Below are positions 1-64,000 of a DNA stretch of 64,000 bases, in pieces; position 1 is the first letter of the stretch, and each line of letters starts with the position of its first letter. The position numbers and the translations under genes are program-made. The stretch covers positions 62,001 to 126,000 of the forward strand of contig SVKO01000001.1 of assembly GCA_015068455.1 (NCBI GenBank), read 5' to 3'. The notes below the pieces were generated by a model that made no database searches, was not told where the DNA came from, and was given only the letters and a program-made list of their open reading frames with translations. The stretch comes from Oscillospiraceae bacterium (GTDB lineage: Bacteria; Bacillota; Clostridia; Oscillospirales; Oscillospiraceae).

Positions 1-182
1 GGGGCAAGCCTGCCCCGGATATAGCCGATGGAGGTCAGGAACAGAAACACCGCCGTGTCCATGATGTTCAGGCCGATGATCTTCTTGATGAGATTCCGAT
101 TCAGAAGCAGGGTCGAAAACCCGATGGCGAAGAGGATCACCGCCGCGCACTGGATCCGGTTGTTCCAAAGACTTTGCAGCAT
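1..182 (-). CDS. mnhC: MnhC/MbhG-type antiporter subunit (partial)
   Basis: Only the first 60 or so codons are present; the gene continues beyond the left edge. The visible N-terminus is hydrophobic (starts MLQSLWNNRI, then two membrane helices) and carries a GLNIMDTAVFLF stretch typical of the NuoK-like MnhC/MrpC family, a membrane subunit of Mrp Na+/H+ antiporters and of Mbh-type hydrogenases. The start ATG (182-180) overlaps the stop of the upstream gene in an ATGA arrangement, so it is translationally coupled. Family call rests on the visible motif and on its position after MnhE, F, G, MbhD and the MbhE/MnhB fusion. Confidence 0.8.
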   Translation of the reverse strand, partial: MLQSLWNNRIQCAAVILFAIGFSTLLLNRNLIKKIIGLNIMDTAVFLFLTSIGYIRGRLA

Positions 183-1084
183 CAGATCCGCCCCCTTTGA
201 AACAGGGAATAGAACCCGTACATGGTGCAGGCCACCACGATGCCCACCGCGATGTTCAGCGGCAGGATGAGGCCGGCGGAGAAAATGGCGCCGGGGGTGC
301 CGGTACGGAAGATCGTCTCCAGATGGTTGGCGCCGCAGTAGAAGGAATAGCACTTCGCGGCGCTGTAGAAGCACAGGGCGCAGGCCACCACGATGCGGTA
401 TATCCGGAGGTTCAGTACCTTTTCCAGCTTTTCAAAGCCGAAGGCAATGGCGTAGAGGATCAGCGCGCCGCCGATGACCGCGCCGCCGGAAAAGCCGCCG
501 CCCGGCCCCAGATGGCCGTTGAAGATCACATAGATCCCATAGAGGATCGCCGCGGGTACGATGACGCGGGCGGTGGCGCGCAGGATGGGGTCCGCCCGGG
601 TGATATCGGCCAGGGCCCGGGGCTCCGGCCGCTCCTTCGCGCTCAGCAGCAGGACCAGCACCGCCGCCACAGCAGTGAACAGGACGTGCGATTCGCCCAG
701 GGTGTCGAACGCGCGGTAATCCAGGATCATGCCCGCCACGGCGTTGACCGCGCCGGTCTCGGACAGGCCGTGCTCCAGATAGCGCCTGGTGACCTCGTTG
801 ATGGTGGGTACGCTGTCGCTGCCGAAGGCGGGCAGGGCGGCCACCGTCAAAAGCAGAAAGACGATGATGACCGTACACAGCAGGGCAGCCAGCACGGGAT
901 ACAGGCGCTGGTAGGCCCGCAGCTCCTTCTGCTCGATCTCCGGGAGCAGCTCCCGCTCCCAGGCTCTGTCGGTATAGGCCTCAGGCTTCTGCGCCCGGGG
1001 CAGGCGGAAGGACATGTCGGTGAAGTTGAACGCCCCCGCGTCCCACTGCGAGAGCCAGTCGCGCAGGTTATTCGGTTTTTTCAT
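182..1084 (-). CDS. MbhE-MnhB domain fusion membrane protein
   Basis: 300 aa. A soluble N-terminus (about 75 residues) leads into a helix, then a segment with GAVNAVAGMILDYRAFDT, which matches the MbhE domain (equivalent to the C-terminal end of MrpA). The second half carries the MnhB signature NGHLGPGGGFSGG followed by several membrane helices. In archaeal Mbh hydrogenases these are separate subunits (MbhE and MbhF); here they are fused. I chose the ATG at 1084 because GGGAGG lies about 10 bases upstream; a longer reading begins inside the preceding gene. It sits in a six-gene overlapping run. The fusion may belong to either an Mrp antiporter or a group 4 hydrogenase; the catalytic subunits would lie off the left edge. 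Confidence 0.85.
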   Translation of the reverse strand: MKKPNNLRDWLSQWDAGAFNFTDMSFRLPRAQKPEAYTDRAWERELLPEIEQKELRAYQRLYPVLAALLCTVIIVFLLLTVAALPAFGSDSVPTINEVTRRYLEHGLSETGAVNAVAGMILDYRAFDTLGESHVLFTAVAAVLVLLLSAKERPEPRALADITRADPILRATARVIVPAAILYGIYVIFNGHLGPGGGFSGGAVIGGALILYAIAFGFEKLEKVLNLRIYRIVVACALCFYSAAKCYSFYCGANHLETIFRTGTPGAIFSAGLILPLNIAVGIVVACTMYGFYSLFQRGRI

Positions 1085-1340
1085 GCTTCGCCGCCTCCCG
1101 GATATCACGGATTTTTTTCAGGGTGAGGAACAGCAGCACGCTGGAGATCCCCGCCCCCACGGCGGCCTCGGTGACCGCCAGATCCGGGGCCATCAGCAGG
1201 GCCCAGACCACGGACATGATGAGGCTGTAGGCCATGAAAATGACGAGGGAAACCAGCAGGTTGCGGCTCAGGCAGGTGCAGACGCCGCAGATGACCAGCA
1301 ATCCCAGCAGGATCACCTCAAGATATTCCATCGGCATCAT
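1068..1340 (-). CDS. MbhD-like (DUF4040) membrane subunit
   Basis: 90 aa, three predicted membrane helices, with the conserved MAPDLAVTEAAVGAGI segment of the MbhD/DUF4040 family. That family corresponds to the region of MrpA just before its C-terminal domain and forms part of the ion-translocating membrane arm. The start follows GGAGGGG with a six-base spacer; two adjacent ATG codons (1340 and 1337) are possible. It overlaps the MnhG-type gene upstream by 23 bases and the MbhE/MnhB fusion downstream by 17, which indicates a tightly coupled operon. A stand-alone MbhD gene after MnhG is the Mbh gene order rather than the usual Mrp order, in which this domain is inside MrpA. Confidence 0.85.
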   Translation of the reverse strand: MMPMEYLEVILLGLLVICGVCTCLSRNLLVSLVIFMAYSLIMSVVWALLMAPDLAVTEAAVGAGISSVLLFLTLKKIRDIREAAKHEKTE

Positions 1341-1668
1341 GCTCCGCCCCTCCTTCCATTTCCATATGCTGCCCGAGATCGGCGTCGGTGGAGATCTCCA
1401 GCCGCCCCACCAGATGGGAGGCGATGGGGCTGCCCACCCAGAGGATCAGGGGGATGCACAGCAGCTTCGGGATGTATTCCATGCTGCCGGCGGCGACGAT
1501 CAGTCCCGCCGAGACAAATAAAACGCCCAGGGTGTCGATGATGGCGGCACAGTGCATCCGGTTCATGACGAAGCGGAACTTGAACACGCCCAGGATGGCG
1601 AAGAAAATGCACCCGATGCCAACGCCGATGAGCGCCGCGCTGAGTATGAAGCGGACCGTCTCACACAT
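1318..1668 (-). CDS. mnhG: MnhG-type antiporter subunit
   Basis: 116 aa with three hydrophobic helices and the MnhG/MrpG family segments NRMHCAAIIDTLGV and SPIASHLVGR. MnhG is a small membrane subunit of the Mrp/Mbh membrane arm. The ATG at 1668 is preceded by GGAGGTGG; the open frame extends further upstream but overlaps the previous gene and has no family similarity there. The start overlaps the stop of the MnhF-type gene by eight bases. The hydrophilic acidic tail (about 20 residues) is variable in the family. Confidence 0.9.
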   Translation of the reverse strand: MCETVRFILSAALIGVGIGCIFFAILGVFKFRFVMNRMHCAAIIDTLGVLFVSAGLIVAAGSMEYIPKLLCIPLILWVGSPIASHLVGRLEISTDADLGQHMEMEGGAEHDADGIS

Positions 1669-1951
1669 CGTCGTCCACCTCCTGTTTCTTCGCCGCGATG
1701 CAGACCTTGGCCAGCACCACCACCGCCAGAAAGCTGATGAGGGCATAGAGGATGCACACGTCCAGCAGCCAGCTCTGCCGCAGCCAAACCGAAAGGATCG
1801 CCAGGGTCAGGGAGACGATGGTGCCGATCATATTGATGCCCATGATGCGGTCGGCCACGCGGGGTCCGCGGATGGCGCGCAGCAGGGCAAAGAACAGGCC
1901 CGCCGCCAGGCACAGGGCCGCCGCGGCGAACAGATAATCATAAGCGTTCAT
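1661..1951 (-). CDS. mnhF: MnhF-type antiporter subunit
   Basis: 96 aa, three membrane helices, with RGPRVADRIMGINMIGT, the hallmark of the MnhF/MrpF family. It acts in the membrane arm of Mrp-type cation/proton antiporters and the related Mbh hydrogenases. ATG at 1951 has GGAGGC seven bases upstream. It lies one base away from the stop of the MnhE-type gene, consistent with one transcript. Length is normal for the family. Confidence 0.92.
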   Translation of the reverse strand: MNAYDYLFAAAALCLAAGLFFALLRAIRGPRVADRIMGINMIGTIVSLTLAILSVWLRQSWLLDVCILYALISFLAVVVLAKVCIAAKKQEVDDDV

Positions 1952-1952
1952 A

Positions 1953-2411
1953 TCACGCCTCCAGTCGGGAGATCCAGCGCTCAAATACGCTGTCCGGAGA
2001 GGTATCGAGCATACTGCGCTTGAGGCAGTGCACCGTCAGCCGGTCGCCGTCCATGCGCACGGTGATGGTACCCGGCGTCAGGGTGATGGAGTTGGCCAGC
2101 ATGAATCGGCCGAACCGGGTCTTGAGGGAGGTGGTGAAGCGCACCAGGGTGGGCTCGATGGCGCGGTGCTCGTTGACGATGAAGCCCAGCACCGCCCAGT
2201 TGGCCTTGAGGATCTCCCAGAGCAGGACGAACACATAGAGCATGAACAGGGGGATCTTTTTCACGATCCGCCATTCCCGCCGGGGCGTATAGCCGAACAG
2301 CACATACGCCAGCGCGCCGACGGCCGCCACTACGGCCAGTCCCAGCAGCGCGACCTCCCAGGTCAAACGGCCGTTCAGGATCAGCCAAAAAAAATACAGC
2401 AGAAGATACAT
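1953..2411 (-). CDS. mnhE: MnhE-type antiporter subunit
   Basis: 152 aa, two to three N-terminal membrane helices and a soluble C-terminal half containing LANSITLTPGTITV, diagnostic of MnhE/MrpE. It is the first gene of the operon: AAAGGAG lies about 10 bases before the ATG at 2411, and an extended -10 promoter lies at 2445-2453. The order E, F, G, MbhD, MbhE/MnhB, MnhC equals the front end of Mbh (mbhABCDEFG). I infer that an ion-translocating module coupled to either a hydrogenase or another redox partner continues to the left of the window. Confidence 0.92.
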   Translation of the reverse strand: MYLLLYFFWLILNGRLTWEVALLGLAVVAAVGALAYVLFGYTPRREWRIVKKIPLFMLYVFVLLWEILKANWAVLGFIVNEHRAIEPTLVRFTTSLKTRFGRFMLANSITLTPGTITVRMDGDRLTVHCLKRSMLDTSPDSVFERWISRLEA

Positions 2412-2444
2412 AGGGCACAGTCTCCTTTATTGCCTATCCAATGA

Positions 2445-2453
2445 ATTATAGCA
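2445..2453 (-). promoter_or_regulatory. Extended -10 promoter of the Mrp/Mbh-type operon
   Basis: On the minus strand TATAAT (2450-2445) is preceded by TGC (an extended -10). No good -35 is seen 17 bases upstream. Transcription would start about 30 bases before the MnhE-type ATG. Confidence 0.6.
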
Positions 2454-2500
2454 CAACTGTCGCATCATTTCAGCATATTTTTTCATTCCATACAGAAAAA

Positions 2501-2526
2501 AAAGCGCCGCAAACGCGGCGCTTTTT
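2501..2526. terminator. Bidirectional terminator
   Basis: Perfect 7-bp stem GCGCCGC / GCGGCGC (2504-2510, 2515-2521) with an AAAC loop, flanked by an A-run and a T-run. It ends the minus-strand DUF896 gene and insulates the Mrp/Mbh-type promoter. Confidence 0.85.
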
Positions 2527-2555
2527 GGTATCTTTTGCGGCGGGCGATCCGGCGC

Positions 2556-2759
2556 TCACGGCTCCTTTTTGCGCAGCGAGCGCTTGTTGCCGTACTCGTC
2601 GACAATGTAGGTGTTGTCCAGCTGGGCGGTCAGATTCCGGCGGAAGGCGGCGATGTACTCCCGGCGGAGCTGATCGCGCTCCACGATCTCCTCCGGGCTC
2701 AGGCCCCCGGCCTTGGCCTTGGCGGCCAGCTCGTTGATCCTCTTGATGGTTTTTTCCAT
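2556..2759 (-). CDS. DUF896 (UPF0291) family protein
   Basis: 67 aa, highly charged, mostly helical. The core IKRINELAAKAKAGGL, then LSPEE and RREYI followed by FRRNL, is the DUF896/YnzC signature. Bacillus YnzC is a small cytoplasmic helical-hairpin protein of the SOS regulon, but its function is not established. ATG at 2759 has GAGGG upstream; a longer reading would add nine residues not typical of the family. It is a single-gene unit with its own terminator at 2501-2526. Confidence 0.85.
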   Translation of the reverse strand: MEKTIKRINELAAKAKAGGLSPEEIVERDQLRREYIAAFRRNLTAQLDNTYIVDEYGNKRSLRKKEP

Positions 2760-2891
2760 GGCGCATCCCTCGCTTTGGGTGTTCATTCCATATACGCGCC
2801 GGGCCTCCCGGCTCCCTCCGGGCGGGAGCCGCGGGCCCTGCGGCTGCTTGGGCTTATTCTATCCGGCGGCGGCAGAATTGTCAATCCCGGC

Positions 2892-2920
2892 TTGCTTCGA
2901 TGGATCAGATTGGGTATAAT
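2892..2920 (+). promoter_or_regulatory. Sigma-A type promoter for the 2952-6654 operon
   Basis: TTGCTT (2892-2897), 17-base spacer, TATAAT (2915-2920). The start site would be about 25 bases before the first ATG at 2952. Confidence 0.75.
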
Positions 2921-2951
2921 AGAGAAAATCTTACTGATGGGAGGGACGGTT

Positions 2952-4166
2952 ATGGTCATCGGCGTCATCGGCGGCGGCGCCTCGGGCATGATGGCGGCGC
3001 TGCACGCCTGCCGGGGCGCGCGGGTGATTCTCTATGAGCGCCAGGCCAGGCTGGGCCGCAAGCTCATGGCCACCGGCAACGGCCGGTGCAACCTCTCCAA
3101 CCGCGCCGCGGCAAGCGAACACTACCACGGCGGCGATCCCGGCTTCGTCGGCCCCGCCCTGGCGCGCTTCGGCGTGGACGAGACCCTGGCCTTCTTCCGC
3201 GGTCTGGGCCTGGTCACTGTACAGGAGCCCGACGGGCGGATCTATCCCTTCTCCGACCAGGCCAACAGCGTGTCCGACGTGCTCCGTCTGGCCCTGGAGC
3301 AAAGCGCCGTGGAACTGCGCCTGGGCTGCGAGATCCGCGAACTCCGGTGGGAAAAATCCGGCTTCACCGTCCGCTATGACGGCGGCGCGGACCGGCTCGA
3401 CCGGGTGATCGTGGCCGCCGGCGGTCTGGCCGGCGGCAAGCTCGGCGGCACCGGCGCGGGCTACGACCTGCTCAAATCCCTGGGCCACCGCTGCACGAAG
3501 CTCTACCCCGCCCTGGTGCAGCTGCGCACGGACAACACCTGGGTGCGGTCCTGCAAGGGCGTCCGCGCCCGGGCAAAGGTCACCCTGCTGCGGGGCGACG
3601 CCGTTCTGGCCGTCCAGACCGGCGAGGTGCAGTTCACCGATTTCGGCATCAGCGGCCCCTGCGTCTTCGACCTGTCCCGGGCCTGCGCCGGGCAAAACGG
3701 CCTGACCGCAATGCTGGATCTGTGCCCCTGCCTCGGCGGGGAAGCAATCAAAGAACACCTGCGGTCGCGCTGCGTCCGCTTCCCCGGGCTTCCGCTGGAG
3801 GACCTTCTCACCGGTCTTCTGCACAACCGTCTGGGCCGCACCGTCCTGCGGGAGCGGGGCTTCACGCTGACGCAGTCCTGCGGCAGCCTTACAGAAAAGG
3901 ATTACGGGCGCATCGCCGCTGGGATCAAGCAGTTCCGCCTGCCGGTGCTGGGGGCCATGGATCTGAGCCAGGCCCAGGTCACCGCCGGCGGCATCGCGAC
4001 CTCGGAGTTTGACCCGAACACGCTGGAAAGCCGTCTGGCGCCCGGCCTCTACGCCACCGGCGAGGTGCTGGACGTCGACGGCGACTGCGGCGGGTTCAAC
4101 CTGCAGTGGGCCTGGGCATCCGGCGCGCTGGCGGGCGAAAGCGCCTGCGGGGAGGCAGAATCATGA
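2952..4166 (+). CDS. HI0933/YhiN-family flavoprotein (BaiN-like oxidoreductase)
   Basis: 404 aa. The N-terminus VIGVIGGGASGMMAA is an FAD-binding Rossmann GxGxxG/S motif, followed by LGRKLMATGNGRCNLSN, the signature of the HI0933/YhiN (aminoacetone oxidase/BaiN) family. The C-terminal FAD contact DVDGDCGGFNLQWAW is intact, so the protein is full length. The substrate is not predictable: one family member (BaiN) is implicated in bile-acid dehydroxylation, others are uncharacterised. ATG 2952 follows GGGAGGG; an in-frame extension to 2535 runs antisense to the DUF896 gene and is rejected. It overlaps the next flavoprotein gene by four bases. Confidence 0.88.
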   Translation: MVIGVIGGGASGMMAALHACRGARVILYERQARLGRKLMATGNGRCNLSNRAAASEHYHGGDPGFVGPALARFGVDETLAFFRGLGLVTVQEPDGRIYPFSDQANSVSDVLRLALEQSAVELRLGCEIRELRWEKSGFTVRYDGGADRLDRVIVAAGGLAGGKLGGTGAGYDLLKSLGHRCTKLYPALVQLRTDNTWVRSCKGVRARAKVTLLRGDAVLAVQTGEVQFTDFGISGPCVFDLSRACAGQNGLTAMLDLCPCLGGEAIKEHLRSRCVRFPGLPLEDLLTGLLHNRLGRTVLRERGFTLTQSCGSLTEKDYGRIAAGIKQFRLPVLGAMDLSQAQVTAGGIATSEFDPNTLESRLAPGLYATGEVLDVDGDCGGFNLQWAWASGALAGESACGEAES

Positions 4167-5758
4167 TCCGCATTCGAGATATCGTCCTCACCCCGGAGCA
4201 GGATGAGAGCCAGCTGCTGTATCTGGCCGCCACGGCCCTGGGCATCCCGGCAAACCGGATCGCCTCCATGCAGATCCGCAAAAAATCCATCGACGCCCGC
4301 AAAAAGCCGGACATCCGCATCCTCTACACCCTGGACGTGACCCTGCATTCCGGCGAGCGCCAGGTGCTGCGCCGCTGCCGGAAGGCAGAGCCCGTGAACG
4401 AGCGGTACTACAAGCCGCCGAAGGCCGCCGGGATCCCGGAAACCCGCCCCGTCGTGGTGGGCTTCGGCCCGGCGGGCATGTTCGCCGCCCTGGTGCTGGC
4501 CGAGGCTGGCCTGCGCCCCATCGTGCTGGAGCGGGGCGACGACGCCGTCACCCGCCGGGAGAAGGTGGAGGCCTTCTGGACCGCCGGGCAGCTCGATCCC
4601 GAGAGCAACGTCCAGTTCGGCGAGGGCGGCGCGGGCACCTTCTCCGACGGCAAGCTGAACACCGGCATCCGGGACGAGCGCATCGCCTGGGTCCTGCGCC
4701 AGATGGTCAAATTCGGCGCGCCGGAGGAGATCCTGTATGACGCCAAGCCCCACGTGGGCACCGATTACCTTGTCACTGTGGTGCAGAACCTGCGCAAACG
4801 CATTGAAAAGAAGGGCGGCGAGGTGCGGCTACGTCATCAGCTTACCGGGCTGATCTGTGCCGACGGCACGCTCCGCGCCGTCGAGGTGCACACCCCCGGC
4901 GGAAACGGGCGCATCGACTGCGAGGCTCTGCTCCTGGCCCCCGGCCACAGCGCCCGGGACACCTTCGCCATGCTCCTGGATACGGGCGTGGCCCTGGAAC
5001 CCAAGCCCTTCGCCATGGGTGTGCGCATCGAGCACGCGCAGAACGCCGTGGATCAAGCCCAGTACGGGCGCGCGCGTGCCAATCTGCCCGCTGCATCGTA
5101 TAAATTATCCTGTCATCTGCCCGGCGGCACCGGCGTCTATACCTTCTGCATGTGCCCCGGCGGCCAGGTGGTCGCCGCCGCCTCGGAGGAAGGCGGCGTG
5201 GTGACCAACGGCATGAGCCTCCACGCCCGGGACGGCGAGAACGCCAACAGCGCCCTGCTGGTCTCCCTGCCGGTCCGGGACTTCCCCGATCCATCCCCCC
5301 TGGGCGGCATTCGCTGGCAGCGGGAGATCGAGCGCCGGTGCTTTGAAGCCGGGGGCAATCATTACCATGCGCCTGCCCAGACTGTGGGCGATTTTCTCGC
5401 CGGCAGACCCACGGCGCGATTCGGCAAAGTTACCCCGAGTTACCGCCCCGGCGTGACCCTCTGCGATCTGCACGCCGTCCTGCCGGAGCGCATTACGGAC
5501 GCGCTTGCCGAGGCCCTGCCCCTCCTGGGCTCGCAGATGCCCGGCTTCGACGATCCCGACGCCGTGCTCACCGCCCCGGAGACCCGCAGCTCCAGCCCCG
5601 TGCGCATCGTGCGGGGCGACGACCGCCAGAGTCCCCTGCGGGGCCTGTACCCCTGCGGCGAGGGCGCCGGCTATGCCGGCGGCATCATCTCCGCCGCCGT
5701 GGACGGAATGCGCAGCGCGGAGGCCCTGATCGAACAGCTGAACCATACGACGAGGTGA
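4163..5758 (+). CDS. FAD-dependent dehydrogenase family protein (COG2509-like)
   Basis: 531 aa. After an N-terminal alpha/beta domain (about 1-95, with QIRKKSIDARKK), a Rossmann FAD site VVVGFGPAGMFAAL begins near residue 97. QFGEGGAGTFSDGKLNTG near residue 150 is a family hallmark, and the C-terminal AGYAGGIISAAVDGM binds the cofactor. This family of FAD-dependent dehydrogenases has no assigned substrate. The start ATG overlaps the previous stop (ATGA) and has GGGGAGG upstream. Two unrelated flavoproteins and a hydrolase in one operon suggest a small catabolic or detoxifying set, but this is inference. Confidence 0.85.
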   Translation: MIRIRDIVLTPEQDESQLLYLAATALGIPANRIASMQIRKKSIDARKKPDIRILYTLDVTLHSGERQVLRRCRKAEPVNERYYKPPKAAGIPETRPVVVGFGPAGMFAALVLAEAGLRPIVLERGDDAVTRREKVEAFWTAGQLDPESNVQFGEGGAGTFSDGKLNTGIRDERIAWVLRQMVKFGAPEEILYDAKPHVGTDYLVTVVQNLRKRIEKKGGEVRLRHQLTGLICADGTLRAVEVHTPGGNGRIDCEALLLAPGHSARDTFAMLLDTGVALEPKPFAMGVRIEHAQNAVDQAQYGRARANLPAASYKLSCHLPGGTGVYTFCMCPGGQVVAAASEEGGVVTNGMSLHARDGENANSALLVSLPVRDFPDPSPLGGIRWQREIERRCFEAGGNHYHAPAQTVGDFLAGRPTARFGKVTPSYRPGVTLCDLHAVLPERITDALAEALPLLGSQMPGFDDPDAVLTAPETRSSSPVRIVRGDDRQSPLRGLYPCGEGAGYAGGIISAAVDGMRSAEALIEQLNHTTR

Positions 5759-5763
5759 AAACC

Positions 5764-6654
5764 ATGGAAGAATTCTACTATCCCTCCAGGGGCGAGGGTC
5801 AGATCCGCGCCTGCCGCTGGGTCCCCGAGGGTCCCATCCGCGCGGTGGTGCAGATCGTCCACGGCCTGGCGGAATCCGTCGAGCGCTATGCGCCCTTTGC
5901 CGAATTTCTGAACGAACGCGGCCTGGCGGTCGTCGGCGAGGATCACATGGGCCACGGCAAATCCGTCGGCGACAAGGGCGCCCGGGGCTATTTCGCCGGC
6001 GGCTGGGAGACGGCGGTGGCCGACACCCATACCCTCTTTGAGAACACCCGGGAAGAATTCCCCAGGACGCCTTACTATCTGATCGGCCACTCCATGGGCT
6101 CGTTCATGGTCCGGACCTTCCTGTTCCGCTATCCCAACAGCGGGATCCGCGGGGCCGTCGCCCTGGGTACCGCCTGGCAGAACCGGGCGATGCTGGAGGC
6201 GGGCAAGGCGCTGACGGAGACCCTGGTGCGGATCCAGGGCGAGAAGGCCGTCAGCGAAAAGATCCAGTCTCTGCTCCTCGACGCCTACAGTAAGTATTTC
6301 ACCCCGGAAGGCGCCGCGCCCCTGAGCGGCGATCCCGAGGACCCGCTGGACGGTTTCCCGCTGACCAACGGTCTTGCCCGGGACATGATCGACGGCCTGC
6401 GCATGATCCAGAGCAGCCGCAACCTTGACAAAATGATCAAGACCCTGCCGGTGCTCTTCGCCTCCGGCCAGGACGACCCCGTGGGCAATATGGGCGAGGG
6501 CGTCCGCCAGACCATGGAAGCCTTTGAAAAGGCCGGCATGCTCAACCTTACGCTGCGGCTTTATCCGGGTATGGGCCATGAGATCCTCTTTGAGGAGGGC
6601 CGCGAGACCGTGCAGAAGGACATCCTGGCCTGGATGCTGGAGCAGCTTTACTGA
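5764..6654 (+). CDS. Alpha/beta hydrolase, monoacylglycerol lipase-like
   Basis: 296 aa, no signal peptide, hence cytoplasmic. Oxyanion region QIVHGLAE near residue 30, nucleophile elbow GHSMGS with Ser110, an acidic residue in GQDDPVG, and the catalytic His in GMGHEIL form a complete serine-hydrolase triad. The ordering matches Hydrolase_4/lysophospholipase-like enzymes that cleave acyl esters of small lipids. I prefer the ATG at 5764 (GAGG eight bases upstream) over the in-frame GTG at 5755, which overlaps the previous stop. It is the last gene of the operon, followed by a strong terminator. Confidence 0.88.
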   Translation: MEEFYYPSRGEGQIRACRWVPEGPIRAVVQIVHGLAESVERYAPFAEFLNERGLAVVGEDHMGHGKSVGDKGARGYFAGGWETAVADTHTLFENTREEFPRTPYYLIGHSMGSFMVRTFLFRYPNSGIRGAVALGTAWQNRAMLEAGKALTETLVRIQGEKAVSEKIQSLLLDAYSKYFTPEGAAPLSGDPEDPLDGFPLTNGLARDMIDGLRMIQSSRNLDKMIKTLPVLFASGQDDPVGNMGEGVRQTMEAFEKAGMLNLTLRLYPGMGHEILFEEGRETVQKDILAWMLEQLY

Positions 6655-6678
6655 TTTTCGGCCGATTTTCCAACAAAA

Positions 6679-6708
6679 AATCCCGGCGCACAGCTCTGCG
6701 CCGGGATT
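6679..6708 (+). terminator. Rho-independent terminator after the hydrolase
   Basis: 10-bp stem TCCCGGCGCA / TGCGCCGGGA (6681-6690, 6697-6706) with a six-base loop, followed by a T-rich stretch. Confidence 0.85.
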
Positions 6709-6919
6709 CTTGGATTTTTAGCCATTTTTTGGATTTTATTGAATTTCTCTCCCGAAAAATTGGAGATTCCCGGGTTTTTCTGGGAAATGCCGTTTTAATC
6801 GTTTATTGTGCATTTTTTCTGATCGACCACAATATATTCTGTTATTTGGCGTTGTTTACAGTAATTGTGCCCAAAATATTGGGTTATTCTATTCTTTTCG
6901 GGCATACGTAAAATTTTTC
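6709..6919. other. AT-rich intergenic stretch, no gene seen
   Basis: The gap 6655-6989 holds the terminator at 6679-6708, then about 200 bases of conspicuously AT-rich DNA, then the promoter at 6920-6947. A 60-codon open frame (6729-6911) exists here but lacks a ribosome site and reads as T-rich noise. The AT-rich block may be an UP-element-like or curved region for the following strong promoter; this is only a suggestion. Confidence 0.5.
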
Positions 6920-6947
6920 TTGACATTTTCCGATTTTTTGTTATAAT
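6920..6947 (+). promoter_or_regulatory. Strong consensus promoter for the SLH lysozyme
   Basis: TTGACA (6920-6925), 16-base spacer, TATAAT (6942-6947): perfect hexamers. A TTAC-N5-GTAA inverted repeat (6952-6964) sits at the expected start site. Confidence 0.9.
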
Positions 6948-6989
6948 TTCATTACAATTAGTAACAAATTGATGTCAGGAGGTGTCAAG

Positions 6990-8375
6990 ATGAACATACG
7001 AAAATTTTCAGCCCTCATTCTGACGCTCTGCCTCTTGCTCACGGCCGTTCCACTGATCGCACAGGCCGACTATAAAGCGATGAAAAGCAGCGAACCGCTG
7101 ATTCAATTCATTAAACAGTGTGAGGGTTTCGAGTCGAAAAAATATTGGGACTTCGGCCACTATTCCATCGGCTACGGCAGCACCTGCGGTGAAAGCGAAT
7201 ATCCCAACGGCATCACCGAGGCGGAGGCTGACGCCCTGCTCCGCCGCTTCCTTGGACAGGCGGAGGACGAGGTCAACCGCTTCTGCCGTGTCAACGGCGT
7301 CCAGCCCAAGCAGAGTCAGTTCGACTGCATGGTCTCTCTGACCTACTGCCTCGGCGGCTGCTGGATGGACAGCGGCTATGATCTGCCCAAGCTCATCATC
7401 CGGGCCTGCAAGGGCCAGTGCTCCGAGCTGGAGCTGCTCAATACCATGGGCGACTGGATCAACGTCGGCGGAGAGCCCTGGGAGGGCACGATGAATCGCC
7501 GCATGCGCGATACCTACATGTTCTTCTATGGGAAGTACGACAGAACCTACATAGAAAATGACGTCCCTTACGGCGCGATCTGGCTCGACGCCAACGGCGG
7601 CACGATGGCCTACCGCCGGGTTTACACCTTCCGCGGCAAGCCCTTCAGCGCCTTCAAGCCCCTGCCCACCCCCACGCGCAGCGGCTACCGCTTCGCGGGC
7701 TGGTACGACGAATCGGGCAACCGCATCACCGACAGCACCATCTGCACCCGCTCCCTGACCAGGGCCAAGGCCCGATGGGAACAGGGGGCCGCTGTCCCGC
7801 CGCGGACGCCGGATCTGTTCACCGACGTCTACAAATCCGACTGGTTCTTCTCCGACGTGAAAACCGCCACGGACGAGGGCATCTTCGCCGGCTACAGTGA
7901 CGGCAGCTTCCGCCCCAACGCCCAGATGTCCCGCGCGATGTTTGCACAGGTGCTCTATCGCCTGGAGGGGGAGCCCTGGGGGGAAGGGGATATCCCCTTC
8001 ATGGACGTTGCGCCGAACGCATGGTACTATGACGCCGTATGCTGGGCTTATGCCTCCGGAATCGTCAACGGCGTCACGGAGCTCGAGTTCCAGCCGAACG
8101 CGCCCATCACCCGGGAACAGATGGCCACCATGCTCTACAACTACAGCGATTTGCGCGGCGCGGCGGATTCCTCGCTCTTCGGCTCGCTGGACAGCTTTAC
8201 CGACGCCGCGGTCGTCTCAGACTATGCTCACGATCCGATGCAGTGGGCGGTGGGCACCAACCTCATCAAGGGCACCGGCGGCCAGCAGCTCTCACCGAAG
8301 GCCGTCGCCACCCGCGCCCAGGCCGCCACGATCCTGGTGCGTCTGAGCAGCCTCGTGCGCAAAGGCGTCGCCTGA
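6990..8375 (+). CDS. Secreted GH24 lysozyme with InlB-type repeat and SLH domains
   Basis: 461 aa. Signal peptide 1-26 ending AQA. Residues 33-185 resemble phage-type (GH24) muramidase: Glu45 in QCEGFE, Asp54 nine residues on, and SIGYGS, where Ser59 stands in for the usual Thr. Residues about 190-255 hold a short repeat with GYRFAGWYDESGN of the InlB/Listeria-Bacteroides type. Three SLH domains follow from about 276 to the end (FTDVYKSDWF; SDGSFRPNAQMSRAMFAQ; WYYDAVCWAYASGIVNG). It should cleave peptidoglycan glycan strands while bound to the pyruvylated cell-wall polymer, for whose synthesis a CsaB homologue lies at 15962-18172. ATG 6990 follows AGGAGGTG. Confidence 0.88.
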   Translation: MNIRKFSALILTLCLLLTAVPLIAQADYKAMKSSEPLIQFIKQCEGFESKKYWDFGHYSIGYGSTCGESEYPNGITEAEADALLRRFLGQAEDEVNRFCRVNGVQPKQSQFDCMVSLTYCLGGCWMDSGYDLPKLIIRACKGQCSELELLNTMGDWINVGGEPWEGTMNRRMRDTYMFFYGKYDRTYIENDVPYGAIWLDANGGTMAYRRVYTFRGKPFSAFKPLPTPTRSGYRFAGWYDESGNRITDSTICTRSLTRAKARWEQGAAVPPRTPDLFTDVYKSDWFFSDVKTATDEGIFAGYSDGSFRPNAQMSRAMFAQVLYRLEGEPWGEGDIPFMDVAPNAWYYDAVCWAYASGIVNGVTELEFQPNAPITREQMATMLYNYSDLRGAADSSLFGSLDSFTDAAVVSDYAHDPMQWAVGTNLIKGTGGQQLSPKAVATRAQAATILVRLSSLVRKGVA

Positions 8376-8427
8376 CCGTTTTATGGGACAGTAAAATCGT
8401 TATTCTTGCATTAGGACAGCGATGTTC

Positions 8428-8465
8428 ATGTGCAGGGCTTCGGCCTTCGCCGAGGCCTTGCACAT
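8428..8465 (+). terminator. Long hairpin terminator after the lysozyme gene
   Basis: 17-bp stem with two G-T wobbles (8428-8444 and 8449-8465), CTTC loop, followed by TTTCTTT. It separates the lysozyme from the truA operon. Confidence 0.75.
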
Positions 8466-8485
8466 TTCTTTGCAGGAGGCGCGCC

Positions 8486-8602
8486 ATGAGCTTTCTCTTT
8501 ATCCGCGGTCATGTGGAGGTTTTTGACGAAAACGGCAAATTCCTGTTTTCCGCCGACACCCGGCGGGAGGCAATGCAGGAGGCAATGGAATATGAACTAT
8601 AA
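8486..8602 (+). CDS. Small conserved-looking protein, 38 aa
   Basis: 38 codons starting MSFLFIRGHVEVFDENG and ending REAMQEAMEYEL. GGAGG lies seven bases before the ATG, and the 3' end overlaps the truA start by 11 bases, which suggests coupling. The sequence looks like a two-stranded beta element plus a helix (FLFSADTRREAMQE). I do not recognise a family and assign no function. The good ribosome site and the coupling argue that it is real. Confidence 0.6.
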   Translation: MSFLFIRGHVEVFDENGKFLFSADTRREAMQEAMEYEL

Positions 8603-9326
8603 GCTGACCCTGGCTTACGACGGCACCCGCTACCGGGGCTGGCAGCGCCTGCCCGGCGATAAACAGAGCATCCAGGGCAGGATCGAAGCCGTGCTCAGCC
8701 GTATGGAGGGCACGAGCGTGCAGATCCATGGCAGCGGCCGCACCGACGCCGGCGTCCATGCCCTGGGGCAGGTGGCCTCGGTGCAGCTCTCCGGCGACCG
8801 AAGCCCCCGGGAAATTTTGGATTATGTCAACCGGCATTTGCCGAACGATATCGGTCTTTTGTCCGTGGAGCCCGCCGAACCGCGCTTCCACGCCCGCCTG
8901 ACCCCCAGCCGGAAAACCTACCGTTACCGCATCTGGGCCTCGGACGCGCCCTGCATCTTCGAGCGCCGGTTCTGCTATTGCCCGGAGCGCATTCCCGACG
9001 CCGACGCCATGTCGGCGGCGGCCGGCGCATTCCCCGGGACCCACGATTTTGCCGCCTTCCATACGGGCCGGACAAACAAATCCACCGTCCGCACGATCGA
9101 CCGCGCGCAGGTGGCGCGGGTCGGACCGGAGCTGCACTTCACCGTCACCGGCGACGGCTTTCTTTACAACATGGTCCGCATCATGGCCGGCACCCTTCTG
9201 GAGATCGGCTGGGGAGAGCGCCCGGCGGACGACATCCCCCGGCTGCTCTCCGGCGCGGCGCGCGCCGAGGCGGGCTTCACCGCGCCGCCCCAGGGGCTGT
9301 GTCTGATGGAGGTAACCTATCTGTGA
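8592..9326 (+). CDS. truA: tRNA pseudouridine(38-40) synthase TruA
   Basis: 244 aa, the usual length. It isomerises uridines 38-40 in the anticodon stem-loop of many tRNAs. Catalytic Asp52 lies in GSGRTDAGVHALGQ, the TruA signature; FHARLTPSRKTYRYRI and FLYNMVRIM are further family motifs. The ATG follows AGGAGG by nine bases and lies inside the end of the 38-aa ORF. The stop overlaps the next gene's GTG start. Confidence 0.96.
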   Translation: MNYKLTLAYDGTRYRGWQRLPGDKQSIQGRIEAVLSRMEGTSVQIHGSGRTDAGVHALGQVASVQLSGDRSPREILDYVNRHLPNDIGLLSVEPAEPRFHARLTPSRKTYRYRIWASDAPCIFERRFCYCPERIPDADAMSAAAGAFPGTHDFAAFHTGRTNKSTVRTIDRAQVARVGPELHFTVTGDGFLYNMVRIMAGTLLEIGWGERPADDIPRLLSGAARAEAGFTAPPQGLCLMEVTYL

Positions 9327-9679
9327 ACATTCAGATCTTCGGCACGTCCAAGTGCTTCGACACAAAAAAGGCCGAACGCTTCTTCAAGGAGCGCCGGATC
9401 CCCTTCCAGCGCATCGACCTGAACCGCTACGGATTCTCCGGCGGCGAGTTCGACAGCGTCCTGCGGGCGGTGGGCGGCGTCGACCGGCTCATCAACTGGG
9501 ACAGCCGTTCTCCTGCCCTGGATCTGCTGCGCCATACCGACGACGTCCGGACCAAGGAAGACTATGTATTTGACGACCCCCGGCTCGTAAAGACCCCGGT
9601 GGTGCGAAACGGAAAACGGGCCACGGCGGGCTACTGCCCGGAGATCTGGGCCCAATGGTGTGAGGAGGATAAAAAATGA
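9323..9679 (+). CDS. ArsC/Spx-family thioredoxin-fold protein
   Basis: 118 aa, GTG start overlapping the truA stop (GTGA), with GGAGG upstream. IFGTSKCFDTKKAERFF places a single Cys (residue 11) in the C-x-x-T position of the ArsC/YffB/Spx fold; a conserved proline segment VKTPVVRNGKRATAGY follows. True arsenate reductases need partner thiols, and Spx has CxxC; here only the one N-terminal Cys is conserved. It is therefore best called an arsenate reductase-related protein of unknown substrate. Confidence 0.8.
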   Translation: MNIQIFGTSKCFDTKKAERFFKERRIPFQRIDLNRYGFSGGEFDSVLRAVGGVDRLINWDSRSPALDLLRHTDDVRTKEDYVFDDPRLVKTPVVRNGKRATAGYCPEIWAQWCEEDKK

Positions 9680-9912
9680 ACCCTGCGGAATTTTTGCGGC
9701 TGAAGTCCGACCTGAAAACCTTTGAAACCGACCATCCGAAGTTCCCCGCCTTCGTGCGCTACTGTGCCGACCGCGGTCTGCGCGAGGGCACGGTGGTGGA
9801 GATCGTTCTGCGCCAGCCGGACGGCGCCGCCACGAAGGCCAACATGCGCCTGAACGAGCACGACGTCAAGACCCTGAAGCGTCTGCGTCAGATCCTCTAT
9901 CCGGAAGACTGA
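9676..9912 (+). CDS. Hypothetical protein, 78 aa
   Basis: 78 aa, starting MNPAEFLRLKSDLKTFE, predicted alpha-beta-alpha. Its ATG overlaps the stop of the ArsC-like gene, so it is translated in the truA operon and is the last gene before a strong terminator. No family recognised. The pattern (helix, strand VVEIVLRQPDG, helix VKTLKRLRQIL) suggests a small cytoplasmic fold without obvious catalytic residues. Confidence 0.7.
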   Translation: MNPAEFLRLKSDLKTFETDHPKFPAFVRYCADRGLREGTVVEIVLRQPDGAATKANMRLNEHDVKTLKRLRQILYPED

Positions 9913-9948
9913 AAAACACGGCGTTCCGAACCGGAACGCCGTGTTTTT
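9912..9948. terminator. Bidirectional terminator
   Basis: Almost perfect palindrome with arms AAAAACACGGCGTTCCG and its complement around a three-base loop (9929-9931). It serves the truA operon and the convergent thioesterase gene. Confidence 0.9.
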
Positions 9949-9960
9949 GATTTTGCCGTA

Positions 9961-10347
9961 TCACAGCTTGTCATAGGCCTTTTGCAAAAACCGCTCCTCG
10001 TTGACAAGGAAGCGCTCATGCACCGCGGAGCCGATCTGTCCGGCTTCATCGAAGGCCTCGATCTCAAAGGTCAGCTTCTTGCCGTCCACCGCGGTCAGCT
10101 TTGCCACCGCCCGGACATCCATGCCCACAGGGGTGGCGGCGATGTGCTTCAGATCCAGGGCGGTGCCCACGGAGGTCTGCCCCTCCGGCAGCGCCCCCTC
10201 CAGGCAGGCGCAGGCAGCGCCCTCCATCAATGCCGCCATGCATGGCGTGGCGTACACCCGCAGGCTGCCGGAGCCCACCTCCAGGGCGGTATCGGCCAGC
10301 TCCACGCTCGTTTCCGCGCGGCCCTCCAATCCGGGATGCAGTTCCAT
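9961..10347 (-). CDS. FlK-like hotdog-fold thioesterase
   Basis: 128 aa. Single hotdog domain. Residues Thr34 (in VYATP), Glu42 (in LMEGAA) and His68 (in LDLKHIA) have exactly the spacing of the catalytic Thr42-Glu50-His76 of fluoroacetyl-CoA thioesterase FlK (gaps of 8 and 26). It should hydrolyse a small acyl-CoA thioester; in gut anaerobes the natural substrate is unknown and fluoroacetyl-CoA is not implied. I use the ATG at 10347 because AAGGAG lies eight bases upstream; the ATG two codons earlier would be too close to it. It faces the truA operon and stands alone. Confidence 0.85.
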   Translation of the reverse strand: MELHPGLEGRAETSVELADTALEVGSGSLRVYATPCMAALMEGAACACLEGALPEGQTSVGTALDLKHIAATPVGMDVRAVAKLTAVDGKKLTFEIEAFDEAGQIGSAVHERFLVNEERFLQKAYDKL

Positions 10348-10397
10348 ATTCATCGCTCCTTCCGTCGTTTTCTCCATGATACGAAACCCGGCCGGAC

Positions 10398-10426
10398 TTG
10401 TCAAGCCGGCGCCGAGGCGCTATAAT
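10398..10426 (+). promoter_or_regulatory. Sigma-A type promoter for the radical SAM operon
   Basis: TTGTCA (10398-10403), 17-base spacer, TATAAT (10421-10426), 25 bases before the ATG at 10451. Confidence 0.85.
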
Positions 10427-10450
10427 ACCAAAAGCGAAGGAGGCGATCTC

Positions 10451-10981
10451 ATGCGAAGGAAACGGACGGCCCAGCTTGCCCTGGCCGCGGTGCTGTGCGC
10501 GCTGGCTGTGACGGTCATGATGCTGGGCGGGCTGATCCCCGCGGCCACCTTCTGCTGCCCCATGCTGGCGGGCTTTCTGACGATCCCGATCCTGTGCGAA
10601 TGCGGCGCGGGCATGGCCCTGTGCGCCTGGGCGGCGATCTCGATCCTGTCGTGCCTGCTGGGGCCGGACAAAGAGGCCGCCGCGATCTACCTCTTTCTCG
10701 GCTGGTATCCGGTGCTGCGGCCGAAGCTGGAGAAGCTCCGTCAGCCGCTCCGGTTTTTGCTGAAGCTGCTGATTTTCAACTGCGCCGTGTTCGCCGTGTA
10801 CAGCCTGCTGCTGTTCGTGCTGGGCCTGGAGAGCCTGCGCGCGGAATTCTCTGACATGGGAAAAATCATGCTGCTCGTGACGCTCGTGCTGGGCAACGGC
10901 ATCTTTATCCTGTTCGATTTCGTTCTGCCCCGGCTGGAGCTGCTCTACCGCTGTCGCTTCCGCCCGCATCTCTGGCGTTAA
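10451..10981 (+). CDS. Polytopic membrane protein, paralogue of 30342-30839
   Basis: 176 aa with five to six predicted membrane helices and an Arg-rich C-terminus. No named family recognised. It shares a central motif with the product of 30342-30839: an E-C-G turn, a helix, L-x-P-D-K, then a G-W-Y-P-V-L/G-P-W-P-V-L turn followed by LEKLRQPLRFLLKLLIF-like sequence. It is the first gene of an operon with two radical SAM enzymes; it could be an integral membrane partner or transporter, but nothing shows this directly. ATG at 10451 has AAGGAGG upstream. Confidence 0.75.
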   Translation: MRRKRTAQLALAAVLCALAVTVMMLGGLIPAATFCCPMLAGFLTIPILCECGAGMALCAWAAISILSCLLGPDKEAAAIYLFLGWYPVLRPKLEKLRQPLRFLLKLLIFNCAVFAVYSLLLFVLGLESLRAEFSDMGKIMLLVTLVLGNGIFILFDFVLPRLELLYRCRFRPHLWR

Positions 10982-11001
10982 GCCGGCCATAGGAGTCTTT
11001 G

Positions 11002-11904
11002 ATGAAACTGTCCTCATTTGCATATTTCGCGCGCTTCGGCCTGAAAACCATTCTTTTCCGAAAAACCGACCCCATCCTCGGCACGGTGATCGTGACGGAC
11101 CGGTGCAACCTGCACTGCAGGCACTGCTCGGTCAACAACATCACCTCCGTCATCCACCCCTACAAGCAGATCCGCGCAGAGATGGAGACGCTCTATGCCA
11201 TGGGCGTGCGCATCCTGTTCTTCTGCGGCGGCGAGACCTTCCTCTGGGCAGACGCCGGCCGCACCCTGCGGGATCTGGTGATCGAGGCGAAGGCCATGGG
11301 CTTTCTGATCGTCAACGTCGTCACCAACGGCACCTTCCCCCTGGAGCTGCCGGAGGCGGATCTGATCCTGCTCAGTCTGGACGGAGACCGGGAGCGGCAC
11401 AACGCCGTACGGGGCGACACCTACGACACGATCATGGAGAACGTGGCGCGGGCATCTTCCGACAACATCTGCTTTTACATGGCGATCAATCAGATCAACA
11501 AGGACGCGGTGCGTCAGGTCTGCGCCCTGGCCAGGGACACGAAAAACGTGCGGGCCGTCTCCTTCAATTTCCACACGCCCTATCCCGACACCCGGGCCCT
11601 GGCCCTGAGCCGGGCGGAAAAGGCGCGGTGCTGCGCCGATATCGCCGACATGATGCGGCAGGGCGCGCCGGTGTTCAACCTGAAAAGCGCCTTCCCCTAC
11701 CTGATCGACAACTCCTTCCCCACCCCCTGCCGCCAGTGCGTGGTCATGGAGAACGGGAAGCTGTCCACCTGCGGCCGCTGCATCGACGTGCCGGGGCTTT
11801 GTGAAGAATGCGGCTACTTTTTCGTGGCCGAGTACACCCTCCTGTTCCGCGGCAATTTCAAGATCCTGCTTGAAATGCTGCGCACCTACCTGAAATATAT
11901 CTGA
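11002..11904 (+). CDS. Radical SAM protein with C-terminal cysteine cluster
   Basis: 300 aa. DRCNLHCRHCSVNN gives the CX3CX2C ligands of the SAM [4Fe-4S] cluster, followed by the FFCGGETFLW (GGE) SAM-binding element. The C-terminal part has a set of cysteines (PCRQC, TCGRC, LCEEC), which may bind an auxiliary cluster as in SPASM/Twitch proteins. Product unknown. ATG 11002 follows AGGAG; two bases separate its stop from the next radical SAM gene. Being coupled to a second radical SAM and a membrane protein suggests a modification pathway. Confidence 0.88.
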   Translation: MKLSSFAYFARFGLKTILFRKTDPILGTVIVTDRCNLHCRHCSVNNITSVIHPYKQIRAEMETLYAMGVRILFFCGGETFLWADAGRTLRDLVIEAKAMGFLIVNVVTNGTFPLELPEADLILLSLDGDRERHNAVRGDTYDTIMENVARASSDNICFYMAINQINKDAVRQVCALARDTKNVRAVSFNFHTPYPDTRALALSRAEKARCCADIADMMRQGAPVFNLKSAFPYLIDNSFPTPCRQCVVMENGKLSTCGRCIDVPGLCEECGYFFVAEYTLLFRGNFKILLEMLRTYLKYI

Positions 11905-11906
11905 CC

Positions 11907-13160
11907 ATGAGCATCCTCACCAGCATGACCAGGACCTGGCTGACCCGCTCGGCCCGGCCCTTCACCTTTCTGAACGAATACGACCAGATCCTGCCCTACG
12001 CCGACTGCGAAAACCTGGGGCTGTACGTCCACATTCCCTTCTGCGCCTCGATCTGCAATTTCTGCCCCTACTGCAAGGTGCCCTACGATCCCGATCTCTG
12101 TAATCGCTACATCGACGCCCTGCTGCGGGAAATCGAACTTGTGGGCGGGCAGTATCCCGGGAAAAAACGGGTCACCAGCCTCTATTTCGGCGGCGGCACC
12201 CCGGCCCTGGCGGCAGACCGCCTCGGACAGATCATCGAAGCCCTGCGCGCACACTTTGACATCACCGAGGGCATCGGCGTGGAGCTGCACCCGGACAACG
12301 TGACGCCCGCCGTGCTTTCCGTCCTGCGCGGCGCCGGCGTGACCAAGCTCAGCATCGGCGTGCAGTCCTTCGGGGAAAAATACCGCGCCGTCCTCGGCCG
12401 GTCCGACGTGGACCCCGACGCCCTGGCAGACGCCCTGGCCGCGGTGCCCTTCGAGACCGTCAGCATGGATTTCATCTTTGCCCTGCCGGGTCAGACCTTC
12501 GAGGATCTGCGCGACGATGTGGAGACCGCTTTTTCCCACGGCGCCAACCATGTGGCGATCTATCCCTTCATCGACTTCACCTTCACCGACAGCCCGGTGC
12601 GGGCCATGCCCAAAAAACAAAAACGCGCCCTGCTGGACGCGGTCACCGACCACTGCGCGGCCCGGGGCTATACCCGCAGCTCCATCTGGACCTTCTCCAG
12701 CCAGCCGCAGGCGCGCTATTCCTCCATGACCCGGGAGACCTTCCTGGGCTTCGGCTGCTCCGCCACCACCCTGCTGCACGATCAGTTCAAGATCAACACC
12801 TTCTCCGTGGAGGAGTACTGCCGGCGCATCGGCGAGCAGCGGCTCCCCACCTGTCTGACCACCCGCTTCACCGCCCGCCAGCGCATGGTATACTACCTGT
12901 TCTGGGCGGCCTACAGCACGGAAGTGGACGGCGCCGCCTTCGAGCGGTTCTTCGGCGTGCCGCTGAAAAAAGCCTACGGCGCGGAGCTGCGGCTGGCAAA
13001 GCTGCTCGGCTTCATGACGGAGGAAAACGGGCGCCTGCGCATGACGAAAAAGGGCGCCTTTTACTACCATTACTATGAGAATTTCTATACCCTCGCCTAC
13101 ATTGATAAAATGTGGGGAACGCTCCGCACGGAAGCCTTCCCCGAACGCCTGGAATTATAA
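11907..13160 (+). CDS. HemN/HemW-type radical SAM protein
   Basis: 417 aa. YVHIPFCASICNFCPYC contains the CX3CX2C cluster motif in the HemN/HemW context, followed by SLYFGGGTPAL and KLSIGVQSFGEKY, both typical of the coproporphyrinogen oxidase-like family. The C-terminal winged-helix-like region is present (FYYHYYENFYTLAYIDKMWG). HemW proteins are heme chaperones and HemN oxidises coproporphyrinogen III; which of these, or another reaction, applies cannot be decided. It lies in an operon with another radical SAM gene rather than with heme genes, which argues for a special role. Confidence 0.85.
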   Translation: MSILTSMTRTWLTRSARPFTFLNEYDQILPYADCENLGLYVHIPFCASICNFCPYCKVPYDPDLCNRYIDALLREIELVGGQYPGKKRVTSLYFGGGTPALAADRLGQIIEALRAHFDITEGIGVELHPDNVTPAVLSVLRGAGVTKLSIGVQSFGEKYRAVLGRSDVDPDALADALAAVPFETVSMDFIFALPGQTFEDLRDDVETAFSHGANHVAIYPFIDFTFTDSPVRAMPKKQKRALLDAVTDHCAARGYTRSSIWTFSSQPQARYSSMTRETFLGFGCSATTLLHDQFKINTFSVEEYCRRIGEQRLPTCLTTRFTARQRMVYYLFWAAYSTEVDGAAFERFFGVPLKKAYGAELRLAKLLGFMTEENGRLRMTKKGAFYYHYYENFYTLAYIDKMWGTLRTEAFPERLEL

Positions 13161-13164
13161 AAAA

Positions 13165-13194
13165 GGGCTGCTGCAAGTGGTTTTGCAGCAGCCC
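13165..13194 (-). terminator. Terminator of the lysis cassette
   Basis: 12-bp stem GGGCTGCTGCAA / TTGCAGCAGCCC with a six-base loop. The T-run lies on the minus strand, so it mainly serves the amidase gene; the convergent radical SAM operon may also use the hairpin. Confidence 0.85.
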
Positions 13195-13201
13195 GAAGTG
13201 T

Positions 13202-14149
13202 TTATTTCTGCATCAGGCGATAGGCCCGATAGGCCACGATGGCCACGCGGATGTCGCTGAGCAGCATGTTGATCGCCTCCGGATCGTCGCTGCCGCCGTC
13301 GATGAGGCCGAGATCCAGGATGGCGCGGACCTCCGGCTTGGCCCAGTCCGGCAGCTCCGCCCAGCTGCGGATGAACCGGTCGCCCAGGGCCGCCAGGACC
13401 TGCTCCCGGTTCGGCGCCTGCGCCGGACTGCGGTACACCTCGTTCCCTTCGCTGTCGAAGACCGCATATCCCGGCGGACATGCCTGTACGGCGGCTTCGC
13501 GCGTACTGTAGGCGCCGAGCTGACTCCCGGCGTCGTCCCAGCGCTTCCGGACCCGGTACAGCGGCCGGAGCTTCGCCTGAACCGCCCGGCGGAACTTGTC
13601 CATGGTATAGTCCATGCCCAGGCCCTTCCAAAGATGCTCCGGATCGCCGTGATTCGATGCGATCCCCTGCTTCGCCCCTTCGGCATGGCTGATGATGGCC
13701 GTCATGGGGTCGAGGTCATAGGCGCGGCACAGCTTGGCAAACAGCTCCACCGCCGCGGCCCAGGTGCCGCGGCAGAAATCCTGCGCTGAGGCCGGGTCCG
13801 AACAGGTGAACGTGGAGCCGCCGGTGTAGCGGATGCATGCCGGCTCGGTCATCTCCACCCCGACGTGGGTATCGTTGGCGGCGCCGCCGGCATGCCAGCC
13901 CCGGTAATTCCAGGGCAGGCACTGATACACAGTGCCGTCAGCCTGCAGCACCGCGTGCACCGCCACCTCGGTCCCCGCACGGTTCCAGCGCCCGGCAAAC
14001 ACCGAAGCGTCGGGCTGGGGCGTGCCCACGCTGTGGAGCATCAGGCCCAGCGGGCCCCGCTCCTGAAATCGGGTATAGCGGCTGTCGGCCTTCGTCAGAT
14101 TCCGCTGATAGCAGTCGTTTTTTTCGGAGAACCGGGATATGATCTTCAT
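13202..14149 (-). CDS. N-acetylmuramoyl-L-alanine amidase, phage endolysin type
   Basis: 315 aa. An Amidase_2 (T7 lysozyme-like) Zn2+ domain occupies about residues 1-190: LMLHSVG carries a Zn ligand His, GWHAGG and VGVEM are core motifs, and ISHAEGAKQGIASNHGDPEHLW carries the other ligands. It cleaves the MurNAc-L-Ala bond in peptidoglycan. A C-terminal region (about 200-315) has an SPOR-like YSTREAAVQAC segment and a helical tail. No signal peptide, so release would depend on the holin encoded upstream, as in phages. The start overlaps the holin stop. No other phage structural gene is near. Confidence 0.88.
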   Translation of the reverse strand: MKIISRFSEKNDCYQRNLTKADSRYTRFQERGPLGLMLHSVGTPQPDASVFAGRWNRAGTEVAVHAVLQADGTVYQCLPWNYRGWHAGGAANDTHVGVEMTEPACIRYTGGSTFTCSDPASAQDFCRGTWAAAVELFAKLCRAYDLDPMTAIISHAEGAKQGIASNHGDPEHLWKGLGMDYTMDKFRRAVQAKLRPLYRVRKRWDDAGSQLGAYSTREAAVQACPPGYAVFDSEGNEVYRSPAQAPNREQVLAALGDRFIRSWAELPDWAKPEVRAILDLGLIDGGSDDPEAINMLLSDIRVAIVAYRAYRLMQK

Positions 14150-14406
14150 TCCGCCGCCTCCAACTGCTTTTTGAGCTGATGGGCGCCGGTGGAGGCCAGG
14201 CCGGAGACGATCCCCACCGCCAGGGCGCTCAGCGGATCGGACACGGGAAACGACGGCACAAGCATCCGTCCCGCCAATCCCAGCAAACCGCCCGCCGCGC
14301 CGACGATGCAGGGGATCCACCGGTCAGGGATCGGGGAGAGCTTCACGAGCGCGCCGATCAGGCAGCACACCGCGGTGATGGCGGGCACAGTCAGTTCCAT
14401 GCTCAT
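14146..14406 (-). CDS. Phage holin, Hol44 (superfamily V) type
   Basis: 86 aa: N-terminal helix, a short RWIPCIVGAAGGLLGL helix, then ALAVGIVSGLASTGAHQL and a Lys-rich tail. This is the Hol44-type holin pattern. Holins form membrane lesions that release endolysin. The ATG at 14406 has GGAGGGGG upstream and overlaps the preceding gene by four bases, and its stop overlaps the amidase start, forming a lysis cassette. Such pairs also exist outside prophages, e.g. for toxin release; which use applies here is unknown. Confidence 0.88.
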   Translation of the reverse strand: MSMELTVPAITAVCCLIGALVKLSPIPDRWIPCIVGAAGGLLGLAGRMLVPSFPVSDPLSALAVGIVSGLASTGAHQLKKQLEAAE

Positions 14407-14663
14407 CTTTCCCCCTCCAGATCCGCCAGCCGGTGATTGATGACCTTGATCTGCTCCTCCACCACGGGCATGCGCCGGGCGAAGCTGTTGTGCTCGCGGA
14501 CTTCCCGGGTCAGATCGGCCAGGCGGGCGTCGGTGACCGCCTGGGCCACGTCCAGCTTTGAGCTGACCTCCATGGCGGTGCGCCGGTTGCCGAACCAGGC
14601 GGTGACGCATACGCCGATCAGAGTCAGCAGGCCGGAAATGATGCTTACGGCGGCTTCGGTCAT
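14403..14663 (-). CDS. Phage lysis-associated membrane/coiled-coil protein (XhlA-like)
   Basis: 86 aa: a single N-terminal membrane helix (AAVSIISGLLTLIGVCVTAWF), then a charged coiled coil ending RMPVVEEQIKVINHRLADLE. Proteins of this form precede holins in many Gram-positive phages, sometimes named XhlA-like. It probably sits in the membrane with the coiled coil in the cytoplasm. ATG at 14663 overlaps the stop of an 11-codon ORF and has GGAAGG 10 bases upstream; an in-frame TTG six codons earlier is less likely. Confidence 0.8.
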   Translation of the reverse strand: MTEAAVSIISGLLTLIGVCVTAWFGNRRTAMEVSSKLDVAQAVTDARLADLTREVREHNSFARRMPVVEEQIKVINHRLADLEGER

Positions 14664-14695
14664 GCCCTCGCCGCCTTCCAATTGCGTTTTTTCAT
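14660..14695 (-). CDS. Possible 11-codon leader ORF of the lysis cassette
   Basis: Eleven codons (MKKRNWKAARA) with the best ribosome site of the cassette, AAGGAGG seven bases before the ATG. Its TGA overlaps the ATG of the coiled-coil gene, so translation would feed into the cassette. It is basic, and too short for a domain. It may act only by coupling translation. Seen directly; function is inference. Confidence 0.4.
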   Translation of the reverse strand: MKKRNWKAARA

Positions 14696-14764
14696 TTGAT
14701 CCCTCCTTGAAAATTGAACCCCTTCACAATCAGGGAGAAATCGCGTTTTCGTTGCCCCAAAAAA

Positions 14765-14794
14765 GCAAAGCGCATGCATCTGCATGCGCTTTGC
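14765..14794 (-). terminator. Terminator of the glycosyltransferase operon
   Basis: Perfect inverted repeat (arms GCAAAGCGCATGCA and complement around TC), with a T-run on the minus strand, 18 bases after the glycosyltransferase stop. Confidence 0.88.
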
Positions 14795-14811
14795 ATTTCA
14801 TATTTGACCGC

Positions 14812-15960
14812 TCAAAGGATATCCAGTGCGTGAAGCTCCCGTTCCATCTGCGCCACGCGGCTGTCCCAGGAGCACTGCCGCCCCAGCTCGATGCGCCGGG
14901 CGACGCGCTCGGGCGCGGTGTCGGACAGGGCCTGCCCGCAGGCGGCCAGGAATTCCTCCGGCGTGTCGGCGATATGGATGTCGCCGGCATACTGCAGCAC
15001 CTGCTCCGGCTGCGCCGTGGAGACGATGGGCTTGCCCGTGGCCAGGTACTCAAAGAACTTGAGCGGGCTGACGTCGCGGCTCAGATCGCTGTTGTCAAAC
15101 AGGTTCAGGCAAACGTCGCACTGGGCCAGATAGGCCGGCAGCTGCTCGTTTGGCCGCAGACCCAGGAAAATGCAGTTCGGCAGGGCCTCCAGGGCGGACA
15201 GATCCACGCCCGCCACCTTCCGGCCGATGAATACGAACCGCCAGTCCGGCCGGGCCTTGGCCGCGTGGGCGACGAAGCCGTATTCGATGCAGCTCTGCAG
15301 CGCGCCCACGAAGACGAACACCGGACCGTCTCCCGCCGGGAAATCCGCGGGGGCGGCCTGGGGCTCTGCCGCCTGGACGAACCGCTCGAAGTTCGCCCCG
15401 TTGGGAATGAACTTCGCCCGGGGATTGGCCTTCGCCAGCCGGGCGTGCAGGGCCTTGGCCGTGGCGAAAACCATGTCGGCCTTCGCGGCCAGCTCCAGCT
15501 CCATGGCGTCCACCACCGCCGGATCCATCAGCCCGCCGTAGGCCGAGTGCCGGTCCACGCAGTCATAGACCAGGCCGCTGCGGTCGATCCGGTCGACGCA
15601 GTCCACCGCCGTGGGCGAATAAACCCAAACGAGCGGGGCTTCAAAGCCGTGCTCGCGGCATTTGCGGTTGACATAACGCGCTATCTTTTTCTGATTCAGC
15701 CGATTGATCCAGCGGAATTTGTTGAACAGCGGCCAGATCGGCGGCAGGGAAAAAACGGTAAGATTGTCCTTCACCCGCTCCCCGGGCGCCCTCCATGCCC
15801 GGATCTTTTCCCGCGCCGCGGGATCCTTCAGCGGCGCCAGATACGTCACCGGGGGGTCGAAGTACAGGATCTCGGCATCCGACAGCCGGCTCATTACCTG
15901 CTGTTTCCGGGTCGGAAAGGGATGCCAGGGGGAAGTGGAAAGGCAAACGACTTGTTTCAT
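14812..15960 (-). CDS. Glycosyltransferase, GT-B fold
   Basis: 382 aa. Two Rossmann-like halves: N-terminal VVCLSTSPWHPFPTRKQQ and C-terminal FVFVGALQSCIEYGFV with FIGRK, then SPLKFFEYLATGKPIVST, the donor-binding E-x7-E-like region of GT4-type glycosyltransferases. It should transfer a sugar from a nucleotide donor to a wall polymer. ATG at 15960 follows GGAGGAATAAC and lies one base after the stop of the CsaB fusion gene, so both are on one transcript. No membrane helix; a cytoplasmic or peripheral enzyme. Confidence 0.85.
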   Translation of the reverse strand: MKQVVCLSTSPWHPFPTRKQQVMSRLSDAEILYFDPPVTYLAPLKDPAAREKIRAWRAPGERVKDNLTVFSLPPIWPLFNKFRWINRLNQKKIARYVNRKCREHGFEAPLVWVYSPTAVDCVDRIDRSGLVYDCVDRHSAYGGLMDPAVVDAMELELAAKADMVFATAKALHARLAKANPRAKFIPNGANFERFVQAAEPQAAPADFPAGDGPVFVFVGALQSCIEYGFVAHAAKARPDWRFVFIGRKVAGVDLSALEALPNCIFLGLRPNEQLPAYLAQCDVCLNLFDNSDLSRDVSPLKFFEYLATGKPIVSTAQPEQVLQYAGDIHIADTPEEFLAACGQALSDTAPERVARRIELGRQCSWDSRVAQMERELHALDIL

Positions 15961-15961
15961 G

Positions 15962-18172
15962 TTATTCCTCCAGCGCTTTGCGCGCATATTCAGTGTTCTT
16001 CTCCGCCAGTGCGCGCATGCGCCCGATGGTTCGGGGGTCCACGCTGGCGCCGGAAAGGGCCACGTCCAGCATGGAGATCAGGCCCTCGGCGGTGAGGTCT
16101 TCAAGGTTGACATAATTCTTCTGGCCGATGTAGTCCAGGAAGCCGCTGACCTTGGGGTCGTACACCACGCCCGCCAGGGGCACCTCCTGCCCCGCGGCGA
16201 AGATCAGCGCGTGCAGCCGGACAGACACCACCGCCTCCATCCGGGCGGTCAGGGCCACGACGGTCCCGGCGTCCATATCCGCGCTGATCTGCAGGCACGG
16301 CCCGTCCAGCATGGCCGCCAGGGCCGCGCCCACGGGTGCGTCGCGCTTGGGCTCCAGGGCGAACAGCACCGGCGTGCAGCCCTTGGACAGGACGTAATTC
16401 GCCGCGGCGGCGAAATCGGCCATATGGGCGTCGAGTCCGTGCCACGGCCGCAGGGCGAACATCACATAGCGCTGCCCGGGCACGATGCCGTAGCGGTACA
16501 GAGCCGCGGTCACGGTCTCGGGATCGGGCGCGCGCAGCAGCAGGGCCGGGTCCGCCGTCAGATGGATGTCGCTGCGGGTCACGCCCATGCGGCGCAGCTC
16601 GTCGGCGGATTCCTGGTCGCGCAGGGTGATGGTATCGACGCAGCGGTTGATGGTGCGCGCCGCAAGAGCGCGGCTGAAGCGGCCGTTCACCGGGCCGACG
16701 CCGCAGCCGTACATCATCACATGCTCGCCCGCGGCATGGGCGCTGGAAATATTGCTCAGATAGTACAGCAGCGAACGGACGCTGGTGGAATTCTGGATCA
16801 GGGTGCCGCCGCCGGAAATATAGAGCTTCGTGCGGCGCATGATGCGGCGGTAGCGCGGGACATTGAAGCTGTGGCAGGAGCCGATGCGGAAGGACAGCTG
16901 GGTCTCCCTTGGATGGCGGGACAGGGCATAGATCGGAAGATCCGGATCGATCCCGCGCAGCTGGCTGACGATGGAACGCAGGATGGCGTCGTCGCCGGCG
17001 TTGCGCTTGCCGTAGGCGCCGCAGATGAGCACGCCGTCGCGCCTGCGGTCCTTGCGTGCGGTACGGCGCAGCACAGAGGCATAGATCTCCTCCTGGTGGC
17101 GCAGGGTGGCCTCCAGGGAAAACTGATCCCTTGTCTTTTCAAAGAGCTTCCGGCTGAGCCGCTCGCGCAGCTCCCCGTCGGAGGCCAGCCGCTGCATTCG
17201 CTCGGCCAGGGCGTCCACATCCTGGGGCTGGAACAGCAGGCCGTTCACTTCATCGTCGATCAGATACGGAATGCCGCCCACGCGGGAGGCAATGGTGGCG
17301 CAGTGCATCCGCGCGCCCTCCGGCAGCGCATAGGGGAAGCCCTCGGATACGGAGGTGAGCATATTCACGTCGATGGCATTGTAGAAGCTGTCGGTGTCGT
17401 CCACCCAGCCGGCAAAGCACACCGTGCCCGGCGGGCACAGCTCCTTCGCCAGCGCCTCGATCTCCTGGCGCTGTTCGCCGTCGCCGGCGATGATCAGCCG
17501 CACCGTGGGGAACGCCCTGACGGTCTCGGCAAAGGCCCGCACCAATGTGCCCATGTCCTTGACGGGCGAGATGCGCGCGGCAATGCCGAAGATCACGCTC
17601 TCCGGCGTATAGCTCAGGCCGAGGGAATCCAGGTACTGCTCCCGGGGCACGATCTGCCGGGGCGAGGAGAAATCGACGCCGTTATAGATGGTGAACATGC
17701 GCTGGGCGTCAAATCCGCGGCGAATCAGCAGCCCGGAGATCGCCTCGGACACGCCGATATAGTAGTCGAGGAAGCGCAGCGCCACGGCATTGATGGTGCC
17801 GTAGGTCACCCGGTGCAGGGGCCTGCCCAGATAATCGAGGCGATAGTCGCTGTGCACGGTGGTCACAACGGGAACATTGACCCTGCGCTTGATCAGCGCA
17901 CCCATCATATTGGCGCGGGAGCCGTGGCAGTGGATGATCTGGTAGCCTTCTTTGCGGACCGTGTCGGCGATCGTCCGGCAGTCGGCAAGCACATTGCGCG
18001 ATTTGATGATCCGCGTGTTGATGCCCATGGCGCGGGCATCCCGGGCAAACTCCCCCTCCATAAAGCAAACCAGAAGCACCGTATGGCTGCGGGAGAGACC
18101 CTGCAGCAGGGACAGAACGTGGGTCTTTGCGCCGCCGACGTCGCCGCCGGAGATGAGATGAATGACTTTCAT
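15962..18172 (-). CDS. csaB: Glycosyltransferase-CsaB fusion (polysaccharide pyruvyl transferase)
   Basis: 736 aa in two domains. Residues 1 to about 375 are a GT4 glycosyltransferase: HLISGGDVGGAKTH at the start, YNGVDFSSPRQIV, GIAARISPVKDMGTLV and SVSEGFPYALPEGA. From about 380 a CsaB-type pyruvyl transferase begins with GVLICGAYGKRNAGDDAIL, then LYISGGGTLIQN and SVRLHALIFAA. CsaB transfers pyruvate from phosphoenolpyruvate to the secondary cell-wall polymer, making the ketal to which SLH domains bind. The fusion would join sugar addition and pyruvylation. ATG at 18172 has AGGAG eight bases upstream. Three SLH proteins in the window are its likely clients. Confidence 0.9.
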   Translation of the reverse strand: MKVIHLISGGDVGGAKTHVLSLLQGLSRSHTVLLVCFMEGEFARDARAMGINTRIIKSRNVLADCRTIADTVRKEGYQIIHCHGSRANMMGALIKRRVNVPVVTTVHSDYRLDYLGRPLHRVTYGTINAVALRFLDYYIGVSEAISGLLIRRGFDAQRMFTIYNGVDFSSPRQIVPREQYLDSLGLSYTPESVIFGIAARISPVKDMGTLVRAFAETVRAFPTVRLIIAGDGEQRQEIEALAKELCPPGTVCFAGWVDDTDSFYNAIDVNMLTSVSEGFPYALPEGARMHCATIASRVGGIPYLIDDEVNGLLFQPQDVDALAERMQRLASDGELRERLSRKLFEKTRDQFSLEATLRHQEEIYASVLRRTARKDRRRDGVLICGAYGKRNAGDDAILRSIVSQLRGIDPDLPIYALSRHPRETQLSFRIGSCHSFNVPRYRRIMRRTKLYISGGGTLIQNSTSVRSLLYYLSNISSAHAAGEHVMMYGCGVGPVNGRFSRALAARTINRCVDTITLRDQESADELRRMGVTRSDIHLTADPALLLRAPDPETVTAALYRYGIVPGQRYVMFALRPWHGLDAHMADFAAAANYVLSKGCTPVLFALEPKRDAPVGAALAAMLDGPCLQISADMDAGTVVALTARMEAVVSVRLHALIFAAGQEVPLAGVVYDPKVSGFLDYIGQKNYVNLEDLTAEGLISMLDVALSGASVDPRTIGRMRALAEKNTEYARKALEE

Positions 18173-18204
18173 GGGCTTCGCTCCTGACATTTGACACTTT
18201 TTCC

Positions 18205-18233
18205 TTGCGTGTTGTCGAAAAATCGGCTACAAT
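18205..18233 (+). promoter_or_regulatory. Probable promoter of the DUF4330/ligase genes
   Basis: TTGCGT (18205-18210), 17-base spacer, TACAAT (18228-18233). Moderate match; it lies between the divergent csaB-type gene and the gene at 18327. Confidence 0.5.
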
Positions 18234-18326
18234 ACAATACAGCGCAAGGACACAGTCCCATTATATCCCATTGTCCGCGCAGAAGCAATTCCTTTTGCAT
18301 GCGGATCTGAAAATAAGGAGGAACCC

Positions 18327-18863
18327 ATGAAAATCGTGGACGAAAACGGAAAACTGTTCAAAAAAATCAATCTGGTGGACGCCATTGTCGCGCTGCTGCT
18401 GGCCGCCATCGTCATCGCCATCGGCTGGAAAGTGGTCAGCAGCGTCATCACCGCCAAACAGGAAAAGACCGCGGAAGACCTCGCCAGTGACTATGAAAAC
18501 AATCCGCATCTGGTCTTTGATGTGATCTGCCCCGACGTGCCCAAAATGGTCGCCGAGTCGTTTATGGAGCAGATGGACCGTCCCAAGTCCGAGCGTCAGC
18601 TCATGAGCATGGGCGCCCCGCTGGAGGGTTACGTCACCGGCTGTTCTTTCACCCCCGATGATCCGGAGGACGAAAACAGCACGTGCACGGTTTTGTTCAC
18701 CATCGAATGCGTCCCGGTGGAGAAGGAAGGAATCTATTCCATCGGCACCCAGGAGGTGCGTCTCGGCAAGGCGCACATCGTGAAGACCTATTATATCGAA
18801 ACCTCCGGCTGGGTCTACTCCATGGATCCGCCTCCGGCAGAGGAGGAGCCCGCCGATGCGTGA
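18327..18863 (+). CDS. DUF4330 membrane-anchored protein
   Basis: 178 aa. FKKINLVDAIVALLLAAIVIAI is the DUF4330 start with one membrane helix (residues about 16-40); the rest, rich in beta strands, would lie outside the membrane. In SLH-bearing Firmicutes this family is often found beside CsaB and O-antigen-ligase-like genes, as here, so a role in secondary wall polymer assembly is likely but unproven. AAGGAGG precedes the ATG. It overlaps the ligase gene by eight bases. Confidence 0.8.
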   Translation: MKIVDENGKLFKKINLVDAIVALLLAAIVIAIGWKVVSSVITAKQEKTAEDLASDYENNPHLVFDVICPDVPKMVAESFMEQMDRPKSERQLMSMGAPLEGYVTGCSFTPDDPEDENSTCTVLFTIECVPVEKEGIYSIGTQEVRLGKAHIVKTYYIETSGWVYSMDPPPAEEEPADA

Positions 18864-20403
18864 TCTGCCGGCCCTGGCGCGCACAGCCTGGCCCGACAGT
18901 GTTCCCGGACGGATCTCCGCCGCGTTCCAGCGGAGCTGGCAGACGTCCCTGCTCCGGGCGCTGTTTGTATGGCTGCTGACACGCCCATATCCGTACCTGA
19001 GCTCCAAAGCGCATCTGGCCCTGCAGCGCCTCAATCTGCGTCTGGCCGGGAGCGAGCGGCTGCAGGCCGCCATCGAAACCAGCCGGCTCAAACGCATCTG
19101 GGCCTCGGTCTGCCGGACAGCCCGGAACAGCCGCCTGCTGGGCGCCGTCTTTTCCGAGGGCTTCACCGGCGTGCTGATCCTGCTGCTGGCCCTCTACACG
19201 CCCATCGACTACCTGCTGCGCGACGTCTTCTCCATCCCCGTCGTTTCCTCCGGCTGGGATGAGGGCCTGCTGCTGCTGGGGCTGATCTGGGTCTTCTTCA
19301 CCCGCGTCAAGGACCGCACGGCTCTGGAGCCGGCGGACTCGCCGCTGGATCTGCCGGTGGCTTCCTTCCTGGCGATCTGCATCGCCCTGTTCGTCATCCG
19401 GCTCCGTCTGGTGCACATCAACATCGCCGGCCTTCGGGCGACGGCCCAGTATATCCTCTGGTTCTTCCTCGCCACCCGTCTGCTGCGCAGCGATCGCCAG
19501 CTCCGTATCCTTTACGGCGTTATGGTGGCGGTGGCGGCGGTCATCGCCCTGCACGGGATCTACCAGTTCATCGTCGCCGCGCCCATTCCCGAGCACTGGG
19601 TCGACCACGCCGAGGAGGCGGTGCGCACCCGCGTCTACTCCATCTTCGGCAGCCCGAACATCATGGGCGATTTTATGGTGATGTTTGCGCCGCTGTCGGC
19701 GGCCCTGGTCTATTACCTCAAAAAGCCTCTGGCGAAGCTCATCTGTCTGGGCATCACGGGCGTGATGTGCCTGTCGTGCCTGTTCACCATGTCCCGCGGC
19801 GCATGGATCTCCATGGTGGTGTCCATCGTGGTGTTCTCCCTGCTGGTGGATCGCCGGCTCATTGTTCTCATGGTCTGCGCCTTCGTGCTGGCCCTGTTTG
19901 TCCCCTTTGTGCAGCACCGCCTGGGCTATATGTTCACCCCCGAGTACGCTGAATCCATCGCCCGGGCGGGCCGTCCCGTGCGCTGGGCGAAGGCCCTGCG
20001 CTATCTGCGGGCCAACAGCCCCCTGTTCGGCATCGGCTTCGGCATGTTCGGCGGCGCGGTGGCCATGCAGAATCCCGTATCGGACTGGATGGAATATTTC
20101 TATACCGACAACTATTACGTCAAGATCCTGACGGAGAACGGCTATGTCGGTCTGATCAGCTTCATCCTCATGATGGCGGGCGTCGTATGGACGGGCCTGC
20201 GCGGCTGGTTCCGTCAGCGCACCGAGGCGCACGCGCCCCTGTGCGCCGGCATGCTCGCCAGCCTGTGCGGCGTTCTGATGCACTGTTATTACGAAAACAT
20301 TTTCGAGGAGCCCTATATGGGCGTGTGCTTCTGGTCGATCGCCGCCATGATGATGTACCTTGGCTTTATCCGCGACCGGCTCAAGCCAATCAAACATATC
20401 TGA
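18856..20403 (+). CDS. O-antigen ligase/polymerase-like membrane protein
   Basis: 515 aa with about a dozen membrane helices. FGSPNIMGDFMVMFAPL and SRGAWISMVVSIVV are typical of the Wzy/WaaL-type family, and a large loop (ARAGRPVRWAKAL to SDWMEYFYTDNYYVKIL) with GIGFGMFGG contains the conserved functional region. Members polymerise or ligate undecaprenyl-linked glycans at the outer face of the membrane. Next to csaB and DUF4330, it most likely ligates or polymerises the secondary cell-wall polymer. A hydrophilic N-terminal 30-residue stretch precedes the first helix. Confidence 0.85.
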   Translation: MRDLPALARTAWPDSVPGRISAAFQRSWQTSLLRALFVWLLTRPYPYLSSKAHLALQRLNLRLAGSERLQAAIETSRLKRIWASVCRTARNSRLLGAVFSEGFTGVLILLLALYTPIDYLLRDVFSIPVVSSGWDEGLLLLGLIWVFFTRVKDRTALEPADSPLDLPVASFLAICIALFVIRLRLVHINIAGLRATAQYILWFFLATRLLRSDRQLRILYGVMVAVAAVIALHGIYQFIVAAPIPEHWVDHAEEAVRTRVYSIFGSPNIMGDFMVMFAPLSAALVYYLKKPLAKLICLGITGVMCLSCLFTMSRGAWISMVVSIVVFSLLVDRRLIVLMVCAFVLALFVPFVQHRLGYMFTPEYAESIARAGRPVRWAKALRYLRANSPLFGIGFGMFGGAVAMQNPVSDWMEYFYTDNYYVKILTENGYVGLISFILMMAGVVWTGLRGWFRQRTEAHAPLCAGMLASLCGVLMHCYYENIFEEPYMGVCFWSIAAMMMYLGFIRDRLKPIKHI

Positions 20404-20412
20404 TTCGCATCG

Positions 20413-20447
20413 AATCCGGCCCGCCGGCTTTGGCGGGCCGGATTTTT
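20413..20447 (+). terminator. Terminator after the ligase-like gene
   Basis: 13-bp stem AATCCGGCCCGCC / GGCGGGCCGGATT with a six-base loop and a T-run. Confidence 0.9.
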
Positions 20448-20451
20448 GCCC

Positions 20452-20480
20452 TTGCAATTGCGCGGCAATTCCTTTATGAT
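20452..20480 (+). promoter_or_regulatory. Promoter of the GtrA-family gene
   Basis: TTGCAA (20452-20457), 17-base spacer, TATGAT (20475-20480). Confidence 0.75.
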
Positions 20481-20512
20481 TATTAATACTTTCCCGGGAA
20501 GGAGGCGCTGAG

Positions 20513-20941
20513 ATGCGAAGGATCTTCAACCGCGAGCTGCTTATCTATTTTCTGTGCGGTCTGCTGGCAATCCTGGTCAATTATATCGTGTTCTGGCTCG
20601 CCCTGCGCCTCCTCGGAGAAAGCCGGGTGCTTTTTGTCAACGTCATCGCATTTGTGGTGGCCACCACCTTTGCCTTCTTCACCAACAAGCATCTGGTGTT
20701 CCGCACCGGCGGCGCCGGCCTGAAGGCCGCGCTGCGCGAGCTGGCCATGTTCTTCGCCGCCCGGATCGCCTCCTTCGGCGTGGAGGAGGCGGGCTTATGG
20801 ATCGCCAAGGATGTTCTGCATGCCGAACGCTATACCCTGTTCGGCTTCGGCGGCATCCTGATCGCCAAGGTATTTCTGCTGGGCGTCTCTTCCATTATGA
20901 ATTACGTTTTCAGCAAGTTCGTTATTTTCAAGAAAAAGTGA
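20513..20941 (+). CDS. GtrA-family membrane protein
   Basis: 142 aa, four membrane helices, with FFTNKHLVFRTG (the N-K-x-x-F loop) and NYVFSKFVIFKKK at the end, both typical of GtrA/DPMS-TMD proteins. GtrA-like proteins act in lipid-linked sugar translocation or assist glycosyltransferases. Its place after the wall-polymer genes supports a role in envelope glycan assembly, though it has its own promoter and terminator. GGAGG precedes the ATG. Confidence 0.85.
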   Translation: MRRIFNRELLIYFLCGLLAILVNYIVFWLALRLLGESRVLFVNVIAFVVATTFAFFTNKHLVFRTGGAGLKAALRELAMFFAARIASFGVEEAGLWIAKDVLHAERYTLFGFGGILIAKVFLLGVSSIMNYVFSKFVIFKKK

Positions 20942-20953
20942 CCGAAAAACGTC

Positions 20954-20990
20954 AAACCGGGCCTGCCCCGCAGTGGGGCAGGCCCGGTTT
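20954..20990. terminator. Bidirectional terminator
   Basis: 16-bp perfect stem (20954-20969 and 20975-20990) with a five-base loop, an A-run before and a T-run after. It separates the convergent gtrA-like and DUF4179 genes. Confidence 0.92.
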
Positions 20991-20998
20991 TTCGTATC

Positions 20999-22168
20999 TT
21001 ATTCCGCCGTCAGCGGGTAGGTCTCGCCGCCGAGGGTCACAGACTTGATCTCGCTCAGGTCGAGGGCGTTCGTCAGCACGCAGTTAAAAGTCCACTGCCC
21101 GGTCTGCATGGGATCGTCGAGGTGGCTGTCGGCGATGCTCCAGACCCCGGCGAGCTCCCGCTCCTGCTCGGCCAGCACAAGCTGCGTTCCGTCTTCGAGA
21201 TCCAGCGCCGCGCCCTCCAGGATGTAATGGGGGCTCCTGGGGCTGTCCGGATCGGCGGTCATCTGCTCGTAGGGGTTGATCATCATGTCGATCAGCGCGA
21301 TATAGGCATGCGCCGCGTCCGGCGCACTGTCCACACGCTCGCCGAAGACCGTCGTCTCCAGCTTCTCCCGGGCGTTATCGCCCAGCATGGCCATCGTCTC
21401 ATCATAGGTCGGCGTCTTCACCTTGACGCTGACGTAGTCCGCGTAGACCTCCACGGCCTGGATCTGCGCCTGGAACTCCGGCAGATTGGGGTGGGGCACG
21501 GTTTTGCCGATGATTGCGCGCAGGCCGGCGGATTCCGTCACCGGGATCTGCGCCATATCGTAGGCGATGCCCCGCTCCTCCTTCTCCACGCGGCGGATCA
21601 CCCGGGCGCAGACGTGATCCGCGCTCTCCGGCAGGTCCATCACCCGCAGCCGCACCAAGGTCGTGCCCGCCTCCGGATCATAGCCCGTCTCGCCGATGTT
21701 GATGCTGATGTTGGAGCGCAGGGGCTCCGATGCGCCTGCCTCGTAAACGTCCACCTCGCCGATATCCCAGAGGCCCAGCGCCTCTTTTTCGACCTCCGCG
21801 CAGTCGGGCACGCTGAGGTAGGCCACCAGGTCGCCGCCGGAGCACAGGGTGGACACCAGCTCCACTTGCCCGCCGGGGGTATAGTCGGCCACCGGCGCAT
21901 CTTCGGCCTGCGCGGCCTGTCCGGGCTCATATTCCGTATACTCCTCGATCTTTTCCGGGTCGTCGATGCCCAGGTCCGCCCGGGCCGAATCCCGCATGCT
22001 CAGGGTCACGGCCCCCGCGGTGACGGCCAGCACCGCCGCCGCGGCCGCGGCGATCAGAATGCCCCGTTTGCGGATGACGGCCTTTTCCCTTTTGTATTCA
22101 TATGCTTCCATCAAAAATTCCTCCTTCACGCCATCCATGGCGGAGAGGAGCAGCTCCTCGTGTTTCAT
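20999..22168 (-). CDS. DUF4179-type anti-sigma factor
   Basis: 389 aa. A cytoplasmic N-terminus of about 35 residues (EELLLSAMDGVKEEFLMEAYEYKREK), one membrane helix (GILIAAAAAAVLAVTAGAVTL), and a long extracytoplasmic domain. This matches DUF4179/RsiV-like membrane anti-sigma factors that sequester an ECF sigma factor until an external signal. The ATG overlaps the stop of the ECF sigma gene (ATGA). The external domain (about 330 residues) would be the sensor; the signal is unknown. Confidence 0.85.
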   Translation of the reverse strand: MKHEELLLSAMDGVKEEFLMEAYEYKREKAVIRKRGILIAAAAAAVLAVTAGAVTLSMRDSARADLGIDDPEKIEEYTEYEPGQAAQAEDAPVADYTPGGQVELVSTLCSGGDLVAYLSVPDCAEVEKEALGLWDIGEVDVYEAGASEPLRSNISINIGETGYDPEAGTTLVRLRVMDLPESADHVCARVIRRVEKEERGIAYDMAQIPVTESAGLRAIIGKTVPHPNLPEFQAQIQAVEVYADYVSVKVKTPTYDETMAMLGDNAREKLETTVFGERVDSAPDAAHAYIALIDMMINPYEQMTADPDSPRSPHYILEGAALDLEDGTQLVLAEQERELAGVWSIADSHLDDPMQTGQWTFNCVLTNALDLSEIKSVTLGGETYPLTAE

Positions 22169-22722
22169 AAAACCTCCTCCTTCTCCAGATGGGTCTTCAA
22201 TTGCCTGCGAAGGCGGAACAGCATGGTGCGCACCGTGGTCTCGCGGATGCCGGTTCTTCTGGCGATCTCCGCGCCGGTGTACAGGTACCAGTAGCGCAGC
22301 ACGAACACCGCCCGTTTTTCCCGGGGCAGCGTCTGCAGAAAGCGGTTGACCGCCTCGGCGAGCTGGCGGCGGAGCATCTCATCCTCCGGCGTACCTCCGG
22401 CGCTGACGCACTCGCCCAGCTCCTCCAGCGCCAGCTGCACGCTCGTGCCGCCGCGCTTGACCGCCCGGGTCTCCCGCAGCCGCGTCAGCGACAGATTTCG
22501 GGTGATTCTGCCCAGATATGCCCGCAGATCCGCCGGCTGCGCCGGAGGTATGGCCTCCCAGGCGCGCTGCCAGGTATCGCTGACGCACTCCTCCGTATCC
22601 TCGATGGACGAGAGGATCCGATAGGCGATGGCGGCGCAGTAGGGGCCGTATTTTTCCCTCGTCAGCGCGATGGCTTGCTCGGATCTGTCAAAAAACAGCC
22701 GGATGATCTCACTGTCGTCCAA
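22165..22722 (-). CDS. ECF-family sigma-70 factor
   Basis: 185 aa. Region 2 (DDSEIIRLFFDRSEQAI, then YRILSSIEDTEECVSDTW) and region 4 (LPREKRAVFVLRYWYLYTGAEIARRTG with the HTH IRETTVRTMLFRLRRQL) are both present. It directs RNA polymerase to envelope or stress genes and is held by the coupled DUF4179 protein. I choose the TTG start at 22722 because GGAGGTGG lies upstream at proper distance; the open frame extends further, but that stretch runs over the promoter and terminator. A perfect ECF-type promoter lies just upstream (22769-22793). Confidence 0.88.
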   Translation of the reverse strand: MDDSEIIRLFFDRSEQAIALTREKYGPYCAAIAYRILSSIEDTEECVSDTWQRAWEAIPPAQPADLRAYLGRITRNLSLTRLRETRAVKRGGTSVQLALEELGECVSAGGTPEDEMLRRQLAEAVNRFLQTLPREKRAVFVLRYWYLYTGAEIARRTGIRETTVRTMLFRLRRQLKTHLEKEEVL

Positions 22723-22768
22723 GCGTCCACCTCCGTTCCTCTGTTTGAAAAGGCCTTTCATCTGAAAA

Positions 22769-22793
22769 GACGCGGTTTTTTGAACAACGTTTC
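22769..22793 (-). promoter_or_regulatory. ECF-type promoter, probably autoregulated
   Basis: On the minus strand GAAAC (22793-22789), 16-base spacer, CGTC (22772-22769). This is the classic ECF (sigma-W/M/V-like) architecture, about 45 bases before the sigma gene start. Confidence 0.8.
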
Positions 22794-22807
22794 GCCTTTT
22801 CGTAAAA

Positions 22808-22838
22808 AATCCGCCTCTGCCGTGGGCAGAGGCGGATT
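22808..22838 (-). terminator. Terminator of the NhaC-type antiporter gene
   Basis: 14-bp perfect stem (22808-22821 and 22825-22838) with a GTG loop and a T-run on the minus strand. Confidence 0.9.
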
Positions 22839-22851
22839 TCATAAAACCGGA

Positions 22852-24489
22852 TTATTCTTTGTCGAGCTGCTCCAGCTTCGAGTTCTGGATCAGCTTCAGC
22901 AGGAACAGCGTGCCGATGGTCAGCACCGCGCCGATGGGCAGCACCACCCAGGCATTGGGCAGGAAGCCGGCAATGATGAAGCACACGAAGCTCAGCGCCG
23001 CCACGGTCAGCGCATAGGGCAGCTGGGTGGCCACATGGTCCACATGGTTGCACTGGGCGCCGGCGGAGGACATGATGGTGGTATCGGAAATGGGCGAGCA
23101 GTGGTCGCCGCAGACGGCGCCGGCCAGGCAGGCGGACACGCCCACGAACAGCAGGGGGCTCGTCTCGGGGAAGATATTGGTGACGATGGGGATCAGGATG
23201 CCGAATGTGCCCCAGGAGGTGCCGGTGGCAAAGCTCAGGGCGCAGGCAACCAGGAAGATGACGGCGGGCAGGAAGGCGAACAGGCCGGCGGCGGCTTGCT
23301 CCATGACGCCAGCCACGAAGTACTTGGCGCCCAGCAGGCCGGTCATGTTCTTCAGGCTGGTGGCGAGGGTCAGGATCAGGATCGGCGGCACCATGGCGAT
23401 GAAGCCCTGGGGCACGCACTGCATGGCTTCCTTGAAGCTCAGCACGCGGCGCAGGAGCATATAGGCCACGATGATGATCAGGGCGATGATGCCGCCCCAG
23501 GGCAGGCCGACGTAGGCGTCGGTGTTGCCGAAGGCGCCGATGAAGTCGCCGGCGTAGTCGCCGCCGAAGAAGCCGCCGACATAGAGCAGGCCGAGCACGC
23601 AGGTGACGATGAGGATGACCACCGGCAGCACCAGGTCGATCACGCGGCCGCGGTCGGTGAGGGGTTTTTCGTCATTGCTGGCGATGTCCTCGGTGTTGCC
23701 GACGATATCGCCGCTCTGAGCTCTGATCTCGAAGCCGGCCATCTTGCCGTAGTCGAAGCCCATGATGGAGATGGTGATGATAAACACGAAGGTGAGCAGG
23801 GAGTAGAAGTTGAAGGGGATGGCCTTGACGAAGAGCTGCAGGCCGGAATAGGTCTCGCTCTCCACGCAGCCGGAGACCGCCGCCGCCCAGGAGGAGATCG
23901 GCGCGATCATGCACACCGGCGCGGCGGTGGCGTCGATGAGATAGGCCAGCTTCACGCGGGAGATCTTCTTCTCATCGGTCAGCGGACGCATGACCGAGCC
24001 CACGGTCAGGCAGTTGAAATAGTCGTCGATGAAGATCAGCACGCCCAGCAGGAAGGTGGCCAGGGCGGCACCGACCTTGGTGCGGATGTGGGCGGAGGCC
24101 CAGCGGCCGAAGGCCTGGGAGCCGCCGGCCCGGTTGACCAGGGCGACGATGATGCCCAGGATGACCAGGAAGACGAAGATGCCGGCGCTGTCGGCAACGG
24201 AGGCGATGAGGCCGTCGTTCACCACGGCGTCCACGGTGCCGGCGAACGAGAAGTTGCTGGCCATCAGGCCGCCCAGAACGACGCCGACAAACAGGGAGGA
24301 ATAGACCTCCTTGGTGATGAGGGCCAGGGCGATGGCCACGATGGGCGGGATCAGGGCCCAGAAGGTGCTGAACATGCGGCTGGGCGAATCCTCGGATACC
24401 GGATTGTTCGCCGTTGCGAACGCGCCGGCGATGACCACCGCCAGGATGACCACCGCAGCGACCAGGGTCAGGATGGATTTGCGTTTCAT
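22852..24489 (-). CDS. NhaC-type antiporter, predicted lysine transporter
   Basis: 545 aa with about 12 membrane helices, internally repeated. Motifs such as FATGTSWGTFGILIPIV and CGDHCSPISDTTIMSSAGA are the conserved core of the NhaC/arsenite-like Na+/H+ antiporter superfamily. It carries a large loop with SSWAAAVSGCVES. On sequence alone it would be called a Na+/H+ antiporter; but the 5' leader is a lysine riboswitch (24560-24718) with an attenuator, and NhaC-type genes under L-box control are held to be lysine transporters (LysW-type prediction). The ATG at 24489 follows TAGGAGAG. Confidence 0.88.
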   Translation of the reverse strand: MKRKSILTLVAAVVILAVVIAGAFATANNPVSEDSPSRMFSTFWALIPPIVAIALALITKEVYSSLFVGVVLGGLMASNFSFAGTVDAVVNDGLIASVADSAGIFVFLVILGIIVALVNRAGGSQAFGRWASAHIRTKVGAALATFLLGVLIFIDDYFNCLTVGSVMRPLTDEKKISRVKLAYLIDATAAPVCMIAPISSWAAAVSGCVESETYSGLQLFVKAIPFNFYSLLTFVFIITISIMGFDYGKMAGFEIRAQSGDIVGNTEDIASNDEKPLTDRGRVIDLVLPVVILIVTCVLGLLYVGGFFGGDYAGDFIGAFGNTDAYVGLPWGGIIALIIIVAYMLLRRVLSFKEAMQCVPQGFIAMVPPILILTLATSLKNMTGLLGAKYFVAGVMEQAAAGLFAFLPAVIFLVACALSFATGTSWGTFGILIPIVTNIFPETSPLLFVGVSACLAGAVCGDHCSPISDTTIMSSAGAQCNHVDHVATQLPYALTVAALSFVCFIIAGFLPNAWVVLPIGAVLTIGTLFLLKLIQNSKLEQLDKE

Positions 24490-24504
24490 TTGCTTTTCTC
24501 TCCT

Positions 24505-24718
24505 AAAAAAATTTGAGTCATGACAGCATCATGACTCAATACATCACATGTATCAGATCATGACAGCTCTCCACTTTCGTGACAGTCTGCCGGATCTTCT
24601 CCGGCAGCCCGGCGCTGGCGCCTCGGGCACGGCGCCGGCACCTCGGCGAACTCCCCTTTCTGCGTCCGGTCGCCCGACCGAAAAAGGCGCATACTGATGT
24701 CATTCGCTCCTCTATCAT
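24505..24718 (-). promoter_or_regulatory. Lysine riboswitch (L-box) with intrinsic attenuator
   Basis: Reading the minus strand: helix P1 pairs ATGATAG (24718-24712) with CTGTCAT (24566-24560). Conserved L-box segments follow in order: AGAGGAGCGA, CATCAGTATG, GAAAGGGGAG then TTCGCCGAGG, GGGCTGCCGG, and GACTGTCA. Downstream, TTGAGTCATGA pairs with TCATGACTCAA (24513-24539), followed by seven T (24511-24505): an intrinsic terminator just before the ribosome site. The 3' strand of P1 contains TCATGA, which can pair with TCATGA of the terminator arm, giving an antiterminator when lysine is absent. So lysine should switch the antiporter gene off. Confidence 0.92.
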
Positions 24719-24731
24719 AACTATGTAATTC

Positions 24732-24759
24732 ATTATAGTATAAAAGTGCCGTTTGTCAA
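24732..24759 (-). promoter_or_regulatory. Consensus promoter of the lysine riboswitch transcript
   Basis: Minus strand TTGACA (24759-24754), 16-base spacer, TATAAT (24737-24732). Transcription would start near 24725, just before the riboswitch P1 helix. Confidence 0.9.
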
Positions 24760-24861
24760 CAGATGTCTGTCAATTATTCCGGCAGAATCAACAAAAAATC
24801 CGCAAAAACGGTCGAACTGCGGCGGCCCGTGACGCATATGATGAGAACGGGAGGGAATCGC

Positions 24862-25116
24862 ATGAAGGACTGCTATTTTTCTTTTCGCTCCGTCACGGCC
24901 GCCCAGCGGGGTCTGCGGGCGCTGACGGCCGCCGGGATCCCGGCGGCGATCAGCCGCACCCCCGGCGCCCTGGCCAAAAAGGGCTGCGGCTACTGTCTGC
25001 GCGTCAGCGAAGCCCGGGCGCCGGAGACGGCGCATATACTGCGCGGCACGGGCGTACAGGGCGTCTGGCGGCGGACCGGCGGCGGGTTCGAGGAGGCGGC
25101 GTATGATCTATTTTGA
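24862..25116 (+). CDS. DUF3343 protein (putative Se/S carrier-like)
   Basis: 84 aa. YFSFRSVTAAQRGLRAL, PAAISRTPGALAKKGCGYCLRV follows the DUF3343 pattern: a small ferredoxin-like fold with a conserved Cys pair (GCGYC), proposed to carry sulfur or selenium. It overlaps the cysteine desulfurase-like gene by 14 bases. That pairing is known in anaerobes with selenium traits. GGGAGGG lies upstream of the ATG at 24862; an earlier in-frame start lies in the divergent promoter region. Confidence 0.8.
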   Translation: MKDCYFSFRSVTAAQRGLRALTAAGIPAAISRTPGALAKKGCGYCLRVSEARAPETAHILRGTGVQGVWRRTGGGFEEAAYDLF

Positions 25117-26227
25117 CGCCGCGGCCACCACCTGGCAGAAGCCGCCCCAGGTGCGCCGGGCCGTCGCCCGGGCCATGGAGCGCCTCGCCAGCCCCGGCCG
25201 GGGCGGCTACCGGCAGGCGCGGGAGGCGGAGCAAATGATGTACGATTGCCGTCTGGCGGCTGCCGCGCTCTTCGGCTGCGAGCCGGAGCAGGCCGTCTTC
25301 ACCATGAACGCCACCCACGGCCTGAACATCGCCGTAAAAAGCCTGGTCCGCCGGGGCGGCCGGGTGGTGATCTCCGGCTTTGAGCACAATGCCGTGGTCC
25401 GGCCTCTGCATGCCGCCGGCGCCCGGACCGTCGCGGCGGGCAGAGCCCTGTTCGATCCCGACGCTGTTCTGGACGCCTTCGACCGGGCGATCACCCGGGA
25501 CACGGACGCCGTGATCTGCACCCATGTATCGAATGTTTTCGGCTTCATCCTGCCGGTGGAGGAAATTGCCGGGCTGTGCCGGGCGCGGGGCGTTCCCCTG
25601 ATCGTCGACGCCTCCCAATCGGCGGGGATCCTGCCGGTTTCCCTGCGCGGTCTGGGCGCGCGGTTCATCGCCATGCCGGGGCACAAGGGCCTGTACGGCC
25701 CCCAGGGCACGGGGCTGCTGCTGTGCGCCGAGCCGGGCGAACCCCTGCTCTCCGGCGGCACGGGCACCCAGTCCCGCCTGGCGGAAATGCCCGGGGAGCT
25801 CCCCGAACGCCACGAGGCGGGCACGCCCAACGTCTGCGGCATCGCCGGTCTGCGGGCGGGACTGGACTTCCTGCACACCTGCGAGCCCGGCGAACTGGCC
25901 GCCCACGAGCGCGCCCTCTGCCGCCACGTGATCCGGCTGCTGCAGCCGGAGAAAGCGGTCACCTGCTTTTCCGGGCCGCCGGCATGCCAGAGCGGCGTGC
26001 TCTCGCTGCGCATCCGCGGGCTCGACGGCGAGGAGGCGGCGGAACTGCTGGCCAACAGCGGCGTCGCCGTGCGCGCCGGACTGCACTGCGCCCCCCTGGC
26101 CCACGAGAGCGCCGGGACCCTGGACGGCGGCACGGTGCGCCTGAGCTTCAGCGCCTTCAACAGCCGCCGGGAAACGGAAATTTTTGCCGAAACACTGTCC
26201 GGCCTGCTCCGTATGAACGGCCGGTGA
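25103..26227 (+). CDS. Cysteine desulfurase family aminotransferase (class V)
   Basis: 374 aa. A PLP enzyme: YFDAAATTWQKPPQV at the start, NATHGLNIAV, DASQSAGILPV, and the PLP lysine in MPGHKGLYGPQGTG. A catalytic Cys candidate lies in RAGLHCAPLAHES near the C-terminus. The whole matches the cysteine desulfurase-like family (EGID type) associated with DUF3343 proteins and, in many genomes, with selenium use (selD). It should release S or Se from cysteine or selenocysteine onto a carrier; DUF3343, encoded just upstream, is a natural acceptor. Confidence 0.85.
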   Translation: MIYFDAAATTWQKPPQVRRAVARAMERLASPGRGGYRQAREAEQMMYDCRLAAAALFGCEPEQAVFTMNATHGLNIAVKSLVRRGGRVVISGFEHNAVVRPLHAAGARTVAAGRALFDPDAVLDAFDRAITRDTDAVICTHVSNVFGFILPVEEIAGLCRARGVPLIVDASQSAGILPVSLRGLGARFIAMPGHKGLYGPQGTGLLLCAEPGEPLLSGGTGTQSRLAEMPGELPERHEAGTPNVCGIAGLRAGLDFLHTCEPGELAAHERALCRHVIRLLQPEKAVTCFSGPPACQSGVLSLRIRGLDGEEAAELLANSGVAVRAGLHCAPLAHESAGTLDGGTVRLSFSAFNSRRETEIFAETLSGLLRMNGR

Positions 26228-26247
26228 CAAAAAAACTGCTTTCGCAC

Positions 26248-26276
26248 TTGCTATTGCGCCGTATTTGCTCTATAAT
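26248..26276 (+). promoter_or_regulatory. Promoter of the cdaA operon
   Basis: TTGCTA (26248-26253), 17-base spacer, TATAAT (26271-26276). It leaves a 5' leader of about 60 bases before cdaA in which I see no recognisable riboswitch. Confidence 0.8.
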
Positions 26277-26343
26277 TATATAGATATAAGTATAGTTGGG
26301 ATTATATCCTTTTTTAGGAAAACGGATTTACGGGGAGAGTTTG

Positions 26344-27219
26344 ATGAAGCTACTGCTGAACACACTGCGGGAATATGCGAGCCTGATCCCGCAGCCGGGA
26401 ATCATGGATATCATCGACATTCTGGTCGTTGCCTACCTGTTCTACCGGATCTTTATGCTGATCCGGCAGACGGCGGCGGCGCGGATCGCGCGCAGCATCC
26501 TGCTGATCCTGCTGGTGGCCGGCCTGACCCGGCTGCTGCAGATGCACGCGCTGCACTATGTGCTGAGCTATGTGCTGGAGTTGGGCGCGTTCGCCCTGAT
26601 CATCATTTTCCAGCCGGAGCTTCGGCGCGGGCTCGAACGCATCGGCGGCAAGCGGATCCTCGGCATGTTCTCCCCCCAGCATCAGGCCACGGAGAACGAA
26701 TACGTCATCGGCGAGGTCGTGCGCGCCTGTGAACAGATGTCGCGCAAGCGCGTGGGCGCACTGATCGTCTTTGAGCGCACCATCCCGCTGGAGCAGTACT
26801 TCGCCTCCGGCACCGTTGTGGACGCCAAGGTCTCCGAGCAGCTCATCTGCAACATCTTCTTCCCCAAGGCCGCGCTGCACGACGGTGCGATGATCATCCG
26901 CAATGAGCGGGTGGCCGCCGCAGGCTGCGTCCTGCCTCTGACAGAGAATCCCCGGGTGAGCACCGACCTCGGCACCCGTCATCGCGCCGGCATCGGCATG
27001 AGCGAAGTCTCCGACGCCCTGGTGATCATCGTCTCCGAGGAGACGGGCACCATCTCCGTGGCGGACCAGGGCATGCTCAAGCGCCACCTGGCGCCACAAA
27101 CGCTGAAAAAGCTCCTGACCCAGGAGCTGCTCAACCAGGACAGCACGGGCGGCCCGGGTATCGTGGGCTGGCTGCGCAAGCGCCTGACATCGGAGGGACG
27201 AAACAATGAAGAAAAATAA
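26344..27219 (+). CDS. cdaA: Diadenylate cyclase CdaA
   Basis: 291 aa. Three N-terminal membrane helices (about 20-95), then a DAC domain with the catalytic DGA (180-182, in ALHDGAMII) and RHR (212-214, in GTRHRAGIG) motifs. It makes c-di-AMP from two ATP; c-di-AMP governs potassium and osmolyte uptake and cell-wall homeostasis in Firmicutes. The ATG follows GGGAGAG. It overlaps cdaR by 14 bases, the usual cdaA-cdaR arrangement; glmM is not next to them here. Confidence 0.96.
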   Translation: MKLLLNTLREYASLIPQPGIMDIIDILVVAYLFYRIFMLIRQTAAARIARSILLILLVAGLTRLLQMHALHYVLSYVLELGAFALIIIFQPELRRGLERIGGKRILGMFSPQHQATENEYVIGEVVRACEQMSRKRVGALIVFERTIPLEQYFASGTVVDAKVSEQLICNIFFPKAALHDGAMIIRNERVAAAGCVLPLTENPRVSTDLGTRHRAGIGMSEVSDALVIIVSEETGTISVADQGMLKRHLAPQTLKKLLTQELLNQDSTGGPGIVGWLRKRLTSEGRNNEEK

Positions 27220-28441
27220 GCTTCCCATGTTCCTTCTGGCCCTCGGCGCCGCCATCCTGGTGTGGCTGTACGACGTCACCGTGGTCAACCCCAACGATAC
27301 CAGCACCATTTCCGGCATCCCCGTTTCCTTTGCCAATGAAGACGTCATCCGCTCCCAGGACCTGATGGTCACCGGAGGAAGCAGCGACACGGTGTCCCTG
27401 CGCATCAGCGGCCGGCGTTCCGAGCTGAAAAAACTCTCCAAGAACAACATCGAGGTCACCGTGGACCTGAGCCAGATCACCGAAGAAGGCAACCACGACC
27501 TGCCCTATACGGTCCAGTTCCCCGCCAACGTGTCCTCCGGCGAGCTGTCCATCGACAACCGCTCCCCCGCGACCGTCTCGGTGACGGTGGAGCACTATAT
27601 CCGCCGCACCATCGAGGTCCGCACCGTCTTTGAGGGCGACGTCTCCCCCGGCGCCGAGGGCGAATCCCTGGTCATCGACACCGACACCATGAAGGTCACT
27701 CCCGGCGAGGTGACAGTCACCGGCCCGGCGGAGCAGGTGGAGGCCATCGACTGCGCCATGATCACCATCGACCGCTCGGGCATTTCCGAAACCACCGTGG
27801 CCGAATACGACTACGAGCTCCTGGACGCATCCGGCGATCCCGTCAACCGCGACGAGCTGGTGGCGGATGTGGAAAAGTTCACCATCAACATCCCGGTGCT
27901 CAAATTCAAGGAGGTCCCCCTGACCGTCCGCACCGTCGACGGCGGCGGCGCCACCGCGGCCAACGTCAGCTATTCCCTTTCCGCCGACTCCATCAAGATT
28001 TCCGGCGATCCGTCTCTGGTGGACCGCATCCATCAGATCGAACTCGGCACCCTGGATTTCGCCTCGGTCATCGGCCCCACCACCCGCACCTATTCCGTCA
28101 GCCTGCCCGAGGGCGTCAACAACGCCTCCGGCGTCACGGAGGTGGAGCTCACGGCGGAGGTCTCCGGGCTGAACGTCATCAACCTGACCATCGACGACTT
28201 CACCCTCATCAACGTGCCCGAAAACCTGACCGCCGAATCCCTGGGCGAGAGCGTCCAGCTCACCCTGCGGGGCACCCCCGCCGCCCTGTCGAACCTCAAG
28301 CCCGAGGATGTAGCGGTGACGGTGGACCTGTCCAGCTTCACCCAACCGGGCACCTTCATCGTTCCCGTCACGGTCAAGCTCCCCGACGGTCTGCAGGTGG
28401 GCCCCATCGGTTCGAACACCCTCACCGTCACCCTTTCCTGA
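27206..28441 (+). CDS. cdaR: CdaR (YbbR-like) regulator of CdaA
   Basis: 411 aa. One N-terminal membrane helix (LPMFLLALGAAILVWLY) followed by about four extracytoplasmic YbbR repeats, recognisable by recurring strands such as PVSFANEDVIRSQ and VTGPAEQVEAID. CdaR binds and modulates CdaA at the membrane. Length and repeat number are typical. Its start lies within the end of cdaA, so the two are co-translated. Confidence 0.93.
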   Translation: MKKNKLPMFLLALGAAILVWLYDVTVVNPNDTSTISGIPVSFANEDVIRSQDLMVTGGSSDTVSLRISGRRSELKKLSKNNIEVTVDLSQITEEGNHDLPYTVQFPANVSSGELSIDNRSPATVSVTVEHYIRRTIEVRTVFEGDVSPGAEGESLVIDTDTMKVTPGEVTVTGPAEQVEAIDCAMITIDRSGISETTVAEYDYELLDASGDPVNRDELVADVEKFTINIPVLKFKEVPLTVRTVDGGGATAANVSYSLSADSIKISGDPSLVDRIHQIELGTLDFASVIGPTTRTYSVSLPEGVNNASGVTEVELTAEVSGLNVINLTIDDFTLINVPENLTAESLGESVQLTLRGTPAALSNLKPEDVAVTVDLSSFTQPGTFIVPVTVKLPDGLQVGPIGSNTLTVTLS

Positions 28442-28456
28442 TTCGGAGGAATATAT

Positions 28457-28864
28457 ATGCAGCAGCAGGTTCAGGTCTCCCGGGTCTTTCCCGACGGCGA
28501 CTGCGAAGTCTTTGTGCGGCGTGAGAGCGCCTGCAGCGGCGACTGCCACAAGTGCAGCGGCTGCGGGGCGCAGGCACAGCAGGTTTTTGTCCGCGCGGAA
28601 AACGCCATCGGCGCGCAGCCCGGCGACAAGGTCATCGTCACTTCTCAGACCCGCCAGGTGCTCCCCGCGATCTTCGTGGTCTATATCCTGCCCCTGGTTC
28701 TGATGCTCCTGGGCTATTTCGCTGGCCTGGCCCTGAAGCTGTCCGCCGGCGTCCTCGCCTGCGCGGGCTTTGCCCTGGGCGTGGCCGCCATCGTGGCCTA
28801 CGACCGTCTCATCGCCAGGCGGCGAGGCGTGACCTATGTGGTCACGTCCTTCGCGGAGAACTGA
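28457..28864 (+). CDS. RseC/SoxR-reducing system family protein
   Basis: 135 aa. The N-terminal cysteine cluster SACSGDCHKCSGCG, a short beta domain, then two membrane helices (LPAIFVVYILPLVLMLLGY and LSAGVLACAGFALGVAA) form the RseC/MucC family pattern. In E. coli RseC is linked to SoxR reduction together with the Rnf/Rsx complex. No rnf gene is in this window. It has AGGAAT upstream and continues the cdaA transcript. Confidence 0.85.
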   Translation: MQQQVQVSRVFPDGDCEVFVRRESACSGDCHKCSGCGAQAQQVFVRAENAIGAQPGDKVIVTSQTRQVLPAIFVVYILPLVLMLLGYFAGLALKLSAGVLACAGFALGVAAIVAYDRLIARRRGVTYVVTSFAEN

Positions 28865-28865
28865 T

Positions 28866-29750
28866 ATGTTTGGATATATCCGTCCGCGCGTCGACGAACT
28901 CAAGGTGCGCCGGGAGGCGGAATACCGCGCCGCCTACTGCGGCCTGTGCCGCTGCCTCGGCAAGCGCCACGGTCTGACCGCCCGGTTTTTGGTCAATTAT
29001 GATATCACCTTCGCCTGGCTCCTGATCGCCGGCCACGGGGAGCTCTCCCCCTGTTCCCGGCAGTTCTGCCCGGCCAATCCGTTGAAAAAGAAAGCCTGCC
29101 GGCCCATGGACCCCGCCATGGAATACTGCGCGGATCTGTGCGTGATCCTCTGCGCGGCCTCCCTGCGGGACCGGCAGCGCGACGAGAAGGGGCTCAAAAA
29201 GCTCCCGCCCGCCCTGGCCTGCGCGGCCCTGCGCAGAGCCAACCGGCGCGCCTGCGCACAGCGCCCGGCGCTGGCGGAGCTGACCCGCTCCCAGCTGGAT
29301 AAGCTGGCAGCGCTGGAAGCGGACAAATGCGACAGCATGGACCGGGCCGCCGACGCCTTTGCTGTCCTTCTCAGCCACTGTGCCGACGGCGCCCTCGAGG
29401 GGGAGCTGCGGCCCGTGCAGCAGCTTCTGTACCACGTGGGCAGATTCATTTACCTCACCGACGCCCTGGACGACCTGCACAAAGACGCCGCCTCCGGCGA
29501 CTACAACCCCCTTTTGTGCCGCTTCTCCTGCCCTGACGGCGCGCTCAGCGAAGATGACCGGGCCTACGTCCGGGAGAGCATCCTCGCCTCGGTCTCCATG
29601 GCCGGGGCGGCCCTGGCGCTGTGCGAGCTCAGGAGCAACCGGGAAATATTAGAAAACATCGTATCCCTTGGAATGCCAGCCGTGCTGGACGCCGTAGACC
29701 GGGGTACGTTCCAGTCCAAACGCAAAATGAAAGATACAGGTGCACTATGA
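28866..29750 (+). CDS. DUF5685 family protein
   Basis: 294 aa, soluble and helical, starting [16 protein letters not shown], then [14 protein letters not shown]: a family hallmark with Cys pairs (CGLCRC) that could bind metal. A conserved [19 protein letters not shown] segment resembles an aspartate-rich helix. No function is known. It overlaps the J-domain gene by four bases; in Clostridia this DUF and a J-domain protein are commonly neighbours, so the two may work together. Confidence 0.85.
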
Positions 29751-30340
29751 ACGATCCTTATTCCGTGCTTGGCGTCTCGCCCTCTGCGAGCGACGACGAA
29801 ATCAAGAAAGCCTACCGCGACCTGGCCAGAAAATACCATCCGGATAACTATCAGGACAACCCCCTGGCCGACCTGGCCCAGGAAAAGATGAAGGCCATCA
29901 ACGAGGCCTACGACGCCATCACCCGCGCCCGGACCGGCGCCGGCAGCGGCCAGAGCAGCTATCAAAGCTATGGCGGCCAGAGCGGCTACCAGAGCTATGA
30001 CGCCGCCTCCGGCGAAATCTACCAGCAGATCCGCCAGGCCATCAACACCGGCAACCTGACCCTGGCCGACCAGCTCCTTTCCTCCATCCCCACCCGCGAC
30101 GCGGAATGGTACTTCCTCTCCGGCGCCGTGGCCTATCGGCGGGGGTGGATGGACGAGGCCCAGCGCAACTATCAGATGGCGGCCTCCATGGAGCCGGGCA
30201 ACGCCGAATACCGGCAGGCCATGCAGCTGGTGCGCTACGGCGGCGGCGGGATCTACCGCCAGACCGGCTATCAGCAGGGCTGTGACGGCTGCGACATCTG
30301 CACCGCCCTCATGTGCCTGAACTGCCTGTGCGGCCGCTGA
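29747..30340 (+). CDS. J-domain protein with Cys-rich C-terminus
   Basis: 197 aa. Residues 1-65 are a J domain with the HPD motif (KYHPDNY), which stimulates Hsp70 (DnaK) ATPase. A Gly/Ser/Tyr/Gln-rich linker with [16 protein letters not shown] follows, then a helical TPR-like segment ([18 protein letters not shown]), and a tail [17 protein letters not shown] with six cysteines. Unlike DnaJ it lacks the canonical zinc-finger repeats. It is coupled to DUF5685, which also carries cysteine pairs. Confidence 0.9.
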
Positions 30341-30341
30341 T

Positions 30342-30839
30342 ATGACGAAAAAGCTCACCCGCGCGGCGCTTCTGACGGCCCTGGCCGCGGCAGCCGTATG
30401 CCTCGGCGCCTGGGTGCCGCGGGGCGGCCTGGCCCTGGCGGCGCTGGCAGCCCTGGCGGGGGCGGCGGTGCTCATCGAGTGCGGCCTCGGCTGGGCGATC
30501 GGCCATTTCGCCGCGGCGGCCATTCTGGCCCTTCTGCTGAGCCCGGACAAGCTCCCCGCCCTGTGGTATGTTTTCGTGTTCGGGCCCTGGCCGGTGCTCA
30601 AGCACCTCATCGAGCGGCTGCGCAGCCCCGCTGCGCGCTGGCTTGTGAAGCTGGCCGTCTTTGCCGCCTGCGCCGCGGCGCTGTACTTTGCCTTCACCGC
30701 GGCCTTCACCGGCGCGCTGCCGCAGCTCCCCTGGTATGCCCTGCTGCCGGCGCTGTGCGCGGTATTCATCGCCTACGACATCGCATTTTCCCGCCTGATC
30801 GGCCTGTACATGCGGCGGATCCACCGGGCGGTCAAATAA
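30342..30839 (+). CDS. Polytopic membrane protein, paralogue of 10451-10981
   Basis: 165 aa, five predicted membrane helices, Ala/Leu-rich. It shares with the product of 10451-10981 the central L-S-P-D-K motif and a G-P-W-P-V-L turn followed by IERLRSPAARWLVKLAVF, as well as an upstream IECGLG turn. No named family or function recognised. One base separates it from the J-protein stop; coordinated expression with DUF5685 and the J protein is likely. Confidence 0.75.
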   Translation: MTKKLTRAALLTALAAAAVCLGAWVPRGGLALAALAALAGAAVLIECGLGWAIGHFAAAAILALLLSPDKLPALWYVFVFGPWPVLKHLIERLRSPAARWLVKLAVFAACAAALYFAFTAAFTGALPQLPWYALLPALCAVFIAYDIAFSRLIGLYMRRIHRAVK

Positions 30840-30855
30840 GAAAGGACGTATCGAC

Positions 30856-31734
30856 TTGATCAGAAGTATGACCGGTTACGGCCGCAGCGTGCTTGCGCTG
30901 GGCGGCCGTGAGATCACCGTGGAGCTGAAGGCGGTCAACAACCGCTACCTCGACTGCTCCGTGCGCCTGCCGCGGATCTTCAGCTTTGCCGAGGACGCCA
31001 TCCGCCAGCGCGTCAAGCAGGCCGTGGCCCGGGGCAAGGTGGACGTGTTCGTCACCGTCAATATGGAAGCCTCGGACGACGTGGACATCCGCGTCAACCG
31101 CCCGGTGCTGGAGGGCTATCTGGCCGCCATGCGCTCCATTGCCGCGGATTATGAGGTCCGCGACGACATCAGCGTGTGCGCCCTGAGCCGTCTGCCGGAC
31201 GTGTTCACCGTGGAGAAGGCGGATCTCGACGAGGAAGCCGCCGTGCGCGACCTGCTCACCGTCACCGACGAGGCCCTGGCCGCCTTCAACGCCATGCGCG
31301 AACGCGAGGGCGAGGCCCTGGCCGCCGACCTGCGCTCCCGCGCCGAGACCATCCTGGGCTATGTGGCGCACATCGAGCAGCGCAGCCCCGAGACCCTGGC
31401 GGAGTACCGCCAGCGTCTGACCGACCGCATGACCGAGGTGCTGGAAAACACCCAGCTCGACGAGAGCCGCATCCTCACCGAAGCGGCCATCTATGCAGAT
31501 AAGATCGCCGTGGACGAGGAGACGGTACGCCTGCGCTCCCACCTTGGCCAGCTGGAGACCATGCTGGAAAACGGCGGGCCCATCGGCCGCAAGCTGGACT
31601 TCCTCATGCAGGAGATGAACCGGGAAATCAACACCGTCGGCTCGAAATGCAGCGACCTGGACCTGGCCCGCACCGTGGTGGAGGTCAAGGCGGAGCTGGA
31701 AAAGATCCGCGAACAGATGCAGAACATCGAATAG
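30856..31734 (+). CDS. yicC: YicC/YloC-family endoribonuclease
   Basis: 292 aa. [10 protein letters not shown] at the N-terminus, [12 protein letters not shown], and the C-terminal [21 protein letters not shown] are YicC signatures. Members are RNases that act on RNA including small RNAs, and are often linked to gmk as here. TTG start at 30856, with AAAGGA upstream; the family's usual first residues MIRSMTG favour it over the ATG at 30868. It heads the conserved block yicC-remA-gmk-rpoZ-priA. Confidence 0.93.
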
Positions 31735-31744
31735 AGGCAAGCTT

Positions 31745-31990
31745 ATGAAATTTCTCAACATCGGCTTCGGCAATCTGGTCTCCGCCGGCAGAATCCTGGC
31801 GGTGGTCAGTCCCGAATCCGCCCCCATCAAGCGCCTGTGCCAGGAGGCCAAAGACCGCGGCATGCTGATCGACGCCTCCTTCGGCCGAAAGACCAAGGCC
31901 GTGCTGCTGATGGATACCGATCATGTGATCCTCTGCGCCGTCACGCCGGAGGCTCTGGCGCTGCGCTTAGAGGAAAAGGAGGCCCCATGA
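31745..31990 (+). CDS. remA: RemA-like regulator (DUF370)
   Basis: 81 aa. [21 protein letters not shown] and [17 protein letters not shown] are RemA/DUF370 hallmarks. In Bacillus RemA activates biofilm matrix and osmoprotection genes by binding DNA as an oligomer. The place between yicC and gmk is conserved in Firmicutes. It overlaps gmk by four bases. Confidence 0.93.
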
Positions 31991-32583
31991 GAGGTACGCT
32001 TTTGATTTTTTCCGGCCCCTCCGGCGTGGGCAAGGGGACGGTGGTGAAGGAGCTGCGCAGAAGGAGCGACCGCATCCGCCTGTCCGTCTCCGCCACCACG
32101 CGCAAGCCCCGTCCCGAGGACGTGGAGGGCGTCACCTATTACTTCAAAACCATGGAAGAATTCGAGGCCATGATCGGCCGGGACGAATTCCTGGAGCACG
32201 CCGTCTACAGCGGCAACCGCTACGGCACCCCCGCCGGCCCCGTGGACGAGCTGCTCGACGCGGGATGCGACGTGGTGCTGGAGATCGAGGTGCAGGGCGC
32301 CCTGCAGGTGATGGAGCGCCGGCCCGACGCCGTTTCGGTCTTCGTAACGGCCCCCAGCTTTGCAGAGCTGGAGCGCCGCCTGCGCGGCCGGGGCGACACC
32401 ACCGGCGCAGATCTGGAGCGCCGGCTCCGGACCGCCCGGACCGAATATGCGCTCGCCCCCAAATACGATTACATCGTGGTCAACGACCGCGTGGAACGCT
32501 GCGCCGATGAGGTCATGGCCATCCTCACGGCGGATAAATGCAGGGCCAAATACCGTTTAGATCTTCTGAAGGAGGACGATTGA
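31987..32583 (+). CDS. gmk: Guanylate kinase
   Basis: 198 aa. P-loop GPSGVGKGT, the GMP-binding [12 protein letters not shown] and YYF segments, and the lid region are in order. It phosphorylates GMP to GDP using ATP, an essential step of nucleotide metabolism. GGAGG precedes the ATG, which overlaps the remA stop. rpoZ follows after one base, the usual gmk-rpoZ pairing. Confidence 0.97.
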
Positions 32584-32584
32584 T

Positions 32585-32791
32585 ATGCTTTACCCCCCGA
32601 TGTCTGAGCTCCTGGAGCATGTGGACAGCCGTTATCTGCTGGTGAATCTGGTGGCGCGCCGCGCCCGGCAGATCGCCCTGGAGGCGGAGGAGTTCCACGA
32701 AACTCTGCCCGACAAGCCCGTCACCATGGCCATCAACGAGGTGGCCAACGGCGAGCTGACCGCCGACGTCAAGGAATCTTACTTCAAATAA
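32585..32791 (+). CDS. rpoZ: RNA polymerase omega subunit
   Basis: 68 aa. MLYPPMSELLEHVDSRYLLVNLVARRARQI is the typical omega N-terminus (a stretch with RYxLVNLVARRARQI), which binds the beta-prime subunit and aids core assembly. Short for the family but complete, as in many Clostridia. Ribosome site GGAGG lies in the end of gmk. Confidence 0.95.
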   Translation: MLYPPMSELLEHVDSRYLLVNLVARRARQIALEAEEFHETLPDKPVTMAINEVANGELTADVKESYFK

Positions 32792-32813
32792 AACGCCGAG
32801 AGGAGGCCGTCAC

Positions 32814-35264
32814 TTGATCGCCCGGATCGCTGTGGCAGCGGCAGTCTATGCCATCGACAAGCCCTACAGCTATCGCGTCCCGGAGGGAATGGACGTGCGT
32901 CCCGGCATGCGGGTGCGCCTGCCCTTCGGGGCCGGCAACCGCCGCACCGAGGGTGTGGTCCTTGCCCTGGAGCAGGGCGACGAGACCGGCCTCAAAGCCA
33001 TCGACGTCCCCCTGGACGAATCGCCCGTCCTGTCCGAGGGCATGCTGCATCTGGCGGGCTTCCTGCGTGAGCGATATTTCTGCACCCTCTACGACGCCGT
33101 TCGCGCCATCCTGCCCGCGGGGCTCTGGTTCTCCGAGAGCGGGACGGTGCATCTGTCCGATCCCCTGCCGGAGGACTGGGAGGCGCAGACCCGCCGCAAG
33201 CCCGAGGCCCAAAGCCTGATCCGCGCCCTCCTCGACCTGGGCGGCGCGGCGCGGGAGCAGCAGCTGCGCGAGATGCTGCCGGACGCTCCCCTGCCCGAGT
33301 GCATCCGCTATCTGACCGGCAAAAAGCTCATTGCCGTGGACTACAGTCTCAAGCGGCGGGTGAACGACCGCATGGATCTGTTCGTGCGCCTGGAGGTCAC
33401 AGCCGCCGAGGCCGCCGACCACTGCGCCCGCCGCGGCAAGTCGGCGCCGCTGCAGAAGGCGGTGCTGGAGCTGCTCTCCGCCATGGGCAGCGCCTGCGCC
33501 AAGGACGTGTGCTATTTCACCGGGGCCTCCATGGCCACCCTGCGCCGGCTGGAAAAGCTGGGCCTGGTAAGCTTCTTCACCTGCGAGGTGATGCGCCGGC
33601 CGAAGCTCGTTCCCGCGGCGGACGGCGTCCCCACAGAGCTCAGCGCCGAGCAGCGCGCGGCCTACGATGGCCTGTGCGCCCAGATGGACCGGACGGCCCC
33701 CGGCGTGGCACTGCTCCACGGGGTCACCGGCAGCGGCAAGACCGCGGTCTATCTCGAGCTGATCGCCCGCTGCCTCGCCCGCGGCAGGCAGGCCATCTTC
33801 CTCGTCCCGGAAATCGCCCTCACCCCCCAGCTTCTGGGCACGGTGGCGGCCCGCTTCGGCCGCGGCGTGGCGGTGCTGCATTCCAGCCTGCCCATTGCCG
33901 AGCGCTATGACGAATGGAAGCGCGTGCGCTCCGGCGAAGCCCGTCTGGTGGTGGGCACCCGCTCCGCGGTATTCGCGCCGGTGCCGGAGCTCGGTCTCAT
34001 CATCGTGGACGAGGAGCACGAGCACACCTACAAATCCGAAAACACCCCCTATTACCATGCCCGGGAGGTGGCGATCTACCGCGGCAATGCCGGCGGCGCC
34101 CTGGTGGTGCTCGGCTCGGCGACGCCCTCGATCGAATCCATGTACCGGGCCAAAACCGGGGTTTTCTCCCTCTATACGCTCTCCCGCCGCTATTCCGGCG
34201 CAGCCCTGCCGGAGGTGCTGGTGGCGGACATGAAAAAAGAGATCCGCGACGGCAACGGCGGCGCCGTCAGCCGCCCCCTGCTGGAGCGGATGCTCGACGC
34301 CCACAGCCGGGGCAAAAAGACGATTTTGTTCCTCAACCGCCGCGGCACCAACCGCATGGCGGTGTGCGTGGAATGCGGCCATGTGCCCCAGTGCCCCCGC
34401 TGCAGCGTCCATCTGACCTACCACGCCGCCAACGAGCGCCGCATGTGCCACTACTGCGGCTACTCCGAGCCCGCCTCGGGGCGCTGCCCGGCATGCGGCG
34501 GCCGGATGAAATATATCGGCTACGGCACCCAGTGGGTGGCGGAGGAGCTGGCGCGCAAGGCGCCGGAACTGGGCTGTATGCGCATGGACGCGGACAGCGT
34601 CTCCGCCGCCAATCCCCACGAAAAGATCCTCTCCGATTTTGAAACGGGCGAGGCATCCGTGCTGATCGGCACCCAAATGGTCACCAAGGGCCTCAACTTT
34701 GAAGCCGTGACCCTGGTGGGCGTGCTGGACGCGGACAGCGCGCTCTATGTGGACCATTTCCGCGCCTCGGAGACGGCCTTCTCCATGATGACCCAGGTCA
34801 TCGGCCGGTCCGGCCGCTTCCGCGACCCGGGCACCGCCGTCATCCAGACCATGACGCCGGAAAACCCCGTCATTCAGCTCGCGGCAAGGCAGGACTACGA
34901 CGCCTTTTACGAATCGGAGCTGGCGCTGCGGCGGCTGCGCCAATGCCCGCCCTTCCGCGACCTCATCACAATCACCGTGGCCGGGCAGGAGGAGGCCCGG
35001 GTGCTCGAAAGCATCCACACGCTGCGCGCCGCCTTTGAGGACGCCCTGCGCACAGAGGCCTGCCGCGGCCTGGACGTGCGCCTGCTTGGCCCCGCCGGCG
35101 CGCCGGTGCCGCGGGTCAACAACACCTGGCGCTACCGGCTCACCCTCTGCGCCAAAAACAGCCGCCCCCTGCGCGCCCTGGTGGCGCACTATCTCAGACA
35201 ATTCTCGAAGGACAAGCGCAACAAGGGCGTATTCGCCTTTGCCGACGTGAACGCCTACGATTAA
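32814..35264 (+). CDS. priA: Primosomal replication restart helicase PriA
   Basis: 816 aa, TTG start with AGGAGG upstream. N-terminal DNA-binding domain, then Walker A HGVTGSGKTAVYLELI near residue 305, DEEH box (IVDEEHEHTYKSE), and the zinc-binding cysteines CVECGHVPQCPRC and CHYCGYSEPASGRCPACGG inserted between helicase motifs. PriA recognises stalled forks and reloads the replisome. The length is normal. It continues the gmk-rpoZ transcript. Confidence 0.97.
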   Translation: MIARIAVAAAVYAIDKPYSYRVPEGMDVRPGMRVRLPFGAGNRRTEGVVLALEQGDETGLKAIDVPLDESPVLSEGMLHLAGFLRERYFCTLYDAVRAILPAGLWFSESGTVHLSDPLPEDWEAQTRRKPEAQSLIRALLDLGGAAREQQLREMLPDAPLPECIRYLTGKKLIAVDYSLKRRVNDRMDLFVRLEVTAAEAADHCARRGKSAPLQKAVLELLSAMGSACAKDVCYFTGASMATLRRLEKLGLVSFFTCEVMRRPKLVPAADGVPTELSAEQRAAYDGLCAQMDRTAPGVALLHGVTGSGKTAVYLELIARCLARGRQAIFLVPEIALTPQLLGTVAARFGRGVAVLHSSLPIAERYDEWKRVRSGEARLVVGTRSAVFAPVPELGLIIVDEEHEHTYKSENTPYYHAREVAIYRGNAGGALVVLGSATPSIESMYRAKTGVFSLYTLSRRYSGAALPEVLVADMKKEIRDGNGGAVSRPLLERMLDAHSRGKKTILFLNRRGTNRMAVCVECGHVPQCPRCSVHLTYHAANERRMCHYCGYSEPASGRCPACGGRMKYIGYGTQWVAEELARKAPELGCMRMDADSVSAANPHEKILSDFETGEASVLIGTQMVTKGLNFEAVTLVGVLDADSALYVDHFRASETAFSMMTQVIGRSGRFRDPGTAVIQTMTPENPVIQLAARQDYDAFYESELALRRLRQCPPFRDLITITVAGQEEARVLESIHTLRAAFEDALRTEACRGLDVRLLGPAGAPVPRVNNTWRYRLTLCAKNSRPLRALVAHYLRQFSKDKRNKGVFAFADVNAYD

Positions 35265-35278
35265 GGAGCATTATTTCT

Positions 35279-35785
35279 ATGGCACTTCGCACCATCATGA
35301 CCCAGGAGCAGCCGACCCTGCATAAGGCCGCCCGCCCTGTGACAAACTTTGACCAGCGCCTCCACGACCTGCTCGACGACATGGCCGAAACCCTGGCGGA
35401 CGCCAACGGCGCCGGTCTGGCCGCCCCCCAAGTGGGCATCCTGCGCCGGATCTTCCTCATCGATGTGGACGACCGCGGCCTGATCGAATTCATCAACCCC
35501 GAGATCCTGGAGACCTCCGGCGAGCAGGACGGCGTCGAAGGCTGCCTGAGCCTGCCCGGTCAGTGGGGCATGGTCAAGCGGCCGAATCACGTAAAGATCC
35601 GCGCCCAGGACCGCGACGGCGCCTGGTTCGAACTGGAGGGCGACGAGCTGGCCGCCCGCTGCATCCTCCACGAATACGACCACCTGGAGGGCCACCTCTA
35701 TTCCGAAAAGGTCTACAAATGGCTCAGCGAGGAAGAGGTCAGCGCCATGTTCGAAGCGGCGGAGGAAGCGGAGGAGGCCGAATGA
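35279..35785 (+). CDS. def: Peptide deformylase
   Basis: 168 aa. Motif 1 GAGLAAPQVG, motif 2 EGCLSLPG with the Cys metal ligand, and motif 3 HEYDHLEG with the two His ligands and catalytic Glu are all present. It removes the formyl group from new proteins. It is coupled to fmt (overlap of four bases), which carries out the opposite step on initiator tRNA. The acidic C-terminal tail EAAEEAEEAE is an extension. Confidence 0.97.
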   Translation: MALRTIMTQEQPTLHKAARPVTNFDQRLHDLLDDMAETLADANGAGLAAPQVGILRRIFLIDVDDRGLIEFINPEILETSGEQDGVEGCLSLPGQWGMVKRPNHVKIRAQDRDGAWFELEGDELAARCILHEYDHLEGHLYSEKVYKWLSEEEVSAMFEAAEEAEEAE

Positions 35786-36708
35786 GAATCGTATTTATGG
35801 GCACCCCCGACATCGCCGCAACCTGCCTGGAGCGTCTGTGCGCGGCTGGATTCGCGCCCGTGGGCGTGTATACCAAGCCCGACATGCCCAAGAACCGGGG
35901 CATGAAGCTCAGCATGTCCGAGGTCAAGGAGGCGGCCCTGGCGCATGGTCTGCCCGTCTTTCAGCCCACGACCTTCAAGGATGACGCCGTGGTGGAGGAG
36001 CTGCGCGCCCTCGCCCCCGACGTCATCGCCGTGGTGGCCTACGGCAAGATCCTGCCCCAGCGGGTGCTGGACATCCCGCCCCTGGGCTGCATCAATATCC
36101 ACGCCAGCATCCTGCCCGAGCTGCGCGGGGCCGGCCCCGTGCAGTGGGCCATCCTGAACGGCCTTCCCGAGACCGGCGTCACCGGCATGTATATGGACGC
36201 GGGCATGGACACCGGCGACATCATCGAGATCCGCCGCACCCCCATCGACCCGGACGAGAACGCCCAGAGCCTTCTGGACCGCCTCGCCGATCTCGGCGGC
36301 GGTCTGCTGGCGGAGCTCATGGCCCGCCTGGCCCGGGGCGAGCAGCTGCCCCGCACGCCCCAGGATCACGAAAAAGCCACCCTGGCGCCCATGCTCTCGA
36401 AGGCCCTGTGCCCCATCGACTGGACCCGCCCCATGGCGGCGATTTACGACCAGATCCGCGGCCTCGACCCCTGGCCCGTGGCCACCGCGGAGCTGGGCGG
36501 CAAGCGGTTTAAGATCTATACCGCCCGCAGGACGGACGCACACACCGGCAAAGCCCCCGGCACGATCCTGGGCCTGACCAAAACCGGCCTGCAGATCGCC
36601 TGCGGGGACGGAAATGTGCTGGAGATCACCCGGCTGCAGGCCGAGGGCGGCAAGCGCATGGCCGCGCCCGACTATTTCCGCGGCCATCCCCTGCCGGAAA
36701 CCCCATGA
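35782..36708 (+). CDS. fmt: Methionyl-tRNA formyltransferase
   Basis: 308 aa. MRIVFMGTPDIAA at the start, INIHASILPELRGAGPVQWAI (the formyl-THF-binding signature with catalytic His), and TGMYMDAGMDTGDI are conserved. It formylates Met-tRNAfMet. Its ATG overlaps the def stop, and its stop overlaps rsmB: the def-fmt-rsmB-rlmN-prpC-prkC-rsgA order is a conserved Firmicutes block. Confidence 0.97.
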   Translation: MRIVFMGTPDIAATCLERLCAAGFAPVGVYTKPDMPKNRGMKLSMSEVKEAALAHGLPVFQPTTFKDDAVVEELRALAPDVIAVVAYGKILPQRVLDIPPLGCINIHASILPELRGAGPVQWAILNGLPETGVTGMYMDAGMDTGDIIEIRRTPIDPDENAQSLLDRLADLGGGLLAELMARLARGEQLPRTPQDHEKATLAPMLSKALCPIDWTRPMAAIYDQIRGLDPWPVATAELGGKRFKIYTARRTDAHTGKAPGTILGLTKTGLQIACGDGNVLEITRLQAEGGKRMAAPDYFRGHPLPETP

Positions 36709-38006
36709 GCGCCCGCACCACCGCCCTGGCGGCGCTGATCGCCTGCCGCCGGCGCAACGCCTGGTCCGACGGCATCCTGAAGGAATACATCGCCCGCGAC
36801 GGCCTGGACCGCCGGGACGCCGCCCTGGCCAGCCGCCTGTGCTACGGGGTGCTGCAGAACCGGATGCTGCTGGATTTCTACATCGGCGCTTTCCTCAAAG
36901 GGAAGCTCCGGGATCTGCAGCCCGTGGTGCTGGACATTCTTCGCCTGGGCGTCTACCAGCTCGCCATGACCGACAAGATCCCGCCCGCCGCCTGCGTCAA
37001 CGAGGCGGTGGAGCAGGGCAAGAAATACGCCAACGCCCGGGCAGCCGGCCTCATCAACGGCGTGCTGCGCGCCGTTTCCAGGGCAGAATGCCTGCCGGAG
37101 CCCCCGGATCTCGCCACCCGCTTCAGCCATCCGGCGGAGCTGGTGGAGCTGCTGCGGAACAGCGTGGGCGACGATCTGCTGCCGCGGCTTCTGGCCAGCC
37201 ACAATGAAGCCCCCCGCACCTGCGTGCAGGTGAACACTCTGAAAATCTCCCCCGCCGAGGCCGCCGTACAGATGGAAAAGCAGGGCCTGGGCGTGGAAAA
37301 ACATCCCTGGCTGCCCGGCTGCTACGAGCTCACCGGCACCGGCAGCCTGGAAGCCCTGGACGCCTGGCGCGACGGCCTGGTGTACGTCCAGGACGCCGCC
37401 GCCCGTCTGGCGGTGTACGCCGCGGGCCTGGCCCCCGGGATGCGGGTGCTCGACTGCTGCGCCGCCCCCGGCGGCAAGAGCTTCTCCGCCGCCGTTGCCA
37501 TGGAGGACCGGGGAGAACTCGTTTCCTGCGATATCCACAGGCACAAGATCACCATCATTGAGAAAGGCGCCGAACGGCTGGGCCTGACATGTATTCAGGC
37601 CATGGAGCATGACGCGAAAGCGCCAATGCCCCGGTGGCGCGAATACTTCGACGCCGTCATCGCCGACGTGCCCTGCTCGGGCCTCGGCGTCATCCGCAAA
37701 AAGCCCGACATCCGCTACAAGGATCTCGGCCCCACCGAGGCCCTGCCCGCGCTGCAGCTGGCGATCCTCCGGCAGCAGGCGGAATATGTCCGGCCAGGCG
37801 GCGTGCTGCTCTACAGCACCTGCACGATCCTGCGCCGGGAAAACGAGGACGTGATCCGCGCCTTCCTGACCGATCACCCGGAATTCTCCCCGGAGAGCAT
37901 CTGCGCTCCGCCGGACTGCCCGGTCTCCGGCGCGGCGGTCACCCTGCTGCCCTGTCTGCACGGCACCGACGGATTCTTTATTGCAAAACTGAGGAAACAA
38001 CCATGA
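36705..38006 (+). CDS. rsmB: 16S rRNA m5C967 methyltransferase RsmB
   Basis: 433 aa. An N-terminal NusB-like helical domain (ALAALIACRRRNAWSD to PPAACVNEAVEQGKKYA) is followed by the SAM-binding DCCAAPGGKSFSAA and the catalytic DVPCSGLGVIRKKPDIRY, plus STCTILRRENED with the second catalytic Cys. It makes m5C at position 967 of 16S rRNA. Starts four bases into the fmt end. Confidence 0.96.
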   Translation: MSARTTALAALIACRRRNAWSDGILKEYIARDGLDRRDAALASRLCYGVLQNRMLLDFYIGAFLKGKLRDLQPVVLDILRLGVYQLAMTDKIPPAACVNEAVEQGKKYANARAAGLINGVLRAVSRAECLPEPPDLATRFSHPAELVELLRNSVGDDLLPRLLASHNEAPRTCVQVNTLKISPAEAAVQMEKQGLGVEKHPWLPGCYELTGTGSLEALDAWRDGLVYVQDAAARLAVYAAGLAPGMRVLDCCAAPGGKSFSAAVAMEDRGELVSCDIHRHKITIIEKGAERLGLTCIQAMEHDAKAPMPRWREYFDAVIADVPCSGLGVIRKKPDIRYKDLGPTEALPALQLAILRQQAEYVRPGGVLLYSTCTILRRENEDVIRAFLTDHPEFSPESICAPPDCPVSGAAVTLLPCLHGTDGFFIAKLRKQP

Positions 38007-39028
38007 CCGACATCAAGTCCATGACCCGGGAGGAGCTCGGCGCCGCCTTTGCCGCCATGGGTCAGCCCCGGTTCCGGGCAGGGCAGGTCTTCGCCTGGCT
38101 GCACCGGGGCGTGCGGAGCTTCGACGAGATGACGAACCTCCCCAAGGCCCTGCGGGAGCAGCTGGCGGGACAATACGAGCTGACCGCTCCCGCCGTTGCC
38201 CGAAAACAGGTCTCGGCAAAGGACGGCACCATCAAATACCTCTGGCGCCTGGGCGACGGCCACTGCGTGGAGTCCGTGCTGATGCGCTATCACCACGGCA
38301 ACACCGTGTGCATCTCCTCCGAGGTGGGCTGCGCCATGGGCTGCGCCTTCTGCGCCTCCACCAAAGGCGGCCTGGTACGCAGGCTGCGGCCCTCGGAGAT
38401 GCTCGACCAGGTGCTGTTCACCGGGCTCGATTCCGGCGCGCCGGTCTCCAACATCGTGCTTATGGGCATCGGCGAGCCCCTGGACAATTACGACAATGTC
38501 CGCCGGTTTCTGGCCCTCGTCAACGATCCGGAGGGCATGAACATCGGCATGCGCCACATCAGTCTGTCCACCTGCGGCCTGGTGCCCGGCATCGACCGGC
38601 TGGCCGAGGAGGACCTGCAGCTGACCCTGTCGGTGTCGCTGCACGCGCCGGACGATGCGCTGCGCAGCAGCCTGATGCCCGTCAACCGCCGCTATCCCAT
38701 CGACGAACTGCTTGCCGCCTGCAAGCGATACTTTGAAAAAACCGGCCGGCGCATCTCCTTCGAGTATGCCATGATCGACGGCCGAAACGATACGCCGGAG
38801 ATGGCGCAGCTGCTGATCCGGCGCCTGCGGGGTCTTCCCGCCCATGTGAATCTCATTCCCCTCAACCGCATCGAGGAGAGCCCCCTGCAGCCCAGCACGC
38901 GGCAGGCGGTGGCGGCCTTTCAGAAGGCCCTGGACGATGCGGGGATCACCGCCACGGTGCGCAGGACCCTGGGCAGCGACATCGACGCCTCCTGCGGTCA
39001 GCTGCGAAAGAAATACGAACAGACCTGA
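38003..39028 (+). CDS. rlmN: Dual-specificity rRNA/tRNA m2A methyltransferase RlmN
   Basis: 341 aa. Radical SAM cluster ligands Cys110, Cys114, Cys117 (VGCAMGCAFCAS), SAM-binding GIGEPLDNYDNV, and the catalytic C-terminal Cys331 in DIDASCGQLRKKY. It methylates A2503 of 23S rRNA and A37 of some tRNAs. Its ATG overlaps the rsmB stop. Confidence 0.96.
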   Translation: MTDIKSMTREELGAAFAAMGQPRFRAGQVFAWLHRGVRSFDEMTNLPKALREQLAGQYELTAPAVARKQVSAKDGTIKYLWRLGDGHCVESVLMRYHHGNTVCISSEVGCAMGCAFCASTKGGLVRRLRPSEMLDQVLFTGLDSGAPVSNIVLMGIGEPLDNYDNVRRFLALVNDPEGMNIGMRHISLSTCGLVPGIDRLAEEDLQLTLSVSLHAPDDALRSSLMPVNRRYPIDELLAACKRYFEKTGRRISFEYAMIDGRNDTPEMAQLLIRRLRGLPAHVNLIPLNRIEESPLQPSTRQAVAAFQKALDDAGITATVRRTLGSDIDASCGQLRKKYEQT

Positions 39029-39042
39029 GAAAGGAGGCCGCC

Positions 39043-39774
39043 ATGGAAGCATGGGGACTGTCGGACACCGGCAACGTTCGGAAACAGAATCAGGACTACT
39101 ACAACATCATACAGTTCGGACCTGAGTGCCTGCTCGCCATCATCTGCGACGGCATGGGCGGCGCCAAGTCCGGCAATGTGGCAAGCCATCTGGCCGCGGA
39201 CGCCTTCTGCGCGGAAGTGCGCCGGAACATCCGGCCCGACCTTCTGGTGGACGACGTCAAGGGCATCATGACCGGCGCGCTGGAGCTGGCCAACCGGGCC
39301 GTTTATGAGCATGCACAGCTCAGCGACGACTACACCGGCATGGGCACCACTCTGGTGGCCGCCTTCGTGTGCGGGAAAACGCTGGTGGTCGCCAATGTGG
39401 GCGACAGCCGCGCCTACCTTGTCTCCGACGGCAGCATCCGGCAAATCACGGTGGATCATTCCGTGGTGCAGATGATGCTGCGGCGGGGCGAGATCTCCCG
39501 GGAAGAGGCCCGCAACCATCCTGTGCGCAATCTCATCACCCGGGCCGTCGGCACCGAGCCCCGGGTGGTCTGCGATATTTTCACCCTGAGCGTGGAGCAC
39601 GGGGATCACGTGCTGATGTGCTCGGACGGGCTGACCAATCCGGTCACAGACCCGGAGCTGCTGTTTGAGATCGCCCACAGCGCGGACCGCTCCGCCTGCT
39701 GCGAGCGGCTCATCGCCATGGCGAAGGACCGCGGCGCACCGGACAACGTGACCGCTGTGCTGATCTCGATCTGA
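39043..39774 (+). CDS. prpC: PP2C-type Ser/Thr phosphatase PrpC
   Basis: 243 aa. The PP2C metal-binding motifs are complete: SDTGNVRKQNQDYY, IICDGMGGAKSG, VANVGDSRAYL, and MCSDGLTN, plus the terminal DNVTAVLI. It removes phosphate from proteins phosphorylated by PrkC, encoded next. AAAGGAGG precedes the ATG. Confidence 0.95.
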   Translation: MEAWGLSDTGNVRKQNQDYYNIIQFGPECLLAIICDGMGGAKSGNVASHLAADAFCAEVRRNIRPDLLVDDVKGIMTGALELANRAVYEHAQLSDDYTGMGTTLVAAFVCGKTLVVANVGDSRAYLVSDGSIRQITVDHSVVQMMLRRGEISREEARNHPVRNLITRAVGTEPRVVCDIFTLSVEHGDHVLMCSDGLTNPVTDPELLFEIAHSADRSACCERLIAMAKDRGAPDNVTAVLISI

Positions 39775-39847
39775 ATGGAATACAACCGATCTTTGGTGAT
39801 CCGCCGGCCGAAATGGGCGGAGCCGCTTGGCGGCAAAGGAGTTGGAT

Positions 39848-41881
39848 ATGGATAACTACATAGGTAAAATGCTGGACGACCGCTATGAAATCCTGGACGT
39901 GATCGGAACGGGCGGAATGGCCGTCGTCTACAAAGCGAAGTGCCACCGTCTCAACCGGCTGGTGGCCATCAAAATCCTCAAGGATGAGTATTCCCGCGAC
40001 GAGGAGTTCCGCCGTCGTTTCCGGGCGGAATCCCAGGCCGTCGCCATGCTGTCGCATCCCAATATCGTGTCGGTGTACGACGTGTCCCAGTCCGGCGACA
40101 CGGATTACATCGTCATGGAGCTGATCGACGGCATCACCCTCAAGCAGTACATGGAGAAAAAGGGCGTGCTCAACTGGCGCGAGACCCTGCATTTCTCCAT
40201 CCAGATCGCCAAGGCTTTGGAGCATGCCCACAGCCGCGGCATCATCCACCGGGACATCAAGCCCCACAACATCATGATCCTCAAGAACGGCAGCGTCAAG
40301 GTGGCTGACTTCGGCATCGCCCGGGTCATCTCCGCCCAGAACACGCTGACCCGGGAGGCCCTGGGCTCGGTGCACTACATCTCCCCCGAGCAGGCCAAGG
40401 GCAGCCGGGTGGACAACCGCTCGGACATCTACTCCCTGGGCGTCGTGATGTACGAGATGCTCACGGGCCGGCCCCCCTATGACGGCGAGAGCCCCGTGGC
40501 TGTGGCCATCAAGCACATCAACGCCGGCGCGCCCATGCCCAGCGAACTGAACCCCAACATCCCCGGCGGTCTGGAGCAGATCACCATGCACGCCATGTGC
40601 GCCAATCTGGACGACCGCTACGCCTCCGCCACGGAAATGCTCTATGATCTGGAGGAATTCCGCAAGGACCCCACCATCCTGTTCCAGTCCAGCGGCATCC
40701 CGGCCGCGCCCGCGGCGGCGATCCGTCCGAACGCGAACCGCATCCAGGAAAAGACCCCCGCGGAGCGCCGCAGCGAGGAGCGGGCCCGGCTGCGCAAGCT
40801 GGAGGAGCAGCGCCGCGCCGCCCGGCGCAAGCGCATCCGCTCCATCGCCTTCATCGCCGGCTCCATCGCCCTGCTGGCGCTGATCATCATCCTGGTCGCC
40901 AGCGCCTGCAGCAAGAAGGACGTGAAATACATCACCGTCCCGGACTTCACCGACAAGGTCTTCGCCGATCTGTCCGCTTCGGACTATCCCGGCCTGCAGC
41001 TGGTGGAGAACAGCAAGGAATACTCCGACGAATTTGAAGCCGGTCACATCATCACCCAGTCTCCCAAGCCCAATACCGAGGTGGAGGAGGGCACCAAGGT
41101 GCTGCTGACGGTGAGTCTCGGCCGCGTGAGCACCAAAATGCCGGATCTGCGGGAGATGAAATCCAGCGAAGCGGAAAAGCTGCTCAAAAAACTGGATCTG
41201 GATCTGACCATCCGCATTGAAACCACCTATGACAATAACGTGGAGGAAAACCGCGTCATCCGCACCGATCCCGGCGAAGACGTGACGCTGACCCAGGGCC
41301 AGACCGTCACCCTCTTTGTCAGCCGCGGACCGGAAACGAAGAAGGTCACGGTGCCCAGAGTGGAGGGCGTAAAGCTGGCCAAGGCCATCGCCATGCTTAC
41401 CGAAGCCAAGCTGGACTACAAGCGCAGCTATGTCGACAGCGACCAGGAGAAGGATACCGTCGTATCCCAGAGCGTCAAAGCCGGCGAAAAGGTCGCCGAG
41501 GGCACGGTCGTCGTCCTGGAAATCTCCCGCGGGCCGAAGGAAGAAGAAAAGCCCGAGGAGAATCCGGAAGAAAAGCCCGAGGAAAAGCCGGAAGAAAAGC
41601 CCGAACAAAATCCCGAACCGACCCCGCCCCAGCCGGACAACGAGCCCAGCGCAGGCGATCAGATGAAGACGAAGATCTATTCCGTCAACGTGCCGGAGCA
41701 TTCCGAGCCCGTGTCCGTGGACGTGATCTGCGCCCCCACCGGCGAGGTCTGCGGCGAGACCCAGTACCTGGAGCCCGGTGAAAACTCCATCAACATCGCT
41801 CTGACCGGTTCCGGCACCGTGACGTACAACGTCTACGTCAACAGCTCGTACGTCACCTCGTTCACCATGAATTTCGACTGA
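39848..41881 (+). CDS. prkC: PASTA-domain Ser/Thr kinase PrkC
   Basis: 677 aa. Kinase domain 1 to about 275: glycine loop GTGGMAVVYKA, catalytic IIHRDIKPHN, DFGIAR, and SPEQAKG. A basic juxtamembrane stretch (RLRKLEEQRRAARRKR) precedes a membrane helix at about 331-354. Three PASTA repeats (about 360-565) should bind muropeptides or lipid II outside the cell. A Pro/Glu/Lys-rich spacer and a final beta-rich domain (about 610-677) follow; such a terminal domain is common in clostridial PrkC. ATG 39848 follows AAAGGAG by seven bases. Confidence 0.96.
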   Translation: MDNYIGKMLDDRYEILDVIGTGGMAVVYKAKCHRLNRLVAIKILKDEYSRDEEFRRRFRAESQAVAMLSHPNIVSVYDVSQSGDTDYIVMELIDGITLKQYMEKKGVLNWRETLHFSIQIAKALEHAHSRGIIHRDIKPHNIMILKNGSVKVADFGIARVISAQNTLTREALGSVHYISPEQAKGSRVDNRSDIYSLGVVMYEMLTGRPPYDGESPVAVAIKHINAGAPMPSELNPNIPGGLEQITMHAMCANLDDRYASATEMLYDLEEFRKDPTILFQSSGIPAAPAAAIRPNANRIQEKTPAERRSEERARLRKLEEQRRAARRKRIRSIAFIAGSIALLALIIILVASACSKKDVKYITVPDFTDKVFADLSASDYPGLQLVENSKEYSDEFEAGHIITQSPKPNTEVEEGTKVLLTVSLGRVSTKMPDLREMKSSEAEKLLKKLDLDLTIRIETTYDNNVEENRVIRTDPGEDVTLTQGQTVTLFVSRGPETKKVTVPRVEGVKLAKAIAMLTEAKLDYKRSYVDSDQEKDTVVSQSVKAGEKVAEGTVVVLEISRGPKEEEKPEENPEEKPEEKPEEKPEQNPEPTPPQPDNEPSAGDQMKTKIYSVNVPEHSEPVSVDVICAPTGEVCGETQYLEPGENSINIALTGSGTVTYNVYVNSSYVTSFTMNFD

Positions 41882-41882
41882 T

Positions 41883-42764
41883 ATGAACGGAAGAATCGTG
41901 AAAGCACTCAGCGGCTTCTACTATGTAGAAGCCGCTGACGGTATCCATGAATGCCGCGCCCGGGGCATCTTCCGCAAGCAGGGACAAACGCCCCTGGTGG
42001 GAGACCTGGTGGAATTCTCCCTGTCCGGCAAACGGGGCACCGTCGAAGCCATCGGTCCGCGGCGCAACCGCTTTGTGCGCCCCGCTGTGAGCAACGTGGA
42101 CCTGCTGGTGCTCCTGGCCGCCGCCTGCAACCCGGTGACGGACCCGTTCCTGCTGGACCGGGTGCTGGCCATCGCCGCTGCCCGCGACGTGCCGTGCCTC
42201 ATCTGCGTCAACAAATGCGACATCGACCCCGGCGACGAACTGGCGGGGATCTATGAGCGCGCCGGCTTCGACGTGCTGCGCACCAGCGCGGTGACGGGCC
42301 GGGGCGTGGAGGATCTGCGGCAGCACATTTCGGGCAAAACCGCCGTCTTCACCGGCAATTCCGGCGTGGGCAAGTCAAGCCTTTTAAACGCCCTGGCGCC
42401 GGATTTCGGCGTGCCCACCGCCGAGGTGTCGGAAAAGCTGGGCCGCGGCCGCCACACCACCCGCCATGTGGAGCTCTATCGCATCGCTCCGGATACCTAT
42501 CTGGGCGATACGCCGGGCTTCTCGTCCTTCGATCTGGAGCAGATGGACGCCATCGGCAAGGAGGATCTGCAGTATGCCTTCCCCGACTTTGCGCCGTTTT
42601 TGGGCAGCTGCCGCTTCCAGGACTGCGCCCATCTGCGCGAGCCGGACTGCGCCGTGACGGCAGCCCTGGCCCGGGGCGAGATCGAGCCCACCCGCTACCG
42701 CAGCTACGAGCGGCTGTATGAACAGGCAAAGGAGTACAAGCAGTGGGAAATCAAACAGCCCTGA
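41883..42764 (+). CDS. rsgA: Ribosome small-subunit GTPase RsgA
   Basis: 293 aa. An OB fold N-terminus and a circularly permuted GTPase domain with motifs in the order G4 (VNKCD), G1 (TGNSGVGKSSL), G3 (DTPGF), followed by a zinc-binding segment (CRFQDCAHLREPDC). RsgA tests the maturation of the 30S subunit. One base separates it from prkC. The end overlaps thiN by 22 bases. Confidence 0.96.
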   Translation: MNGRIVKALSGFYYVEAADGIHECRARGIFRKQGQTPLVGDLVEFSLSGKRGTVEAIGPRRNRFVRPAVSNVDLLVLLAAACNPVTDPFLLDRVLAIAAARDVPCLICVNKCDIDPGDELAGIYERAGFDVLRTSAVTGRGVEDLRQHISGKTAVFTGNSGVGKSSLLNALAPDFGVPTAEVSEKLGRGRHTTRHVELYRIAPDTYLGDTPGFSSFDLEQMDAIGKEDLQYAFPDFAPFLGSCRFQDCAHLREPDCAVTAALARGEIEPTRYRSYERLYEQAKEYKQWEIKQP

Positions 42765-43372
42765 TTTTCGGCGCCGTCGGCTATCCCGACTGGTCGTTCC
42801 TGGCGCCCCTGCGCGCCGCCGCCGCGGTGTTCTGCGCCGACGGCGGCGTCAACCACGTCCAGGCCGCCGGGTTTTCGCCGGACTATTACATCGGCGACGG
42901 CGACAGCGGCGGCGTTCCGCCCGCCGGCATCCCCGCCGTGCAGCTGCCGGTGCACAAGGATCTGACCGATCTGCAGGCCGCCTGGGAGCAGGCTTTTTCC
43001 CTGGGCTTCCGAAAAATCCTTCTCACCGGCTGCACCGGCGGACGGCAGGATCATTTCCTCGCCGCGGTGCAGCTTCTGGAGGTCATTTCTGCCCGCGGCT
43101 GCACCGGCGCGATCCTCGACCCGGACAACGAGATCACCTGGCTTCCGCCGGGCGAGTACCGTCTGACGCCGGACGCGTTCCGCTTTTTCTCCCTGCTCCC
43201 CGCGGACAGCCGGGCCGTCGTATCCATCCGCGGCGCGGAATACGAGGCGGCGCGGAGCATCCTGCGCCGGGGCGATTCCCTGGGCGTGAGCAACGCCTTC
43301 CTCGACGGGCCAGCCCGTGTGCAGATCCACGAAGGTCCCTGCTATCTGGTCCGATCCGGCCGGATCCGCTGA
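42743..43372 (+). CDS. thiN: Thiamine diphosphokinase
   Basis: 209 aa, GTG start inside the end of rsgA. FCADGGVNHVQ, YYIGDGDSGG, HKDLTDLQAAW and TGCTGGRQDHFLAA are the TPK motifs that bind thiamine, Mg2+ and ATP. It makes thiamine diphosphate from thiamine. In Bacillus rpe lies between rsgA and thiN; here rpe is absent and the two overlap. Complete length. Confidence 0.9.
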   Translation: MGNQTALIFGAVGYPDWSFLAPLRAAAAVFCADGGVNHVQAAGFSPDYYIGDGDSGGVPPAGIPAVQLPVHKDLTDLQAAWEQAFSLGFRKILLTGCTGGRQDHFLAAVQLLEVISARGCTGAILDPDNEITWLPPGEYRLTPDAFRFFSLLPADSRAVVSIRGAEYEAARSILRRGDSLGVSNAFLDGPARVQIHEGPCYLVRSGRIR

Positions 43373-43381
43373 AATATCCGC

Positions 43382-43414
43382 CATGCCCTCCGCATAAGCT
43401 GTGCGGGGGGCATG
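43382..43414 (+). promoter_or_regulatory. Hairpin masking the ribosome site of the 49-aa ORF
   Basis: Arms CATGCCCTCCGCA and TGCGGGGGGCATG (one T-G wobble) around a seven-base loop. The right arm contains GGGGGG, the only Shine-Dalgarno candidate of the ATG at 43419. With only a weak T-tract after it, it could also be a poor terminator for thiN. Confidence 0.5.
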
Positions 43415-43418
43415 CTTT

Positions 43419-43568
43419 ATGTGCAGAAAGTATCAAACGGCCGGCGCCTGCCTGATTACGGCGGGCCTCGGGATGCTGCTGGGTCTGCTGCTGGGCAGCG
43501 GGGCGCTGACAGTGATCGTATCCCTTGGTCTGCTGGCGGCGGGGGCGGTGATCGCGGGGAAAAAATAG
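43419..43568 (+). CDS. Small membrane protein, 49 aa
   Basis: Begins MCRKYQTAGACLITAGLG and is made of two hydrophobic helices (LGMLLGLLLGSGALT and VSLGLLAAGAVIAGKK) with Gly-rich turns and a Lys-Lys end. The length and composition suggest a membrane hairpin. No function known. The GC-rich codon use resembles that of its neighbours, and the next gene's promoter begins at its stop. The ribosome site is weak and inside a hairpin. Confidence 0.6.
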   Translation: MCRKYQTAGACLITAGLGMLLGLLLGSGALTVIVSLGLLAAGAVIAGKK

Positions 43569-43596
43569 CATATTTCCGGTGCCCGGCGCATATCGT
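43568..43596 (+). promoter_or_regulatory. Possible sigma-E-type sporulation promoter
   Basis: GCATATTT (43568-43575) fits the sigma-E -35 pattern GHATATNT, then 13 bases, then CATATCGT (43589-43596), a partial match to the -10 CATACAHT. It lies about 30 bases before the SPOCS/LysM gene, whose role would be in the mother cell. Confidence 0.45.
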
Positions 43597-43624
43597 TACG
43601 TTAGAACCGACAAGGAGTGATACG

Positions 43625-45112
43625 ATGGAAATGGAATTCCGGCAGGTGCAGATCCCGTATCTGCATTGCGTTTTGTATGAGACGATCCGGCAGGAGGAGC
43701 GCGGAGAAGCCATCGTTCCGGACGGCACGGGCGATATGGAGCGCATCGTCGGCTGCTGCGCGGACGCGCTCATGCGCAGCAGGCAGTGCCAGGACGAGAT
43801 CCCCAGCATAAGCGGAGACGTACAGGTGTGCGTGCTGTACCAGGCCGCCGGCGGGGACGAGCCGCAGGAGCTGCGCATGTATCTGCCCTTTTCCCTGCGC
43901 CGCACAGTTCCGGCGGAGAGCTGCGGCTGCACCGTTTCGTGCCGGGTGAGCCGCGCAGAGGCGCAGATGCTGGGATCCCGCAGGGTGGGCGTGCGGGTGA
44001 CGCTGCTTTTCTCGCTGCGGGTATGGTCGCGCCGGGAGCAGCTGTGCTTTCGCCCGGAGACGCCGGACCGCCGCGTACAGCTGCGGCTGCGCGAATACCC
44101 CATGCGTCTGGTGTGCGAATGCACGGAAAAGAACGTGCTGCTGCGCGACACCCTGCCCCTGGAGGCGGGCGCGCCGGCGCCGGCGCGGATCGTGCACACC
44201 GGCGCCCGCTGCGAGCTGACGGATGAAAAGATCAGCGGGAGCCAGGCGGTGTGCAAGGGCGTGCTCCGGCTCAGCCTGCTGTACCGGACCGCGGATGGCA
44301 GGCTCTGCGGCACGGACCTGCCGATCCCCTTCTCCCAGCTCATTGATCTCGAGGGCAGCTACGACGAACAGGGCCTTGAGATCGTGCCCGCTCTCACCTC
44401 GGCGGAGGCCATGGCAGAGGACGGCGGCGTGAGCGTGGAGGCGGGCATCTGCCTGCAGTGCATCGTGACGCAGACGGCGCAGGTCCCGATCGTGGAGGAT
44501 GCCTACGCCCTGCGCGGGACCCTGCATGCCGACACGCAGACCCTGCAGATGCTTCCGCTGCTGGACAGCCGCGTCCTGCGGCAGGACTGCGCCTTGGAGC
44601 TTCCGGCCCAGGCCGGGGAGATCGTCCGGGCGGAGGCGGCGGCCGACGCGCCGCAGATCGAATGGCAGGGCGAAACCTGCCGGATCCGGGTCCCGGTGCT
44701 GGTGCGGGCGCTCTACCGCGATCACCAGGGCCTTTGCCGCCAGGCGGAGGGCCGCGCGGAGCTGGCGCAGGAGCTGCCGGCCGCGCCGTCGCTGTGCCGG
44801 GCGGAGGCCCGGATCGAAGGGCAGATCTTTGCCGCCCCCGGCGCCGGCCGGATCGAGATGCGCATCCCGGCGGCGGTGTCCGTCCGGTGGTATGACGAGC
44901 AGACGCACGAGGGCATCGTATCCGCACAGCTCACCGAGGGGCCCCGGGAGGTGCGTCCCTCCGTCATCCTCCGTATGCTGGAGGCCGAAAGCTCCCTCTG
45001 GGAGATCGCCAAGGAGCTGCGCACCACCGTCAGCGCCATCCAGACCGCCAACGACCTGGATGCCGAAACGGCGCCGGCGGGCACGATCCTCCTCATCCCC
45101 ATCGTGGCATAG
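43625..45112 (+). CDS. SPOCS (DUF3794)/LysM protein, SipL-like
   Basis: 495 aa. At least two beta-rich DUF3794/SPOCS segments: around IPYLHCVLYETIRQEER to DVQVCVLYQAAGG, and again around LRLSLLYRTADGR. A C-terminal LysM fold follows: SSLWEIAKELRTTVSAIQTAND. SipL is the mother-cell partner of SpoIVA in clostridial spore coat assembly and has the same architecture. ATG 43625 follows AAGGAG; the in-frame extension to 43412 runs over the 49-aa gene and is rejected. Supports a spore-forming host. Confidence 0.85.
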   Translation: MEMEFRQVQIPYLHCVLYETIRQEERGEAIVPDGTGDMERIVGCCADALMRSRQCQDEIPSISGDVQVCVLYQAAGGDEPQELRMYLPFSLRRTVPAESCGCTVSCRVSRAEAQMLGSRRVGVRVTLLFSLRVWSRREQLCFRPETPDRRVQLRLREYPMRLVCECTEKNVLLRDTLPLEAGAPAPARIVHTGARCELTDEKISGSQAVCKGVLRLSLLYRTADGRLCGTDLPIPFSQLIDLEGSYDEQGLEIVPALTSAEAMAEDGGVSVEAGICLQCIVTQTAQVPIVEDAYALRGTLHADTQTLQMLPLLDSRVLRQDCALELPAQAGEIVRAEAAADAPQIEWQGETCRIRVPVLVRALYRDHQGLCRQAEGRAELAQELPAAPSLCRAEARIEGQIFAAPGAGRIEMRIPAAVSVRWYDEQTHEGIVSAQLTEGPREVRPSVILRMLEAESSLWEIAKELRTTVSAIQTANDLDAETAPAGTILLIPIVA

Positions 45113-45116
45113 CAGA

Positions 45117-45141
45117 CCGGCAGCCGCACAGCGGCTGCCGG
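45117..45141. terminator. Terminator between convergent genes
   Basis: 11-bp stem CCGGCAGCCGC / GCGGCTGCCGG with an ACA loop; a short T-rich tail on the plus strand. Confidence 0.75.
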
Positions 45142-45145
45142 TTCA

Positions 45146-46348
45146 TTAAATCAGTTTGCTGATCCGGTAGAGCATACATGCCGTGTCCCGGCGGGTCATG
45201 GGGGCGTCGGCCTCCTGCAGGGGAATCCCCGCCTGACTGAGCGCATCGACGGCCTCCCTTGCCCAGGCAGGCACGGTGTCACCGGCGGCGAAGACGGCGT
45301 GCTCCCCGCCTCCCTCCAGGCCCAGCAGCCTCTGCGCGATCACCGCCGCCTGGGCCTGGGTAACGGGCGCATCGGGGCAGAAGCACAGGCGGCTGCCGCA
45401 GCGGATGCCCCGGACGATGCCCCGGCGCAGGGCGCAGGCCAGATAGGGCCGCATCCATTCCGGCGCGCTGCCGGCGTCGGCAAAGGTGCATTCGGCGTCA
45501 TCCTCCGTCGGCCGGACGCCAGCCAATTCCATGGTCATCGCCAAAAATTCTCCCCGGCTGACCGGTTCTTCCGGCCGGAAACAGAACTTGCCCGCCACCC
45601 GGTCGCCCTGCAGCAGGCCGGTGGAGCGCAGCCACATGGCCTCAAACTGCGCTCCGTCGCCATCCATGTCGGCGTAGGTCGCCCTGTCCATGGGCTTGAG
45701 GATCTCAATAGAGACGGTGGCCTCTTCGGAAACCGCGCCCTGCTCGTCCGCGGCGGTATAGGTGAAGCTGTCCGAGCCCACCTTGTTTTCCTTCGGGGTA
45801 TAGACGAAGGTGCCGTCGTCCTCAATGCGCAGGCTTCCGCGCTTCGGCGTCCTGACGACGGCATAGGTCAGCCGCTCCCCGTCGGGGTCGGAAGCGTCGA
45901 ATTTACCGGAGCGCTCCAGATTCTTGTAGGTCTCCAGGTGCACGTCCGAGGCCCGGGGCGGATGGTTCTCGCCGGAGCGCAGACGGATGGTGAGCACGGA
46001 TTCGTCGCTGAGCTTGTCATCCCAGATGGTATAGTAGCTGACACAGGCGACGGAATCACAGGCTTCGGCGCTCTGGAAAACCACCCGGGACAGCATGTCC
46101 GCGGTCAGCACATCGCCGGTATGCAGGACCCTCTCGCCGCAGCGCAGCACGCCGACGGACGCATCCGGCACCTCGCACAGGTAAATGCCGCTGCCGGGCG
46201 TGGGCGAGGTGAGGAAGTCCTCGGGGCCCAGCGCGCAGGGCTCCAGGGCGCTGCACTGGATTTCGGCAGCCAGCGCGGGGACCGCCATGGCGCACACGAC
46301 CAGGCACGACAGCATCAGGCGGAAAAGAAAGGGAATTCTCAATTTCAT
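45146..46348 (-). CDS. Secreted SLH protein with cadherin-like domain
   Basis: 400 aa. Signal peptide about 1-28 (ending ALAAE). Residues about 125-220 form a bacterial cadherin/Ig-like repeat: FDASDPDGERLTYAV, GSLRIEDDGTFVYTP, GSDSFTYTAADEQG. SLH-like repeats follow to the end: GRVAGKFCFRPEEPVSRGEFLA-type segments, then IRCGSRLCFCPDAPVTQAQAA and the incomplete AWAREAVDALSQAGIPL. It is therefore likely bound to the pyruvylated wall polymer. AAGGAGGT lies eight bases before the ATG. Extending the frame upstream only reads antisense to murC. Confidence 0.85.
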   Translation of the reverse strand: MKLRIPFLFRLMLSCLVVCAMAVPALAAEIQCSALEPCALGPEDFLTSPTPGSGIYLCEVPDASVGVLRCGERVLHTGDVLTADMLSRVVFQSAEACDSVACVSYYTIWDDKLSDESVLTIRLRSGENHPPRASDVHLETYKNLERSGKFDASDPDGERLTYAVVRTPKRGSLRIEDDGTFVYTPKENKVGSDSFTYTAADEQGAVSEEATVSIEILKPMDRATYADMDGDGAQFEAMWLRSTGLLQGDRVAGKFCFRPEEPVSRGEFLAMTMELAGVRPTEDDAECTFADAGSAPEWMRPYLACALRRGIVRGIRCGSRLCFCPDAPVTQAQAAVIAQRLLGLEGGGEHAVFAAGDTVPAWAREAVDALSQAGIPLQEADAPMTRRDTACMLYRISKLI

Positions 46349-46477
46349 GATCGGTACCTCCTTGAAGTGATCGCTGGTAGTCTTTGCTATTGCGATTTGA
46401 AATATACGCCATTTTTCTCCCGCGTCGCAAAAAGGGGCCCTTTTTTCGGATTTCGGCCCGTCCTGCGGAATTTGTCC

Positions 46478-46506
46478 TTGTATTTTGTGATAGAATAGAT
46501 TATAAT
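46478..46506 (+). promoter_or_regulatory. Promoter of murC
   Basis: TTGTAT (46478-46483), 17-base spacer, TATAAT (46501-46506). Confidence 0.8.
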
Positions 46507-46579
46507 AGTGGGCGTGTTTGCGGGCTTTTCTGTCATTCTTCCGCCCGGATCGCGTCATTTCGCATTTTGGAGGCATCCC

Positions 46580-47950
46580 ATGGCTAACGCGAAGCTCAAA
46601 AAAATCGAATCCTATCTCGTCCCGGGCAAACGGGTGCATCTCGTGGGCATCGGCGGCGTTTCCATGCGGCCGCTGGCGCTGGTGCTGGCGGGTATGGGTC
46701 TGCAGATCTCCGGCTCGGATATGAACGCCTCGGTATCCACCGACGAGCTGATTGAAAAGAACATCCGGGTCTATATCGGCCATTCCGCGAAAAACATTGC
46801 CGACGCCGACTGCCTGATCCGCACCGCCGCAGTCCACAATGACAATCCCGAGATCGCCGCGGCCAGAGCCAAGGGCATCCCCGTGTTCGAACGGGCCCAG
46901 GCATGGGGCGTCATCATGCGCGCCTACCGGCACGCCATCTGCGTCGCCGGCACCCACGGCAAAACCACCACCACTTCCATGATCACCCATATCTTCATGC
47001 AGGCGCAGCGGGACCCCACCGTGATGATCGGCGGCTACCTGCCCCTGCTCAAGGCCGGCCACCGCGTGGGCGGCGGCGACACCATCATCATGGAAAGCTG
47101 CGAATACTGCAATTCTTTCCTGAATTTCTTCCCCACCATGGCCGTCATCATGAACGTGGAGGCGGATCATCTGGATTTCTTCAAGGATCTGGCTGATATT
47201 CAGCATTCCTTCCGCACCTTTGCCGAGCTCGTGCCGTCCACCGGCGCTGTGCTGGCCAACGGCGACGATCCCGGCGCCAGAGTCGCTCTGGAGGGCCTGG
47301 ATTACGTCACCTTCGGCATCGAGGATACCAACTTCTACCACGGCGCAAACTATTCCGACGACTGGCGCGATTTCGATCTGATCGCCGACGGCCAGGCCGT
47401 CTGCCATATCCATCTGAACGTCTTCGGCCGCCACAACGCCCTCAACGCCATCGCCGCCTGTGCGGCAGCCCTGCGCATGGGCGTGGATCCGGCGGATATC
47501 CAGGCGGGCCTGGAGAGCTTCACCGGCGCCGGCCGCCGCATGGAATTCAAGGGCAAGTGCAACGGCGCCGACGTCTACGACGACTACGCCCACCATCCCG
47601 GCGAGCTGCACGCCCTCATCGACGCCATCAACGCCCTGGGCTACAAGCGCGTCATCGTCGCCTTCCAGCCCCATACCTATTCCCGCACCAAAGCCCTGTT
47701 CGACGACTTCGTCCGGGAACTGCGCCGGGTGGATCACGCGGTGCTGGCGGAGATCTACGCCGCCCGCGAGAGCAACACCATCGGCATCTCCTCGGAGGAC
47801 CTGTCCCGGCAGATCCGCGGCTCGGTCTTCTTCGAGACCCTGCCGGAGGTGACGGATTATCTGCGCTCCATCGCCCAGCCCGGCGACCTGATCGTCACCG
47901 TCGGCGCAGGCGACATCTACAAGGCGGGCGAAGCCCTCGTAACCGAATAA
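46580..47950 (+). CDS. murC: UDP-N-acetylmuramate-L-alanine ligase MurC
   Basis: 456 aa. VHLVGIGGVSMRPLALVL binds UDP-MurNAc, the ATP loop is CVAGTHGKTTTTSM (about residues 120-133), and MNVEADHLDFF, FGRHNALNAIAA and DDYAHHPGEL complete the Mur ligase signature set. It adds L-Ala to UDP-MurNAc in the cytoplasm. ATG at 46580 follows TTTGGAGG. It is a single-gene unit with its own promoter and terminator. Confidence 0.97.
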   Translation: MANAKLKKIESYLVPGKRVHLVGIGGVSMRPLALVLAGMGLQISGSDMNASVSTDELIEKNIRVYIGHSAKNIADADCLIRTAAVHNDNPEIAAARAKGIPVFERAQAWGVIMRAYRHAICVAGTHGKTTTTSMITHIFMQAQRDPTVMIGGYLPLLKAGHRVGGGDTIIMESCEYCNSFLNFFPTMAVIMNVEADHLDFFKDLADIQHSFRTFAELVPSTGAVLANGDDPGARVALEGLDYVTFGIEDTNFYHGANYSDDWRDFDLIADGQAVCHIHLNVFGRHNALNAIAACAAALRMGVDPADIQAGLESFTGAGRRMEFKGKCNGADVYDDYAHHPGELHALIDAINALGYKRVIVAFQPHTYSRTKALFDDFVRELRRVDHAVLAEIYAARESNTIGISSEDLSRQIRGSVFFETLPEVTDYLRSIAQPGDLIVTVGAGDIYKAGEALVTE

Positions 47951-47962
47951 TCAAAACAAACC

Positions 47963-48028
47963 GCCGGGGCAGCCGCCCCGGCTTTTTCGTTTTTTGTTCG
48001 ACAAAATCGCCCCTTCGGGCGGTTTTCT
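47963..48028 (+). terminator. Tandem terminators after murC
   Basis: First hairpin GCCGGGGC-AGCC-GCCCCGGC followed by five T (47963-47987); a second, shorter hairpin with a CTTC loop and T-run at 48003-48027. Confidence 0.85.
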
Positions 48029-48030
48029 TA

Positions 48031-48059
48031 TTGCACAAGCGGCCGGGAATTGCTATAAT
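48031..48059 (+). promoter_or_regulatory. Promoter giving a leaderless transcript
   Basis: TTGCAC (48031-48036), 17-base spacer, TATAAT (48054-48059). The expected start point, seven bases on, is the A of the ATG at 48066. No ribosome site exists between. Confidence 0.8.
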
Positions 48060-48065
48060 GGGCGC

Positions 48066-49481
48066 ATGAGTAAACGAGTCAGCTATTATGTCAGCCGAAA
48101 ATCCTGGCTGGCATGGCTCGCGGCACTGCTTCTGATCGGCTCGGTCATCGCCCGCATTGCTTTTTTCCGCGAGAAAGGCGCGGATTGCCTGACGGTGTGG
48201 CTCCGGATCGTGCTGCCGGCATTTGCTGCGATCCTCTTCTGCCTGCGCATGCTGCTCGACGGGCAGGAACATTTTTATAAAACAGCCCGCCCGGTATTCC
48301 TGATGGCGGCTTATTTCGGCATCTGCGCCGTATGCTCGCCCATGCGCCTGCGCTATGCGCTGATGTACTGCGTGCTGCTGCTGGTCGGATGGCTGCTGTA
48401 CCGCCTCGTGGCGGGCGGACGCCACCCGCGGCTGCACTTTGCCATGTGGGCCGTGCTGGCGGTCTTCGTGGGCTTTTTGGTCTATGACGCCCGCCAAACC
48501 CTGCGCGGCGCCGACGCCTGGCACAGCTTCTGCACCCTGCGCGACGCGTTGATGATCCTGGGCGTCTTCTTCGCCGTACTGGCCATGCGCGAGCACAACG
48601 ACGGGAAGTACCACCCCACCTTCGGCGACCGCAAGGACGGCCGCCGCGTGCGGGAGCTCAACCCCATCACCCGGGTCGCCAACTACATCATGCCCAACCG
48701 CAACGGCGCGTCCAACTCCCTGCGCGACCGGGTGGAGGTCAGCGAGATCGAGCGCTATATCCGCGCCAAGCGCAAGGAGGGGCTGACGGGCTTCGGCATG
48801 ACCGAGGTCTTCCTGGCCGCCTACGTGCGCATCCTCGCCCGCTATCCCGCCGCCAACCGCTTCCTGTCCGGACAGACGATCTACTCCCGCGACGAGGACA
48901 TCCAGTTCTGCATGGTGATCAAAAAGGAGATGACCAAGGAAGCGCCCGATACCATCATCAAGCTCCATCTGAACCCCCGCGACACCGCGGACGACGTATA
49001 TAAAAAGTTCCACGCCGCCGTGCAAGAGGTGCACAATACGCCCCTCAACTCCACCCTTGACAACGTGGCCCGCTACATCAACTATGTGCCGGGGCTGCTG
49101 CTGAAGTTCCTCATCTGGCTGCTCAAGACCATGGATTACTTCGATCTGCTGCCGGCCTTCCTGCTGGAGGTCAGCCCCTTCCACGCCTCGGTCTTCTTCA
49201 CCTCCATGGCCAGTCTGGGCATCCCTGCCATCACCCATCACCTGTACGATTTCGGCAATATGCCCGTGTTCTGCGCCTTCGGCACCAAGTACCGCGAGCC
49301 GGAAATCACCGCCGACGGCCAGGTCCGGGCGGCAAAATACCTCGACTATACCTTCAACATCGACGAGCGCATCGTCGACGGCTTCTACTACGCGGAAGCT
49401 CTGAAATACTTCCACCGGCTGCTGCGCGACCCCAGCCGCCTGGATACTCCGCCTGAGAACGTGATCCGCGACATCGACTGA
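48066..49481 (+). CDS. Membrane protein with E2-acyltransferase-like domain
   Basis: 471 aa. Five or so membrane helices occupy residues 1 to about 180. The rest resembles the catalytic domain of 2-oxo acid dehydrogenase E2 acyltransferases: LTGFGMTEVFLAAYVRILARYP, a central beta region, PAITHHLYDFGNMPVFCAFGTK, and a C-terminal FNIDERIVDGFYYAEALKYF. In E2 enzymes this last motif is D-H-R-x-x-D-G with the catalytic His; here Glu takes that position, though the Asp is kept. No lipoyl domain is present. It may be a non-catalytic or altered acyltransferase at the membrane. It has no Shine-Dalgarno site. Confidence 0.75.
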   Translation: MSKRVSYYVSRKSWLAWLAALLLIGSVIARIAFFREKGADCLTVWLRIVLPAFAAILFCLRMLLDGQEHFYKTARPVFLMAAYFGICAVCSPMRLRYALMYCVLLLVGWLLYRLVAGGRHPRLHFAMWAVLAVFVGFLVYDARQTLRGADAWHSFCTLRDALMILGVFFAVLAMREHNDGKYHPTFGDRKDGRRVRELNPITRVANYIMPNRNGASNSLRDRVEVSEIERYIRAKRKEGLTGFGMTEVFLAAYVRILARYPAANRFLSGQTIYSRDEDIQFCMVIKKEMTKEAPDTIIKLHLNPRDTADDVYKKFHAAVQEVHNTPLNSTLDNVARYINYVPGLLLKFLIWLLKTMDYFDLLPAFLLEVSPFHASVFFTSMASLGIPAITHHLYDFGNMPVFCAFGTKYREPEITADGQVRAAKYLDYTFNIDERIVDGFYYAEALKYFHRLLRDPSRLDTPPENVIRDID

Positions 49482-49523
49482 CCAAAGCCTGCGGCGTTCT
49501 GATCATCTTTGGGAGGAAAGACT

Positions 49524-50681
<1,158 letters not shown>

Positions 50682-50694
50682 TCCCGAACGCAAA

Positions 50695-50728
50695 AAAAGA
50701 GCCGCTCCCGAAGAGCGGCTCTTTTTTT
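50695..50728. terminator. Bidirectional terminator
   Basis: 13-bp stem (AAAAGAGCCGCTC and complement) with a five-base loop, an A-run before and seven T after. Serves alr and the convergent HTH gene. Confidence 0.92.
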
Positions 50729-50732
50729 CGGT

Positions 50733-51716
50733 TTATCCTTCCCGCTTCTGCAGGGCCTTGATGATGCTGAAGATCGCGGCATAGCTCACCGCGGCGATGG
50801 GCCAGACGATCCAGGTGCGGTCCCAGCGCATGGTGATGAAGCTCCAGCCCAGATAGCCCGCCGTCACCAGGCCCCAGTAGATGCCGCTGAAGCTGCTGTG
50901 ACGCTTGAGGTCTTCCTTGGCCGCGCGGGTGTAATCGCCCTCCTGCAGGAGCATCTGGTAGCTGCCCCAGATGACGCCCACGCGGACGATCAGCATCGCG
51001 CCGATGGCGATCAGCGCCAGCATGGCGCCGATGCTGGCCACCAGGGCGAAGGAATCCTCTTTGCAGAAGATCATGGCGATGAACAGGGGCAGCACGCCCA
51101 CCACGCACAGCACGATGCCCAGGGTCAGCTGGCGGTTGAAGGTGCTCCGGAACCGGTCCCTGCGGCCGCGGACCATGCCGTCCACGCCGTAGAGAGTGTC
51201 GATGGGCTCTTTTTCCAGGTACTCAAAGGGGCTGGTGCGCAGACCGCTGGTGACGAACAGGGCCACCGCGCAGCCCACCAGGAGCATCAGCGTCACCAGG
51301 CCGATGCCGCCGGCCTGCATGTCGGTGATGGGGACCAGGCCGAGATCCTGCGCCCCGCCGAGGACGATCAGCACGATGGGCGAGAGGATGCACAGCAGCA
51401 CGCCCAGGGCGATGCGGCGGGAGTTGAGCTCCTTCACCGCCAGGAAGGTGTTGGCCTCCTCCATGCCCACGGTGCGCACGGGGCTGTCCGAGATCGGCTC
51501 GGATACAACAGCCAGCTCTGCGTCGTCCTTCAATAAATAATCGGTGGTGACGCCGAAGATCTCGGACATGCGGATGATGCGCTGCATATCGGGGACGGAC
51601 TGGGCGCTCTCCCATTTGGATACGGACTGGCGGCTGACGTCCAGCAGCTCGGCCAGTTCTTCCTGGGACCAGCCGTTTTTCTTTCTGAGGTCGATGATCT
51701 TATCTGCAAGAATCAT
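50733..51716 (-). CDS. XRE-family HTH regulator with membrane domain
   Basis: 327 aa. Residues 1-65 are an XRE helix-turn-helix ([31 protein letters not shown]). About six membrane helices follow from residue 100 on. Such membrane-bound Cro/CI-like regulators occur in Clostridia; DNA contact would take place at the inner face of the membrane. The ribosome site AAGGAG lies 11 bases upstream, with a 3-codon ORF (ATGAAAAAATGA) starting between and overlapping the ATG. Confidence 0.85.
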
Positions 51717-51949
51717 TTTTTCATATACTCCTTATTGTTCTCATTTCCGCGGGGCGCGCCCCGTTCGGATGGTCCAAGTATATCCTTTTTTGCCGTTGCG
51801 TGCCAGAAAGGCGGCCTGGAACCTTCGCAACCGGCGGTTGCATCCGGGCGTTTTCCCGGTTTGCAGCAAAAAAATCCGCGTTTTTTCAAAAATATTATAG
51901 CGATTTTTCCGTCCCGCGTAAAGAGGGTTCGATCCCGCTCCGGAATAAA

Positions 51950-51975
51950 AAAACGCCGCCCGGAGGCGGCGTTTT
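51950..51975 (-). terminator. Terminator of the beta-helix lipoprotein gene
   Basis: 11-bp stem AAAACGCCGCC / GGCGGCGTTTT with a CGGA loop, T-run on the minus strand. Confidence 0.9.
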
Positions 51976-51982
51976 CTTGAAA

Positions 51983-53482
51983 TCAGTTGGTGCCGGTCAG
52001 GGCGACGCCGCCGACATAGAGGGTATGGCCGTTGGAAACGACGTTCGCGGCGCTGCCGGAGAAGGAGTTCACATAGCTGTCCGCCGTCAGAGTCCAGGTG
52101 CTGGAGCCGTCCAGGGTGACATTGACCTCGCCCACCTCGGTGGAGACGGTCTGGCCGGAGGCGTTGACGATGCTGCCGTCGACGAAGCCCTCGAAGGTCG
52201 AGCCGTTTGCCAGTTCCAGCGTCAGATTGGAGTTGTCACCCACCAGGATGGCGCCGGACAGGATCTGGCCGGAGGCTTTCAGCGTGGCGACATTCCCCGC
52301 GCCGCTCCATCCGTCGTCGCAGACGGACAGCAGTACGTTTTCCTTGTCCTCGTTGACGATGTTCACCCCGGACAGGGTGATGACGGCGTTGGTGTTGGTC
52401 ACGTGGAAGACGTGGCCGTTCTTGCTGGTGAGCGAGCCGCCGGTCATGGTGAAGCTCGATGTGCCGCTGTCGGCGTCGCCGGACATGGACTGATAGATCA
52501 TGATGGTATCCAGGAAAGTGGCGTTGCCGTTGCATTTGGTGTTGCTGGCGGTCAGATCGCAATCTGTCAGAGCAATGGAATTCTTACCCTCGATGCACAC
52601 GCCCTCGGAGAGGTTGGAAATCAGCGTCGCCCCGGTAACGGAAATGTCCGCCGTGGAGTAGATGGCAGGAGAGCCGAGGCCGTTTGAAGTGTAGGTCCCG
52701 CCCTCCACGCTTACGGTGCCGCCGCCCCGGTCGGTGCGGATCGGCGCCGAGGATCGGCCAGAAGTGGTAACGGTCAGGTCGTAAGCCCGGGTGACTCCGC
52801 CGCCGGTGGTCATGATGCCGCCGGAGCCGTCGCCGGTGGTGGTGATTTCGGTGTCACGAATGATGAGGGTGGTGCCGTCGCCGTCGGCGCCGTTGCTTCC
52901 ACCATTGCCGCCGTAGCAGAATACGCCGTTGGCGCCGTCGGCGTCGGAGGTGATCGTGCCGCCGGTGATGGTGGCCGTTGCCCCGTCCTTCACCAGCACC
53001 GCGGCATTGAGACCGTAAAAGTTGCAGCTGTCACCTCCGTCGGAGTCGCCGGTTTTCGTGACTGTGGGGTCCTCAACTGTCACCGCGTCCGCCGTGGCGA
53101 TGAGCAGTGCGCTTTCGTCGGCGGTGGTGCTGGCATAGGTCTTGCCGCTCTGCGACTCCGAGCCGGTGATTTCCACTGCGCCTTTGTAGTCAATGTCGGC
53201 GCTGCTGCCGCCGGGGCCGCCCCCGGGTCCACCGGAACCGCCGCCGGGGCCGCCATCGGGAGGATCGCCCGGGGGATTGCCGCCGGGCGCGCCGTCGGGA
53301 GGATCCCCGGGGGCCTCGCCGTCGGGGGGTGCAGACGGATCGTCAGTCTGCTGGGCTTCATTTGTTTCGTCGACCTGGGTCTGTTGAGATTGTACCGGGG
53401 TTTCCGTTGTTTTCTGTGTGCATCCGCTCAGCGCTCCGAGCAGGAGCGCAAACACGAGCAGGAAACTGAGAACCTTTTTCAT
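51983..53482 (-). CDS. Lipoprotein with Pro/Gly linker and beta-helix domain
   Basis: 499 aa. Lipoprotein signal peptide with a lipobox LSGC (Cys about residue 21). Residues about 50-95 are a low-complexity linker of PPDG, PGG and GGPGG units. The remainder (about 100-499) is Thr/Gly/Asp-rich with short repeating strands such as ATITGGTITSDADGAN and SFTMTGGSLTSKNG, the pattern of a right-handed parallel beta-helix (pectate-lyase-like or adhesin-like). No catalytic residues are evident. Likely surface-exposed; the long linker would span the wall. GGAGGG precedes the ATG. Confidence 0.8.
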   Translation of the reverse strand: MKKVLSFLLVFALLLGALSGCTQKTTETPVQSQQTQVDETNEAQQTDDPSAPPDGEAPGDPPDGAPGGNPPGDPPDGGPGGGSGGPGGGPGGSSADIDYKGAVEITGSESQSGKTYASTTADESALLIATADAVTVEDPTVTKTGDSDGGDSCNFYGLNAAVLVKDGATATITGGTITSDADGANGVFCYGGNGGSNGADGDGTTLIIRDTEITTTGDGSGGIMTTGGGVTRAYDLTVTTSGRSSAPIRTDRGGGTVSVEGGTYTSNGLGSPAIYSTADISVTGATLISNLSEGVCIEGKNSIALTDCDLTASNTKCNGNATFLDTIMIYQSMSGDADSGTSSFTMTGGSLTSKNGHVFHVTNTNAVITLSGVNIVNEDKENVLLSVCDDGWSGAGNVATLKASGQILSGAILVGDNSNLTLELANGSTFEGFVDGSIVNASGQTVSTEVGEVNVTLDGSSTWTLTADSYVNSFSGSAANVVSNGHTLYVGGVALTGTN

Positions 53483-53594
53483 AAGGAGCCCTCCAATTAT
53501 TTTTGATTTGACTGCATCATACAGCCCCGTTCTGAAAAAGATCTGAAATTCTCAAAAAACTTTTGAAAACCCGCCGAACACAGAAACGGCCCAC

Positions 53595-53623
53595 TTGTGT
53601 TTTTGAGACCGATTCTGTATAAT
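53595..53623 (+). promoter_or_regulatory. Promoter of the symporter gene
   Basis: TTGTGT (53595-53600), 17-base spacer, TATAAT (53618-53623). Confidence 0.75.
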
Positions 53624-53677
53624 AATTTCGTAAAATGACAAACAACCGCCCGATCCGTCGGGGAAAAGGAGCAGATT

Positions 53678-55093
53678 ATGACCGGTGGCTTTACCTTCTG
53701 GGACACGCAGACGTGGTCCTTCGTCGTCACGTTATCCATTTTGTTCGGAGCGATGCTGCTCGCAAACCTGCTGCGCAGGAAAATCAAGATCCTGCGCTAT
53801 TCCCTGCTCCCGAGCTCCGTCCTCGGCGGTTTTCTGGTATTGATCGCGGATCTCATCTACAAGCGGATCTTCGGCCGGTCCATGTTCGAGCTGTTCGTGC
53901 TGGAATCGCTGACCTACCACGGCCTCGGCCTGGGCTTCATCGCCCTGGCATGGCGGCATCTGGAGGGCGTCAAGGGCAGGAAGGCCCGCCGCGACGTATT
54001 CCACACCGCCACCGTCACCGTGGGCGGCTATCTGATCCAGGCCATCGTCGGCCTGGCCATCACCACGGTCCTGTTTTATCTCATCGGCAGCTTCGCCGCG
54101 GGCGGCATCCTGCTGCCCATGGGCTACGGCCAGGGCCCCGGCCAGGCTTTCAACTGGGGCTCCACCTATGAGAATACCTACGGCTTCCTGAACGGCTCGA
54201 GCTACGGCCTGACCGTGGCGGCCATGGGCTTCGTCAGCGCCTGCGTCGGCGGTGTGTTCTTCCTCAACCGCCCCGAGTCCCGCAAAAAATACGCCCACAT
54301 CGGCGCGGAGGTCCGGGACAATCTTACGATCAGGGATTATATCCGCGAGAACGAGATCCCCGTCTCCGAGTCCATGGACAAGCTGACGGTGCAGTTCGGT
54401 CTGGTCTTCCTCACCTATGCCGTCGCCTTCGTCTCCATGTGGGCTCTGTACAAATTCGTCCTGGCCCCCGCCGGCGGCTTCGCTATGAACACCGTCAATC
54501 CCCTGATCTGGGGTTTCAACTTCCTGATCGGCACGGTGTGGGCCATCTTGTTCAAAAACATCGGCAACACCCTGCGCGCCAAGGGCATCATTCATCGGGA
54601 GTACACCAACAACTTCATGCTCAACCGCATCAGCGGCCTGATGTTCGACCTCATGGTGGTGGCCTCCATCGCCTCCATCGACCTGAGCGCCTTCCGGCAC
54701 CGGGAATTCTGGATCCCCATCGTGCTGCTGTGCGCCGCGGGCGCCGTGGTGACCTTCTTCTATACCCGCCGGGTCTGCGACCACCTCTTCCCGGACTACC
54801 GCGACGAGATGTTCCTGTCCATGTACGGCATGCTCACCGGCACCGCCTCCACGGGCGTCATCCTCCTGCGGGAGATCGATCCCCAGTTCTCCACCCCCGC
54901 GTCCCACAACCTCATCTATCAGAACCTCTGGGCCATCGTCCTGGGCGCGCCGATGCTCCTGATGCTGGGCTTCGTCCCCCGCAGCATGACCCATCTGTTC
55001 GTCTGCTTCGGCATCTTGATCGCGCTGTTCGGGATGATCCTGCTGATCCAGTACCGCGACCGGATCTTCCGCCGCGGCGCGGCAAAGAAATGA
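53678..55093 (+). CDS. GltS-like Na+:glutamate symporter family protein
   Basis: 471 aa with about 11-12 membrane helices in two repeats. LLPSSVLGGFLVLIA and the glycine-rich GYGQGPGQAFNWGSTYE resemble the ESS-family (GltS) reentrant motifs; a second, matching repeat has GMLTGTASTGVILLREID. It would import a dicarboxylic amino acid or related anion with Na+. The sequence departs from E. coli GltS, so the substrate is uncertain. AAAGGAG precedes the ATG. It overlaps the acyltransferase gene by four bases. Confidence 0.75.
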   Translation: MTGGFTFWDTQTWSFVVTLSILFGAMLLANLLRRKIKILRYSLLPSSVLGGFLVLIADLIYKRIFGRSMFELFVLESLTYHGLGLGFIALAWRHLEGVKGRKARRDVFHTATVTVGGYLIQAIVGLAITTVLFYLIGSFAAGGILLPMGYGQGPGQAFNWGSTYENTYGFLNGSSYGLTVAAMGFVSACVGGVFFLNRPESRKKYAHIGAEVRDNLTIRDYIRENEIPVSESMDKLTVQFGLVFLTYAVAFVSMWALYKFVLAPAGGFAMNTVNPLIWGFNFLIGTVWAILFKNIGNTLRAKGIIHREYTNNFMLNRISGLMFDLMVVASIASIDLSAFRHREFWIPIVLLCAAGAVVTFFYTRRVCDHLFPDYRDEMFLSMYGMLTGTASTGVILLREIDPQFSTPASHNLIYQNLWAIVLGAPMLLMLGFVPRSMTHLFVCFGILIALFGMILLIQYRDRIFRRGAAKK

Positions 55094-56238
55094 CAAGGGA
55101 TCAGCGCCGCCATGTGCGCGCCTTCGCCTTCTTTTCGGCCCTGCTGCGGCCGGCCATGCGGCTGCTGCTGCGCTTCCGGGGCGAGAGGATCCCGGATCCC
55201 GGCGGCCCGGTGTTCGTCCTGTGCAACCACAACACGGATCTGGACTGCATCCTCGTGGGACTGAGCGCCCGGCGGCAGATCTATTTCGTCGCCACGGAGA
55301 CCATTGTGCGGATGGGGCTGCTGGGCAAGCTCGTCAAGCGGTATTTTGATCCCATCCTCCACCGCAAGGGCGTCCAGGGCGCCGCCACCGTCCGTGCCAT
55401 TTTGGAGCGCATCCGCGCGGGCTTTTCCGTCGCCCTCTTCCCCGAGGGGAACCGCTCCTTCAACGGGCAGACCTGCCCCATTCCCCCCGCCACGGGCAAG
55501 CTGGCCCGCATGTGCGGGGCGACCCTGATCACCTACCGGCTCACCGGCGGCTATCTGACCTCCCCCCGCTGGGGCCGGGGCATCCGCCGCGGCAAACTGT
55601 CCGGCACGGTCGTGGGCGTCTATCCCCCGGAAACTCTCAAGGCCATGTCCGCAGCGGAAGTGCAGGCCATCATCGAGCGCGACCTCTGGACCGACGCTTA
55701 TGAAGAGCAGGAGCACGCGCCCGTTCGCTTCCGCGGAAGGGCCCGGGCGGAATTCCTGGAATCCATGCTGTTCCGCTGCCCGCGCTGCAGCCGCTTCGGC
55801 ACCCTTCGCTCCAGCAGGCACCGCCTGTCCTGCGGCTGCGGCTTCGACGCCGCCTTCACCGAGACAGGCTTCCTGGAGAGCGCGGACGGCGCAAAGTTCA
55901 CGCTCACGGAGCTGGACGGCGCCCAGCGCGAAGCCCTGGCGGCGCTGCCGGACGACGGATGCATTTTCTCCGATGAGGTCACCCTCCGGCGGATCGGAAA
56001 AGACCACGCGGTGATCTCCGAAACAGCCGTCACACTGAAGGCATTCCGGGACCGCTTTGAGGCCGGGGAGCCTTTGGATCAGATCGAGGCCATGTCCATC
56101 GTCCAGCGCAACCGGCTGCTGATCTACCCCGCCGGAAACAACGGTCACCTGGAAATCACCGGCGTGCCCGCCTTCAACGCTCTGAAATATTTCTACCTTT
56201 TCCGCCTGACCCACCCCAGCGTCAACGGTACCCTGTAA
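55090..56238 (+). CDS. PlsC-type acyltransferase with zinc-ribbon extension
   Basis: 382 aa. The N-terminal 200 residues are a lysophosphatidic-acid-type acyltransferase: NHNTDLD (HX4D with His47 and Asp52) and LFPEGNRSFNG. A C-terminal extension of about 160 residues starts with a four-Cys ribbon (CPRC at about 229, then SCGCGF) followed by a beta-rich domain. Typical PlsC proteins end near residue 240. The extension could target a particular acyl donor or lipid. ATGA overlap with the symporter gene. Confidence 0.85.
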   Translation: MTRDQRRHVRAFAFFSALLRPAMRLLLRFRGERIPDPGGPVFVLCNHNTDLDCILVGLSARRQIYFVATETIVRMGLLGKLVKRYFDPILHRKGVQGAATVRAILERIRAGFSVALFPEGNRSFNGQTCPIPPATGKLARMCGATLITYRLTGGYLTSPRWGRGIRRGKLSGTVVGVYPPETLKAMSAAEVQAIIERDLWTDAYEEQEHAPVRFRGRARAEFLESMLFRCPRCSRFGTLRSSRHRLSCGCGFDAAFTETGFLESADGAKFTLTELDGAQREALAALPDDGCIFSDEVTLRRIGKDHAVISETAVTLKAFRDRFEAGEPLDQIEAMSIVQRNRLLIYPAGNNGHLEITGVPAFNALKYFYLFRLTHPSVNGTL

Positions 56239-56242
56239 AACA

Positions 56243-56271
56243 GCGCCCCAAAGCCCAAAGCTTTGGGGCGC
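56243..56271. terminator. Bidirectional terminator
   Basis: 12-bp stem GCGCCCCAAAGC / GCTTTGGGGCGC with a five-base loop; TTTTAC follows on the minus strand, so it also ends the HxlR gene. Confidence 0.8.
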
Positions 56272-56299
56272 TTCGCTGCAGGAACGCCTCCTGTTTTTC

Positions 56300-56632
56300 T
56301 CATTTCCTGTTGTTTTCTCCCCAGATGCAAAGCTGATCCAGGACTTCCATCAGGGATTTTCCTCTGCCGGTCAGGCTGTATTCAACCTTCGGGGGAATCT
56401 GCGGATATTCTTTTCTTGAAATCAGCCCGTCAGATTCAAGCTCCTTCAGATTGCTGCTCAGCGTTTTATCCGATATGTTTTTTACATAGCGGCGCAGCTC
56501 ATTAAAGCGAACCGGCTCAAATTCCATCAGGCAGTACAGGATCACCATTTTGTGCTTCCCGGAAATCAGAGAGAGCGTATAACTGAATCCGGTGTCTTCA
56601 AAATTGGCGTTTTCAATATAGTTTGTTATCAT
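56300..56632 (-). CDS. HxlR-family transcriptional regulator
   Basis: 110 aa. A winged-helix domain: LISGKHKMVILYCLMEFEPVRFNELRRYVKNISDKTLSSNLKELESDGLISR, ending EYSLTGRGKSLMEVLDQLCIWG, follows the HxlR pattern. HxlR proteins often respond to aldehydes, quinones or other electrophiles through a cysteine; here Cys44 or so (ILYCLM) and a C-terminal Cys are candidates. It is divergent from a flavin reductase gene it probably controls. ATG 56632 follows AAGGAAAG; the earlier in-frame ATG (56662) lies in the operator. GC content is lower than in most of the window. Confidence 0.88.
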   Translation of the reverse strand: MITNYIENANFEDTGFSYTLSLISGKHKMVILYCLMEFEPVRFNELRRYVKNISDKTLSSNLKELESDGLISRKEYPQIPPKVEYSLTGRGKSLMEVLDQLCIWGENNRK

Positions 56633-56650
56633 GGCTGTACTTTCCTTTTT

Positions 56651-56677
56651 GATAGTACCCATCCATTGGGATAGTAC
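56651..56677. promoter_or_regulatory. Probable HxlR operator (direct repeat)
   Basis: Two copies of GATAGTAC (56651-56658 and 56670-56677), 19 bases apart (about two helical turns). They end at the -35 of the flavin reductase promoter and cover the upstream region of the HxlR gene. Confidence 0.6.
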
Positions 56678-56705
56678 TTGATTTATGTTCTGCTTCGGCT
56701 ATAAT
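56678..56705 (+). promoter_or_regulatory. Promoter of the flavin reductase gene
   Basis: TTGATT (56678-56683), 16-base spacer, TATAAT (56700-56705). Confidence 0.75.
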
Positions 56706-56754
56706 TATACACAAGCGCACGATTGTGTCAATCACAAAGAAAGGGGTTCATTCC

Positions 56755-57318
56755 ATGAGAGTGAAGCTCAATCATACCGAAGGGATCTTCCCGATGCCGG
56801 TTCTGATGATCGCAACCTACAATGATGACGGCAGCGTGAACGTCATGAATGCCGCCTGGGGTACCATGCAGGAGCGGGGCACTGTTGCTCTGAATTTGAC
56901 CGAATCTCACAAGACCGTGAAAAATATCAAGGCAAGAAAGGCTTTCACCGTCAGCATCGCCGACGCTGCGCATGTCGTGGAAGCCGACTATTTCGGCGTC
57001 GTCTCCGGAAACAAAGAAACAAAGAAATTTGAAAAAAGCGGCTTGACGGCCGATAAAGCGGAAAAAGTTGACGCCCCTGTCGTCAATGAATTCCCGCTGT
57101 GCCTCGAATGTGAATTCATTGAATATCAAAACAATGAATTCGGCGTCGGCGTCATCGGAAAGGTCGTCAATATCACTGCCGACGAGGGTGTGATGGTTGA
57201 CGGCAAACTTGACATCTCCCTGGTCGACGCCATCGCTTTTGATCCGTACACGCACGGGTATTACAGAGTGACTGAACGCGTGGGCGAAGCATTCAGCGAC
57301 GGCCTGCAATTAAAATAA
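56755..57318 (+). CDS. Flavin reductase-like FMN-binding protein
   Basis: 187 aa. PMPVLMIATYNDDGSVNVMNAAWG is the FMN-binding opening of the flavin reductase (split-barrel) family; LNLTESHKTVKNIKARKAFTV is a further family segment. Related proteins reduce flavins or act as oxygen- or quinone-stress enzymes. Control by the neighbouring HxlR regulator suggests induction by an electrophile or redox signal. ATG 56755 has AAAGGGG upstream. The stop lies five bases before the tandem repeats. Confidence 0.85.
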   Translation: MRVKLNHTEGIFPMPVLMIATYNDDGSVNVMNAAWGTMQERGTVALNLTESHKTVKNIKARKAFTVSIADAAHVVEADYFGVVSGNKETKKFEKSGLTADKAEKVDAPVVNEFPLCLECEFIEYQNNEFGVGVIGKVVNITADEGVMVDGKLDISLVDAIAFDPYTHGYYRVTERVGEAFSDGLQLK

Positions 57319-57323
57319 CCGGG

Positions 57324-57860
57324 TTTGCCCCGGAAAAGGAAGAACAGCACCTTCGGTCGATTTGGCGGTGCTTGCACCGCAAAATGATCCTTGTTCTCTG
57401 TTCGGGCGTCCGTTCGCCGGATGCGCTCGAGTCCCGCGCCCCCGCCCGGGGCAAAGCCCAGCGCATGCGGATTTGCCCCGGAAAAGGAAGAACAGCACCT
57501 TCGGTCGATTTGGCGCCGCTTTGCGGCGTCAAATGATCCTTGTTCTCGTTTTGACGTCCGTTTTACAAGACGCACTCCAGTTCTGCGTCCCCGCCCGGGG
57601 CAAAGCCCAGCGCATGCGGATTTGCCCCGGAAAAGGAAGAACAGCACCTTCGGTCGATTTGGCGCCGCTTTGCGGCGTCAAATGATCCTTGTTCTCGTTT
57701 TGACGTCCGTTTTACAAGACGCACTCCAGTTCTGCGTCCCCGCCCGGGGCAAAGCCCAGCGCATGCGGGTTTGTCCCGGAAAAGGAAGAACAGCACCTTC
57801 GGTCGATTTGGCGGTGCTTGCGCCGCCAAATGACCCTTGGTGCTGTTCTGACGTTGTGGT
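57324..57860. repeat. Four tandem ~149-bp repeats with nested palindromes
   Basis: Units begin with TTTGCCCCGGAAAAGGAAG at 57324, 57472 and 57621, and TTTGTCCCGG at 57770 (periods 148, 149, 149); the fourth is truncated near 57860. Each has a palindrome with arms starting AGAACAGCACC (57341-57397, 57489-57546, 57638-57695, 57787-57849) and, at the unit junctions, a second hairpin CCGGGGCAAA / TTTGCCCCGG (e.g. 57446-57481). The period is not a multiple of three, so the repeats do not code for protein. They start right after the flavin reductase stop. Confidence 0.9.
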
Positions 57861-57942
57861 GCGATTGTTCATAACGGACTTGGTAAACCGCAGGTGGGCA
57901 GCATGTTCCCTGAAAAATCGAAAGCCCGATCACACAATAAAA
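57861..57942. other. Spacer between repeats and immunity genes
   Basis: About 80 bases without a gene or clear site; ends at the terminator of the minus-strand gene. Confidence 0.5.
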
Positions 57943-57983
57943 AACACCTCCTTCGGCTCCATCGCAGCCGAAGGAGGTGTTTC
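57943..57983 (-). terminator. Terminator of the toxin/immunity operon
   Basis: 17-bp stem (57943-57959 and 57967-57983) with a seven-base loop; on the minus strand it runs into a T-run. Confidence 0.92.
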
Positions 57984-57997
57984 GTGGGTCATTCCAT

Positions 57998-58306
57998 TCA
58001 GATCATATATTCAGATAGCGCATCCGGATTGTCGGCAAATCCTTTTGCACTCTTTTCAGCTTCTTCAAATCGTGCTTTGATTTCCTCGTTCACCGCGGCG
58101 TACATCACAGGGATCACCTTCAAATCTTCTTCCTTTACAGAGATCATGGCAATGTCGTCTTTTTCTCCGCATTGCGGAAAGTTTACGAGCCATGTCCCAT
58201 TTACGAAATCATCCAGGCAAATCCAGCCATGCATTCCTTTGTGCACACCGTGCTTTGCGTATCTTTCCTTTTCTACCGTTACTTCCACACAATCCATATA
58301 TTGCAT
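57998..58306 (-). CDS. DUF4926-like probable immunity protein, copy 2
   Basis: 102 aa, starting MQYMDCVEVTVEKERYAKHGVHKGM. The small beta-barrel pattern D-x-V-E-V, HKGMHGWICL, TWLVNFPQCG, ISVKEEDLKVIP resembles DUF4926, a family often beside toxin-domain genes such as DUF6883. It is a tandem duplicate of the next gene upstream; they agree over most of residues 1-80 and differ at the C-terminus (EEAEKSAKGF versus DQMDEDQKAI). Acidic, as expected for an immunity protein. GGAGGG precedes the ATG. Immunity role is inferred. Confidence 0.75.
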   Translation of the reverse strand: MQYMDCVEVTVEKERYAKHGVHKGMHGWICLDDFVNGTWLVNFPQCGEKDDIAMISVKEEDLKVIPVMYAAVNEEIKARFEEAEKSAKGFADNPDALSEYMI

Positions 58307-58339
58307 TATTATTTCCCTCCGTACAGTGTTGCTCCCGGC

Positions 58340-58648
58340 TCAGACAAGGTATTTTGACAAATCATCCGGGACGACGGAAATCGCCTTTTGATCCTCATCC
58401 ATTTGATCGAACCTCGCCTTGATCTCCTCGTTCACCGCGGCGTACATCACGGGGATCACCTTCAAATCTTCTTCTTTCACTGAGATTTCAGCGATATCCG
58501 CTTTTTCTCCGCATTGAGGAAAGTTTACGAGCCAGGTGCCGTTAACGAAATCATCCAGGCAGATCCAGCCCTGCATTCCCTTGTGTACGCCGTCCTTCGC
58601 GTATTTCTCTTTTTCTACCGTTACTTCCACACAATCCATATATTGCAT
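58340..58648 (-). CDS. DUF4926-like probable immunity protein, copy 1
   Basis: 102 aa, paralogue of 57998-58306; the first 80 residues are nearly identical (for example GMQGWICLDDFVNGTWLVNF), as are the ribosome sites and the 20 bases around the start codons, so the duplication is recent. ATG 58648 follows GGAGGG, two bases after the stop of the toxin-like gene: the toxin-then-immunity order. Diverged C-termini (about the last 22 residues) may tune binding to different toxin variants. Confidence 0.75.
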   Translation of the reverse strand: MQYMDCVEVTVEKEKYAKDGVHKGMQGWICLDDFVNGTWLVNFPQCGEKADIAEISVKEEDLKVIPVMYAAVNEEIKARFDQMDEDQKAISVVPDDLSKYLV

Positions 58649-58650
58649 TA

Positions 58651-59058
58651 TTATTTCCCTCCATACGGTGTTGATAATTGCAGCCATCCATTTGGATGGA
58701 CCATCCATCCTGTAGTAAAAGACACAGCGTTTCCATTGTCTCTTCGAATAATCGTTACTACGATGCTGATGCGTTGACCTTGATCATTCAGCTTGCCCAA
58801 TTGATAGTCCCCGGAAACGTATTTCTCAAGCCCCTGTCGCTTTGCGACTGCGTTCATTCGGACGATGGCAAAGTCGATCGGCTCCAGAGTGCAATGGCAA
58901 AATGGGTGATGCGGACACGGCGGATGCCTGTCTTCTGTGAAATAGCATCCGTCAAGCTTCAAGCATATTTCACAATGTGTTTTTCCTTCGTCGTGATGTA
59001 TCCACTGGATCCATTGGGGAAAACCTGTCGATTTCCCCGCAAGAATCGTTCCTTTCAT
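58651..59058 (-). CDS. Toxin-like protein with Cys/His motif and DUF6883-like domain
   Basis: 135 aa. Residues about 22-62 hold HCEICLKLDGCYF then PPCPHHPFCHC, the zinc-like C-x-x-C...H-P-x-C-x-C pattern found in phage head-morphogenesis (Mu F/SPP1 gp7) proteins and in some polymorphic toxins. The C-terminal half, EKYVSGDYQLGKLNDQG, then VTIIRRDNGNAVSFTTGWMV and LQLSTPYGGK, resembles DUF6883, a toxin-tip domain. There is no secretion signal, so this could be a cassette cut from a larger toxin. The promoter at 59065-59093 makes its transcript leaderless. Lower GC than the surroundings. Confidence 0.6.
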   Translation of the reverse strand: MKGTILAGKSTGFPQWIQWIHHDEGKTHCEICLKLDGCYFTEDRHPPCPHHPFCHCTLEPIDFAIVRMNAVAKRQGLEKYVSGDYQLGKLNDQGQRISIVVTIIRRDNGNAVSFTTGWMVHPNGWLQLSTPYGGK

Positions 59059-59064
59059 GGTTTT

Positions 59065-59093
59065 ATAGTACAATAATATCCGCTCCGCTTCAA
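59065..59093 (-). promoter_or_regulatory. Promoter of the toxin-like gene (leaderless)
   Basis: Minus strand TTGAAG (59093-59088), 17-base spacer, TACTAT (59070-59065). The start point would fall on the ATG at 59058; no ribosome site is present. Confidence 0.6.
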
Positions 59094-59212
59094 GTAGTAG
59101 GAACACAAGTCCCTCTACCCATAGCGGAAAATGGCATAATCCTTGTACCAAATCAGACAACAACCTCAAAAAAGTCTCAGGGCCCAATATCGCGGGTCCA
59201 ATTATGAGAGAA

Positions 59213-59275
59213 AGAACAGCTCCTTCGGTCGATTTGGCGGTGCCTGCGCCGCCAAATGACCCTTAGTGCTGTTCT
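59213..59275. repeat. Fifth copy of the 63-bp palindrome
   Basis: Same element and orientation as 57787-57849, 63 bases long with arms AGAACAGC / GTGCTGTTCT and the inner CGGTCGATTTGGCGGTGC. This solitary copy lies on the other side of the toxin/immunity genes. Confidence 0.85.
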
Positions 59276-59392
59276 GACGCCGCGGCACTGGGCGGCTTCG
59301 CCGCCGTCGCCGGGGCCGTTTCCCGATTGGGGTCAGCGGTGCAAAAAAGCGCCGCCGCCCTGTTCAAGTCCCGCAGCACAAACACGGATACC

Positions 59393-59427
59393 AAAAAGGA
59401 AGGGGCGCAGAGCGTCCCTTCCTTTTT
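59393..59427 (-). terminator. Terminator of tRNA-Leu
   Basis: Stem AAGGAAGGGGCGC / GCGTCCCTTCCTT (one wobble) with an AGA loop and A/T runs on both sides, directly at the 3' end of the tRNA. Confidence 0.85.
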
Positions 59428-59513
59428 GGTGCCGCTGGCGGGAATCGAACCCGCACGCCCGGAAAGGCGAAGGATTTTAAGTCCTTTGCGTCTACCAGTT
59501 CCGCCACAGCGGC
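59427..59513 (-). tRNA. tRNA-Leu (anticodon TAA)
   Basis: 87 bases with encoded CCA (59429-59427). Acceptor stem GCCGCTG pairs with CAGCGGC; the anticodon loop ACTTAAAAT has TAA; a variable arm of class II length (CTTTCCGGGCGTGC region) and the T loop GGTTCGATTCC are present. Reads Leu UUA/UUG codons. It lies at the edge of the accessory patch, a position where elements often insert; I do not see a duplicated 3' end nearby. Confidence 0.95.
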
Positions 59514-59660
59514 AAATCTACCGATTATTTTAGCATCGTTTTACCGGAGCGTCAAGCACAGCGGACACGGATTTTACCGCGGTCAGCGGATGATTTTTCA
59601 CTCTCCGGCGGATATCCGCCGGCGCCGATGTATTTTTTTGCAGAAAATTCACTTCCGGGC

Positions 59661-59689
59661 TTGCAATATAGATACATTCGTGTTATGAT
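59661..59689 (+). promoter_or_regulatory. Promoter of the LRR-SLH-CAP gene
   Basis: TTGCAA (59661-59666), 17-base spacer, TATGAT (59684-59689). A GTTAC-N6-GTAAC inverted repeat (59693-59708) covers the expected start site. Confidence 0.8.
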
Positions 59690-59729
59690 ATTGTTACCTA
59701 TTTGTAACCTTTTGAATGGAGGTTTTTTT

Positions 59730-61640
59730 ATGAAGAAACGTCTGATTTGTGCCGCAATGATTCTTGCCCTTCTGTTGGCTCTCCTGCCGGCGCATATCCT
59801 GGCCGACGACCCGCAAATCATCACCGGCGAGGCCGGCGAGAAGATCACCTGGACCTTCGAGCCCATCGAAGGTGTGCTGACCATCGAGGGCGAGGGCGCC
59901 ATGCCCGACTGGAGCTACAGCGAGGGCGCCCCCTGGTACCTCTACCGCAGCCGTATTTTCCGCGTCGTGCTGGGCGATAAAATCACCTCCATCGGCGCCT
60001 ATGCTTTCAACGAGTGCGCCCGCCTGACAGAGGTGGACGCCGCCGAGGCCACCCTCGGCGTCATCGGCGCAGGCGCGATGAGCAACTGCGTTCAGCTGGA
60101 GACCTTCAAATTCAAGCCCGCTTCCAATCTGGATGTGGGCGCCGATGCGTTCTTCGGCTGCGCCGCTTTGAAGACCGTCGACCTGGGCGCCGACGAGGGC
60201 GCCGTCGGCGCAGGCGCGTTCTCCGGCTGCACCGCCCTGACGGAAGCGGCCCTGCCCAAGGTCATGTTCACGCTGGAGCCTGAGACCTTCCTGGGCTGCG
60301 CCGCCCTTTCCAAGCTGAACGTGCCGGAAGAATTGGAATCCATCGGCAAGAGCTGCTTCCGCGGCTGCGAGGCGCTGCCCGACCTCACCTTCCCCGATTC
60401 GCTGGTCTCCGTGGATCGCTACGCCTTCCACGGCTGCGCGGAGAGCACCTTCACCTTCACCGGCGACATGCCCGACTTCGCCCCTGCCAAGGACGTCTCG
60501 GCCAGCTTTGCACCGGACGCCGTCCTGTGCTTCCCCTTCGAGTCTGACGGTTGGACCTGGCCTGTCTGCAAGGGCTATGAAACCAAAATCGTATATCCCG
60601 CCCTCGATAACGTCTTTAACGATCTGAAAAAGGACGCATGGTACATCCCCAGCGTGCAGCACGTCTACTATACCGGCCTCATGAACGGCGTCAAAGAAGA
60701 CGTGTTCTCCCCGGACGGCCTGGTTTCCCGCGGCCAGCTCGTGACGGTTCTCTATCGCATGGCCGGCCAGATCGAGGTGGAGAAGGACATCCCCTTTACC
60801 GACGTGGCGGAAACCGCCTATTATTACAAAGCTGTCCGCTGGGCCAATTCGACGGGCGTGATCAACGGCGTGAGCCCCACCCGCTTCGCCCCCGACGACA
60901 GAATCTCCCGCCAGCAGCTGTGCACCGTCCTGTTCCGCTATGCCGCCTCGCGCGATCTGACGATGACCCAGCGCGATCCCCTCACAGGGTTCTCCGATGC
61001 GGACAAGATCGCCGACTATGCCAAGGATGCGGTGAGCTGGTGCGTCGCCACCGGCCTGATCAACGGCAAGAACGGCAGCCTGCTGGATCCCGCCGGCAAC
61101 GCCACCCGCGCAGAGGTTGCCAAGGTTTTGACGGCCTTTGCAGGCCATGTGGCCCGTGAGGGACTGACCGCCCACGAGAACTGGGAGCAGGACTACCTCA
61201 TCCCCGAGGTCATCCCCGATATCGACCGGGAGGACCCCGAATACCTCTATGCCAGAGAAATCTTTGACGCCATCAACGCCGTGCGCGGCGAGACGGGCCT
61301 CAAACCCTTCATCTGGAGCGACCGCGTCTATCTGGCCGCCCAGACCCGCGCCGAAGAGATCTCCGGTCAGGCCGCTTTCACGCACACCCGGCCCGACGGC
61401 TCCAATTATGCCACGGTGCTGACGGAATCCGGCGTCAATGCATCGATCCGCAACGAGATCATCGCCCACGGCTACTCCACGTCCCAGGCTCTGGTGGACA
61501 AATGGGCTTCCTCCAACGCCACCAGCCCGGTCATCAACGCCCTGGTTTATTCCCAGGCGGCCGTCGGCGTGTACAAGCTGCCTCCCGAGGAGGAGGGCGA
61601 GGAAGGCCATTACTATTACGCCCTGCTGGTGATCGGCTGA
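59730..61640 (+). CDS. Secreted protein with BspA-type LRR, SLH and CAP domains
   Basis: 636 aa. Signal peptide about 1-24. Residues about 30-290 are BspA-like leucine-rich repeats (LGDKITSIGAYAFNEC, CAALKTVDLGAD, LTFPDSLVSVDRYAFHGC). Three SLH domains lie at about 325-505 (FNDLKKDAWYIPSVQ, FTDVAETAYYYKAVRWANSTG, FSDADKIADYAKDAVSW). Residues about 510-636 are a CAP/SCP domain (FDAINAVRGETGLKPFIWS, AFTHTRPDGSNYATVL). It should be held on the wall polymer by SLH with LRR and CAP displayed, perhaps for adhesion or hydrolysis. GGAGG precedes the ATG. Confidence 0.9.
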   Translation: MKKRLICAAMILALLLALLPAHILADDPQIITGEAGEKITWTFEPIEGVLTIEGEGAMPDWSYSEGAPWYLYRSRIFRVVLGDKITSIGAYAFNECARLTEVDAAEATLGVIGAGAMSNCVQLETFKFKPASNLDVGADAFFGCAALKTVDLGADEGAVGAGAFSGCTALTEAALPKVMFTLEPETFLGCAALSKLNVPEELESIGKSCFRGCEALPDLTFPDSLVSVDRYAFHGCAESTFTFTGDMPDFAPAKDVSASFAPDAVLCFPFESDGWTWPVCKGYETKIVYPALDNVFNDLKKDAWYIPSVQHVYYTGLMNGVKEDVFSPDGLVSRGQLVTVLYRMAGQIEVEKDIPFTDVAETAYYYKAVRWANSTGVINGVSPTRFAPDDRISRQQLCTVLFRYAASRDLTMTQRDPLTGFSDADKIADYAKDAVSWCVATGLINGKNGSLLDPAGNATRAEVAKVLTAFAGHVAREGLTAHENWEQDYLIPEVIPDIDREDPEYLYAREIFDAINAVRGETGLKPFIWSDRVYLAAQTRAEEISGQAAFTHTRPDGSNYATVLTESGVNASIRNEIIAHGYSTSQALVDKWASSNATSPVINALVYSQAAVGVYKLPPEEEGEEGHYYYALLVIG

Positions 61641-61641
61641 T

Positions 61642-62316
61642 ATGGAGGCCATTGCCCACATCCGCTCGGCTTTCAAGACGAAATTCGGCATCCCGCGGCA
61701 GGCGGGCCTGGTGCCGGAGCTGCGCGCAAGCGTGGTCTTCGCCCCCGCCTACCGCAATCCGGACGCTTTGCGCGGGCTGGAAGGCTTCTCCCACATCTGG
61801 CTGATCTGGGAATTCTCCGAGGCCGCGCGGGATGCCTGGTCGCCCACGGTGCGGCCGCCCAGGCTGGGCGGCAACACGCGCATGGGCGTCTTCGCCACCC
61901 GCGCTCCCTTTCGGCCCAACCCCATCGGTCTGAGCTGCGTGCGGCTCGAGGCGATCCGGACTGACCCGGAACTGGGGACGGTGCTGGACGTGCTGGGCGC
62001 GGACTTGATGGACGGCACGCCGATCCTGGATATCAAGCCCTATCTTCCCTACTGCGACAGCCATCCCGAGGCGTCCGCCGGGTTTACCGGCGCCCGGGAT
62101 ATGCCCCTGCTGCGGGTGGACTTCCCGCCTGCGCTGCTGGAGCCCATCGACAAGGATCTGCGGCCCGGCCTGCTGGGCGTGCTCTCCCGCGATCCCCGGC
62201 CCCGCTACCAGGATGATCCCGACCGTGTCTACGGCATGGCCTTCGGCGGCTGGGAGATCCGCTTCCGGGTGGAGGGGGACGTGCTCACCGTGGTGGAGGC
62301 CAAGCCTGACACCTGA
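61642..62316 (+). CDS. trmO: tRNA N6-methyltransferase TrmO (TsaA family)
   Basis: 224 aa. GIPRQAGLVPELRASVVF, GFSHIWLIWEF and TRAPFRPNPIGLSCVRL are the TsaA/TrmO signatures. The enzyme uses SAM to methylate t6A37 in tRNA. A C-terminal segment with YQDDPDRVYGMAF completes the fold. One base separates it from the CAP protein stop, so it may be co-transcribed, although functions are unrelated. Confidence 0.92.
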   Translation: MEAIAHIRSAFKTKFGIPRQAGLVPELRASVVFAPAYRNPDALRGLEGFSHIWLIWEFSEAARDAWSPTVRPPRLGGNTRMGVFATRAPFRPNPIGLSCVRLEAIRTDPELGTVLDVLGADLMDGTPILDIKPYLPYCDSHPEASAGFTGARDMPLLRVDFPPALLEPIDKDLRPGLLGVLSRDPRPRYQDDPDRVYGMAFGGWEIRFRVEGDVLTVVEAKPDT

Positions 62317-62320
62317 CAAA

Positions 62321-62350
62321 AAACCTCCGGCTGAGGCCGGAGGTTTTTTT
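62321..62350. terminator. Bidirectional terminator
   Basis: Stem CCTCCGGC / GCCGGAGG extended by A/T pairs, TGAG loop, with an A-run before and eight T after. Confidence 0.9.
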
Positions 62351-62363
62351 TGTTATCTGTTTG

Positions 62364-63371
62364 TTATGATGCTTGTTTGCGCTCTCTCATGGGCGTCCGC
62401 AGCAGCTCATTCAGAAAGTTCAGGCGATTGAGCCACAAGGCCGCGTCCTGTCCCGGCTGAGGCTGGATCTGCAGATGCTCCACGGTCCATCGGCCGAGGT
62501 AGTTGGAAAACTTCTTCGCCCCGGCGCCGTTGAAGTGCAGGGCATCATACTTCTCCGTGGAGACGTCGGCGCCGATTTTGTCGGCGTCGGCCAGGCAGTC
62601 GAGCATCGTCACCCCGTCAAGGCCGCCCATGATCCGGCACAGCCGCTCCCAATCCGGGGTGCTCAGCCGTTCTACGGGCGTTCGGAACAGCACCAGTTCG
62701 ATCCCCTCCCTGCGGCACAGTTCGTAAATCTGCGTCAGGGACTCGATATTCATCTGCCATTTTTCCTCGGTGACGTTCAGGCTCTCGCAGGTGAGATCGC
62801 CGCTCGTATATTCGCCCATCCAGGTGAAGCCCGCCAGGGCGTCCGCGTTATAGCCCCGGAAGTCCTCCTCCGTCAGCTCCGGCCAGCGGTCGTGATAAAA
62901 GAACAGCGGAAAAAGCAGACCCTTCACCGCCTCCGGCTCCGCCGCATGGAAGGTCGCCTGTATGCGGGCCTTGCCCCAGGGCATCTGACCGATGTTGGTT
63001 TTCGTGAATTTCTGGTATCTCTCGAAGCCCAGGCCGGAGCACTCCACAAAGATCACGCCGGGTGACTGGGTCTTGAGGCTCTGCTGAATGTAGGCAAGGG
63101 TGATCGCCAGGGTCTGCTCCGGGCCGGCGTTGACATAGGCCGTCAGTCCGCTGGTCTCCCAGAATGCGGCCGGAGCCACGCCGCAGTAGACCACGGAGGA
63201 TCCGAAAAACATCACGTCAATGCTGTCGCGCGGTTCCTGCAGAAAGTTTCCCCAGGTGGAGCCGGATCGATGCTGCTTCGGTGTGAAGATCCGGTTGGCC
63301 CATTCAAGCGAAAGGAGCAGCACCGCCAGCGCCAGAACAACAGAGATCCATGCTTTGACCCGTTTTTTCAT
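62364..63371 (-). CDS. Membrane-anchored SGNH/GDSL-like hydrolase
   Basis: 335 aa. One N-terminal membrane helix (AWISVVLALAVLLLSLEWA), then an extracytoplasmic domain with VMFFGSSVVYCGVAP (block I Ser near residue 58) and a terminal DALHFNGAGAKKFS with Asp276 and His279, the D-x-x-H pair of SGNH enzymes. Such DltD/AlgJ-like proteins move or remove acyl groups on wall polymers. Substrate unknown. AAGGAGG lies nine bases before the ATG at 63371. Confidence 0.82.
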   Translation of the reverse strand: MKKRVKAWISVVLALAVLLLSLEWANRIFTPKQHRSGSTWGNFLQEPRDSIDVMFFGSSVVYCGVAPAAFWETSGLTAYVNAGPEQTLAITLAYIQQSLKTQSPGVIFVECSGLGFERYQKFTKTNIGQMPWGKARIQATFHAAEPEAVKGLLFPLFFYHDRWPELTEEDFRGYNADALAGFTWMGEYTSGDLTCESLNVTEEKWQMNIESLTQIYELCRREGIELVLFRTPVERLSTPDWERLCRIMGGLDGVTMLDCLADADKIGADVSTEKYDALHFNGAGAKKFSNYLGRWTVEHLQIQPQPGQDAALWLNRLNFLNELLRTPMRERKQAS

Positions 63372-63526
63372 TGGCGCGACCTCCTTGGAACCAGGCCGCC
63401 TTGACCCGGCAGCACGGCGGGCGCAGCACAACGGGCAGACGCTGCCGCGCCCGCCCGGGCAGGATATGACAGACTGCTGCATCCGCGGCCGGAAAGATTA
63501 AAATAGGAACAAGAATTCGTTGCCAT
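63368..63526 (-). CDS. Possible 52-codon leader ORF
   Basis: An open frame of 52 codons (starts MATNSCSYFNLSGRG, Ala/Arg-rich later) within the leader of the SGNH gene. GGGAG lies before the ATG, and its TGA overlaps the SGNH ATG. Codon use in its first third is AT-rich, unlike the neighbours. It may only serve translation coupling or be fortuitous. Confidence 0.3.
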   Translation of the reverse strand: MATNSCSYFNLSGRGCSSLSYPARAGAAASARCAAPAVLPGQGGLVPRRSRQ

Positions 63527-63560
63527 CGTATTTCTCCCTGTTATGGCGTTTGTATGTTAT

Positions 63561-63589
63561 ATTGTAGCATACCCCAATCCATTTGCCAA
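63561..63589 (-). promoter_or_regulatory. Promoter of the SGNH hydrolase gene
   Basis: Minus strand TTGGCA (63589-63584), 17-base spacer, TACAAT (63566-63561). The leader up to the SGNH ATG is about 180 bases; no riboswitch recognised. Between 63590 and 63765 I see no further gene. Confidence 0.7.
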
Positions 63590-63765
63590 TCCCCGTAAAC
63601 AGGGTTTCTGAATCATGGTGGGACATGTAATAAAGTATTCAATAAGCACTTTAAGCACTTTTCGATGCTGCACTAAAAATATTCCGTCCGGTCTCATTCC
63701 GCCCGAAGCGCCCGGGAATGCTCTTCCGCACTCCGGGCGGAAGCCCGTGCACGGCAGCGAGGACC

Positions 63766-63942
63766 TCATCCGGGAACCGGATCTGTCCCGCCCGCCCGGT
63801 GCAGCGCGTGCAGCGACAGCTCCCCCGCCAGCTTGAACAGAGCGTCCGCAAGCGCCTGCTCCAGGCTCACGCCCGCCCGTCGGGCAAGCTCCCGATAAAA
63901 TGCCGCCGTCGCCGGATCGAGAATCAGCGTAATGGCCTCCAT
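63766..63942 (-). CDS. Small ribbon-helix-helix-like protein, 58 aa
   Basis: 58 aa. MEAITLILDPATAAFYRELARRAGVSLEQALADALFKLAGEL has the strand-helix-turn-helix pattern of small RHH DNA-binding proteins (alternating residues in ITLIL, then two helices split by GVS). GGGAGG lies seven to eight bases before the ATG. A CTGCAT-N6-ATGCAG palindrome at 63980-63997 could be its operator. No partner gene is visible before the window ends. Confidence 0.55.
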   Translation of the reverse strand: MEAITLILDPATAAFYRELARRAGVSLEQALADALFKLAGELSLHALHRAGGTDPVPG

Positions 63943-63979
63943 GCAAGCGCCTCCCATCGTTTTTCCGCGCTACAAAACG

Positions 63980-63997
63980 CTGCATTATCCTATGCAG
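63980..63997. promoter_or_regulatory. Palindrome upstream of the RHH-like gene
   Basis: CTGCAT-TATCCT-ATGCAG, a perfect 6-bp inverted repeat about 40 bases before the start codon; possible autoregulatory site. Confidence 0.4.
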
Positions 63998-64000
63998 ACG

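Follow-up and report, generated by a model that had tools for sequence, protein, structure and literature searches.

A lysine riboswitch with a predicted terminating OFF mechanism precedes the gene of a probable LysW-type lysine importer in an Oscillospiraceae bacterium

What does an NhaC-type carrier, labelled a Na+/H+ antiporter by annotation pipelines, do when its gene lies behind an RNA leader with the features of a lysine sensor? The question arises at a minus-strand locus in the window, i.e., the whole stretch of 64,000 nucleotides analysed here from an Oscillospiraceae bacterium, where a promoter, an aptamer, a terminator and an NhaC-type transporter gene follow one another in that order. 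The host genome (2.3 Mb in 12 contigs) is 99.7% complete. Judged by the transporter sequence, its closest named relatives belong to the Oscillospiraceae and to other Clostridia, mostly of animal-gut origin. Aptamer, promoter, terminator, antiterminator, the exclusivity of the alternative folds and the conservation of the riboswitch–transporter linkage were all computed here. We consider it very likely that the leader is a lysine-binding OFF riboswitch which terminates transcription ahead of a single gene, and that this gene encodes a LysW-type lysine importer, likely cation-coupled.

The aptamer and its expression platform

The lysine riboswitch aptamer (L-box; 24556..24722, minus strand) matches the Rfam model RF00168 over its full length (model positions 1-182) at 92.1 bits (E 5.4e-23; cmscan, Rfam), three times the gathering score of 30. 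The first-pass annotation had described a complete L-box order of conserved segments and named a covariance search with this model as the check; the match is significant and spans the whole model, and the letters of the five-helix junction are all found (AGAGG-GC, AGTA, GAAAGGG, GCCGA, GGGC, GACTG and GTGGAG-GCT). One core letter departs from the consensus, A to G (GCCGAGG for GCCGAAG). The P1 helix had likewise been placed exactly, with its 5' strand (24712..24718, minus strand) and its 3' strand (24560..24566, minus strand) pairing as 24718-24712 with 24566-24560; all 7 pairs are standard, one of them G-U. The leader is unusually stable for its composition (z = -4.8; 0/200 shuffles equally stable), and the Rfam scan of the window returned, apart from the lysine riboswitch, a single further match, a tRNA. 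From this aptamer we infer that the RNA binds lysine.

A promoter and an antiterminator, neither of which the first-pass annotation mentioned, can be added to the leader. The aptamer starts just downstream of a sigma-70-type promoter (TTGACA-16-TATAAT; 24732..24759, minus strand) with 12/12 matches, 1 such site being found where shuffles predict 0.4; the expected start of transcription is near 24725. On the other side of the aptamer lies an intrinsic terminator hairpin of 12 pairs (24513..24539, minus strand; -14.9 kcal/mol on its own), followed by ATTTTTTT, the stem 24539-24513 standing directly before seven T (ATTTTTTTAG); the 501-base region holds 2 terminator-like sites, with shuffles predicting 0.4. 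The antiterminator hairpin (24529..24563, minus strand) pairs 24563-24548 with 24544-24529, with 15/16 pairs formed, one C-A mismatch and a GTG loop (-14.2 kcal/mol on its own). It occupies both the P1 3' strand, which overlaps its 5' half, and the terminator 5' arm, and so excludes P1 as well as the terminator. The self-complementary TCATGA that had been noted in the P1 3' strand (24563-24558) and in the terminator 5' arm (24534-24529) is indeed present in both, and it occurs also in the terminator's other arm (24523-24518). These two mutually exclusive pairs of structures, P1/antiterminator and antiterminator/terminator, together with the U tract, are what characterizes a terminating OFF riboswitch. 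The ribosome binding site AGGAG lies 3' of the U tract and outside the terminator stem, which makes transcription the simplest level of control.

At low lysine, the newly transcribed P1 3' strand, together with the stretch following it, would pair with the terminator 5' arm, and the antiterminator thus formed would let polymerase read into the NhaC-type gene. Abundant lysine would stabilise the aptamer and P1 and block the antiterminator, whereupon the terminator would form and transcription would end ahead of the gene. In modelled partial transcripts, P1 has a probability of 0.99-1.0 (0.999) until the terminator 5' arm appears, at which point the antiterminator reaches 0.98-1.0 and P1 drops to ~0. 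For the complete leader, the fold constrained to contain P1 (with the terminator) lies 0.9 kcal/mol above the one with the antiterminator, a gap of ~1 kcal/mol that is within model error; with the alternatives this close, bound lysine could shift the outcome towards termination. Lysine-dependent premature termination, as originally proposed, is thus the best-supported reading, given that the aptamer is complete, that antiterminator and terminator exclude each other, and that relatives share the design, and it would be expected to operate in vivo.

Conservation, the transporter and its neighbours

Among named relatives (57-68% identity), a lysine riboswitch lies upstream of the transporter gene in 41/80, and within the same bacterial family it precedes 26 of the 29 transporter relatives, one of these being weak. 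The other 39/80 named relatives have no detected riboswitch, a few being interrupted by contig ends. The linkage between riboswitch and transporter is strong, though not universal. Its design recurs as well: a promoter site matching at 11 or 12 of the 12 positions is found in 45/66 riboswitch leaders of relatives and a terminator-like hairpin 3' of the aptamer in 48/68 leaders, both counts standing without a shuffle control. Across 45 distinct leaders, pairing of the P1 3' strand is stronger with the terminator arm of the same leader than with a swapped one (mean -7.3 vs -5.6 kcal/mol; 0/5000 permutations as good as the real arrangement, shared ancestry still being contained in this statistic), as expected if an antiterminator is maintained. 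On the protein tree, riboswitch presence is scattered (21 changes vs 33 in shuffles), so that the element has been repeatedly gained or lost inside one transporter group.

Some features of these relatives are recorded in their own right. No lysine riboswitch was detected in a starred clade of 10 Lachnospiraceae transporters (including L102, L103, L040 and L109). A lysine theme was sought upstream of the riboswitch-less relatives and rejected, the genes with a family match there being unrelated (EamA, histidine kinase, polysaccharide genes, PTA and others). Copies of the Gut-1 RNA (RF01706) lie ~2.5 kb or less from the riboswitch–transporter unit, beside a tRNA gene, at L086/L127, L078 and L090.

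The transporter gene (22852..24489, minus strand; 545 aa) encodes a COG1757-like member of PF03553, the NhaC antiporter superfamily (Pfam E 1.3e-46), which misses the equivalog cut-off of TIGR00931 for the classical NhaC Na+/H+ antiporter (34.4 vs 370 bits) and matches the ArcD profile weakly. Its structure model is all-helical and confident (pLDDT 86); a LysW-type protein would be expected to have some 11 transmembrane segments. A sequence search against solved structures gave no match; by fold, the top match among them is MleN (an integrative model), followed by carriers of the ion-transporter superfamily, e.g., TRAP SiaQM and INDY. The modelled fold is compatible with a cation-coupled carrier of an organic solute and leaves the substrate unfixed. 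The other NhaC-type proteins of the host genome, L114 (35% identical) and L115, are both without a riboswitch.

Directly downstream on the same strand is an ECF sigma factor gene (22165-22842, minus strand), and next after it a gene for an unassigned 389-aa protein (20999-22168, minus strand) that may be the anti-sigma partner. The end of the transporter gene carries a GC-rich inverted repeat and a T run (CCGCCTCTGCC...GGCAGAGGCGG ATTTTTT) overlapping the called start of the sigma gene, which may thus have been called too far upstream. Divergent from the riboswitch promoter (24763-26227, plus strand) are genes for a putative Se/S carrier protein (PF11823), for which a start near 24862 is likelier than one at 24763, and for a class V aminotransferase of the cysteine desulfurase/selenocysteine lyase kind; a selenium- or sulfur-handling pair is possible. 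Beyond these (26296-28441, plus strand) come a CdaA diadenylate cyclase gene and one that probably encodes a YbbR-type regulator, which make up a standard pair.

Lysine supply and competing readings

The host genome carries a second lysine riboswitch, before dapA (identified by sequence), and it also contains lysA; the cell thus very probably makes lysine and places both synthesis and the transporter under one signal. The host genome has no LysP-type permease (PF00324), and no protein in it reaches the cut-off for PF13520, hence no YvsH-type permease above cut-off. These are the families that we take to hold the other secondary transporters expected under lysine riboswitches; further uptake routes, e.g., an ABC system, may exist in the host. 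The proposal that the NhaC-type protein is a lysine transporter is supported by the conserved linkage and by this lack of other riboswitch-associated permeases above cut-off. An OFF switch fits supply, not export, and the genome has no match to lysine 2,3-aminomutase or the Orn/Lys/Arg decarboxylase family (PF01276) and no LysO-type exporter (PF03956), which together favour a supply role. A part in lysine fermentation was dropped for want of the aminomutase, and export was set aside on the OFF logic and the missing LysO-type protein. The transporter thus probably imports lysine, and as a LysW-type cation-coupled importer it would supplement the cell's own diaminopimelate pathway, with the same switch at dapA.

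Three other readings were weighed against lysine import under lysine control. The protein might carry a related solute, e.g., a lysine precursor or a different basic amino acid, or exchange lysine for another solute, lysine then being no more than the end product that is sensed; exchangers occur in the family, the best fold match is MleN, the ArcD profile matches weakly, and substrate and direction are not set by sequence alone. Against this stand the class-wide use of lysine riboswitches on lysine synthesis and transport genes (PMC5584792) and an OFF logic that argues against net export, and we regard it as unlikely. Narrower still, and a shade less likely, is a lysine exchanger, e.g., lysine in and another basic solute out, in place of a simple importer; were it true, the transport mode would be new for the LysW group.

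A genuine Na+/H+ antiporter that serves pH homeostasis and is produced at low lysine, while lysine decarboxylation consumes protons at high lysine, would accord with the NhaC family name and with published speculation for C. difficile and others. Its take-over step lacks a candidate of the PF01276 family in a 99.7% complete genome, and amino-acid-specific regulation does occur among NhaC relatives, e.g., the Tyr T-box transporters (PMC2494555); we find this reading distinctly unlikely, the missing aminomutase, decarboxylase and LysO having weakened it. That the aptamer is a vestige, or recognises another ligand, and leaves the gene uncontrolled, would draw on the one core letter off consensus, but GCCGAGG recurs in 8/68 compared leaders (this one counted), and a full-length 92-bit match, a perfect promoter and a near-perfect antiterminator make this reading highly improbable.

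Comparison with known systems

The L-box of B. subtilis lysC acts by termination. Together with other members of RF00168 it shares aptamer and OFF logic with the present switch; it controls an aspartokinase, whereas transport is controlled here. In Firmicutes, NhaC transporters under Tyr T-boxes offer a parallel in which amino-acid specificity was predicted from the RNA leader (PMC2494555), the leader there being a tRNA-sensing T-box and the amino acid tyrosine.

Closer is CD1655 of C. difficile, where a lysine riboswitch precedes an NhaC-like gene in a genome with four lysine riboswitches (PMC11477304). A 2024 review terms the function of this type unknown, with lysine transport or pH homeostasis as the options (PMC11477304). 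The arrangement is the same and the genome likewise clostridial, with four lysine riboswitches there against two here; the pH-homeostasis option needs a decarboxylase, for which the present genome holds no PF01276 candidate. Our literature search found no transport experiment on any NhaC-type lysine transporter. Having two lysine riboswitches but lacking PF01276 and, above cut-off, any permease of the LysP or YvsH type, this is a clean genome for deciding between lysine transport and pH homeostasis in riboswitch-linked NhaC proteins.

Closest of all is LysW, an NhaC-superfamily protein under lysine riboswitches proposed by Rodionov et al. 2003, as relayed in PMC5584792, and catalogued by Mukherjee et al. 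2017 in Firmicutes and proteobacteria (PMC5584792). There too a lysine riboswitch stands straight before one NhaC-type (COG1757) gene for a proposed lysine transporter, and the present locus shows the same PF03553 membership and conserved upstream riboswitch (26/29, 41/80); the likeness to the gammaproteobacterial LysW is drawn at the level of arrangement and family. The host lineage differs (Oscillospiraceae-like gut bacteria), and nothing else of substance does. The observation at this locus is right, and both the arrangement, described many times over, and the proposed lysine transporter go back to 2003; beyond a secure functional annotation for a gene that pipelines label a Na+/H+ antiporter, and beyond the test genome, the regulation is that of the textbook, with LysW as its direct counterpart.

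What the first reader, a model, noticed from the sequence alone, without database searches (positions are those of the whole stretch)
57998..59058. Compact toxin-like gene with two recently duplicated immunity-like genes
A 135-aa protein joins a phage-head-type Cys/His motif to a DUF6883-like C-terminus and is followed by two near-identical DUF4926-like genes. Toxin then immunity order, short spacing, low GC and a duplicated immunity gene with divergent tails look like a polymorphic-toxin cassette or an orphan toxin tip. The combination with the Cys/His motif is unusual.
Basis: partly seen in the sequence, partly recalled or inferred. Interest (0 to 1): 0.7.

Follow-up and report, generated by a model that had tools for sequence, protein, structure and literature searches.

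The report
Broken phage toxin, two immunity genes
A gut-type bacterium carries two apparently working immunity genes beside a phage-style toxin gene that has lost the core of its toxin domain, all on what looks like a small mobile cassette parked at the end of a tRNA gene, where related bacteria stack similar one-gene cassettes that often hold anti-virus defences.

Summary
In detail: a Cys/His + DUF6883-like gene (58651-59073, minus) is followed by two DUF4926-like genes. Toxin and immunity genes recur together, toxin first, across several genera; on one phage contig the pair sits just before the scaffold gene, the minor-head-protein slot. But the window toxin is not "compact": relatives have about 180 aa and hit DUF6883, while the window copy lacks 43 aa with 16 of the 65 most conserved positions, so it is probably inactive. 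Both immunity copies look selected (24 silent, 5 replacing codon differences). New here: the pair is cargo of a ~1.5-kb element between a tRNA 3' end and a 79-nt end site (RE). RE occurs at 61 strong places in 41 of 301 family genomes, in tandem arrays behind about 25 kinds of gene, several defence-like, and at prophage ends beside tyrosine integrases. Best reading: tiny att-flanked elements derived from phage ends (CIME-like) stacking at tRNA genes. The window's own RE is weak (E 0.56, though the best hit in 64 kb and where predicted). Toxicity, protection and mobility are inferred, not shown.

The parts
59427..59513 (-). tRNA-Leu (taa), proposed insertion target; its 3' end is the left edge of the element
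   Evidence: ARAGORN; in 14 of 27 related loci a same-strand tRNA lies within 700 nt upstream of the toxin, none on the opposite strand, random expectation 0.55%
59390..59428 (-). terminator-like hairpin directly after the tRNA (aaaaaggaagggacgc...gcgccccttccttttt)
   Evidence: sequence; other cassettes also begin with a terminator hairpin right after the tRNA CCA
59214..59279 (.). 66-nt repeated hairpin element between tRNA and toxin; also found at the other edge of the element
   Evidence: 95% identical to the copy at 57788-57856; further copies elsewhere in the genome
58651..59073 (-). toxin-family gene, 140 aa from TTG 59073 (135 aa from ATG 59058): Cys/His phage-head-like part + DUF6883 remnant with a 43-residue in-frame internal deletion
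58340..58648 (-). immunity-like gene A, 102 aa, DUF4926-like (SH3-like barrel predicted for the family)
57998..58306 (-). immunity-like gene B, 102 aa, 79% identical to A; its leader keeps the toxin 3' end / Shine-Dalgarno stretch, so it may be what is left of a second toxin-immunity unit
57938..57985 (-). intrinsic-terminator-like hairpin after immunity B (cacctccttcggctgcgatggagccgaaggaggtgtttttt)
   Evidence: sequence read
57857..57893 (-). candidate right end (RE, att-like site), ends in ...CCAAGTCCGTTATGAACAATCGCACCA
   Evidence: best-scoring place for the RE profile in the whole 64-kb window (6.0 bits, E 0.56), at the position and strand predicted from other cassettes; not detected by the stricter model R1
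57320..57854 (.). tandem repeat, 3.6 copies of 149 bp, starting right after the candidate RE; each unit carries the 66-nt hairpin

Best explanation
The three genes are a phage-derived toxin-immunity module whose toxin has been disabled. The ancestor is the C-terminal tip of a phage minor-head (MuF-type) polymorphic toxin: a Cys/His motif followed by a DUF6883 domain, with a DUF4926-like immunity gene translated from a Shine-Dalgarno inside the toxin's last codons. In the window copy an in-frame deletion removed the N-terminal half of DUF6883, so it probably no longer kills, while two immunity copies are kept. Most likely role: the immunity proteins bind and block DUF6883 toxins made by resident or incoming phages and mobile elements (orphan-immunity protection); the toxin remnant is a passenger. 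The module is cargo of a small att-flanked element inserted between the 3' end of a tRNA gene and its terminator; such elements descend from the integrase-proximal ends of tyrosine-integrase prophages or satellites, and several accumulate at one tRNA. Shown: gene order, homology, deletion, co-occurrence, tRNA linkage, RE arrays with various cargo, occupied and empty orthologous tRNA sites, RE beside integrases. Inferred: toxicity, toxin-immunity binding, protection, mobilisation in trans.
For: Co-conservation: the 8 family genomes with the immunity gene all hold the toxin family, in order toxin then immunity. DUF6883 in 24 of 25 family members at E<1, the exception being the window copy; deletion of alignment columns 79-121, holding 16 of 65 columns conserved at >=90%, while 47 of the 49 retained ones are unchanged. 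Phage origin: MuF+DUF6883+DUF4926 (L091); small toxin+immunity before the scaffold gene in a terminase/portal/scaffold operon (L195); best BFVD fold hits are minor capsid proteins (E 2e-6, 8e-6). Immunity constraint: 24 synonymous vs 5 nonsynonymous codon differences; of 13 evaluable immunity copies only 6 have a complete toxin upstream. The one full-context toxin without immunity (L024 = L074) is frameshifted. Element: tRNA linkage 14/27, 0 opposite, 0.55% expected; RE model built from 16 toxin-cassette ends hits 61 places at E<1e-6 in 41/301 family genomes but only 3 genomes outside the family in a phylum sample of 330 at E<=1e-4; arrays with other cargo; empty orthologous tRNA-Pro sites L182, L183 (and L180 as far as held) vs occupied L179; cassettes 97.8% identical in two genera with no detectable similarity beyond tRNA and RE (L060/L061); RE beside tyrosine integrases in L196, L197, L167 and others. 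No MuF and no DUF6883 hit elsewhere in the window genome.
Against: No activity of any DUF6883 protein is on record in the library searched, and the PDB fold search gave no toxin or nuclease match. The window RE is weak and missed by model R1, and the tRNA-toxin distance is 354 nt instead of the usual 135-155. The retained toxin residues are well conserved and the frame is open, so the remnant may still be made and used. About half of the toxin loci show no complete tRNA close by. Excision or mobility was not seen.
Confidence: 0.6

Rival explanations
1. The shortened protein is a functional compact toxin: the Cys/His part plus the C-terminal sheet of DUF6883 suffices, and the two immunity genes guard against it.
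For: Open frame, intact start and Shine-Dalgarno, 47 of 49 conserved retained positions unchanged; two immunity genes kept.
Against: The deletion removes the motif YxKFDPYLF...K...F..WGY...D...L..E, the most conserved part of the domain, and one and a half predicted helices; other family copies are often broken too; PF21814 no longer scores.
Confidence: 0.12
2. The toxin remnant is kept as a decoy or regulator: it still binds immunity proteins or virion head proteins through the Cys/His part and interferes with assembly of MuF-type phages.
For: Conservation of the Cys/His part; location in a class of cassettes that often carry defence genes.
Against: No direct evidence; conservation may only mean that the deletion is recent; seen in one genome only.
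Confidence: 0.1
3. The RE-tRNA structure is only debris of decayed prophages: each small unit is what deletion left of a larger prophage, with no unit mobility of its own.
For: RE lies at prophage ends next to integrase and a cargo gene (L196, L197); partial RE and tRNA remnants are seen (L181); accretion of decayed att-flanked elements is known (PMC5704250).
Against: Clean, uniform ~1.1-kb units with fixed tRNA-gene spacing, almost identical in two genera without flanking similarity, at Leu, Pro, Ser, Gln and Arg tRNAs; an exact RE 3' end occurs on only 2 stretches of the viral collection.
Confidence: 0.4
4. The two small genes are not immunity but an unrelated operon (for example SH3-like nucleic-acid-binding proteins) that merely travels with the toxin remnant.
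For: No family model scores above cut-off; fold hits are generic SH3-like ribosomal or NusG domains.
Against: Strict pairing and translational overlap with the toxin end across genera; profile similarity to DUF4926, which in the same order follows DUF6883 genes.
Confidence: 0.1

Closest known systems
MuF polymorphic toxins of temperate phages (Jamet et al. 2017, PMC5576092)
   Same: Phage-head Cys/His region, C-terminal toxin domain, small immunity ORF immediately downstream; L091 has the full MuF-DUF6883-DUF4926 layout and L195 the small form in the head operon
   Different: The window protein lacks the MuF domain proper, lies outside any phage head operon and has a gutted toxin domain
DUF6883 (PF21814) / DUF4926 (PF16277) gene pairs
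   Same: Full-length relatives match DUF6883; immunity genes resemble DUF4926 by profile and position
   Different: Window toxin does not score; immunity below any Pfam cut-off, longer (102 vs about 65 aa) with a C-terminal helix and variable tail
Orphan toxin/immunity modules of CDI and Rhs systems (from general knowledge)
   Same: Toxin tip plus immunity without the delivery part, extra immunity copies, toxin decay with immunity kept
   Different: Attached to tRNA-linked att-like elements, not to a cdi or rhs locus
CIMEs / tandem accretion at tRNA or ssrA genes (PMC5704250; Dehalococcoides ssrA islands, PMC3146451)
   Same: Integrase-less units bounded by att-like sites, stacked behind an RNA gene
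   Different: Units here are ~1-1.5 kb with one gene or operon, use many different tRNAs, and share only a short core (..CCA) with the target; the end site is a conserved 79-nt motif
Phage/satellite anti-phage hotspots (P2/P4, PMC9122126) and defence cassettes of chromosomal integrons
   Same: Turnover of single defence-like genes next to an integrase or end site
   Different: No integron integrase or folded attC (RE shows no conserved secondary structure); units persist without the phage

Membership tests
MuF polymorphic toxin | N-terminal MuF (PF04233) domain | tested here: not met
   Window: 11.5 bits against a cut-off of 29.6, only the last 36 model positions; relatives likewise below cut-off; met in L091
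MuF polymorphic toxin | C-terminal toxin domain | tested here: inconclusive
   Relatives carry DUF6883; window copy lost half of it; toxicity of DUF6883 untested
MuF polymorphic toxin | Small immunity ORF directly downstream | tested here: met
   2-nt gap, conserved in nearly all loci
MuF polymorphic toxin | Encoded in the head module of a phage or prophage | tested here: not met
   No MuF elsewhere in the genome, no phage head genes beside it; met for relatives L091 and L195
DUF6883 (PF21814) | Score above the gathering cut-off (27 bits) | tested here: not met
   No hit for the window protein nor anywhere in the genome; full-length relative 37.6 bits
DUF4926 (PF16277) | Score above the gathering cut-off (29.1 bits) | tested here: not met
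   No hit for any of 31 members
DUF4926 (PF16277) | Profile-level similarity and SH3-like fold | tested here: inconclusive
   hhalign 68% / score 28.9 against at most 2.5% / 16.4 in 100 column shuffles; predicted five-stranded barrel with SH3-like hits such as NdhS and NusG, none below E 1e-3
CIME (att-flanked element without integrase) | attL and attR sites at the two ends | tested here: inconclusive
   tRNA 3' end and candidate RE in the window; clear in many relatives
CIME (att-flanked element without integrase) | No integration or transfer genes inside | tested here: met
   Only toxin remnant and two immunity genes between tRNA and RE
CIME (att-flanked element without integrase) | Excision or mobilisation by a helper integrase | not testable with these tools
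   Needs reads or experiments
Integron gene cassette array | Structured attC sites and an integron integrase | tested here: not met
   RE has no consensus structure; integrases beside RE are phage-type

The most novel reading that the evidence does not exclude
Oscillospirales-type gut bacteria keep an integron-like bank of minimal mobile cassettes: one gene or operon (toxin-immunity, retron, other defence genes) between a tRNA 3' end and a 79-nt att-like end, moved as ~1-kb units in trans by phage-type tyrosine integrases and stacked at tRNA genes; the window is a decayed example in which only immunity is kept.
Probability: 0.35. Interest if true: 0.82.

Novelty: new variant of a known kind. 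Interest (0 to 1): 0.62.

Why it matters
It turns an isolated 'toxin with two antitoxins' into a testable system. (1) DUF6883/DUF4926-like pairs are linked to phage minor-head toxins, so their target and neutralisation can be assayed. (2) The RE motif gives a handle for finding, in one family of gut bacteria, tRNA-linked arrays of small defence-type genes without guessing their function from homology. (3) It bears on how bacteria acquire protection against phage-delivered toxins: immunity genes outlive their toxins in these cassettes.

Tried and rejected
Direct DUF4926 and Pfam/NCBIfam assignment of the immunity genes: no hit. tblastn of toxin and immunity against 50,697 phage records: none. 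First viral scan with the window protein: none; alignments later gave L047, L194, L195. PDB sequence and fold searches for the toxin: no meaningful match, so a nuclease (BECR-like) reading is not claimed. Classical long direct repeats of the tRNA 3' end downstream of the cassette: not found with 24-nt probes; the shared core is only about ...CCA, and the cassette brings its own ACTCSGACCA end. RE as a structured RNA or attC-like hairpin: no consensus structure. The palindrome GTTGYACGGAAACGTGCAAC upstream of the toxin was considered as an integrase arm site; it occurs in toxin and DUF4417 cassettes but not in others, and not recognisably in the window, so it is more likely a shared operator. 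Literature searches for DUF6883 and for tRNA-linked defence cassettes returned nothing relevant, which only covers open-licence papers.

Full report
1. What is there. On the minus strand of the window (G000:C7) lie a 135-aa frame (59058..58651), a 102-aa gene (58648..58340) and a second 102-aa gene (58306..57998). A TTG at 59073, preceded by GGAG, is the likelier toxin start, since relatives begin with the same (M)YYK. GC is about 50% in a 60-65% region. The last toxin codons, TAT GGA GGG AAA TAA TAATG, contain the Shine-Dalgarno of immunity A; a near copy of that stretch also precedes immunity B (24 of 28 nt).

2. The toxin family. In 301 genomes of the same family the toxin is found in 9 and the immunity in 8, and all 8 are among the 9. 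A scan of 85,000 species genomes gave 33 loci, nearly all in Oscillospirales-like Clostridia (Flavonifractor, Pseudoflavonifractor, Lawsonibacter, Clostridium methylpentosum and unnamed relatives; some are the same loci as). An immunity frame follows the toxin in almost every one. Complete members have about 180 aa and match DUF6883 (24 of 25 aligned proteins at E<1, best 2.9e-9). The window protein is the one that does not, because alignment columns 79-121 are missing. These columns hold 16 of the 65 positions conserved at 90% or more; of the 49 retained ones 47 are unchanged. On the AlphaFold2 model of a complete relative (mean pLDDT 83) the deletion removes one helix (100-106), half of another (111-130) and the loop with the KFDPYLF motif, leaving the C-terminal four-stranded sheet. 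I therefore read the window copy as a disabled toxin (inference).

3. Phage origin. The N-terminal Cys/His part scores with head-morphogenesis PHROGs (15 of 25 members with phrog_1657). Two minor capsid proteins are the only fold matches below E 1e-3 in the viral library. In G291 a 528-aa protein has MuF (E 4e-22) and DUF6883 (E 1e-23) and is followed by DUF4926 (E 1e-14) (L091). On viral contig L195 a 182-aa member of our family plus the immunity gene sits between the gene in portal position (no Pfam hit) and a scaffold gene, downstream of a terminase; on L194 the pair follows an amidase gene in a P22-like-portal phage. DUF6883 also occurs as small stand-alone genes with other small partners, in tandem in G006, and at the ends of longer proteins. 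This is the layout of polymorphic toxins, and MuF toxins are the published phage version (PMC5576092).

4. The immunity genes. No Pfam model hits them. A profile of 31 members aligns to DUF4926 with 68% probability; 100 column shuffles reach at most 2.5% (the plain tool run gave 41%, E 3e-4). AlphaFold2 gives a small barrel plus a C-terminal helix (pLDDT 84) with generic SH3-like neighbours. A and B differ at 29 of the first 80 codons, 24 of them silent: both copies look selected, and the duplication is not very recent. Across 13 evaluable immunity copies in the family only 6 have a complete toxin in front (my reading). Pseudoflavonifractor sp. 524-17 has three immunity genes in a row (L062). 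The only toxin in full context without an immunity gene is frameshifted (L024 = L074). So immunity outlives the toxin. An experimentally studied prophage toxin with two immunity proteins (Bxa; PMC11699363) shows that two protectors can be functional, but it is a different toxin.

5. The surprise: a tRNA-linked element. A tRNA gene lies 354 nt upstream of the window toxin on the same strand. The same is true, mostly at 135-155 nt, for 14 of 27 loci with enough sequence (window included); none is on the opposite strand, and random points in the same loci give 0.55%. The tRNAs are Leu, Pro, Ser, Gln and Arg. In others a truncated tRNA 3' end stands at that place. Downstream of the immunity gene a conserved 79-nt motif (RE) ends in ACTCGGACCA or ACTCCGACCA and is followed by what looks like a displaced tRNA terminator or by the left end of the next unit. 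A sequence model of RE (R1, 16 members) finds 61 places with E<1e-6 in 41 of 301 family genomes (my count), but only 3 genomes outside the family in a phylum sample of 330 at E<=1e-4.

6. RE bounds arrays of small units with other cargo. Examples: four REs 1.1-1.6 kb apart in G064, three about 1 kb apart in G275. The 37 genes found closest before an RE fall into about 25 unrelated groups. Cargo includes DUF4417 proteins (8), a type VI-like retron reverse transcriptase (PADLOC E 7e-76), DUF1828/1829 (PDC-M24B, E 1e-97), FRG (PDC-S15), a phosphorylase-type effector (PDC-M60C, E 8e-44), an AAA/Toprim-like ATPase and NYN. Not every ORF listed need be true cargo; some are probably host genes next to an RE.

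7. Is it inserted, and by what? In genus g65 the orthologous tRNA-Pro locus carries the toxin cassette in G200 (L179) but has no RE within 1.5 kb in L182 and L183, nor in the 36 nt held for L180. Cassettes of two genera are 97.8% identical from tRNA to RE, with no BLAST similarity beyond (L060/L061). On two viral contigs RE follows 'tyrosine integrase - one cargo gene' (L196, L197), and integrase homologues lie near RE in L167, L141, L169, L151 and L177 (L141 is from the same genome place as L167). So RE is most simply the att end of tyrosine-integrase elements, and the small units are integrase-less att-flanked derivatives. The published term for such a thing is CIME, with tandem accretion (PMC5704250, PMC3146451). 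Whether they move as units or are only debris is open.

8. Fit of the window. The window shows tRNA-Leu, a terminator, a repeated hairpin, toxin remnant, immunity A, immunity B, terminator, and a candidate RE at 57893-57857. That RE is weak (6 bits, E 0.56) and was missed by R1, but it is the best place in 64 kb and where it should be. The sister species G104 keeps a fragment of the toxin fused to an immunity gene directly at tRNA-Pro. The window genome has no MuF or DUF6883 hit elsewhere, so no cognate delivery system is seen.

9. Mechanism. Most likely the immunity proteins neutralise DUF6883 toxins of incoming phages or neighbouring elements; the local toxin no longer matters. Shown are anatomy, homology and distribution; toxicity, binding, protection and mobility are inferences. 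The biochemical activity of DUF6883 stays open: the PDB search was negative.

10. Novelty. The toxin-immunity pair is a new, partly decayed member of a known kind. The RE-bounded cassettes at tRNA genes look like a new variant of att-flanked accreted elements, and I found no description in the open-licence library, which is not proof of absence.

Noticed in passing
L155 (G064:C3:216000-230000), L156 (G275:C50), L160, L163-L165, L174: Tandem arrays of RE-bounded single genes, several defence-like (retron type VI-like RT with a small membrane protein upstream, FRG, DUF1828/1829, AAA-Toprim, PNP-type effector, Mrr-like).
   Followed up: partly
L155, L168, L173, L159, L166, L077: DUF4417 genes are the commonest RE cargo found (8 of 37) and some share with toxin cassettes the upstream palindrome GTTGYACGGAAACGTGCAAC; similar genes also stand beside DUF6883/DUF4926 in other genomes (L099, L096).
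   Followed up: partly
window 57320-57854: 3.6 x 149-bp tandem repeat containing a 66-nt hairpin that is also found between tRNA-Leu and the toxin and at a few other places in the genome (C5:256977, C7:150269).
   Followed up: partly
L107, L111, L113 (G006:C121): Three consecutive stand-alone DUF6883 genes, each followed by a small gene that does not look like DUF4926: a toxin-immunity array with another immunity family.
   Followed up: no
L155, L164, L165, L167: Four genera share a similar neighbouring gene (MADDKKN-like start, opposite strand) next to RE arrays with different cargo: a possible common hotspot.
   Followed up: no
L047 (viral contig), 2728-5102: Toxin-immunity pair directly downstream of a large serine recombinase (Resolvase/Recombinase/Zn ribbon) instead of a tRNA.
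   Followed up: partly
alignment A4: C-terminal tails of the immunity proteins vary strongly or are absent, yet many end in a shared SDYMI/SDYRI-like motif; function unknown.
   Followed up: no
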